Notes: generated by a model from the sequence alone, not told the origin. A DNA stretch of 32,255 nt from Candidatus Omnitrophota bacterium (GCA_016214325.1 JACROS010000035.1:1-32255); one strand, 5' to 3'. Shown: positions 1-32,255, counted from the first letter of the stretch. Numbers and translations are program-made.

Positions 1-2
1 CG

Positions 3-1364
3 AGTAGTGTTCCTGATGGTAAGCAAAAAAGCTACGAGCGCTATCTTTCTCGTTGGCGTCATCAGTGGGCAATAGATGAGCAGACTAATTTTACTTCTGA
101 GTTTTATAAAATAAAAGATGAAGAACGAAAGATCTTGGACCCCAATAAGAATATACTTAAAGATTTCTTTTTCCGTGAATACGAGAAGGATTCTCAGCCT
201 TTAACCTACGCATTATTCCATCATAGCTTTCCTTCTGCCAGCTTAGATTTATTGATGCAGAAGAATATTAATCATTGGTATAATCAATTAGATAAGCTTC
301 CTGAGCTTTCTTTTACATTGCCGAGCTATCAAATCGGGGATTCAATGTTTTATTTTGAAAACAATAGCACTTTGTCAAGCTTAAGTAAAGGGCCAGATGT
401 TTCTCCAACATCCCCGGAGAAGGTGAGTTTTACTCGTTTAGATACAACTAACAAGTTTTCTGTCCCGGTAAAGATTGCGATTTTTGATTTTACCCCTTTT
501 GTAGGAAGCAGAGAAACAATTTACGATAGAGGGCTTGATGGAACTTCGCTTCCTGCGAGGACGATTTTTACCGCAGGCAGCGGTTTAAGTACAAAGTTTT
601 ACCGTAATTTTGATATTACAACTAGGTTTTTAGGTATGGAGATTAATGAGTTAAGGCATGTTTTGTCTCCGATTATAGATTATACCTATAATCATACGCC
701 AACGATACCTGAGTCAGATTTGCGTCAGATTGATTCTGTGGATGCACTTACCTCCAGCAGTACTGCAAGTTTTGGCCTTGCCAATAAACTGCAGACTAAG
801 CGAAATGGGATAAGCGTTGATTTGATTGATTTCAGGGTTACGAGTGCGTATAATTTTAGCCCTCAAGTCAGTAGTACATATAAAGGAGGAGGAGGTTTAT
901 CGGATTTATTTTTTAGATTAAAAGTTCTTCCTTATTCTTGGCTTAGGTTTGAATCTGACGCTACTTTTAATAACAGGGAAAATAGTTTTACCGACGTAAA
1001 TTATGATTTTAGTTTTGACCTGGGCAAAGAACGTTCATTTGGTTTAGGGCAGAGATACCAACGCAGCGGCGGCAATCAGATTACTGAGTCATTTAATTGG
1101 AGGCTGACGCCTAAGTGGAAATTTAGCACATATCATAGATTTAATATTAATGGCGGGCCCGACTCAACAAATGGATTGCAGGAGCAGCAGTATACTTTTA
1201 CTAGGGATTTGCATTGTTGGTTGATGGATGTAACCTTTAGGACCACAAAAAATGAAGGTTCAACTGTTTATTTTATGTTTAGACTGAAAGCATTCCCTGA
1301 GACAGCATTTGGTTTTAATCAAAGTTATCAGAGCCCAGAATCAGGCTCGCAATCCAATCCATAA
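3..1364 (+). CDS. lptD: LPS-assembly protein LptD, C-terminal part (5' end outside window)
   Basis: The reading frame is open from the first complete codon of the window, so this is the 3' part of a longer gene; the in-frame TTG at 135 is not a real start. The visible 453 residues match the beta-barrel region of LptD/OstA, the outer-membrane protein that inserts lipopolysaccharide into the outer leaflet together with LptE. Supporting features are the segment LRHVLSPIIDYTYNHTP (OstA C-terminal signature around a conserved P and Y), SFGLANKLQTKR, alternating hydrophobic/polar strands rich in aromatic residues, and a C-terminus RLKAFPETAFGFNQSY like that of LptD. It implies a diderm cell with an LPS-type envelope. 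The N-terminal periplasmic domain cannot be seen. Confidence 0.85.
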   Translation, partial: SSVPDGKQKSYERYLSRWRHQWAIDEQTNFTSEFYKIKDEERKILDPNKNILKDFFFREYEKDSQPLTYALFHHSFPSASLDLLMQKNINHWYNQLDKLPELSFTLPSYQIGDSMFYFENNSTLSSLSKGPDVSPTSPEKVSFTRLDTTNKFSVPVKIAIFDFTPFVGSRETIYDRGLDGTSLPARTIFTAGSGLSTKFYRNFDITTRFLGMEINELRHVLSPIIDYTYNHTPTIPESDLRQIDSVDALTSSSTASFGLANKLQTKRNGISVDLIDFRVTSAYNFSPQVSSTYKGGGGLSDLFFRLKVLPYSWLRFESDATFNNRENSFTDVNYDFSFDLGKERSFGLGQRYQRSGGNQITESFNWRLTPKWKFSTYHRFNINGGPDSTNGLQEQQYTFTRDLHCWLMDVTFRTTKNEGSTVYFMFRLKAFPETAFGFNQSYQSPESGSQSNP

Positions 1365-1380
1365 AGCGAACAGCTTTTTT
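1363..1380 (+). terminator. weak possible intrinsic terminator after lptD
   Basis: AAAGC, five-base loop, GCTTT, then three further T. The stem overlaps the lptD stop codon and is only 5 bp, so this is a weak candidate. Confidence 0.3.
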
Positions 1381-1435
1381 CTATCGTAAAATTTGATAGG
1401 GTGGCTGGAAAATTATATTTGAAAGGAAGTATTGG

Positions 1436-2749
1436 GTGAATATTTCAATTATTGGTTCTGGTTATGTTGGCCTAGTCAGCGGGACTTGTTTTGCTGAACT
1501 AGGCAATAAAGTTATTTGCGCAGACAATGATGCGAAAAAGATAGCCTTACTTAAGAATGGGCGGGTTCCAATATTTGAGCCGGGATTAGAGGAGTTAATA
1601 AAAAATAACTTAAAAAAGGGTAGACTAAAGTTTTCAACAAATATAAAAGAAGCTGTTATTAATTCAGAGGTTATTTTTATTGCTGTTGGCACGCCGCCGC
1701 TTGATAGCGGAGAAGCAGATTTAACTGGCATTGAGCATGTTGCTCGAAGTATTGCTCAAAATTTAACTGGTTATCGTTTAATCGTAGAGAAATCAACTGT
1801 TCCTGTAGAAACAGGTGAAAGAGTAAAACATACTATTGCAACTTATGTAAAACGTAAGATTAAATTTGATGTAGCTTCTAATCCAGAGTTTTTAAGAGAA
1901 GGCACTGCTATAAATGATTTCATGCATCCTGACCGGATTGTTATTGGTGTTGAATCAAAGAAAGCCCGTGACATTTTAACAAGTTTATATCAGCCCCTTA
2001 ATGCTCCAATAGTTGTGACTAATATTAAATCAGCAGAACTAATCAAACATGCTTCAAATGCTTTTCTTGCCACAAAGATATCTTTTATTAATGCAGTGTC
2101 GAGAGTTTGCGATAAGGTTGGCGCAAATGTAGAAGAGGTTGCTAAGGGAATGTGCTTAGATAAAAGAATTGGCAGGGCATTCTTGGATGCTGGTATTGGT
2201 TATGGTGGTTCTTGTTTCCCTAAGGATCTAGATGCTTTTGTAACAATCTCAGAAAATGTTGGCTATGATTTTGATTTATTAAAAGCTGCAAGGCGCGTCA
2301 ATGAAGAGCAGAAGAGTTTTTATCTTAAAAAGATAAAGGACGCTTTGTGGGTGCTTAAAGATAAAAATATTGGTATTCTGGGCCTTTCTTTTAAGCCAAA
2401 TACCGATGATATACGCAGCGCTCCTTCTTTAGATATTATTAAATCTTTATTGCAGGATGGAGCTAAAGTTCGTGCTTATGACCCACAGGCAATGTTAAAG
2501 ATAAAAAACGAAATAAACGGAATTACTCTTTGCAAGGATCCCTATGAGGTTGCAAGGCATGCAGATTGCCTTTTGGTTGTTACAGAATGGGATGAGTTTA
2601 AAGAGCTTGATTTTAAACGTCTAAAGAAGCAGATGCGCTGTGCTTTAATTATTGATGGAAGAAACATCTATGATCCTGAAGAAATGTCTAAATTTGGTTT
2701 TAAATATATTAGTATTGGCAGGCCAAGCCGTAAGGATGGGGGAAAATGA
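1436..2749 (+). CDS. ugd: UDP-glucose 6-dehydrogenase
   Basis: Oxidises UDP-glucose to UDP-glucuronate with 2 NAD+ in the cytoplasm. The 437-aa length is typical. The N-terminus has the Rossmann motif IIGSGYVGLVSGTCFAELG, the substrate loop FEPGLEEL, the NPEFLREG motif near residue 150, and the catalytic cysteine C260 in GYGGSCFPKD, followed by the C-terminal UDP-binding domain (LGLSFKPNTDDIRSAPS). It starts at GTG, with GAAAGGAAG just upstream. It is the first gene of a four-gene sugar-nucleotide operon. Its stop overlaps the next start (ATGA). The UDP-glucuronate made here is the substrate for the UDP-xylose synthase three genes on, so the two steps are probably linked. Confidence 0.95.
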   Translation: MNISIIGSGYVGLVSGTCFAELGNKVICADNDAKKIALLKNGRVPIFEPGLEELIKNNLKKGRLKFSTNIKEAVINSEVIFIAVGTPPLDSGEADLTGIEHVARSIAQNLTGYRLIVEKSTVPVETGERVKHTIATYVKRKIKFDVASNPEFLREGTAINDFMHPDRIVIGVESKKARDILTSLYQPLNAPIVVTNIKSAELIKHASNAFLATKISFINAVSRVCDKVGANVEEVAKGMCLDKRIGRAFLDAGIGYGGSCFPKDLDAFVTISENVGYDFDLLKAARRVNEEQKSFYLKKIKDALWVLKDKNIGILGLSFKPNTDDIRSAPSLDIIKSLLQDGAKVRAYDPQAMLKIKNEINGITLCKDPYEVARHADCLLVVTEWDEFKELDFKRLKKQMRCALIIDGRNIYDPEEMSKFGFKYISIGRPSRKDGGK

Positions 2750-4056
2750 GCCAGTTTCTGATTGATTTTAAGAAAAAGATTCAAAAGAAAGAAATTAGCA
2801 TTGGTGTTGTCGGCTTAGGTTATGTGGGTCTGCCTCTTGCATTGGAATTTGCCAAGAAAAAAGTCCATGTGCTGGGTATAGAAATTGACAAAGACAGGTT
2901 AAGCCAAATCAAAGAAGGTGTTTCCTATATTACAGATGTTACCACTAAAGAACTAAAGCATGTTTTAAAAACTGGTTATTTTGTAGGCAGCGGAGATTTT
3001 AAACAGTTAAGAAGTGTTGATGTGGTGATTATTTGTGTTCCAACTCCGTTAAAAAGAAAATACCATCCAAACATTTCATATATAAAAGAAGCTGTAAAGG
3101 GCATCTCAACAAATATAAAAGAAGGCACATTAGTGATTTTGGAAAGCACTACTTACCCAGGGACAACTGATGAAGTAATTTTACCTTTATTAGAGAGTGC
3201 CGGGTTAAAACATAATAAGGATTTTTATCTTTGTTTCTCTCCTGAAAGAATTGATCCGGGTAATGTTAATTTTCCCGTGAATAAAATACCCAAGATCGTA
3301 GGAGGTATTAGCAAAGAAGCGACAGAATTAGCCGCGTCCACTTACGGAATAATTATTGAAAGAATTGTTCCGGTTTCATCGGCTCGTAGTGCTGAGGCAG
3401 CAAAATTACTAGAAAATACTTTTCGTTTGATTAACATCGGAATGATTGATGAATTGGCAATGATGGCAAATAAAATGAATATTGATATCTGGGAAGTAAT
3501 TGATGCTGCTAAAACAAAGCCGTTTGGTTTTATGCCATTTTATCCTGGCCCTGGAGTTGGCGGACATTGCATTCCAAAGGACCCGTTGTATCTTTACTGG
3601 AAAGCGAAGCATTTTGGATTTAAGTCTCGTTTTATTAAATTGGCTTCTGATGTTATTAGTAGAATGCCGGAATATGTTATAGAGCGGGTAGTGGAGGCTT
3701 TGGAGGAGAAGGGTTGTAAAATAAAGGATGCAAAGATTTTGGTGGTAGGAGTTACTTATAAAAAGGACATAAAAGATTTAAGAAAGTCTCCGCCTTTAGA
3801 TATCATCTCAACTTTAGAGAAGAATAACATTGCTGTGTCTTATTATGATCCTTTGGTTGAATACTTAAGAATCAATCAGATTAATTTAAAAAGCATACAG
3901 TTAAGCGCTAAAGAACTGGCAGACTTTGATTGTGTGGTCATTGCTACTGACCACTCTAACATAGATTATAAATTTATCCTTAAGCATGCAAAATTAATTT
4001 TTGATACCCGTAATATATATAAAGGAACAGAGGATAGAAAGGTTATCAGGCTATGA
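2746..4056 (+). CDS. wbpA: UDP-N-acetyl-D-glucosamine 6-dehydrogenase (WbpA type)
   Basis: Second member of the UDP-glucose/GDP-mannose dehydrogenase superfamily in the operon, 436 aa, but of the UDP-HexNAc branch: GVVGLGYVGLPLALEFA at residues 18-34, ESTTYPGTT, SPERIDPGN, and the catalytic cysteine C275 in GPGVGGHCIPKDP. WbpA-type enzymes oxidise UDP-GlcNAc to UDP-GlcNAcA for O-antigen or capsule synthesis. The start ATG overlaps the ugd stop by 4 bases and the gene ends overlapping the next start. The following gene is a WbpP-like 4-epimerase, the usual partner for making UDP-GalNAcA. A UDP-ManNAc dehydrogenase is the main alternative; the WbpP-like neighbour favours WbpA. Confidence 0.85.
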   Translation: MSQFLIDFKKKIQKKEISIGVVGLGYVGLPLALEFAKKKVHVLGIEIDKDRLSQIKEGVSYITDVTTKELKHVLKTGYFVGSGDFKQLRSVDVVIICVPTPLKRKYHPNISYIKEAVKGISTNIKEGTLVILESTTYPGTTDEVILPLLESAGLKHNKDFYLCFSPERIDPGNVNFPVNKIPKIVGGISKEATELAASTYGIIIERIVPVSSARSAEAAKLLENTFRLINIGMIDELAMMANKMNIDIWEVIDAAKTKPFGFMPFYPGPGVGGHCIPKDPLYLYWKAKHFGFKSRFIKLASDVISRMPEYVIERVVEALEEKGCKIKDAKILVVGVTYKKDIKDLRKSPPLDIISTLEKNNIAVSYYDPLVEYLRINQINLKSIQLSAKELADFDCVVIATDHSNIDYKFILKHAKLIFDTRNIYKGTEDRKVIRL

Positions 4057-4985
4057 GCAGGTTCTTGGTTACCGGAGGAGCAGGTTTTATTGGTTCGCAT
4101 ATTGTTGAAGAATTGGTTTCCAGAAAACATTTTGTGCGTATTTTAGATAATTTTTCAAGCGGTAAAATTAGTAATCTTGAGAAAGTTTCTGGTAAAATTG
4201 AGATAATTAAAGGAGATATTCGGTCAGTTTGCGATTGCAACAAGGCTTGCGCAGGAATTGATTTTGTTTTACATCAGGCGGCCCTAAGAAGTGTTCCAAA
4301 GTCAATGAAGAATCCTGAAGAATATAACGATGTTAATATTACAGGAACGCTTAATGTGTTGCAAGCGGCATTAAGTTCTAAAGTGAAGCGTTTTGTTTTT
4401 GCTTCATCAAGTTCTGTTTACGGAGATGTAAAAAGCTTTCCAGAGAAAGAAGATTTTTTTCCTCAGTTAATTTCTCCTTATGCGCTTAGTAAGCTAGCCG
4501 GAGAATATTATTGCCGGATATTTAGCCTGAATTATGGCTTAGAAACTGCGTGTTTGCGTTATTTTAATGTTTTTGGCGAGCGCCAAGCCCTAGATGATGA
4601 GTATGCAGTGGTAATTCCAAAATTTATTTCTTGCATGCTTAATAATGAAAATCCTCCCATATTTGGTACTGGAAAACAGTCGCGTGATTTTACCTATGTG
4701 AAGAACGTTGTAAATGCTAATTTGCTTGCGGCGAGTAAACCCGGGCTTAAGGGTGATGTTTTTAATGTTGCTTCAGGGAAAGACTATAGTGTTCTGGAGT
4801 TGGTTAAGTTTTTAAATCAGATTCTAAAGAAAGATATTAAGCCTCTATTTCTTAAGCCTCGCCAAGGAGATGTGTTTAAGACAAATGCCAGCCTTTTAAA
4901 AATTAAGAAGATGCTTGGGTTTTCTCCAAAAATAAGTTTTATTGAAGGTTTGAAGCTAACAGTGGAATATTTCAAAAATAAATGA
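4053..4985 (+). CDS. NAD-dependent UDP-N-acetylhexosamine(uronate) 4-epimerase (WbpP-like SDR)
   Basis: Extended short-chain dehydrogenase/reductase of 310 aa. It shows the NAD-binding [14 protein letters not shown] at the N-terminus, DNFSSG, GDIR, the SSSSVYGD strand and the catalytic Y143-x3-K147 (YALSK). The motif [10 protein letters not shown] followed by YAVVIPKFI is typical of UDP-GlcNAc 4-epimerases of the WbpP/Gne type. It lies between the UDP-HexNAc dehydrogenase and UDP-xylose synthase with 4-base overlaps at both ends. The likely product is UDP-GalNAc or UDP-GalNAcA; the exact sugar cannot be fixed from sequence alone. It is cytoplasmic and feeds surface polysaccharide synthesis. 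Confidence 0.8.
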
Positions 4986-5914
4986 AGAAGAAAACAGTAG
5001 TTATTACCGGTGGAGCTGGATTTATTGGCTCGCATTTATGTGAAAGGTTTTTGTTAGATGGGTTTAGGGTCGTTTGCCTGGATAATTTTATCACTAGTAG
5101 CACTGATAATATAAAGCATTTATTTAGCAATAAAGATTTCAGATTTATTGAACACAATGTAACGAAACATATTGAACTTTTGGGCCCGGTAAATTATGTT
5201 CTTCACTTTGCTTCGTTGGCCTCTCCTGAAGATTATTTAAAATATCCAATTCAAACCTTAAAGGTGGGCTCATTAGGAACGCATAATGCCTTGGGCCTTG
5301 CTAAAGAGAAAAAAGCTACCTTTATGATAGCCTCGACATCTGAGGTTTATGGTGATCCTCTAGTGCATCCACAACCAGAAAGTTATTGGGGTAATGTTAA
5401 TCCAGTGGGAGTGCGCGGATGTTATGATGAGTCAAAGCGTTTTGCTGAAGCAATTACCATGGCGTATCACCGGATCCATAAGATGGATACCCGGATTGTG
5501 CGTATATTTAATACTTACGGCCCGCGCATGAGAATGCACGATGGCAGAGTTGTGCCAAATTTTATTTACCAAGCATTGCATAATAAGCCTTTAACTGTTT
5601 TTGGAAAAGGCACTCAGACTAGAAGTTTTTGTTATATTAATGATTTAGTAGAAGGGATACACAGATTTTTGTTCAGTAATATTAATGAGCCGTTAAATTT
5701 GGGTAATCCCGGTGAATTTACAGTGATGCAGTTAGCTAGAATGGTTCTTAAATTTACAGGTTCAAAAAGTAAGATAATTTTTAAGGCTCTTCCTCAAGAT
5801 GATCCAAAACAACGCCAGCCAGATATTTCAAAAGCAAGGCGCCTGCTTAATTGGCAGCCAAAGATTTCCTTGGAAAATGGTTTGCAAGAAACCATAAATT
5901 GGTTCAAAAGATAA
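4982..5914 (+). CDS. uxs: UDP-glucuronate decarboxylase (UDP-xylose synthase)
   Basis: Extended SDR of 310 aa converting UDP-glucuronate to UDP-xylose. Diagnostic features are [15 protein letters not shown], the [16 protein letters not shown] segment, [11 protein letters not shown] with catalytic Y148 and K152, [10 protein letters not shown], and [12 protein letters not shown]. These match UXS rather than a 4-epimerase or RmlB. The start overlaps the upstream epimerase stop (ATGA). It closes the operon and uses the product of the ugd gene three positions upstream. Downstream lie a palindrome and a strong new promoter, so the transcription unit probably ends here. Confidence 0.92.
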
Positions 5915-5917
5915 AAA

Positions 5918-5929
5918 GAAAGCGCTTTC
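5918..5929. promoter_or_regulatory. palindromic operator-like site GAAAGCGCTTTC (copy 1)
   Basis: Perfect 12-bp palindrome ending one base before the -35 box of the next promoter. An identical 12-mer precedes another promoter at 25057. The central CG and flanking pattern resemble LacI/CcpA-family operators. It has no loop or T-run, so it is not a good terminator. Confidence 0.5.
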
Positions 5930-5930
5930 C

Positions 5931-5959
5931 TTGACAATCCGTATTCTGCATGTTATACT
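5931..5959 (+). promoter_or_regulatory. sigma70-type promoter for the cvpA-dnaG-rpoD unit
   Basis: TTGACA at 5931-5936, a 17-base spacer and TATACT at 5954-5959. The start site should be near 5966, giving a leader of about 40 bases before the ATG at 6008. Confidence 0.8.
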
Positions 5960-6007
5960 TGTTATAATTTTTAGCCTATCTTTAAGATTTTATCTCTAAG
6001 GAAATAA

Positions 6008-6586
6008 ATGCTAAATTTCATCAAACATATTAATTGGGTAGATTTATTTGTCATAACTCTTTTATTGAGAGTATGTTACATCGCAGCAGGAACCGGAATT
6101 ATGATTGAATTCTTTAAAATTACCGGAACCATTCTTGCTACTTATTTTTCTCTGCACTACTATACTCGTTTAGCTAATATCTTGCATGAAAGATTCTGGC
6201 TGGAGAGCATGCCGTTAGTTTTTCTGGATTTCATTTGTTTTCTTATTTTAGCAGCTGTTGTTTATTTATTATTTGTATTTTTGCGCAATATTTTCTGCCG
6301 TTTTGTTAAAATGGATACGGTTGAGAATTTGAATAAATGGGGCGGTTTAATTGTTGGTGTTGCAAGAAGTTTCTTGTTGGTAAGTTTATTTACTTTTGGA
6401 TTTGCGCTTTCTAATTTTGGCTATTTAGAGGAGAGTTTGCAGAATTCTTATACAGGCAGGCGTATTTTTAGTCTGGCTCCGTCTGTTTATCGCTGGTCAT
6501 GGGAAAATATTACTTCAAAGTTTTTCATTGATGACAAAATAAATGAAGCTGTAATAAAAATTGAGGATAAATTTCAAGAAAAATGA
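6008..6586 (+). CDS. CvpA family inner-membrane protein
   Basis: 192-aa hydrophobic protein with about four membrane segments: roughly residues 10-30, 35-55, 70-95 and 112-135. The pattern of an N-terminal NWVDLFVITLLLR segment, a central Leu/Val-rich helix followed by a basic stretch, and GLIVGVARSFLLVSL in the last helix fits the CvpA family (named for colicin V production; role in envelope homeostasis poorly defined). A short amphipathic C-terminal tail follows. It is the first gene after a strong promoter, preceded by AAGGAAATA, and its stop overlaps the next start by 4 bases. Confidence 0.75.
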   Translation: MLNFIKHINWVDLFVITLLLRVCYIAAGTGIMIEFFKITGTILATYFSLHYYTRLANILHERFWLESMPLVFLDFICFLILAAVVYLLFVFLRNIFCRFVKMDTVENLNKWGGLIVGVARSFLLVSLFTFGFALSNFGYLEESLQNSYTGRRIFSLAPSVYRWSWENITSKFFIDDKINEAVIKIEDKFQEK

Positions 6587-7455
6587 AACTCAGGCATTTT
6601 TATAACCAAGTTGTAAAATTTGGTAAAGACCGCGATCCAAGAAAAAATAAAGCGAGCATAACTTCTTATGCAGATACTGCTGTTCTTTATGGAGATCTCG
6701 ACACAGAAGTAAAAAAGATTATGGTCGGTATTGATATTGAAGTTGCAGAGCTATTGCTAGCAGATAGAATTCGGCAGAGACAAGGATTGGATTTGGTTGT
6801 TGCTCATCACCCTGAGGGCAGGGCATTTGCCAGGCTTCATGATGTGATGCGCTTGCAGATTGATTTGTTAAAAGAAGCAGGAATTTCAGGCGTAGTTGCA
6901 GAAAAACTTCTAGAAGAGAGAATGATTGAAGTAGAAAGAAGAATATTGCCTCAGAATCATACTCGCCCTGTTGATGCAGCGCGTCTTTTAGATCTGCCGT
7001 TTATGTGTATGCATACTCCGGCGGATAATCATGTGTATCGCTTTATAGAAAAGCTTATGCATGATAAAAAACCGCGCAAGGTTCAGGATGTAGTAGATAT
7101 TTTATCAGAAGTTCCTGAGTATAAGCAGGCTTCTAAGATTAATGCCGGGCCGTCAATTATCATTGGCAATCCTAATCGGCCGGTGGGTAAAATCATGATT
7201 GAGATGACCGGAGGAACTGAAGGGTCAAAAGACGTTTTTGAGAAACTTTATAAAACTGGTGTACGCACCATAATTTCCATGCATTTAAGTGAGGAACATT
7301 TTAAGAAAGTTAAGGACGCAAATCTCAACGCTATAATTGCAGGGCATATCTCTTCTGACACCTTAGGGCTCAACCTGCTTCTGGACAGGCTGGAGAAGGA
7401 AGAATCATTTCAGATAATCAACTCTTCGGGTTTTTATCGTATAAAAAGAAATTAG
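6583..7455 (+). CDS. Nif3-like (NGG1p-interacting factor) putative metal-binding protein
   Basis: 290-aa soluble protein. The segment LVVAHHPEGRAFARLHDVM near residue 75 and the C-terminal AGHISSDTLGLNLLLD resemble the two metal-binding histidine clusters of the Nif3/DUF34 fold, with a glycine-rich middle part (KIMIEMTGGTEGSKDVFEKL). The biochemical role of the family is not well defined; Nif3 proteins often bind a dinuclear metal centre. The similarity is at motif level, so the family call is moderate. It is co-transcribed between cvpA and dnaG with a 4-base overlap upstream. Confidence 0.6.
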   Translation: MKLRHFYNQVVKFGKDRDPRKNKASITSYADTAVLYGDLDTEVKKIMVGIDIEVAELLLADRIRQRQGLDLVVAHHPEGRAFARLHDVMRLQIDLLKEAGISGVVAEKLLEERMIEVERRILPQNHTRPVDAARLLDLPFMCMHTPADNHVYRFIEKLMHDKKPRKVQDVVDILSEVPEYKQASKINAGPSIIIGNPNRPVGKIMIEMTGGTEGSKDVFEKLYKTGVRTIISMHLSEEHFKKVKDANLNAIIAGHISSDTLGLNLLLDRLEKEESFQIINSSGFYRIKRN

Positions 7456-7473
7456 TTTTTTTTGAGGTAAATT

Positions 7474-9237
7474 ATGGCAGGACTTATCCCTGATAATTGT
7501 TTGGAGGATATATTAAGCCGCGTTAATATCGTGGATGTTATTTCGGCTTATGTTCCATTAAAGAAAGCAGGGCGTAATTTTAAGGCTTGTTGCCCTTTTC
7601 ACGAGGAGAAAACTCCTTCTTTTGTTGTTTCAGCCGATCGACAAATTTATCATTGTTTTGGGTGTGGTGAATCTGGAAATGCTTTTAAGTTTTTAATGCG
7701 CCATGAACGCATGGAATTTCTTGAAGCGGTAGAATTATTAGCAAAGAAAGCCGGCGTGGTTCTCCCGGAGACAAAAAAGCAGGATCAGACAGCAGTTAAT
7801 TTTGTCAACCAGCTTTATAAAGTAAATGAGTTAGCTGCTGCGTTTTACGAAAATAATTTAAGTTTACCTCCTGCAAAACATGCAAAAGATTATTTAGGTA
7901 AACGCGGGCTTACTGAGGAATCTTTAAAATTATTTAAGCTTGGATTTGTCCCTGATAAATGGGATCTGCTGTTGAATTATTTGAAGTCAAAAAATGTAAG
8001 TTTATCCGTAATGGAAAAAGCAGGCTTAATTGTGCCGAAGGACAATGGCGGATATTATGACAGGTATCGTAATCGGATAATTTTTCCTATTCTTGATGCA
8101 AGGGACAGGGTAATTGGTTTTGGCGCGAGAGTTTTAGACAATTCTTTACCTAAATATATTAATTCCCCGGAGACGCCAGTTTATGTTAAAGGCAGAAATC
8201 TTTATGGATTAAATTTTGCAAAAGATGCTATTCGGGAGCTGGATTTTGTTGTTATTGTTGAGGGTTATTTGGATGTAATTGTTCCTTTTCAAGCTGGCTT
8301 AAAGAATATTGTCGCTTCTTCTGGCACGGCTTTTACTTCGGAACAGGCGCGCCTTTTAAAAAGATATACTTCTAATGTGGTGGTTGTTTATGATGGTGAT
8401 GCAGCAGGGCAAATTGCTAGTTTACGTAGTTTAGATATTTTTATTGAAGAGGAAATGAGTGTAAAGATTGTTTCTCTTCCTGCAGGATTTGATCCGGATT
8501 CATTTGTGCGCAAAAATGGAGTTGATTCTCTTAAGGAGAAGATTTCTAAGGCACAAAACCTATTTGATTATAAACTTGGTGTTTTAAAATCGCGTTTTAA
8601 TTATCGAAACATTGATGAAAAAGCTAAGATTGCTCAAGCAATGCTTGAGAGCCTTGCTAAGATTAAGGATGCTGTTTTAAGGTCGGAGTATTTAAAGAAG
8701 CTTGCGCAGGATTTGGATATAAAAGAGGATGCTCTTTTCCAGGAGTTAAAGAAAATCGATACTGGAAAGCCAAGCGTTAATCATTCTGCTATAGAAGTTA
8801 GAAAACAATTAAATATAAGCCCGACTGAGAAACTCTTAATTAAGTTAATGCTCGAAGAAAATGATTTGATTACGCGGATAAAAAACAGTTTGCATCCACA
8901 TGATTTTATTGATGAAAGGTCAACGAAAATAGTTACGCACATTTTTAAACTTTTTGACGAAGGCCGGTCGGTGGAACCAAATTTATTAATGTCTCATTTG
9001 GGCCACGACGATTCTACACAGCTTCTTTGTGAGTCTATTTTCTTGCCGGATCAACTTAGTAGTGATGAAAAGGAGAAAGTTGCTGATGATTGTGTGAAAC
9101 GTCTTAAGCATGAGAAGTCTCGTTTGCACAGACAGTCCCTTGAGCAGGAAATTAAAATCGCTCAAAATTCAGGAGATGAAGATAAGTTGCAGAGTTTACT
9201 TCAGGAATTTCACGGATTAATTAAAAAAAAGGGGTAA
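7474..9237 (+). CDS. dnaG: DNA primase
   Basis: 587-aa bacterial primase that makes RNA primers at the replication fork. The CHC2 zinc-binding domain is seen at C40, H43, C61 and C64 ([11 protein letters not shown] ... YHCFGCG). The TOPRIM catalytic core is marked by [10 protein letters not shown] and VVYDGDAAG, and [16 protein letters not shown] lies between them. The remaining C-terminal part is charged and helical, as expected for the helicase-interaction region. It is preceded by a TTGAGGTAA ribosome-binding stretch, is followed at once by rpoD (4 bases between stop and start), and reproduces the classic macromolecular-synthesis dnaG-rpoD pair. Confidence 0.97.
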
Positions 9238-9241
9238 TAAT

Positions 9242-10816
9242 ATGAAAAAGAAAGAATATGCATCAAAAGACATGGAAAAGATTATCGCCTTAGGAAAGCA
9301 AAAAGGCTATCTTACTTATGATGAAGTCAATGAGCTTTTGCCTGAGGATGTATCTTCTTCTGAGGAGATAGACCGCTTGTTTGAATTATTAGGCAACGAA
9401 GATATTGAAATAGTTGATGGCGGTGATGACAAAGCAGAAGAAAAAGCTGAGGCAATTTTAAAGGAGGAATCTTTAAAAGAAGAATCTCTAAGAGAGGAAG
9501 CCCTAAGAGAGGAAGCTATTACAGAGCAGCTTAAGCTTGAAGAGCGCGCATTACCTTTGGATGATCCTGTGAAAATGTATCTTAAGCAAATGGGGTCTAT
9601 TTCTTTGCTTTCACGTGAAAATGAAATTGAATTGGCGAAGAAAATAGAAGATGCCGAGGAGAAATTTAAGCGCGCTGCTCTTGTTACCAGGTTTGTACGT
9701 AATGAGGTTGTTGCGGTTGCAACTGAAATTATAGAAGGAAGGCTTAATCCGGAGGAAGTTGTTAAAGAAGACATAAAGGTTCAGAAAGATAATGTTTCTG
9801 GAAAGATTCGTAGAATAGCTCGTCGCCTTAGGTATACTCGCAGCAGCACTGAAACATTGAATTTGCTGCTACAGTTTAATTTCGTTACTTCTGTTATTGA
9901 AACGGCAGTTCGCAAGCTCAGCAGTTTAATTAAGGAAATTGATTATATTGAGCGCAGCAGCCGTAGTAATAACCAGAGAAAAAAGGCGATTTTAAAACAA
10001 CTTGGTGAGCCGTATGGAAAATTAAAAGAGCAGATGAAATTGATTCGTTCAACTCATCTAAAGTTTAACCGCACCAAGAAAAAGCTTGTAGAGGCAAACT
10101 TGAGGTTGGTTGTCAGCATTGCTAAGAAATATACAAACCGCGGTTTGTCTTTTCTGGATTTGATTCAGGAAGGTAATATTGGTTTAATGCGTGCTGTAGA
10201 AAAATTTGAATATAAGAGAGGTTATAAATTTTCTACTTATGCTACTTGGTGGATCAGGCAGGCAATTACTCGTTCCATAGCTGATCAGGCGAGAACAATC
10301 AGGATTCCTGTGCATATGACAGAGACGATAAACAAGATTATTCGTTTTTCTCGAGTGTTCGTGCAAGAAAATGGCAGGGAGCCTACACCAGAAGAGATCG
10401 GACATAAAATGCGCCTGCCGCAGGATAAAGTAAAGTCTATTTTAAAGATAGCACAAGAGCCGATATCGCTTCAAATGCCTATTGGCGATGAAGGTGATAC
10501 TCATTTCGGGGATTTTATTCAGGATAAGAAAGCAGTTTCTCCTGCAAATGAGACAGTGCGTTCAATGCTTAAAGAGGAAATGTTTACTGCACTTGGAACA
10601 TTGACTGATCGTGAGAAGAAGATATTGGTTCTTCGTTTTGGGGTAAATGATGGATGTTCGCGTACTTTAGAAGAGGTGGGAAATATTTTTAAAGTTACCA
10701 GAGAGCGTGTGCGCCAGATTGAAGCGAAGGCATTAAAGAAATTGCGTCATCCAACGCGTTCACGCCGCCTGAGAACATTCTTAGACATGACTATTGCGCA
10801 TCAGAGAGAGTGTTAA
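9242..10816 (+). CDS. rpoD: RNA polymerase primary sigma factor (sigma70)
   Basis: 524 aa. Region 1.1 is at the N-terminus ([25 protein letters not shown]), then an acidic low-complexity stretch with repeated [16 protein letters not shown] units near residues 72-90. Region 1.2 is [26 protein letters not shown]; regions 2.1-2.4 include [31 protein letters not shown] and the -10 recognition segment [18 protein letters not shown]. Region 3 is [11 protein letters not shown], and region 4.2 carries the helix-turn-helix [17 protein letters not shown]. It recognises TTGACA/TATAAT promoters, several of which occur in this window almost unaltered. The next gene follows without a clear terminator. Confidence 0.97.
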
Positions 10817-10834
10817 TATAATAAGGAGGGGTTA

Positions 10835-11263
10835 ATGAAGAAGGTTATATTTGTTTTGCTGGCAGCACTTTGCATAACTGTTAATATTTATGCAGATGAT
10901 GTTAAAGAAGTTTTGCCTTCACCTGCGCCTGAACCTGCTGTGGTTAAGCCTGTCACTACAAGCATTGATACAGATGATGTGTCTATTCAAAAAACTCCTC
11001 TTAATAAGTTGGTGCGTGGGTCAGTTAATTCAGCGACATTTTTACTAGAGATTCCTGCTTCAATTTGGGATGTTACGGCTAAGACGAATTTCCTAAAAGG
11101 TTATACGGTTGGATTTTTTGATGGATTGCTTACTTCTGTAATGCGTCTAGGAACAGGGGTTTTTGACATTGTTACTTTTATTATACCGCCTTATAACAAA
11201 CCCCTGCTTGAGCCTGAATATGCATTTGATAGCGCAATTAAGAAAATGAGCAGGGGTTGGTAG
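10835..11263 (+). CDS. secreted TIGR04073-type (exosortase-system-associated) protein, paralogue A
   Basis: 142 aa with a clear signal peptide (MKKVIFVLLAALCITVNIYA, cleavage about residue 20). The core LNKLVRGSVNSATFLLEIP, a GFFDGLLTSVMRLGTGVFDIVTF helix and the end PPYNKPLLEPEY match the small TIGR04073 family, which co-occurs with exosortase-type sorting in PVC bacteria; its function is unknown. It follows rpoD by 18 bases with a strong GGAGG site, so it may ride on the rpoD transcript. It is convergent with a paralogue whose stop lies only 5 bases away. The family name is from memory of the signature and should be checked. Confidence 0.7.
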   Translation: MKKVIFVLLAALCITVNIYADDVKEVLPSPAPEPAVVKPVTTSIDTDDVSIQKTPLNKLVRGSVNSATFLLEIPASIWDVTAKTNFLKGYTVGFFDGLLTSVMRLGTGVFDIVTFIIPPYNKPLLEPEYAFDSAIKKMSRGW

Positions 11264-11276
11264 TAATCCTACCACT
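11258..11276. terminator. hairpin over the convergent stop codons
   Basis: TGGTAG, five-base loop, CTACCA spanning both stop codons of the convergent paralogues. There is no long T-run on either side; it could block read-through in both directions, but it is weak. Confidence 0.3.
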
Positions 11277-11718
11277 TTAAAAGCGGTATTTTATATCCTT
11301 CCTTAGTTGGATTGTCGACCTTATATTTTGGTTTCATTAATGGCTTATCATAAGGAGGCAATCCGCTTGTTGCTACATCAATGCTTCCTGCTACTCCTCG
11401 GGCAATTCCAGTAACTATTCCTTTACCGAAGCCGACAATTGAACCAATAATGACGTTGCCATTTCTAGAATTTTCTTCAATTTTATCTGGAACATCAACC
11501 CACGATGTTGCTACATTAATTAAACCTTCTCCCATTTTATAACCAGCTGTATTCTTTTCTAGCTTATCGGTATTGACGCTTTCAAGAAATGCATTAGGAA
11601 TAGGTTTAATGCTTGTGGTGGCAAGATTAGGCGTTATTACTTCTGGTTGAGCCAAAATGTTTGTGCAGCAGGGAAAAATTAAAGCGCTGATTACAACTAA
11701 GAGCAGTGCTGTTTTCAT
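11269..11718 (-). CDS. secreted TIGR04073-type protein, paralogue B (minus strand)
   Basis: 149 aa with a signal peptide (MKTALLLVVISALIFPCCTNILA, possible cysteine near the cleavage site). The central GLINVATSWVDVPDKIEEN, GSIVGFGKGIVTGIARGVAGSIDVATS and PPYDKPLMKPKY segments align with paralogue A (INxAT...ExP, GxxxGxxxxxxRxxxGxxDxxT, PPYxKPLxxPxY). Function unknown. A GGAGGTG ribosome-binding site sits 3 bases before the ATG. Unlike paralogue A it has its own promoter and a long, highly folded leader, so the two copies appear to be controlled differently. Confidence 0.7.
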   Translation of the reverse strand: MKTALLLVVISALIFPCCTNILAQPEVITPNLATTSIKPIPNAFLESVNTDKLEKNTAGYKMGEGLINVATSWVDVPDKIEENSRNGNVIIGSIVGFGKGIVTGIARGVAGSIDVATSGLPPYDKPLMKPKYKVDNPTKEGYKIPLLKW

Positions 11719-11723
11719 TTCAC

Positions 11724-11889
11724 ACCTCCTTGGGAGCCCCTCTGTCCTTTGGTATATTCTTTAGGATAGGTAGCTTTGCCTCCTGTTGATTCGTTCCCCG
11801 AATCAATACACAGGAGCTCCCATAATTATTTTGCTAAACAAAATTATGGGAGGCCCTTGGGTTACCCCAAGTTTGCCTTTTTCAATAGG
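11724..11889 (-). promoter_or_regulatory. structured 5' leader, candidate c-di-GMP-I-like riboswitch (minus strand)
   Basis: Read on the minus strand, the leader contains GGCAAAC, a hairpin CTTGGG-GTAA-CCCAAG with a GNRA loop, an 11-bp hairpin CTCCCATAATT/AATTATGGGAG, a third hairpin CTCCTG...CAGGAG, then GCAAAGCTACC, CCTAAAG, and finally AGAGGGGCTCCC just before the ribosome-binding site. GGCAAAC plus a GNRA hairpin, GCAAAGCTAC, CTAA and GGGG in that order resemble the c-di-GMP-I (GEMM) aptamer. However, two extra hairpins (about 75 bases) sit where the aptamer normally has none, so this is either a variant or a different element. CTCC-CAA-GGAG could hide the ribosome-binding site. Confidence 0.45.
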
Positions 11890-11898
11890 TCCAGAGTA

Positions 11899-11927
11899 AA
11901 TATAACATATTTACCTGATGGATTCAA
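11899..11927 (-). promoter_or_regulatory. promoter for TIGR04073 paralogue B, with overlapping inverted repeat
   Basis: On the minus strand: TTGAAT, 17-base spacer, TATATT. The -10 lies inside the inverted repeat TAAATAT-AAC-ATATTTA (11897-11913), a possible repressor site. The resulting leader would be about 175 bases. Confidence 0.6.
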
Positions 11928-11946
11928 GTCAGGCAGCAGAAAAGCA

Positions 11947-11974
11947 TTGTAAATAATAATACATTAGATATAAT
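11947..11974 (+). promoter_or_regulatory. promoter for the small lipoprotein gene
   Basis: TTGTAA, 16-base spacer, TATAAT at 11969-11974; the start site should be near 11981, with AAGGAGG just before the ATG at 12000. Confidence 0.55.
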
Positions 11975-11999
11975 AAAATAAGCAAGAAAAGGAGGCGAA

Positions 12000-12389
12000 A
12001 TGAGAAGAATATTAATAATTATTCTATTTTTATTGTTTGTTGTTGGATGCTCTTTAAATAAAGAAAGGCCCGTAAGATTTTCTGTAGGAATGAGTAATAA
12101 AGCAGTGGTTGATATGGTAGGTCGAGATACAATTAGGTCAGGATATACTTGGGGTGCAGATGATGTGAGCTCTGGATATGGAAGTAGGTATAGATCAGAA
12201 GTTTTTGATGATGATGCAGAATTAGAGGTGTTGTATTTCTGCGCTAATCCAGGTAAAACTGTAGATGAAGCGAGTGAGGATGAAATGATTCCTCTTGTTT
12301 TTAAAGATGGTATGCTTGCTGGTTGGGGTAGGGATTTTTATGAAAAATCAGTGCCTGACAATAAGATCACGAATCAGTTTTTAAAGTAA
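12000..12389 (+). CDS. small lipoprotein with BamE/SmpA-like pattern
   Basis: 129 aa. The N-terminus MRRILIIILFLLFVVGC is a lipoprotein signal with lipobox VVGC, so Cys17 should be lipidated. The pattern VGMSNKAVVDMVGRDTIR, then a tryptophan and tyrosine-rich stretch, and IPLVFKDGMLAGWGRDFY at the end resembles the GMxxxxVxxxxG ... FxDGxLxGWG layout of BamE/SmpA/OmlA-like small lipoproteins. Whether it works with the BAM complex is unknown. It has its own promoter and a strong AAGGAGG site, is divergent from TIGR04073 paralogue B, and no obvious partner lies downstream. Confidence 0.65.
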   Translation: MRRILIIILFLLFVVGCSLNKERPVRFSVGMSNKAVVDMVGRDTIRSGYTWGADDVSSGYGSRYRSEVFDDDAELEVLYFCANPGKTVDEASEDEMIPLVFKDGMLAGWGRDFYEKSVPDNKITNQFLK

Positions 12390-12504
12390 TCTGCCTTAAA
12401 TTACCTCAAAAGTGCCTTAAATTTCGCTTGTCGCGAAGGACTTCTTGTGTTAAACTATTAAATCTGAATTATTTGCTAAATTTTTGTGTAGCACTATATA
12501 ATTA
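12390..12504 (+). other. intergenic region with an 11-base direct repeat and possible tRNA promoter
   Basis: TGCCTTAAATT occurs at 12392 and again at 12413. A small hairpin TTCGC-TTGTC-GCGAA follows at 12423. TTGCTA at 12472 and TATAAT at 12497 (19-base spacer) may form the promoter of the tRNA unit. No protein gene is visible. Confidence 0.4.
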
Positions 12505-12617
12505 GGGCCCATAGCTCAGCCCCGACGCTCGAACCGAAATAACTTCGGTCCTCGGTCGGGGTCCCGACCGAGATGAAAGCGAGCGTCGGGATTGGTCAAA
12601 AGGTTTTCGCTATGGGC
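12505..12617 (+). pseudogene. truncated tRNA copy split by a GC-rich palindrome
   Basis: The first 15 bases (GGGCCCATAGCTCAG, with ATTA before them) are identical to the 5' end of the intact tRNA at 12639. A 72-base insertion follows at 12520-12591, and TTGGTCA then resumes the tRNA sequence for 7 bases before homology ends. The anticodon arm and T arm are missing, so it cannot be a tRNA. The outer ends GCCCATAGC (12507) and GCTATGGGC (12609) are complementary, so the whole unit could fold as one long hairpin. Confidence 0.75.
12520..12591. repeat. palindromic insertion element (REP/MITE-like)
   Basis: Perfect 11-bp terminal inverted repeats CCCGACGCTCG (12521-12531) and CGAGCGTCGGG (12580-12590). 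Inside are two smaller hairpins, CCGAA/TTCGG and CTCGGTCGGG/CCCGACCGAG. It is strongly GC-rich in an AT-rich background. It carries no coding capacity, and no second copy was seen in this window. Confidence 0.7.
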
Positions 12618-12638
12618 ATCTCAGATTTAAAAATATTA

Positions 12639-12712
12639 GGGCCCATAGCTCAGTTGGTCAGAGCAGGTGACTCATAATCACTTGGTCCGGGGTTCGAGTC
12701 CCTGTGGGCCCA
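12639..12712 (+). tRNA. tRNA with CAT anticodon, probably tRNA-Ile2 (lysidine type)
   Basis: Complete cloverleaf: acceptor GGGCCCA/TGGGCCC, D stem GCTC/GAGC, anticodon stem GGTGA/TCACT with loop CTCATAA (anticodon CAT), T arm with TTCGAGT, discriminator A, no encoded CCA. The anticodon-arm and variable-loop sequence (TCACTTGGTC) resembles bacterial tRNA-Ile2, whose CAT is modified to lysidine to read ATA; elongator tRNA-Met is the alternative. Confidence 0.9.
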
Positions 12713-12723
12713 GAAAAGTGTTC

Positions 12724-12797
12724 GGGCGCATAGCTCAGTTGGTTAGAGCGCTACATTCACATTGTAGAGGTCATAGGTTCAAGTCCTATTGCGCCCA
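12724..12797 (+). tRNA. tRNA-Val (CAC anticodon)
   Basis: Acceptor GGGCGCA/TGCGCCC, D stem GCTC/GAGC, anticodon stem CTACA/TGTAG with loop TTCACAT (anticodon CAC), T stem ATAGG/CCTAT with TTCAAGT, discriminator A, no encoded CCA. It lies 11 bases after the preceding tRNA and is probably co-transcribed. Confidence 0.93.
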
Positions 12798-12878
12798 TTT
12801 GAAAAGAATGATTTAGTTCAGCCTCGACGGTAACAAAGCAGGAACATCGTGTTATTTTATTAAAAAAGGAGAGTTAAC

Positions 12879-13595
12879 TTGCCAGTAGATCTAAAGTCTC
12901 AGTTAGGGAATCTGATTAAACTTCAGGCTATTGATAGCGAAATACACGTTTTAAATATTGAAAAGTCAGCTAAGCCCCAAGAAATTAAGGTTTTACAGGA
13001 TATTTTTGAAACCAAGAAGCAGCATTTAAACGAGCTTGAGAAACAACTTCTGGATTTACAAAAACAAAGAAAAGATAAGGAACTTGAATTAGGTTCAAAA
13101 GATGAAAATGTCAAGAAACTTCAGGGACAGCTTTTTTCTTTAAAAACTAATAAAGAGTACTCTACGATGCTGCAGCAAATTCAGGATGCAAAAGCCGATT
13201 CTTCGGTAATTGAAGATAAAATATTACAATTATTTGAACAGGCGGATAAGGTTAAGATTGAAGTGGATCAAGAGAAGCTTCGTCTTAAAGAAGAAGAAAA
13301 AAGTTTTAACTTAGAAAAAGGGAAAGTAGATATTCGCGTTAAAGAGATTGATGATAGGCTTGCTCAGCTAGAGGCACAGAGGAAGCAGGCTATTCCTGAT
13401 GTTGATCTGAAAATATTGTCGCAATATGATCGCATACTTAAGAATCGCGACGGCTTAGCTATTGCTTTGGTTAAAGATAATTCTTGCGGCGGATGCAACA
13501 TGCTTGTTCCTCCTCAGGTAATAAATTTGATAAAAATGTATGAGCGTATTGTTACTTGCGAAACTTGTAATCGTATGCTTTATATAGAGGAATGA
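12879..13595 (+). CDS. coiled-coil protein with C-terminal C4 zinc ribbon (DUF164/CdsZ-like)
   Basis: 238 aa. Residues about 10-170 form a long charged coiled coil; the C-terminus carries a four-cysteine zinc ribbon, C203-x2-C206 and C227-x2-C230, in CGGCNMLVPPQVINLI ... TCETCNRMLY. This is the C4-type zinc-ribbon family (zf-RING_7, CdsZ in chlamydiae), often next to RNase HI and the RNase P RNA as here. Its role is not settled; nucleic-acid binding is likely. It starts at TTG, placed 6 bases after AAGGAGAG. Its stop overlaps the RNase HI start (ATGA), so the two are translationally coupled. Confidence 0.85.
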   Translation: MPVDLKSQLGNLIKLQAIDSEIHVLNIEKSAKPQEIKVLQDIFETKKQHLNELEKQLLDLQKQRKDKELELGSKDENVKKLQGQLFSLKTNKEYSTMLQQIQDAKADSSVIEDKILQLFEQADKVKIEVDQEKLRLKEEEKSFNLEKGKVDIRVKEIDDRLAQLEAQRKQAIPDVDLKILSQYDRILKNRDGLAIALVKDNSCGGCNMLVPPQVINLIKMYERIVTCETCNRMLYIEE

Positions 13596-14002
13596 GCGAA
13601 TTAGAGATTTATATTGATGGAGCCTCTAAGGGTAATCCCGGTCCGAGCGGAGTTGGTGTTGTTATTTGTCATAACGGGGAAATTGTAAAGAAGATCTCAA
13701 ATTATATTGGAGAAGCCACAAATAATGTGGCTGAATATACTGCGCTTATTCATGCCTTGCAGGAAAGCTTAATTTTGAGGGCGCGAAAAATAAAAGTATA
13801 TACAGACAGTGAATTGCTATATCGCCAGTTAAAAAAAGTCTATCGCGTAAAAAACGAAAATATTCAGATTTTATATAAACAAGTAGAGCATCTTTTAACT
13901 GGTTTTGAATTATTTTCAATTAATCACGTGCCTCGTGAAAACAATAAAGAGGCAGATAAATTAGCAACTTTAGCGGTAAAGAATGCTCTTAAGAAATTGT
14001 AG
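13592..14002 (+). CDS. rnhA: ribonuclease HI
   Basis: 136-aa RNase H of the compact bacterial/archaeal type that cleaves RNA in RNA-DNA hybrids. Catalytic residues are visible: D9 in YIDGASKGNPGPSG, E48 in NNVAEYTAL, D72 in YTDSELL and D122 in HVPRENNKEADKLA. It lacks the basic protrusion of the E. coli enzyme. It overlaps the zinc-ribbon gene by 4 bases and is followed within 12 bases by the RNase P RNA, grouping RNA-processing functions. Confidence 0.93.
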   Translation: MSELEIYIDGASKGNPGPSGVGVVICHNGEIVKKISNYIGEATNNVAEYTALIHALQESLILRARKIKVYTDSELLYRQLKKVYRVKNENIQILYKQVEHLLTGFELFSINHVPRENNKEADKLATLAVKNALKKL

Positions 14003-14014
14003 TTTTGATAATTT

Positions 14015-14365
14015 GGGGTAGGTAGAATGTGGCTGCCCTTGCGCCAACTGGCGCGGGGGAGGAAAGTCCGGGCTCCGGAGGACAACGTAATGGCTAATAG
14101 CCATCCCTCGGTGATAAACTGGGGAGGATTAGAGCTACAGAGACGAGTCCCCGCAGTTTTGCTCGTGCAAAACTAAGCGCGGGGGAGTGAAACGAGCAAT
14201 CTCTACGTGGAGCAAGGTTCAATAGGAGATGAGTGCTGGTCCGGCGCGTTATTAATCTCGGGTAGACTGCTTGAGTCCTGGTAGTAATACTAGGGCCTAG
14301 AGAAATGGCCACTAATGGTGCGGATATTCGTACTGAAACAGGACCCGGCTTATTCTTCTTGCCCC
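14015..14365 (+). ncRNA. rnpB: RNase P RNA, bacterial type A
   Basis: Contains the conserved 5' core GAGGAAAGTCCGGGCTCC and the 3' core GAAATGGCCACTAA ... GACCCGGCTTAT. The ends GGGGTAGGTAGAAT (14015) and ATTCTTCTTGCCCC (to 14365) pair to form helix P1, which sets the boundaries. It is the catalytic RNA that matures tRNA 5' ends. It fills most of the 463-base gap between rnhA and yebC; the remaining 100 bases hold only the yebC leader. Confidence 0.93.
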
Positions 14366-14465
14366 GATATTGGTTTAGGCTAATGGTATATTGTTTGTTG
14401 TAAAATCTTGCGATAAGCGATATGCAAATTAAAATTAAAAATTAATTCTAAAGGGAGGTAACACG

Positions 14466-15221
14466 ATGTCAGGTCATTCTAAATGGAAGACAAATAAAGG
14501 TAAGAAAATGGCGGCTGACGCCAAAAAAGGAGCAACTTACACGAGGATCATTAAAGAACTTACTGTAATTGCTCGTGAAGGCGGCGGTAATCCGGATACT
14601 AATCCTCGTTTACGCGCTGTAATGCAAAAAGCAAAAGAAGCAAATATGCCTAATGATAATGTGAAGATGGCAATTAAGCGCGGCACAGGCGAGCTTCCGG
14701 GCGTGGTTTATGAGACAGTAACGTATGAAGCCTACGGCCAAGGTGGCGTTGCAATTATGATTGAGGCATTAACTGATAACAAAAATAGGGCTACTGCAGA
14801 ACTGCGCAACATTCTTTCAAAAAAAGGCGGCAACATGGCGGGTGCTGGTTCTGTCAGCTGGATGTTTACCAAAAAAGGATACTTTTTGATTGAGAAGAGC
14901 CAGATTCAGGAAGATGCTTTAATGGATATTGTTCTTAATGCCGGTGCAGAAGATATTAAAACGGAAGGCGAGAACTATGAAATTACCACTCCAGTGCAGG
15001 ATTTTGAAAAAGTAAAGCAGGCGCTTGAAGCCAAGGGCGTAAAATGGCAGGACGCAGAATTAACCATGGTTCCTTCGTCTACAGTTAAAGTAACTGGCAA
15101 TGAAGCAAAACAGGTTTTGTCATTAGTTGAAGCGTTGGAAGAGCATGATGATGTACAGCAGGTTTATGCAAATTTTGATATCCCGGATGAGATTTTGGAA
15201 CAGGCTGCAAATGAAGAATGA
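14466..15221 (+). CDS. yebC: YebC/PmpR family protein
   Basis: 251 aa, full length. It begins MSGHSKWKTNKGKKMAADAKKG, the conserved start of YebC/TACO1 proteins, followed by GGNPDTNPRLRAVMQKAKEANMPNDNVKMAIKRGTG and the acidic C-terminal domain. Family members act as transcription regulators or as translation factors that relieve ribosome stalling at proline-rich stretches. AGGGAGGT lies 6 bases before the ATG. It precedes ruvC with a 4-base overlap, the common yebC-ruvC-ruvA arrangement. Confidence 0.95.
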   Translation: MSGHSKWKTNKGKKMAADAKKGATYTRIIKELTVIAREGGGNPDTNPRLRAVMQKAKEANMPNDNVKMAIKRGTGELPGVVYETVTYEAYGQGGVAIMIEALTDNKNRATAELRNILSKKGGNMAGAGSVSWMFTKKGYFLIEKSQIQEDALMDIVLNAGAEDIKTEGENYEITTPVQDFEKVKQALEAKGVKWQDAELTMVPSSTVKVTGNEAKQVLSLVEALEEHDDVQQVYANFDIPDEILEQAANEE

Positions 15222-15700
15222 TAATTTTAGGGGTTGATCCTGCTTTATCTGTTACTGGATACGGTGTAATAGATGTAAAAAAAGACGGAATTTCTTTAAT
15301 AGAGGCAGGAGTAATAACAACCCAGGCAAGAGATCCTTTGCCGCAGCGTTTAGATAAAATTCACCGGGCTATTAATAAATTGATCCTTGATACAAAACCA
15401 CAAGTTTTAGTTTTAGAAAAAGTATATTCGCACTACCGGCATCCGGTAACTGCGTTTCTTCTGGGGCAGGCGCGAGGAGTAATATGCCTTTCAAGTGCCA
15501 TGGCAAAGATTTCGCTAGTTGAATATGCGGCAACAAGAGTAAAGAAAGCAATTGTGGGTAAGGGGCTTGCAGCAAAATCTCAAGTTCAGAGAATGGTGGC
15601 AAATACACTGGATCTAAAGGATTTACCTAAATATACCGACGTTACTGATGCTTTAGCTTTGGCAATTGCGCATAGTTATATTGCAAGGCCGCAAATATGA
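15218..15700 (+). CDS. ruvC: Holliday junction resolvase RuvC
   Basis: 160-aa endonuclease that cuts Holliday junctions during recombinational repair. Acidic catalytic residues sit in the expected places: D7 (ILGVDPALSVTGYGVI), E68 (LVLEKVYSH), and the C-terminal pair in YTDVTDALALAIAH. The run VKKAIVGKGLAAKSQVQRMV carries the DNA-binding basic residues. It overlaps yebC and ruvA by 4 bases each. ruvB is not in this window. Confidence 0.95.
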   Translation: MIILGVDPALSVTGYGVIDVKKDGISLIEAGVITTQARDPLPQRLDKIHRAINKLILDTKPQVLVLEKVYSHYRHPVTAFLLGQARGVICLSSAMAKISLVEYAATRVKKAIVGKGLAAKSQVQRMVANTLDLKDLPKYTDVTDALALAIAHSYIARPQI

Positions 15701-16326
15701 TATCAAGAATATCTGGAAAAATTGTTGAAAAAGGAAATAATTGCCTTATTATTGAAGTTGGTAATTTGTGTTATGAAGTTTTAATACCGACGGCAGTTAT
15801 GCAGCGTTTAGACGAAACTTCATTGAATAACGGAAATATAAATTTAGTCACGTTTCATTATCATCAGGTTGAGCCTTCTAAATCAATTCCGGTTTTAATT
15901 GGCTTTCTAAATGATATTGAACGTGATTTTTTTGAAACTTTTATTACTGTTTCGGGGATTGGCCCGCGGGCAGCATTAAGGGCGATTAATAAACCAATAT
16001 CGTTAATAGCAAAAGCAATTGACGAAGCGGATTTAAAGTTTCTGAAATCTCTTCCCGGGATCGGGGAACAACGGGCGAAAGAAATTGTTGCCAAGCTTCA
16101 GAATAAAGTAGGAAAATTTGGCTTGCTGCAAGATGCTGCGTCGGAGAAGAAAACAGATGATAAGAATTCTGGCATTATTGCCGAGGCATTGGCAGTGTTG
16201 ATGCAGCTTGAATACAGAAAACCAGAAGCAACAATGATGCTTAAAAAAGCGATGGAGATGTCTCCTGAGATTGCCTCAACAGAAGAATTGTTGAACCTCG
16301 TTTATAAACAAAAAAAGGCAGGATAA
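15697..16326 (+). CDS. ruvA: Holliday junction branch-migration protein RuvA
   Basis: 209 aa; tetrameric junction-binding subunit of the RuvAB complex. The N-terminal OB fold (MISRISGKIVEKGNNCLIIEV), two helix-hairpin-helix motifs (TVSGIGPRAALRAI and SLPGIGEQRAKEIVAKL) and a C-terminal three-helix domain that contacts RuvB are all present. It overlaps ruvC by 4 bases; scpB follows after 3 bases. Confidence 0.95.
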   Translation: MISRISGKIVEKGNNCLIIEVGNLCYEVLIPTAVMQRLDETSLNNGNINLVTFHYHQVEPSKSIPVLIGFLNDIERDFFETFITVSGIGPRAALRAINKPISLIAKAIDEADLKFLKSLPGIGEQRAKEIVAKLQNKVGKFGLLQDAASEKKTDDKNSGIIAEALAVLMQLEYRKPEATMMLKKAMEMSPEIASTEELLNLVYKQKKAG

Positions 16327-16329
16327 GCT

Positions 16330-16971
16330 ATGGCTGAAGATAATATTAAATCTGCACTTGAAGCATTGATATTTGCCAGTGATAAACCTTTGACTATTGA
16401 TCAGGCTAAAAAAGTTTTAGGAAGCATTGATGCAACTCAAATTCGCAAGGTGCTCGAGGAATTAAAAACTGATTATGAGGTTCATGGGCGGGGAATTCGT
16501 ATTACAGAAGTTGCTGGTGGTTTTCAGATGATTACCGCGCCTTTATTTGCATCTTTTTTAAAGAAACTGTTTAAAGAACGCCATACTGACAGGTTGTCAA
16601 AACCAGCGCTTGAAACATTGGCAATTATTGCTTATAAACAACCGTTAACGCGGCTTGAAATAGAGTCATTGCGTAATGTTAATGTTGACGGGGTCATGAA
16701 AAGCTTGGTTGATAAAAATATGATTCGCGTGGTAGGAAGAAAGAAAATTGCCGGAAGGCCATTTGTTTACGGGACTACACGGCAGTTCTTGGAATATTTT
16801 GGTTTAAAATCTTTAAATGAGCTGCCAAAAATGGAAGATTTCTCAAGCCTTGTTTCTCAGACGACAAAAGAATCAGAAGTAGAAGAAATAGCTGAGGAGC
16901 ATAAGGGGCAAGGTATAGATCAAACTATGGAGGAAAAGCATGAACCTAAAGAGCCTGCGTCGGCAAATTGA
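16330..16971 (+). CDS. scpB: segregation and condensation protein B
   Basis: 213-aa kleisin-associated subunit of the SMC-ScpAB condensin. Two winged-helix domains are seen, with the signature KPALETLAIIAYKQPLTRLEIESLRNVNVDGVMKSL and GRKKIAGRPFVYGTTRQFLEYFGLKSL. The C-terminus is an acidic, disordered tail. scpA, often adjacent, is not in this window. The gene overlaps pheA by 32 bases, suggesting translational coupling to the aromatic amino-acid genes. Confidence 0.93.
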   Translation: MAEDNIKSALEALIFASDKPLTIDQAKKVLGSIDATQIRKVLEELKTDYEVHGRGIRITEVAGGFQMITAPLFASFLKKLFKERHTDRLSKPALETLAIIAYKQPLTRLEIESLRNVNVDGVMKSLVDKNMIRVVGRKKIAGRPFVYGTTRQFLEYFGLKSLNELPKMEDFSSLVSQTTKESEVEEIAEEHKGQGIDQTMEEKHEPKEPASAN

Positions 16972-18001
16972 CGGCATAGATAAGAAACTGACAGATCTTT
17001 TGAACTTGCGTGCAAAAATAACTTTGTCAGTTGCAAAAGAAAAAGAAAAAAACGGAAGAAGTATTTATTCTCCCGACAGGGAAAGAGAAGTGCTAAAGAA
17101 AATTGCTTCTGAAAATAAAGGTCCTTTAACTGTTAATGCTTTGGAGGCAATTTATCGAGAGATTATGTCATCAAGCCTTGCTTTGGAGAAAGGTTTAAAA
17201 ATTGCTTATCTTGGGCCGCAGGCTTCTTTTTCGCATTTGGCTGCTTTAAAAAGATTTGGCACACAACTTGAATATGTTGCTTGCGAAAGCATTCCGGGAG
17301 TTTTTCTTGAGGTAGAGCGCGGAAATGCAGATTACGGCGTTGTGCCGATTGAGAATTCTATTGAAGGGGCAATCAGCTATACCTTGGATATGTTTATGGA
17401 TTCGGATTTAAAAATTTGCGCACAGATTCTTTTGGATGTTTCGCATAATTTATTGGCTAATTGTGCAAAAAATAAAATTAAGCGGATATATTCCAATCCT
17501 CAGGTTTTTGGTCAGTGCCGGATTTGGCTGCAGGAAAATTTGCCGCATGTTGAGTTAATAGAAGTTTCAAGTACTACCCGCGCAGCACAAATCGCTGCAA
17601 AAGAAAAAAATAGCGCTTGTATAGCTTCTTTGTTGGCTGCTAAAGTTTATAAGCTTAAGACTCTTGCTTGTGATATCGAAGATTCTCCGCATAATATTAC
17701 GCGTTTTTTAGTAATCGGGAAAACCGTTGTTACGCAAACTGGCAATGATAAGACTTCTATAGCTTTTTCAATTAAGGATAAAGTAGGAGCCTTATATGAC
17801 ATGTTGGTATCTTTTAAGAAATATAAAATTAACCTGACAAAAATTGAATCAAGGCCATCAAAGAAAAAAGCTTGGGATTATTATTTTTTTGTGGACTTAA
17901 TCGGTCATCAGGATGATCCGCGTATAAAAAAGGCGCTTTTAGAGCTGGAAAATAAATGTAAATTCTTGAAAATTCTTGGTTCATATCCCGTCGGAGAATA
18001 A
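16940..18001 (+). CDS. pheA: bifunctional chorismate mutase / prephenate dehydratase (P-protein)
   Basis: 353 aa. Residues 1-85 are an AroQ chorismate mutase domain (LRRQIDGIDKKLTDLLNLRAKITLSVAKEK ... IYSPDREREVL). Residues about 90-265 are prephenate dehydratase (IAYLGPQASFSHLAA, YGVVPIENSIEGAIS, and the catalytic SSTTRAAQIAA). Residues about 272-350 are an ACT domain with ESRPSKKKAWDYYFFVDL, the phenylalanine feedback site. It converts chorismate to phenylpyruvate. GGAGG sits 7 bases before the ATG inside scpB. The next gene, an aminotransferase, starts directly after the stop. Confidence 0.96.
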   Translation: MNLKSLRRQIDGIDKKLTDLLNLRAKITLSVAKEKEKNGRSIYSPDREREVLKKIASENKGPLTVNALEAIYREIMSSSLALEKGLKIAYLGPQASFSHLAALKRFGTQLEYVACESIPGVFLEVERGNADYGVVPIENSIEGAISYTLDMFMDSDLKICAQILLDVSHNLLANCAKNKIKRIYSNPQVFGQCRIWLQENLPHVELIEVSSTTRAAQIAAKEKNSACIASLLAAKVYKLKTLACDIEDSPHNITRFLVIGKTVVTQTGNDKTSIAFSIKDKVGALYDMLVSFKKYKINLTKIESRPSKKKAWDYYFFVDLIGHQDDPRIKKALLELENKCKFLKILGSYPVGE

Positions 18002-19084
18002 ATGATTAGCCTGGTTAGAAAACATATTTTAAAAATTGATCCTTATGAAGCAGGTAAACCGATTGAAGAGGTAAAGCGGCAACTTGGGTTAAAAGAGGTG
18101 ATTAAGCTAGCTTCAAATGAAAATCCTCTTGGGCCTTCTCCAAAGGCAGTGGCTGCAATGAAGAGGTCTTTATCTGAGCTAAATCGTTATCCAGATTCAA
18201 GCGGGTTTTATTTAAAAAGAAAACTGGCTAAATTTTTGAGCCTTACTCCAGCAAATATTGTGTTGGGAAATGGTTCTGATGAGTTAATTGACATAATTAT
18301 CAAAACTTTTGTAGAGGAAGATGAGCATATTTTGACTGCGGACCATACATTTCTTGAATATAAGATTATTGGGAGTGTCAAGGGCCGTACAGTAAATTGT
18401 GTGCCCTTAAAATATTTTAAGTATGATTTGGTTGCGCTTAAAAAGAAGATTGACCGTAAAACAAAACTCATTTTTATTGCAAATCCTAATAATCCCACCG
18501 GAACTTATGTAACTAAATATGAGCTGGAGGATTTTCTTAAAGGCTTGCCGCATGGAGTGATTGTGGTTCTTGATGAGGCGTATGATGCTTTCATTGATGT
18601 GGATGATTTTCCGAATAGCTTAAGCCTAATTCGTAACCAAAATGTAATTGTTTTAAAGACATTTTCAAAAGCGTATGGATTGGCTGGTGTAAGGTTAGGT
18701 TATGCTGTTACTAGGCCAGAGTTTGCTGCTTATATGGAAATCTCACGTCAGCCTTTTAATGTTAATTTGCTGGCACAGGCTGCAGGTATGGCAGCGCTTG
18801 AAGATAGGGCTTTCTTGCAGAAAACCCGTAGAACTATTCTCGAGGGAAAAAATTATCTATATGATAATTTAAAAAAACTTGGCCTTGCTTATGTGCCGAG
18901 TGTGGCCAATTTTATTTTAATTGATGTTGGTAAAGACGGCTTTGAAGTATTTCGCGAGATGTTAAAATTTGGTGTCATTGTAAGGCATATGCGCCAGTAT
19001 GGACTCAAGAATTACATTAGAGTAACTGTTGGTACAAAAAGAGAAAACGAGCGTTTTGTTAAGGTACTTAAGAAAGTTTTATAG
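18002..19084 (+). CDS. hisC: HisC-type aminotransferase (histidinol-phosphate / aromatic)
   Basis: 360-aa PLP enzyme of fold type I. It shows [33 protein letters not shown], and the PLP lysine K223 in [15 protein letters not shown], plus a C-terminal YIRVTVGT. The family makes histidinol phosphate, but HisC also transaminates phenylpyruvate and 4-hydroxyphenylpyruvate in several bacteria. Lying between pheA and aroF/tyrA, with no histidine gene nearby, it most likely performs the last step of phenylalanine and tyrosine synthesis. There is no gap to pheA. Confidence 0.9.
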
Positions 19085-19095
19085 GGAGGAAATTT

Positions 19096-20038
19096 ATGAT
19101 CATAGTACTTCGTCCAGATGCAAGCCAAGAACAAGTAGAGCATATTATTGAAAAAGTAACCAAGCTTGGCCTTACTCCTCATGTATCAAAAGGAACTGAG
19201 CGTACAATTATCGGAGTGATTGGCCCTGAAGATATATTGCGAGTTACTCCTTTAGAAGTTTTCCCCGGCGTTGAGAAGGTGATGCCGGTTTTGGCTCCTT
19301 ATAAATTGGTTTCCCGGGAATTTCGAAAAGAAAATTCAATTATTGATTTGGGTAAAGGTGTTAGTATCGGCGGGAAGAAAATTGTGGTTATGGCAGGCCC
19401 CTGTGCAATTGAGAGCCTTGAGACAGTCAGGGAAATTGCAGCTGAGATTAAAAAGTCTGGAGCAACGGTTTTAAGAGGAGGAGCATTTAAGCCGCGGACT
19501 TCGCCTTATAGTTTTCAGGGGTTAGGGGAAGAAGGATTGAAGATTTTGAAGAAAGTCGGAGATGAACTTGGCCTTGTTACAGTTACTGAAGTAATGGATC
19601 CTCGTGATGTTGGCCTTGTGGCAAGCTATGTGGATGTTTTGCAGATAGGTGCTCGCAATATGCAGAACTTTAATTTGCTTAAAGAAGTGGGTTTGACTAA
19701 AAAACCAGTGCTTTTAAAGCGCGGGCTATCTTCAACAATTAAGGAATTGCTTATGTCGGCTGAATATGTCTTAGCTGGAGGAAATTTTAATGTGATTTTA
19801 TGTGAGCGAGGCATAAGGACGTTTGAGGATTCAACGCGAAATACCCTTGATATTAGTGCTGTCCCGGTTTCAAAGCAGCTTTCACATCTTCCAATTATTA
19901 TTGATCCGTCGCATGCTGCGGGTAAATGGGGGTTGATTTCTCCGCTTTCAAAAGCCACAGTCATTACTGCCTTCTAATTTTAAGAATTTAATGCAGGAGT
20001 TGAAAGTTTTGGCAGATGTAGTTGGGAGAGAACTGTGA
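19096..20038 (+). pseudogene. aroF: 3-deoxy-7-phosphoheptulonate synthase, C-terminus broken by a deletion
   Basis: DAHP synthase of the AroF-I-beta type (N-terminal ferredoxin-like domain, residues 1-65, then a TIM barrel). The open frame stops at 19977 after 293 aa, whereas homologues have about 338. C103 (MAGPCAIE) and H273 (DPSHAAGKW) are present. After PLSKA, the segment normally reading about IAAGADG...EVHPxPEKALSDG is missing, and the true C-terminus ([26 protein letters not shown]) continues at 19958-20038 in the +1 frame. Its TGA overlaps the tyrA GTG. The lost part carries the expected metal-ligand Glu and Asp, so the product should be inactive, unless this is an assembly error. Confidence 0.8.
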
Positions 20039-20862
20039 GTTTGTTTAAGAAAGTTGCAATTATCGGCACTGGATTAATTGGCGGCTCAATAGGACTAAGC
20101 TTAAAGAAGCATAACCTTGCTGAAGAAGTTGTAGGAGTGAGCCGGCATAAAAAGAGCATTATTCTAGCTAAGAAGTCTGGAGCTATTGACGATGGCTCAA
20201 CTACGTTAGAAATTATCCGGGAAGCTGATTTGGTAATTTTTGCAACTCCAGTAAATGTAATCATTGAACTTGCTCCTAAGATAGCCAAGATTATTGATAA
20301 AAATTGTATTGTTACTGATGTTGGCAGTACAAAGGAAGAAATTGTTAGGCTGTTAGAGAAGATTTTTCCTGGTTTTGTCGGCGGGCATCCTTTGGCAGGA
20401 TCAGAAAAAAGAAGCATTTCTAATGCTTCAGCTAGTATTTTTCAAGGCTCAGTTTGCTTGCTTACTCCCACAAAGAAAACCAAGAATGATTCTTTAAGGA
20501 AAGTTAGAATGTTTTGGGAAGGTATTGGCGCAAAGGTGGTTTTATTATCTGCATCTAAGCATGACAAGATTTTGTCGCTAGTTAGCCATTTGCCGCATAT
20601 CGCAGCATTTTCTCTAATTAATTCTGTTCCAAAAGAGTATCTAGGATTTGCTGCTGGCGGGTTAAAAGATACTACACGTATCGCCGCATCCGACGCAGAA
20701 ATCTGGACGCAGATTTTCTTAAGTAATCGTAAGAATGTGTTAAAGGGTATTGATGTTTTAGAGCGAAATTTAGGAAATATAAAATCGGCAATAAAACAAA
20801 ATAAAAAACAACTCAGTATTATTCTTAACGCGGCAAAGAAAAAAAGAGAGAGCGTAGTCTAG
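20035..20862 (+). CDS. tyrA: prephenate dehydrogenase
   Basis: 275-aa NAD(P)-dependent enzyme converting prephenate (or arogenate) to the tyrosine precursor. It shows the Rossmann motif VAIIGTGLIGGSIGLSLKK, ADLVIFATPV, VTDVGSTKEEIV, GGHPLAGSEKRSI with the substrate-binding histidine, and SHLPHIAAFSLIN. It starts at GTG, overlapping the original aroF stop relic (GTGA), which shows that aroF once extended to that point. There is no ACT domain. The EPSP synthase gene that often lies between tyrA and cmk is absent. Confidence 0.93.
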   Translation: MSLFKKVAIIGTGLIGGSIGLSLKKHNLAEEVVGVSRHKKSIILAKKSGAIDDGSTTLEIIREADLVIFATPVNVIIELAPKIAKIIDKNCIVTDVGSTKEEIVRLLEKIFPGFVGGHPLAGSEKRSISNASASIFQGSVCLLTPTKKTKNDSLRKVRMFWEGIGAKVVLLSASKHDKILSLVSHLPHIAAFSLINSVPKEYLGFAAGGLKDTTRIAASDAEIWTQIFLSNRKNVLKGIDVLERNLGNIKSAIKQNKKQLSIILNAAKKKRESVV

Positions 20863-20864
20863 TA

Positions 20865-21518
20865 ATGAACATAGCAATTGACGGACCTGCAGGCGCTGGT
20901 ACAAGTACCATTGCCAAAATAATAGCCCAGAAACTGGGCTTTCTTTATATTGATACAGGAGCAATGTATCGAGCTCTTACGTTTAAAGTTCTTGAGGAAG
21001 GTGTTGATATAAGGAATACTGTGGAAATTATTAATTTAGCCCGCAAGACTAGTATCGATCTAATTAATAATCCGGATGGTTCGTTAAAAGTAATGCTTGA
21101 TTCAAAAGATGTTTCCAGGGAAATCAGAGAACCACGTATTACTAAGCACGTTTCTGATATTGCTAAGATTAAAGAGGTAAGGGATGTAATGTTAACGCTG
21201 CAGCGAAATCTTGGTAATCGTGGAAATAGTATTTTAGATGGTAGAGATATTGGAACAGTAGTTTTTCCAAATGCCGAGAAAAAATTCTATCTTGATGCTT
21301 ATCTTGGAGAAAGGGCAAACCGCCGGCACAAAGAGCTGCATGGATTGGGACAGAAGGTCAGTCTTTGTTCCGTAGAGGCAGATTTACAGAATCGCGATAC
21401 AATTGATTCTACCCGCGAGGTAGCTCCGCTTAAAAAAGCAGATGATGCTGTTTATATCGATACAACAAACTTAAATATTGAACAAGTTGCAGAAAAAGTT
21501 TTGACTTATTTAAAATAA
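20865..21518 (+). CDS. cmk: (d)CMP kinase with altered Walker A
   Basis: 217 aa, phosphorylates CMP and dCMP with ATP. DTGAMYRALTF, DGRDIGTVVFP, RANRRHKEL and the C-terminal DDAVYIDTTNL are typical of bacterial Cmk. The P-loop reads GPAGAGTST: the usual Walker A lysine is threonine (ACA instead of AAA). The rest of the fold looks intact, and I recall archaeal CMP kinases with GSGTTT, so activity is still possible. The start is 2 bases after the tyrA stop. Confidence 0.9.
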   Translation: MNIAIDGPAGAGTSTIAKIIAQKLGFLYIDTGAMYRALTFKVLEEGVDIRNTVEIINLARKTSIDLINNPDGSLKVMLDSKDVSREIREPRITKHVSDIAKIKEVRDVMLTLQRNLGNRGNSILDGRDIGTVVFPNAEKKFYLDAYLGERANRRHKELHGLGQKVSLCSVEADLQNRDTIDSTREVAPLKKADDAVYIDTTNLNIEQVAEKVLTYLK

Positions 21519-21524
21519 ACTTCT

Positions 21525-23321
21525 ATGGATAAATCATTAATCAGGAATTTCTCAATTATTGCGCATATTGATCATGGGAAGTCTACGCTTGCAGACCGTA
21601 TTCTGGAGGTAACTGGGGCAGTGGAGCGTTCACATAAGGGAGATCAGCTCTTAGATGACATGGATCTTGAAAAGGAGCGCGGCATTACCATAAAGGCTTC
21701 AATGGTAAGATTGAAGTTTCGTTCTAAGAAGCAAAATAAAGATTTCATTTTTAATTTAATTGACACTCCTGGCCATGTGGATTTTACTTATGAGGTTTCA
21801 AAATCATTAGCAGCTTGTGAGGGAGCGCTTTTGGTGGTTGATGCAGGGCAGGGTATTGAGGCTCAGACTGTTGCTAATTATTATCTTGCCCTTGAAAATA
21901 ATCTAGAAATAATTCCGGTGATTAATAAAATTGATTTGAGTTCTGCTGATGTGCCTCGTGTTGAGAGGCAGATTGAGGGAATCTTAGGTTTTCGTCATGA
22001 AGATATTATTCGTGCTTCAGCTAAAGAGGGAACAGGCGTAGACGAGATTTTAGAAAAAATTGTAGAGATTGTCCCGCCTCCTTCAGGCGACCCAGAAAAT
22101 CCTTTAAAAGCACTTGTTTTTGATTGTCGGTTTGATATTTATAAAGGTGTAGTTGTTTTTGTTAAGATTGTTGATGGCAAAATTGATAAAAGCACCCAAT
22201 TGCGGATGATGCATTCCGGCGAGCTTTATAAAATTGAGGAGCTGGGTGTGTTTACTATGAAATACGAAGTAGCTGAATCCTTAACTTGTGGTGAAGTCGG
22301 ATATTTTACGGCTAACATCAGGGACGCGAGGGAAATAGTTATCGGCGATACGATTACGAGTGTTAAGAATCCTTGTGCCGAGGCTTTGCCGGGTTATCGG
22401 ACGCTTAAACCATTGGTTTTCTGCGGGATCTATCCGATTAATCCTGCAGATTTCCCGGAGTTGCGAGAATCAATGGATAAATTAAAACTTTCTGATGCAT
22501 CTTTTGTTTTTGAACCGGAAAGCTCGCAGTCTTTTGGTTCTGGTTTTCGTTGCGGATTTTTGGGATTATTGCACATGGAAATCGTGCAGGAGCGTTTAAA
22601 AAGAGAATATGGGCTCAATTTAATCCTGACTGTTCCAAACGTTGTTTACCGTGTTTTAAAACGAGACGGCACAATGATGGAAGTAGATATGCCTTCAGAT
22701 TTACCAGCTTCTCAGGATATCCAGGAAGCTCAAGAGCCATTTGCAAGCCTTTTAATGATTGTGCCAACGGATTCTATTGAGGCGGTATGCGATTTTACAA
22801 AATCACGACGCGGAGTTTTTCAGTCTAATGAGTATCTTGGTGAGGATAGAGTAAAAATACTTTTCCATATACCTCTTTCAGAAATTATTGTTGATTTTTA
22901 TGACCGCATAAAATCTATGACTAGAGGCTACGGTTCACTAGATTATGAATTTAAAGAGTACCTCCCCACTAGGCTTGTTAAATTGGATGTTTTATTAAAT
23001 GGCCAGATATGCGATGCTTTCTCGTCGCTAATCTTTAAGGATAAGGCATCTGCGCGCGCGCATACATTGGCAAATAAGCTCAAAGAATTAATTCCTCGCC
23101 AGTTATTTGAAGTGGCAATTCAGGCGGCAGTAGGCACACAGATACTTGCTTCAGAAAAAGTCAAGGCTGTTGGAAAGAATGTAACTTCTAAATGTTATGG
23201 TGGAGATATTACCCGTAAGCGCAAGCTTTGGGATTCTCAGAAAGAAGGAAAAAAACGTTTAAAGCAATTCGGAAAAGTAGAAATTCCGCAAGAAGCATTC
23301 TTGGAGGTATTAAAAATATGA
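21525..23321 (+). CDS. lepA: elongation factor 4 (LepA) GTPase
   Basis: 598-aa translational GTPase that acts on stalled or back-translocated ribosomes. G1 is AHIDHGKST, G2 RGITI, G3 DTPGHVDF and G4 NKIDL. The LepA-specific C-terminal domain is present (GGDITRKRKLWDSQKEGKKRLK, then VEIPQEAFLEVLK). The length is normal. The leader AACTTCT before the ATG has no clear Shine-Dalgarno sequence, so initiation may depend on coupling to cmk six bases upstream. The stop overlaps the lepB start (ATGA). Confidence 0.97.
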   Translation: MDKSLIRNFSIIAHIDHGKSTLADRILEVTGAVERSHKGDQLLDDMDLEKERGITIKASMVRLKFRSKKQNKDFIFNLIDTPGHVDFTYEVSKSLAACEGALLVVDAGQGIEAQTVANYYLALENNLEIIPVINKIDLSSADVPRVERQIEGILGFRHEDIIRASAKEGTGVDEILEKIVEIVPPPSGDPENPLKALVFDCRFDIYKGVVVFVKIVDGKIDKSTQLRMMHSGELYKIEELGVFTMKYEVAESLTCGEVGYFTANIRDAREIVIGDTITSVKNPCAEALPGYRTLKPLVFCGIYPINPADFPELRESMDKLKLSDASFVFEPESSQSFGSGFRCGFLGLLHMEIVQERLKREYGLNLILTVPNVVYRVLKRDGTMMEVDMPSDLPASQDIQEAQEPFASLLMIVPTDSIEAVCDFTKSRRGVFQSNEYLGEDRVKILFHIPLSEIIVDFYDRIKSMTRGYGSLDYEFKEYLPTRLVKLDVLLNGQICDAFSSLIFKDKASARAHTLANKLKELIPRQLFEVAIQAAVGTQILASEKVKAVGKNVTSKCYGGDITRKRKLWDSQKEGKKRLKQFGKVEIPQEAFLEVLKI

Positions 23322-23893
23322 ACCCGGCTAGGAAAAAAATTATTAGAGAATGGGTTGAATCAATTATCATTGCTTTTTTGTTGGCGATGGTAATTCGTAC
23401 TTTTGTGGTGCAGGCATTTAAAATACCTACGGGCTCAATGCGCCAGACTCTGTTAGAAGGGGATTTGATTTTGGTAAATAAGTTTATTTATGGCGCAAAA
23501 ATTCCTTTTATTAACAAGAGGCTCCCGGCTTTAAGACAGCCCAAGCGCGGAGATGTGATTGTTTTTATATATCCTGAAGATCCTAAAAAGGATTTTATTA
23601 AGCGCCTTGTTGGCCTTCCCGGTGAAACCTTAGAAATAAGAAACGGGACAATTTATATTAATGATAAGCTGGTTTCAGATGCTGTATTAAATCAAAGATA
23701 TTATTATAACCGAGGTAATTTTGCAATGGAAGGACAGAAACTGGTTATTCCAAAGGACAGCTATTTCGTTTTAGGGGATAATTCAGCTTCTTCTAAAGAC
23801 AGCCGCTATTGGGGGTTTGTTCCTGCGCAAAATATATTGGGCAAGGCAATAGTGATTTATTTTCCTTTAACAAGGATCAGGATTATCAAGTGA
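23318..23893 (+). CDS. lepB: signal peptidase I
   Basis: 191 aa with one N-terminal membrane anchor (residues about 14-32) and the catalytic dyad S40 (FKIPTGSMRQTL) and K95 (KDFIKRLVGLPGE). Box E VLGDNSASSKDSRYWGFVP is present. It cleaves signal peptides of exported proteins at the outer face of the inner membrane and would process the many signal-bearing proteins later in the window. The start was set at the ATG overlapping the lepA stop; the frame stays open further upstream, but that part is the shadow of lepA. Confidence 0.95.
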   Translation: MNPARKKIIREWVESIIIAFLLAMVIRTFVVQAFKIPTGSMRQTLLEGDLILVNKFIYGAKIPFINKRLPALRQPKRGDVIVFIYPEDPKKDFIKRLVGLPGETLEIRNGTIYINDKLVSDAVLNQRYYYNRGNFAMEGQKLVIPKDSYFVLGDNSASSKDSRYWGFVPAQNILGKAIVIYFPLTRIRIIK

Positions 23894-24453
23894 ACATAGC
23901 TAATAAAATTTCAACATTTAGGATTTTAAGTGTGCCTTTTTTTATTGCTTGTTTGCTTTATTATTCTCCGGAAAGAGAGTTTTTACGATTTGTTGCGCTT
24001 GGGATTTTTGTTTTAGGGGTAGTTTCTGATGCTGTGGATGGTTATATTGCTAGAAGGTCAAAGTTAGTTTCAAAAGCTGGAATGGTTTTGGATCCTTTGG
24101 GGGATAAACTGCTTTTGATGAGTGCATTCATTATTCTGTCGTCGGTGAATAGCTTTGGAATAAAGTTTCCTGTCTGGGTAACGCTTGTGGTTATTAGCAG
24201 GGATGTAATTATTTTACTAGGAACAGTTTTAATATATATGATAAAACAAAAGTTAAATATTTCTCCTACAAGATGGGGGAAATTTACCACTACTTTTCAG
24301 ATGCTATCTGTTGCTGTGGTCTTATTTCAGGTTAAGTCAGCTTTTGTTTTTTGGTGGGTTGCAGTTATTTTCACCATTATTTCAGGTGTAGACTATATTA
24401 TGAGAGGATTTAAAGTTTTATATGCTGTTGATAATAATAGGAATAGTATTTAG
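23890..24453 (+). CDS. pgsA: CDP-diacylglycerol-glycerol-3-phosphate phosphatidyltransferase
   Basis: 187-aa integral membrane enzyme of the CDP-alcohol phosphatidyltransferase family, committed step of phosphatidylglycerol synthesis. The full motif D-x2-DG-x2-AR-x8-G-x3-D-x3-D is present (DAVDGYIARR ... GMVLDPLGD). Several membrane helices follow. The start is set at the GTG that overlaps the lepB stop (GTGA) and gives MNIANKISTFRILSVPFF, the usual N-terminus. It overlaps plsY by 32 bases. Lack of further specificity motifs leaves other CDP-alcohol transferases possible. Confidence 0.9.
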   Translation: MNIANKISTFRILSVPFFIACLLYYSPEREFLRFVALGIFVLGVVSDAVDGYIARRSKLVSKAGMVLDPLGDKLLLMSAFIILSSVNSFGIKFPVWVTLVVISRDVIILLGTVLIYMIKQKLNISPTRWGKFTTTFQMLSVAVVLFQVKSAFVFWWVAVIFTIISGVDYIMRGFKVLYAVDNNRNSI

Positions 24454-25045
24454 TTATCTGTTGGGTTCAATTCCTACTGCTTATATTTTTGGCAGAGTGT
24501 TAAAGGGAGTTGATATCCGTCAATTTGGCTCTGGAAATGTCGGGGCAACTAATGCGCTTCGCTTGTTAGGAAAGGGCCCGGGAATTACTGTTTTAATTCT
24601 GGATATTATTAAGGGATTTATTCCTGTGTTTTTGTTTGGTAATTTTATTTCCGCGCGCACTAATTTTATTGATAATGAAACCATGCGCCTTATCTTGGGA
24701 ATCAGTTGTGTTTGTGGGCACAATTGGACAGTGTTCTTGCAGTTTAGGGGAGGAAAAGGTATTGCTACTACTTTGGGTGTTTTAATTGGATTGTCAGCAG
24801 TTAGTTCCAGTCTAAGATTGATATTAGGCTTGTTAATATTAACTTGGCTAGTAGTATTCTTGATTGCAAGAATTGTTTCAATGGCATCTGTAATTGGTGC
24901 AGCAGCTTTACCAGTGTACGCAATTATTTTCAGGCAAACTCCTGTTTTAATATTTTTTACTATTTTACTTTCTGCATTTGTAATTTATCGCCACAAATCA
25001 AATCTTAAGCGAATACTCGCCGGACAAGAAAAGCGTTTGTTTTAA
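24422..25045 (+). CDS. plsY: acyl-phosphate:glycerol-3-phosphate acyltransferase
   Basis: 207-aa polytopic inner-membrane acyltransferase making lysophosphatidic acid. Signature motifs are SYLLGSIPTAYIFGR, FGSGNVGATNALRLLG and GHNWTVFLQFRGGKGIATTLGVL, with about five to seven membrane segments. It ends the long cmk-lepA-lepB-pgsA-plsY run. Together with pgsA it groups phospholipid synthesis with protein secretion. A palindrome and a new promoter follow the stop. Confidence 0.95.
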   Translation: MLLIIIGIVFSYLLGSIPTAYIFGRVLKGVDIRQFGSGNVGATNALRLLGKGPGITVLILDIIKGFIPVFLFGNFISARTNFIDNETMRLILGISCVCGHNWTVFLQFRGGKGIATTLGVLIGLSAVSSSLRLILGLLILTWLVVFLIARIVSMASVIGAAALPVYAIIFRQTPVLIFFTILLSAFVIYRHKSNLKRILAGQEKRLF

Positions 25046-25056
25046 TTAAATTAAAA

Positions 25057-25068
25057 GAAAGCGCTTTC
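25057..25068. promoter_or_regulatory. palindromic operator-like site GAAAGCGCTTTC (copy 2)
   Basis: Identical 12-mer to the one at 5918, again just after an operon end and upstream of a promoter ending in TGTTATACTT. Here it lies 19 bases before the -35 box. Confidence 0.5.
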
Positions 25069-25087
25069 TAAAAAACTTCATTTAGCC

Positions 25088-25117
25088 TTGAAATCATATA
25101 ATTTTGAGTGTTATACT
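25088..25117 (+). promoter_or_regulatory. promoter of the c-di-GMP riboswitch transcript
   Basis: TTGAAA at 25088, 18-base spacer, TATACT at 25112-25117. The start should lie near 25124, about 55 bases before the aptamer. Confidence 0.65.
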
Positions 25118-25174
25118 TAATGTGGAAAATGAATTTTTTTTCAGCTGTTCTTTAAATGTTTTCTAAAGTATTAA

Positions 25175-25305
25175 TTATTTCCGAAATAGCTAACCCCCAT
25201 TGTTTTGTTTCGCTTTTGCGAAAGCAGGACGAAACAGTGGGGGGTCGCAAAGCTCATGGGTCCCCACCAGCCACGAAAATTGGGGATAGCCGGGTTGCCG
25301 AAGAG
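25175..25305 (+). promoter_or_regulatory. cyclic-di-GMP-I (GEMM) riboswitch aptamer
   Basis: The conserved core is read in order: AGCTAACC (equivalent of GCAAACC, with the ligand-contacting G), a long arm CCCCCA...TGGGGG capped by a TGC-GAAA-GCA tetraloop, GTCGCAAAGC (centre A of CAAAG equals A47 of the Vc2 aptamer), a second arm TCCCCA...TGGGGA, and AGCCGGGTTGCCGA (contains the C equal to C92). The G at the G20 position predicts c-di-GMP rather than cGAMP. It fills most of the 334-base gap between plsY and the 110-aa gene. Confidence 0.87.
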
Positions 25306-25345
25306 ATAAGGAGGAAACTTATTTAAGGCAACCCGGATTTTTATT
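25290..25345 (+). terminator. riboswitch expression platform: intrinsic terminator
   Basis: CCGGGTTGCC (25290-25299) pairs perfectly with GGCAACCCGG (25327-25336), with inner ATAAG/CTTAT, followed by ATTTTTATT. The left strand is the 3' part of the aptamer itself, so ligand-bound aptamer and terminator exclude each other; c-di-GMP should turn the gene on. Confidence 0.85.
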
Positions 25346-25379
25346 ATATATAGTGTGAAAGATAAGGAGTTTTAAGATA

Positions 25380-25712
25380 ATGCGTGATTTATTATTTAAG
25401 AATTTGACTTCTTTAGACAAGAAAAGAAAGATAATTTCAACTTGTGAAGTAGCAGATAAAGAAGGCATTCGTACTATTATTCGTCGCCATTTTGTTTGCA
25501 TGGTGCGCAGGGTTGAGGATAATAAGGTAATTAAGCCTGCTCCTTATTTATATGTATTGAAAGAGCGCCAAACACGTGAAGCAAAAGAAACGTTTTTATG
25601 TAAAATAAAGAATAGCGTATTTGTAACTTATAAAGATGAATTGTACTTGGTTTTATATATGCAGACATTGAAAATTAACTTGGAAGCAGTGGCACAAGGC
25701 TTAGCTAAATAA
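25380..25712 (+). CDS. unrecognised 110-aa protein under c-di-GMP riboswitch control
   Basis: I do not recognise a family. The protein is small, basic and cytoplasmic-looking, with no signal peptide or membrane helix. It starts MRDLLFKNLTSLDKKRKI and has a basic centre (GIRTIIRRHFVCMVRRVED), with three cysteines at about residues 22, 40 and 74 (TCEVAD, FVCMV, FLCKI). The C-terminal half is beta-rich. AAGGAG lies 9 bases before the ATG. It is the only gene directly behind the riboswitch and ahead of the surface operon, so a regulatory or adaptor role in c-di-GMP-dependent surface expression is possible, but that is inference. Confidence 0.7.
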   Translation: MRDLLFKNLTSLDKKRKIISTCEVADKEGIRTIIRRHFVCMVRRVEDNKVIKPAPYLYVLKERQTREAKETFLCKIKNSVFVTYKDELYLVLYMQTLKINLEAVAQGLAK

Positions 25713-25728
25713 AAGGAGGTGATGTAAA
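25713..25728 (+). promoter_or_regulatory. orphan strong Shine-Dalgarno with Met-stop
   Basis: AAGGAGGTGAT at 25714-25724 is an 11-base match to the anti-Shine-Dalgarno, but the next ATG (25722) is immediately followed by TAA. No gene follows it. Confidence 0.4.
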
Positions 25729-25735
25729 TTAAAAC

Positions 25736-25764
25736 TTGACAAAATAACGAATAATTAATATACT
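25736..25764 (+). promoter_or_regulatory. near-consensus promoter of a small transcript
   Basis: TTGACA, 17-base spacer, TATACT. The start should be near 25771; the transcript would end at the terminator at 25883. Confidence 0.8.
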
Positions 25765-25770
25765 TTATTA

Positions 25771-25883
25771 AAGTGTTTAGTAACTTAATTTTAGCCGGTT
25801 TCTCAATTTTTGGAGGAAGTTGAGAAATGCCACAAATAGTATTACCGGACGACAAAAATTGGTCAGTCCGGTTTTTTGTCTTT
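25771..25883 (+). ncRNA. small RNA or attenuator leader of unknown class
   Basis: A 113-base unit between a consensus promoter and a clear terminator. Hairpin TTTCTCAA...TTGAGAAA (25799-25827) holds GGAGG in its loop. CCGGT (25795-25799) can pair with ACCGG (25844-25848), closing a domain that includes the unpaired GCCACAAATAGTATT. The same ACCGGAC also forms the terminator ACCGGAC/GTCCGGT (25844-25872, then TTTTT). The two pairings exclude each other, as in riboswitches and attenuators. I cannot match it to a known class. Confidence 0.6.
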
Positions 25884-25886
25884 TGA
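25827..25886 (+). CDS. possible 19-aa leader peptide
   Basis: ATG at 25827, 11 bases after GGAGG, encodes MPQIVLPDDKNWSVRFFVF and stops at TGA. The frame runs through both strands of the terminator, so translation could prevent or promote termination, as in amino-acid attenuators. It may also be chance. Confidence 0.3.
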   Translation: MPQIVLPDDKNWSVRFFVF

Positions 25887-25897
25887 GGCAAATAGCA

Positions 25898-25926
25898 TTG
25901 ACAATGCAGAACTCAGTATCTATAAT
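25898..25926 (+). promoter_or_regulatory. perfect sigma70 promoter of the surface operon
   Basis: TTGACA, 17-base spacer, TATAAT. The inverted repeat CCCC-ATAA-GGGG (25928-25939) covers the expected start site and touches the ribosome-binding GGTGGAG, so it may act as an operator or a translation block. Confidence 0.85.
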
Positions 25927-25947
25927 ACCCCATAAGGGGGTGGAGAA

Positions 25948-27348
25948 ATGAAAAGCAAAATTTTTTGCAGATTCTTGGTTGTGGTTTTAATTTGTATTGT
26001 TGCTGGAGCTGTTTTTAGTAAGCGAGCTTTTGCAGCTTTTGGTATTTCATATTCTCTTACAGAAGGAGGGTCGCGGTTAGAATTGGATCCTGATGATTCT
26101 GATAAAGGAGTTCAGATTAGTGTAAATACAGATGCTGCTACTCAGTATGAAGTTATTCAGAGAATTGTTCAGCCAATGGTAAATCGGGATAATCCTAGTC
26201 AGTCTATTGGAGATAATTTTGTTGTTTATGGTTTAAGGGGAACTAATAAATTTGGTGATTTTCGTATTCCTCCTAATGAGCCTGGATTTGCAGTTAGAGA
26301 TGGAGAAAGGCTTTATACTTCTGATACGGCAGGAGATTCTGATGGCTTTACTTTAGTTTACGGGATTAAAAAAATTGGTGATATCGCTCCTGGGTATTAT
26401 CAAGGGCAAATTGCTTTTATTTTGCGCCCGACAAACTCAAGTCTTTCTGAAGTAACAACGTATTTATATGTTTATGTTACGATTCAGCCTGGCCCTGAAG
26501 CCGAAGCTTCTGTAGAAATTTCTGGTCCATTAGGCTCAAGGATGATTTCTCTGAATCCTAAAAAAGAAAATTTGCAGATTTGTGAAGTGCCGGTGAAGAT
26601 TAACGGAACGTTTAAGAATAATTTTAGCATTTCACAGTCAATATTAGGGGGTATTGAATCATCTGAAGGCAGCAGGCTTGAGCCAGGTCTTGTAAATGTT
26701 GAGGTTAAGAATGTTTCTAAAGGTGTAGGTATTAGTCAGCCATTGATTCCCGGACAACAGGTAGTTTATACTTCTGCTCCGGATGGGCAGGCAGATCAGG
26801 ATTTTGTAATAACTTATAGTTTGGGTGATTTATCGGATCAGAGAGCTGGTAAATACACTTCTAGGATAAATTACTATCTTAGTGAGGGCAATAAGCCGGC
26901 GCGTTTAATTAACCTGCTTGATTTAGAAATAGAAAATGAACGTGTTTTTGAATTGTTAATTACACCTAGCGATCAGACGGCAGCAATTGAGTTTAGGAAT
27001 CTTTCAGCAAAGGAGGGTTCAAAAATCAATGAAGTAGATATGGAAATTAAATCTAATTTAGGTAAGCCGTATCAAGTAACACAGAATGTTCTTTCTGAGC
27101 TAACTGATCTAGAGGGGAGGGTAATTTCGTTTGATAATTTTCAGGTGGTTACTGAAGGGCTTGATACAAAAGGAAAGTTAAATATAACTCAAAAACAAAA
27201 AGTACAGAAAGGAGATACTGTTCTTTTTATTTCTGATAAAAAAGGATCATCTGATAAATTTAAGATTATCTATGAATTAAATATTCCAAATGGAACAATC
27301 GCGGGTAACTATGCTTCCCGCGTCACTTATTCACTTGTTGAATTGTAG
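25948..27348 (+). CDS. secreted protein with three tandem beta-rich repeats
   Basis: 466 aa with a signal peptide (cleavage after about residue 29, RAFA). The mature part consists of three repeats of about 130-145 residues (about 41-165, 195-320, 330-466). Each opens with a beta strand of the SRxxLxP type, has a central QxxL/I segment and ends with a shared pattern: GDSDGFTLVYG, QADQDFVITYSL or SSDKFKIIYEL, then AGxYxxxIxYxL. They look like immunoglobulin-type beta sandwiches. No known family was recognised. It is first in the operon behind a perfect promoter, followed by pilin-like genes, so it may be a tip, anchor or minor subunit of the same surface structure. Confidence 0.65.
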   Translation: MKSKIFCRFLVVVLICIVAGAVFSKRAFAAFGISYSLTEGGSRLELDPDDSDKGVQISVNTDAATQYEVIQRIVQPMVNRDNPSQSIGDNFVVYGLRGTNKFGDFRIPPNEPGFAVRDGERLYTSDTAGDSDGFTLVYGIKKIGDIAPGYYQGQIAFILRPTNSSLSEVTTYLYVYVTIQPGPEAEASVEISGPLGSRMISLNPKKENLQICEVPVKINGTFKNNFSISQSILGGIESSEGSRLEPGLVNVEVKNVSKGVGISQPLIPGQQVVYTSAPDGQADQDFVITYSLGDLSDQRAGKYTSRINYYLSEGNKPARLINLLDLEIENERVFELLITPSDQTAAIEFRNLSAKEGSKINEVDMEIKSNLGKPYQVTQNVLSELTDLEGRVISFDNFQVVTEGLDTKGKLNITQKQKVQKGDTVLFISDKKGSSDKFKIIYELNIPNGTIAGNYASRVTYSLVEL

Positions 27349-27412
27349 AAAGGGGGTTAATATGAACGCAAAAATATTATTAAAGAACTTAATGAAAGGA
27401 GGTGAAGTTAAG

Positions 27413-28030
27413 ATGAAAAAGGTAATTTTAGTTATGTTAGTTGTTTTTGTTCTTGCTGTGGGGAGTTGTTATGCTGCAAATACACAGACAATTAACGTTA
27501 CTGCTACTGTTGCTGCGGTAGCAAATGGGTTAAATGTTGGAATATCAAAGATTGACTCAAAAGGTACGTGTGTTGCTACTGATGATTCTTGGACAAGCGG
27601 ACAGGCAGGCGTTGCTTTTGGAACGTTGAACTGGGATGCTGCAAATAGCATATTTCTGAATAACTACTATTATGCTGTTGATGTTGGTGTTGTGGATAAT
27701 AGTGGTGCTGCTTGGACGATTACACACACAAGAACAGATTTTAAGAAAGATGCTACCAATAACTTAAATAGTAATGTTAACGTTACTTTTGCTAAGCAAA
27801 CCGATGCAACAACAGGATCAGATTTATCAAAAGTTAGTTATGCAAATAGTAACAATGTTTCTTATACCAAGGCGCAGTTGGCTGGCGGTTGGTTAAGAGT
27901 CTATTATGGTATTGGTACTGGCGATGTGCGTGTTGGATGTACTGATGCAGCTGGTGTTACTCCGATTACCGTAGATAAGCCAGCAGGTGCTTATAGCGGA
28001 ACAGTAACATTGACACTTACAGGGGTTTAA
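27413..28030 (+). CDS. pilin-like secreted subunit 1
   Basis: 205 aa. The start was set at the ATG 9 bases after AAGGAGGTGAA, which gives a clean signal peptide (MKKVILVMLVVFVLAVGSCYA); an ATG at 27362 in the same frame would add 17 residues. The mature protein opens with NTQTINVTATV, an alternating hydrophobic strand that could act as a donor strand, and ends AGAYSGTVTLTLTGV, a pilin/spore-coat-U-like last strand. It is rich in N, T, S and Y, with two mature cysteines (KGTCVAT, VGCTDAA) that could pair. It is a close paralogue of the next gene. Likely a major fibre subunit; the family was not identified with certainty. Confidence 0.65.
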   Translation: MKKVILVMLVVFVLAVGSCYAANTQTINVTATVAAVANGLNVGISKIDSKGTCVATDDSWTSGQAGVAFGTLNWDAANSIFLNNYYYAVDVGVVDNSGAAWTITHTRTDFKKDATNNLNSNVNVTFAKQTDATTGSDLSKVSYANSNNVSYTKAQLAGGWLRVYYGIGTGDVRVGCTDAAGVTPITVDKPAGAYSGTVTLTLTGV

Positions 28031-28074
28031 GGTATAGGCTAAAGGAATGGAGTGAGGGGAGGTGAAATGAAATT

Positions 28075-28692
28075 ATGATAAATAGAATTCTAATTATTTT
28101 ATCTTTCCTCGCTCTTGTTCTGACTGATTGTTTTGCTGCGACTACGCAAACATTAAATGTTACAGCAAATGTTCCTCTTCAGTCTGGTGGATTAACTGTT
28201 GCGGTATCAAAGATTGACTCTAAGAATACGTGTACTTCTGTTGGCGACCAATGGTACCCAGGGCAGGCTGGTATTGCTTTTGGGACATTGACCAGGAATA
28301 CTGAATACAATATATTTGTTACACAATACTATTATGCTGTGGATGTTGGTGTTGATGATAATAGTGGTGCCGCTTGGACAGTTACTCATACCAGAACAGA
28401 TTTTAAGAAAGATGCTAGCAATAATTTAAATAGTAATGTTAACGTTACTTTTTTTAAACAAACTAATGCAACAACAGGGACACAATTGAAAAAAGTTAGC
28501 TATGCAAATAGCGACAATGTTTCTTATACCAAAGCTCAGTTATCAGGAGGTTGGTTGAGAATTTATTATGGAATTGCTACTGGTGATCCTGAAGAAGGGT
28601 GTACTGATGCATCTGGAGTTGTTCCTATTCCAGTGAGTAAGTTAGCAGGTGCTTATAGCGGAACAGTGACATTGACGGTGACAGGTTTGTAA
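28075..28692 (+). CDS. pilin-like secreted subunit 2 (tandem paralogue)
   Basis: 205 aa, the same length as the previous gene and about two thirds identical by eye, including long identical DNA stretches over the middle (HTRTDFKKDA, NNLNSNVNVTF, SYTKAQL) and the end GAYSGTVTLTVTGL. The signal peptide (to CFA, residue 21) has diverged. Both mature cysteines are conserved (KNTCTSV, EGCTDAS). The ribosome-binding site GGGGAGG fits better with an ATG at 28067 that encodes only Met-Lys-Leu-stop and overlaps the true ATG. An in-frame TGA upstream fixes the start at 28075. Confidence 0.65.
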   Translation: MINRILIILSFLALVLTDCFAATTQTLNVTANVPLQSGGLTVAVSKIDSKNTCTSVGDQWYPGQAGIAFGTLTRNTEYNIFVTQYYYAVDVGVDDNSGAAWTVTHTRTDFKKDASNNLNSNVNVTFFKQTNATTGTQLKKVSYANSDNVSYTKAQLSGGWLRIYYGIATGDPEEGCTDASGVVPIPVSKLAGAYSGTVTLTVTGL

Positions 28693-28695
28693 TTG

Positions 28696-28713
28696 AAACT
28701 TAAAAATAAGTTT
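28696..28713 (+). promoter_or_regulatory. intercistronic hairpin after the subunit genes
   Basis: AAACTTA-AAAA-TAAGTTT, a perfect 7-bp AT-rich hairpin 4 bases after the stop of subunit 2, without a T-run. It could stabilise the upstream mRNA or reduce expression of the chaperone gene, as in other pilus operons. Confidence 0.4.
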
Positions 28714-28758
28714 ACAGGCTGAGAAAATGCGGTAAAATAAAGCAAAGGGAGGTGTGAT

Positions 28759-29625
28759 TTGCGCAGGATATGTTTGTGTTTAATATTTCTGTTTCTTTTT
28801 GTCAGCCAAGCTTTTGCAGTAACACCTCCTTTTCTTGATAAGCAAAAAGTAAGATTGTCCATTGTCCCTGGTCAAACCGCTTATGGCGATTTGGTGATGG
28901 AGAATCCATCAGCTGAAACAAGGCAGATGCGCGTATATTTAGAAGACTGGAACTATCTGCCAGCTGGTGATGGTTCTAAGAAGTTTGCTCCACCAGGTAG
29001 TTCTGTATCATCATGCTCCCCATGGATCACATTCTCTCCTTCAGAATTTACCTTACCTGCTTATGGAAAACAGCGAATTAGTTTCTCGGTTAATATGCCT
29101 AAAGACGCCAGAGGAACATATTATTCTGTAATGTTTTTAGAAAGTGTTTTTGGAGAAGCAGTTGCGCAACAGCAAGGAATTAGCGGAGGGTTGAGTTTAG
29201 CAATTAGAGTAGGTGCGCTTTTTTATATTGAGGCAAAAGGGACTATAAAACGCTCTGCAGTAATAAACAATCTTTCTGTTAAAAAAGACACAGAAACAAA
29301 AAAGACATTAGTAAGTATAGATTTGCGTAATACCGGAAACACCGACATTACTGCCGGGGGCTCATTTCATATTATGAATAACGAAGGTTTAATTCTTGCC
29401 AGAAGCGAGTTTTCTGATGCTTATACCTTTGGCGGAAGTTCTGCTCAATTAACAGCATTTTGGAAGGGAAATATTCCTGCTGGAAAATACAGCCTGGTTT
29501 TAACCATTAATATAGGAAAAGCCCTTGAAGAGCTTGGCTTGGGAAGGGGCCCAATTATTATTAAAGAAGCTGAAATTGAAATCGGGCAGGACGGAAGCGT
29601 GCTTAAGGTCGGTGAATTAAATTAA
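28759..29625 (+). CDS. PapD-like periplasmic chaperone candidate
   Basis: 288 aa with a signal peptide (RRICLCLIFLFLFVSQAFA). The start is TTG, 4 bases after GGGAGGTG. Residues about 28-130 follow the PapD N-domain pattern: VRLSIVPGQTAYGDLVMENPSAETRQMRVYLEDW, then SPWITFSPSEFTLPAYGKQRISFSVNMP and GTYYSVMFLES. A second beta domain (NLSVKKDT...VSIDLRNTGNTDI ... IPAGKYSLVLTINIG) follows. This resembles fimbrial chaperones (COG3121) or the DUF916-type cell-surface proteins. Placement right after two pilin-like genes and before a large outer-membrane protein supports the chaperone reading. It is longer than the typical 230-250 aa. Confidence 0.6.
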   Translation: MRRICLCLIFLFLFVSQAFAVTPPFLDKQKVRLSIVPGQTAYGDLVMENPSAETRQMRVYLEDWNYLPAGDGSKKFAPPGSSVSSCSPWITFSPSEFTLPAYGKQRISFSVNMPKDARGTYYSVMFLESVFGEAVAQQQGISGGLSLAIRVGALFYIEAKGTIKRSAVINNLSVKKDTETKKTLVSIDLRNTGNTDITAGGSFHIMNNEGLILARSEFSDAYTFGGSSAQLTAFWKGNIPAGKYSLVLTINIGKALEELGLGRGPIIIKEAEIEIGQDGSVLKVGELN

Positions 29626-29632
29626 TACTTCA

Positions 29633-32255
29633 ATGAAAAAAACCTTTCTTATTGGCACGTTAATAATTTCGTTTTTTTTATTTCAATCTCCTACCCCTGT
29701 TTATCCTCTGAATCAAATCTCAGAATTACTTTGTGAATTAGGAATCAAATTGTACCGCAGTGGTAGATATGCTGAGGCCCTTCATGAGTTTAAAAAGGCT
29801 TTAATTGCTAATCCTAATTATACTCCTGCAAAGAAGTATGTCCAAATGATCGAGCAGGCAAATCTTGTTGAGCCTGAGATTGTGCCTTCTACTTTTAAGC
29901 CGATCAGCCCTGAGCCAAAGAGCGCAATGAACGAGTTATTGGATTTGGTTGACTTACAAAGAGAAATTATTAGCGACAGGGAGTTAGTAAAGGTAGAAAA
30001 AGAAATAAAGAAAACAGAGTCTAAACCTTTAATTAAACAAAAGGCTAAGAAGGTCAAAAAACCTTTGATTACCGAAGAACAAATGCCTGAAGCCAAGAAC
30101 CAGGTTAAGTTGGTAGAAAAACCAGCTATTGCTAAGCCGAGCAAAGTTGAGGTAGAGTCTTCAAGGATAGTTCAAAAGCCTGATGTAGTAGTTCAGAAAT
30201 CTGTTGTTTCTATTGAGCAGCCTGCCAAGGAAGAGATTGAAGAAATTGTTACGCCGTCTGAAGAAGCGCCATCTGTGCAGGAAGAAGCTGCTGAGGTGGT
30301 TGAGAAGAAATCAGTTGTGGAGGAAGGTGTAATTACTCTGGATAGTTCATTGAAAAGTTTACCAAGCCCGATACAAATTGCAACAGGAAGGTCATTTATT
30401 ATTAAGGGCAGTAATATTACCCGTTATTTGGTTGATCAGACTGACATAGTTAAAGTGGAAAAGAAAAGTCCTGATGAATTGCTGGTAACTGGTACTGAGA
30501 TTGGATATACTCATGTTTATGCTTGGGATAATAATGGCCGTTGGAGTATGGAGTTTTTAGGAGTTTTCCCTCAGCCAGAAGGCCCAACATATGAGGAGAT
30601 TGTGCGTAAAGAAGAGGAAAGAGAAAGAAATTTTCGGATAAAATACAATCTTGATTGGTCAAATTATCAAACCGGCCGTGGTGTGGGTGATTTAAAAAGG
30701 GTTACGTATTACTGGTCGCATAACTTGGGGATAGTTGGTCCTACCCCTTATGGTGAAGTGGATTCTTCATTTACAGTCAGAAGATTGAATGTAAAGACTG
30801 ACTTGACTTATTTTACATTTGGGTTAAAAGATGGAGTATTAGGGCAGTTTAAAGGTTTTAATTTTAGAGGAGGAGATTATAATCCTAAGTTTACAAATAT
30901 GGCTTTCCAAGGTGCAGTATTGCGCGGAGTGATGTTAAATTCTCCTGCATTTGATAAGAAATTTAATTATACTGTTCTTTGGGGCAGAGAAGGTGGCGGG
31001 CGTTATGGCAATCTATCACCAAATTTAATGAAGATTAAGAATTCATTTCTTGCCGGGACAAACCTGCAATTTAATCCCACAAAAAAACAAAATTATCAAT
31101 TCACGATTTTACATGGCTGGGGAAGAGACAGAGATGATTTATTAAATAAATATAATTATGATTTGCTGGGAAAGTGGAATTTAGGTAAATGGGGCATGGG
31201 TTATGAAATGGCGAATGACAGTGAGAAGTTTGCTCATTTGTTTAATGTGCGTTTTAAACAGGAAGGCTTAAGTTTTACCACAGAGTTGCGTAATATTGAT
31301 AAAAGTTACAACACTATTACAGGACGTGCCTGGAGACAGGGTGAGCTGGGCGCTCTTTTGAACTTAGATTATAAGCCAAGTGATAAATTAACTATTCATT
31401 CTAGCTTGGACGCTTATCAGGATAGGTTATATCCTGCTGAAGATAATCCTCAGCGCTGGAATCAGGATTTTAACTTTAATGCCACGTATCAGCTTGACCA
31501 GGTAACAAGCGATAGTTCGGATTATGTTAATGATAAATTTTATGCTGGTTTGCGTTTTAAACTGCTCGGTGCGCTGTATTATTATGCAAACAAGGAATAT
31601 AATATGGTAATCGAGGAATCTACAGGCACTCATACTAATCCGAATGCTTTTGAAACCGGTCTTGATTGGTCTGATCGTTTGGGAAAATCTCCATTTTATG
31701 CAAGCATGCGTTTTACTTACCGCGATGAAGAGAATACGGCTTCTCGCTTGTCATTTTTGTCAGGTGAGGATTATATAGAGGGTTATTCGCAGTTATCGTA
31801 TCGTCCTAATCCGGATGTAGAAGTGTATAGTTCATTTCGTATGCGCAATGTCTGGGCGGATAATCCGGCTGTTAACAAAAGTTTCGAAATTGATTTAAAT
31901 GCCGGGCTTCGTTATCTCTGGGATACTGGAGTGCGTTGGGATGCAGTTGGCAATATTGAAGGTTATGTTTTTAAGGATTATAATTCTGATGGGTTGCGTC
32001 AGAGAGATGAGCCTCCGGTTGAGGGCATTAAAATCTGGTTAGGTAAAGATAAATACCAGGTTACGGATTTATTTGGTTATTATAAATTTAAAGGTGTAAG
32101 GGCGAGAAAGGCATTTGTTAGTCTTGATACAAATACATTGCCTAGAGGTTTTATTTTGACTGTTCCTTTAGTTCAAGAGGTGCCAATTTTAAATCATCGG
32201 ACTCAGATAGTTAATTTCGGAGTAACATCTGAGACTGAGATTAGCGGCTTTATTT
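29633..32255 (+). CDS. large outer-membrane protein, usher-like candidate (3' end outside window)
   Basis: The frame is open from the ATG at 29633 to the window end (874 codons). Order: signal peptide (about 1-26); TPR-like unit LYRSGRYAEALHEFKKALIANPNYTPAKKYV (about 45-75); a Glu/Lys/Val/Pro-rich linker (about 85-230); a domain like the pilus/secretin N-terminal domain of CpaC/RcpA (about 233-312: ITLDSSLKSLPSPIQIATGRSFIIKGSNITR... GYTHVYAWDNNG); a long beta-strand-rich, aromatic region suited to an outer-membrane barrel (about 325-765); then an SdrD B-like domain (GYVFKDYNSDGLRQRDEPPVEGIKIWL... TDLFGYYKF). No classical FimD signature was seen. It is probably the outer-membrane assembly platform for the fibre subunits. 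Confidence 0.65.
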   Translation, partial: MKKTFLIGTLIISFFLFQSPTPVYPLNQISELLCELGIKLYRSGRYAEALHEFKKALIANPNYTPAKKYVQMIEQANLVEPEIVPSTFKPISPEPKSAMNELLDLVDLQREIISDRELVKVEKEIKKTESKPLIKQKAKKVKKPLITEEQMPEAKNQVKLVEKPAIAKPSKVEVESSRIVQKPDVVVQKSVVSIEQPAKEEIEEIVTPSEEAPSVQEEAAEVVEKKSVVEEGVITLDSSLKSLPSPIQIATGRSFIIKGSNITRYLVDQTDIVKVEKKSPDELLVTGTEIGYTHVYAWDNNGRWSMEFLGVFPQPEGPTYEEIVRKEEERERNFRIKYNLDWSNYQTGRGVGDLKRVTYYWSHNLGIVGPTPYGEVDSSFTVRRLNVKTDLTYFTFGLKDGVLGQFKGFNFRGGDYNPKFTNMAFQGAVLRGVMLNSPAFDKKFNYTVLWGREGGGRYGNLSPNLMKIKNSFLAGTNLQFNPTKKQNYQFTILHGWGRDRDDLLNKYNYDLLGKWNLGKWGMGYEMANDSEKFAHLFNVRFKQEGLSFTTELRNIDKSYNTITGRAWRQGELGALLNLDYKPSDKLTIHSSLDAYQDRLYPAEDNPQRWNQDFNFNATYQLDQVTSDSSDYVNDKFYAGLRFKLLGALYYYANKEYNMVIEESTGTHTNPNAFETGLDWSDRLGKSPFYASMRFTYRDEENTASRLSFLSGEDYIEGYSQLSYRPNPDVEVYSSFRMRNVWADNPAVNKSFEIDLNAGLRYLWDTGVRWDAVGNIEGYVFKDYNSDGLRQRDEPPVEGIKIWLGKDKYQVTDLFGYYKFKGVRARKAFVSLDTNTLPRGFILTVPLVQEVPILNHRTQIVNFGVTSETEISGFI

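Follow-up and report, generated by a model that had tools for sequence, protein, structure and literature searches.

We find that a five-gene operon of Candidatus Omnitrophota most likely works like a chaperone-usher pathway, in a divergent form whose predicted outer-membrane gate has no plug. We read the locus as encoding a putative fibre system that is diverged, chaperone-usher-like and of the alternative (EcpB) type, and give this reading a probability of about 0.6. The window, a stretch of 32,255 nucleotides, makes up the whole of contig C40 in a draft assembly of 1.48 Mb and ends inside the last gene, so that this gene is without its final ~90 residues. All five genes of the operon that had been proposed from the sequence are present as open reading frames, closely spaced on the plus strand (Table 1). 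An Omp85 protein was also found in the same genome, in keeping with a diderm cell. The analysis shows the content and order of the genes, their conservation, the relationship of the chaperone and the predicted folds.

Table 1. Features of the putative fibre locus and its upstream region, in window coordinates.
Feature	Coordinates	Strand	Description or evidence
Probable c-di-GMP-I-GGC type riboswitch aptamer	25180..25303	+	Extended P2 arm
110-aa ORF (MRDLLFKNLTS...)	25380..25712	+	Kept at the same place in several relatives
Promoter-like site P1	25736..25764	+	TTGACA-17-TATACT, 11/12
Structured leader RNA	25787..25879	+	GGAGG-loop hairpin, GCCAC motif, then intrinsic terminator
Promoter-like site P2	25898..25926	+	TTGACA-17-TATAAT, 12/12
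A466, secreted protein, 466 aa	25948..27348	+	Three tandem pilin-like beta domains
S1, pilin-like subunit, 205 aa	27413..28030	+	AF2 model; alignment
S2, duplicate pilin-like subunit, 205 aa	28075..28692	+	68% identity to S1
CH, PapD/EcpB-like two-domain periplasmic chaperone, 288 aa	28759..29625	+	hhalign; PDB profile search
OMP, usher-like outer-membrane protein, at least 874 aa	29633..32255 (contig end)	+	Pfam; AlphaFold model; Foldseek

CH had originally been described as a PapD-like two-domain protein, and profile comparison bears this out. Using hhalign, we aligned CH over both domains to the E. coli common pilus chaperone EcpB (94%, E 1.1e-7), and a profile of the relatives' CH proteins found EcpB in the PDB at 7e-5, improving to 3e-6 after sequences had been added. 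Through this match, CH provides the two-domain PapD-superfamily chaperone that belongs to a chaperone-usher pathway. CH did not match PapD_N (PF00345), nor FimC at this profile-comparison sensitivity, and because EcpB was matched and FimC was not, we tied it to the alternative branch. Across 47 sequences, a K or R at the A1 strand (42/47), R150 (44/47) and Y244 (43/47) are kept, as is P94 (44/47), which we read as the proline common to all pilus chaperones. Chaperones of these pathways anchor the subunit carboxylate through an Arg/Lys pair or an Arg89-type residue (PMC4654587); in EcpB and CsuC, an Arg of strand F holds the subunit. Our reading of the EcpB alignment gave no clear Arg89 equivalent in CH, the strand-F Arg seemingly not being conserved.

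A wider CH profile also matched the Enterococcus protein WxLIP (DUF916/DUF3324) over both domains and nearly its full length (E 1.7e-6, profile positions 36-274), for which a strand completing the sandwich of WxL has been predicted (PMC10599100). Both points would suit a surface complex resembling the Gram-positive WxL/WxLIP type, in which CH would complete and anchor A466 and the S subunits and OMP would serve as a membrane anchor, with no processive fibre being formed. We consider this unlikely, as EcpB matches CH about equally well, CH ends without a C-terminal membrane helix, and no WxL model was matched in A466, S1 or S2. The combination of an usher-like barrel with duplicated subunits carrying N-terminal extensions also suits polymerisation better. 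WxLIP itself differs in being Gram-positive and membrane-anchored, with WxL-domain partners and no outer-membrane protein.

The protein at the usher position had been presented as a mosaic, and each of the Pfam domains named was recovered in OMP: TPR (8e-6), the secretin-type N domain T2SS-T3SS_pil_N (PF13629; 8e-8, above the cut-off) and an SdrD_B-like domain (6e-6). Pfam detected no Usher, CooC_C or TcfC domain in OMP, whereas EcpC does show CooC_C/TcfC; no NCBIfam family was found, and neither FimD nor EcpC was matched by profile comparison. The Usher domain (PF00577) was absent from all 128 genomes of the order (the organism's own and 127 others), while the E. coli control was positive. 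An ordinary FimD/PapC usher was rejected on the absence of both the PF00577 and the profile-comparison match, and sequence homology to EcpC on the absence of any alignment. With the secretins of type II/III secretion and CpaC, OMP shares the pil_N domain; we rejected a secretin too, since this N-terminal domain alone matches and no Secretin domain follows it.

The predicted fold, on the other hand, points towards ushers. We modelled the OMP of a close relative (locus L064, 922 aa) with AlphaFold from 36 sequences, obtaining a pLDDT of 84 and a pTM of 0.57. The model comprises helices, the N domain, 26 long strands (residues 241-722) and two C-terminal beta domains. FimD and PapC likewise combine a large barrel with two C-terminal domains, but their strands number 24, and the model has no plug, that is, no domain inserted among strands 241-722. 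Searching the PDB with Foldseek, we obtained FimD/PapC ushers as the eleven best matches (E 4e-20 to 8e-13; ~800 aligned columns), the best non-usher match being a transporter at 3e-9. Superposition on FimD was poor (TM-score 0.32), which together with the pTM means that the likeness to ushers is one of local structure. Since the eleven best matches are FimD/PapC, we prefer to describe OMP as usher-like, either highly diverged or convergent; its predicted topology is good evidence of this likeness, not proof of homology. The notion of a non-FimD platform thus holds at the level of the Usher model and the FimD and EcpC profiles, but the Foldseek result does not support a platform unrelated to ushers.

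Should OMP instead be a large porin or exporter with no relation to ushers beyond common beta-barrel features, the S subunits and A466 would have to be exported by another route. The missing sequence tie to ushers, the low TM-score and the TPR and secretin-type N domains, which are unusual for ushers, fit such a protein. We nevertheless regard it as quite improbable, given that ushers beat the best other barrel (4e-20 vs 3e-9), that the two C-terminal beta domains are usher-like, and that the gene neighbourhood is fixed and OMP co-occurs with CH (see below).

Compared with its relatives, the OMP of the window is without 52 barrel residues near position 31507, in frame (L064 residues 532-583), which may reflect either a genuine deletion or faulty assembly. 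In three relatives, proteins of ~900 aa that share the TPR N-terminus alone with OMP are encoded directly upstream of A466 (L082:1985-4762, L087:2322-5012 and L100:3032-5812), possibly representing a second outer-membrane barrel.

The secreted protein at the head of the operon had been noted for a triple repeat, and its three domains indeed align with one another at E 1e-17 to 7e-26 (hhalign). Domain 1 bears a distant resemblance to the core of the S subunits (E 7e-5, hhalign). No N-terminal extension precedes domain 1, which fits a tip role, and A466 is a candidate for the tip or initiator of the fibre. Its C-terminal domain matched the NCBIfam model 'Pam pilus system pilin subunit' (NF058581) at positions 91-143 of 148 (E 1e-7), with a score of 32 bits that lies under the curated cut-off of 55 bits. 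The same model was matched by 6 of the 17 aligned A466 proteins; our literature search found no description of the Pam pilus system.

S1 and S2 had been noted as duplicated 205-aa subunits, and they are 68% identical. The AF2 model of S1 is a beta sandwich (pLDDT 90) in which the N-terminal extension (ANTQTINVTATVAAV) is not part of any strand, and sequence and model are consistent with donor-strand assembly. The two cysteines described as conserved do exist outside the signal peptide, but S1 and S2 have them in common with the sister species only and not with the family. Homology of the S subunits to EcpA or FimA was rejected, as no sequence match or alignment was obtained. In the PDB, S1 had no significant match. 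Its best, non-significant matches include the cannulae protein CanA (2.8e-3) and the bundling pili of Pyrobaculum (6e-2), two weak top matches that are archaeal donor-strand fibres. They would fit a filament that assembles itself by donor strands, as TasA or archaeal bundling pili do; CH would then be an accessory like TapA and OMP no more than an exit pore. To this we give very little probability, as the matches are not significant and the locus encodes a dedicated EcpB-like chaperone and an usher-like barrel.

In two distant lineages, a GH26 glycosidase domain is fused ahead of the S pilin domain (L088:392-1852 and L054:13424-14887). Such a fusion would place the enzyme on the fibre, a possible fibre-borne enzyme, and we counted it in favour of the fibre model, as it is what would be expected of fibre-borne cargo.

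Conservation of the gene order had been proposed as a check, and the order A466-S-CH-OMP was kept in 25 of 40 loci from named records; of the remainder, most are truncated where their contig stops, and L089 and L090 are variant loci. In a first set of relatives, A466 was found upstream in 17 of 21 loci, and the OMP gene followed the CH gene in nearly all those with enough sequence. Of the genomes in which CH and full-length OMP were both looked for, counted by hand from tables, 14 carried both and 21 neither, with four discordant (14:3:1:21; Fisher p 6e-7). Upstream of the locus, several relatives have ORFs sized like the window's genes for LepA, signal peptidase, phosphatidyltransferase and PlsY, so that in these relatives the locus is probably an old one that has been kept by vertical descent. 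Scanning species genomes with short conserved patterns returned Omnitrophota and two records labelled only 'bacterium', and the usher-like OMP is common across the phylum. A literature search found no paper pairing Omnitrophota with chaperone-usher systems.

From these data we infer how the fibre would polymerise and be exported. S1, S2 and A466 would cross the inner membrane by means of their Sec signal peptides, after which CH would lend these proteins a strand and hold them apart in the periplasm. The resulting complexes would dock at the periplasmic TPR/N domain of OMP, where the N-terminal extension of one S subunit (TQTINVTATV) would enter the groove of the next. The growing fibre would then leave through the 26-strand barrel, led by A466 on account of its missing N-terminal extension.

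This arrangement resembles the E. coli common pilus (EcpA-EcpE) in its chaperone, in the grouping of subunit, chaperone and outer-membrane protein in a single operon, and in the C-terminal beta domains of EcpC and OMP, both of which touch the CarboxypepD_reg fold. It differs from that pilus in the TPR and secretin-type N domain of OMP, in the lack of CooC_C/TcfC and of an EcpC profile match, and in its S subunits, which cannot be aligned to EcpA. From the type 1 and P pili it is set apart by the absence of an Usher match in the 128 genomes and by a chaperone unrelated to FimC at the sensitivity used. We do not grant the locus membership of the chaperone-usher pathway, because the usher model and the plug, both of them defining, were looked for and not found; standard searches would miss the gate because it is so unlike known pilus gates. 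Of the original interpretation, a chaperone-dependent fibre with a non-FimD outer-membrane platform, the chaperone relationship, the conserved order and the lack of a recognised usher have stood, while a platform unrelated to ushers is not supported.

Downstream of OMP, the relatives (L063-L102) carry a convergent module on the minus strand with a c-di-GMP-I riboswitch. The riboswitch reached the Rfam gathering score in 7 of 9 loci, and our own model matched 36 of 40, 19 of which had been used to train it. In many loci, the module contains a conserved ~85-aa ORF (QRVVTFLNREEVDFLDKLGKDALF). A further product of the module is a secreted protein of ~98 aa, whose N-terminal sequence is DSVSIxVSCTIPAIPGVNAP and whose C-terminal sequence is TIYSR. 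It starts with a donor-strand-like segment and contains no pilin domain. The mature N-terminus of this protein scored as an S donor strand (at least 7.0 bits) in 18 of 36 cases, against 2 of 1800 shuffles, which suggests that it may cap the fibre or anchor its base. The riboswitch lies upstream of its gene and would control this protein. The window's contig ends ahead of the module; the best riboswitch match in the organism's own genome (contig C70) was rejected as a copy of it, as it stands in another context.

More tentatively, these loci may form a separate fibre-assembly class across Omnitrophota, combining an EcpB/WxLIP-type chaperone, a plugless 26-strand TPR/secretin-type gate and a riboswitch-controlled, near-donor-strand protein that may stop or anchor the fibre. 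We hold this to be possible but rather doubtful.

Upstream of the operon, the single promoter first described has to be replaced by two promoter-like sites that enclose a structured RNA and a terminator. The leader RNA matched no Rfam family, and its hairpin has a variable stem and a GGAGG loop. It recurs 7 times in the organism's own genome, where several of the other copies stand ahead of genes whose products are very large, secreted and alike at their start (DLSSSF...FRPIHLRYLQY), and at least 15 of the relatives' loci have it in front of the operon. We regard it as a candidate new cis-regulatory RNA. The 110-aa ORF matched no Pfam family.

The aptamer-like element farther upstream is probably, though not provenly, a c-di-GMP-I riboswitch. 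It scored 27.3 bits with Rfam (E 4e-4), under the gathering score of 59, and only 15 bits with the relatives' riboswitch model; its fold z was -6.4, and its 3' strand overlaps a terminator hairpin (CCGGGTTGCC...GGCAACCCGG-ATTTTT, about 25289-25340). Elsewhere in the window, a c-di-GMP-I riboswitch into which a long arm is inserted (11720-11896, minus strand) immediately precedes an ORF for a secreted product of 149 aa (11269-11718, minus strand) that has no Pfam family. At least one of the relatives carries a PilZ gene upstream of its operon.

If our reading holds, the variety and spread of usher-type gates would exceed what domain searches reveal: the 128 genomes of the order have no recognisable usher, yet the usher-like OMP is common in the phylum. 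Because the matches of CH extend to EcpB on the diderm side and to WxLIP on the monoderm side, it becomes testable whether chaperones that lend a strand share an origin. Omnitrophota are suspected of a predatory or host-dependent life (PMC10066038; neither ushers nor fimbriae are named in the text of that study), and for their surface attachment the locus provides a concrete candidate.
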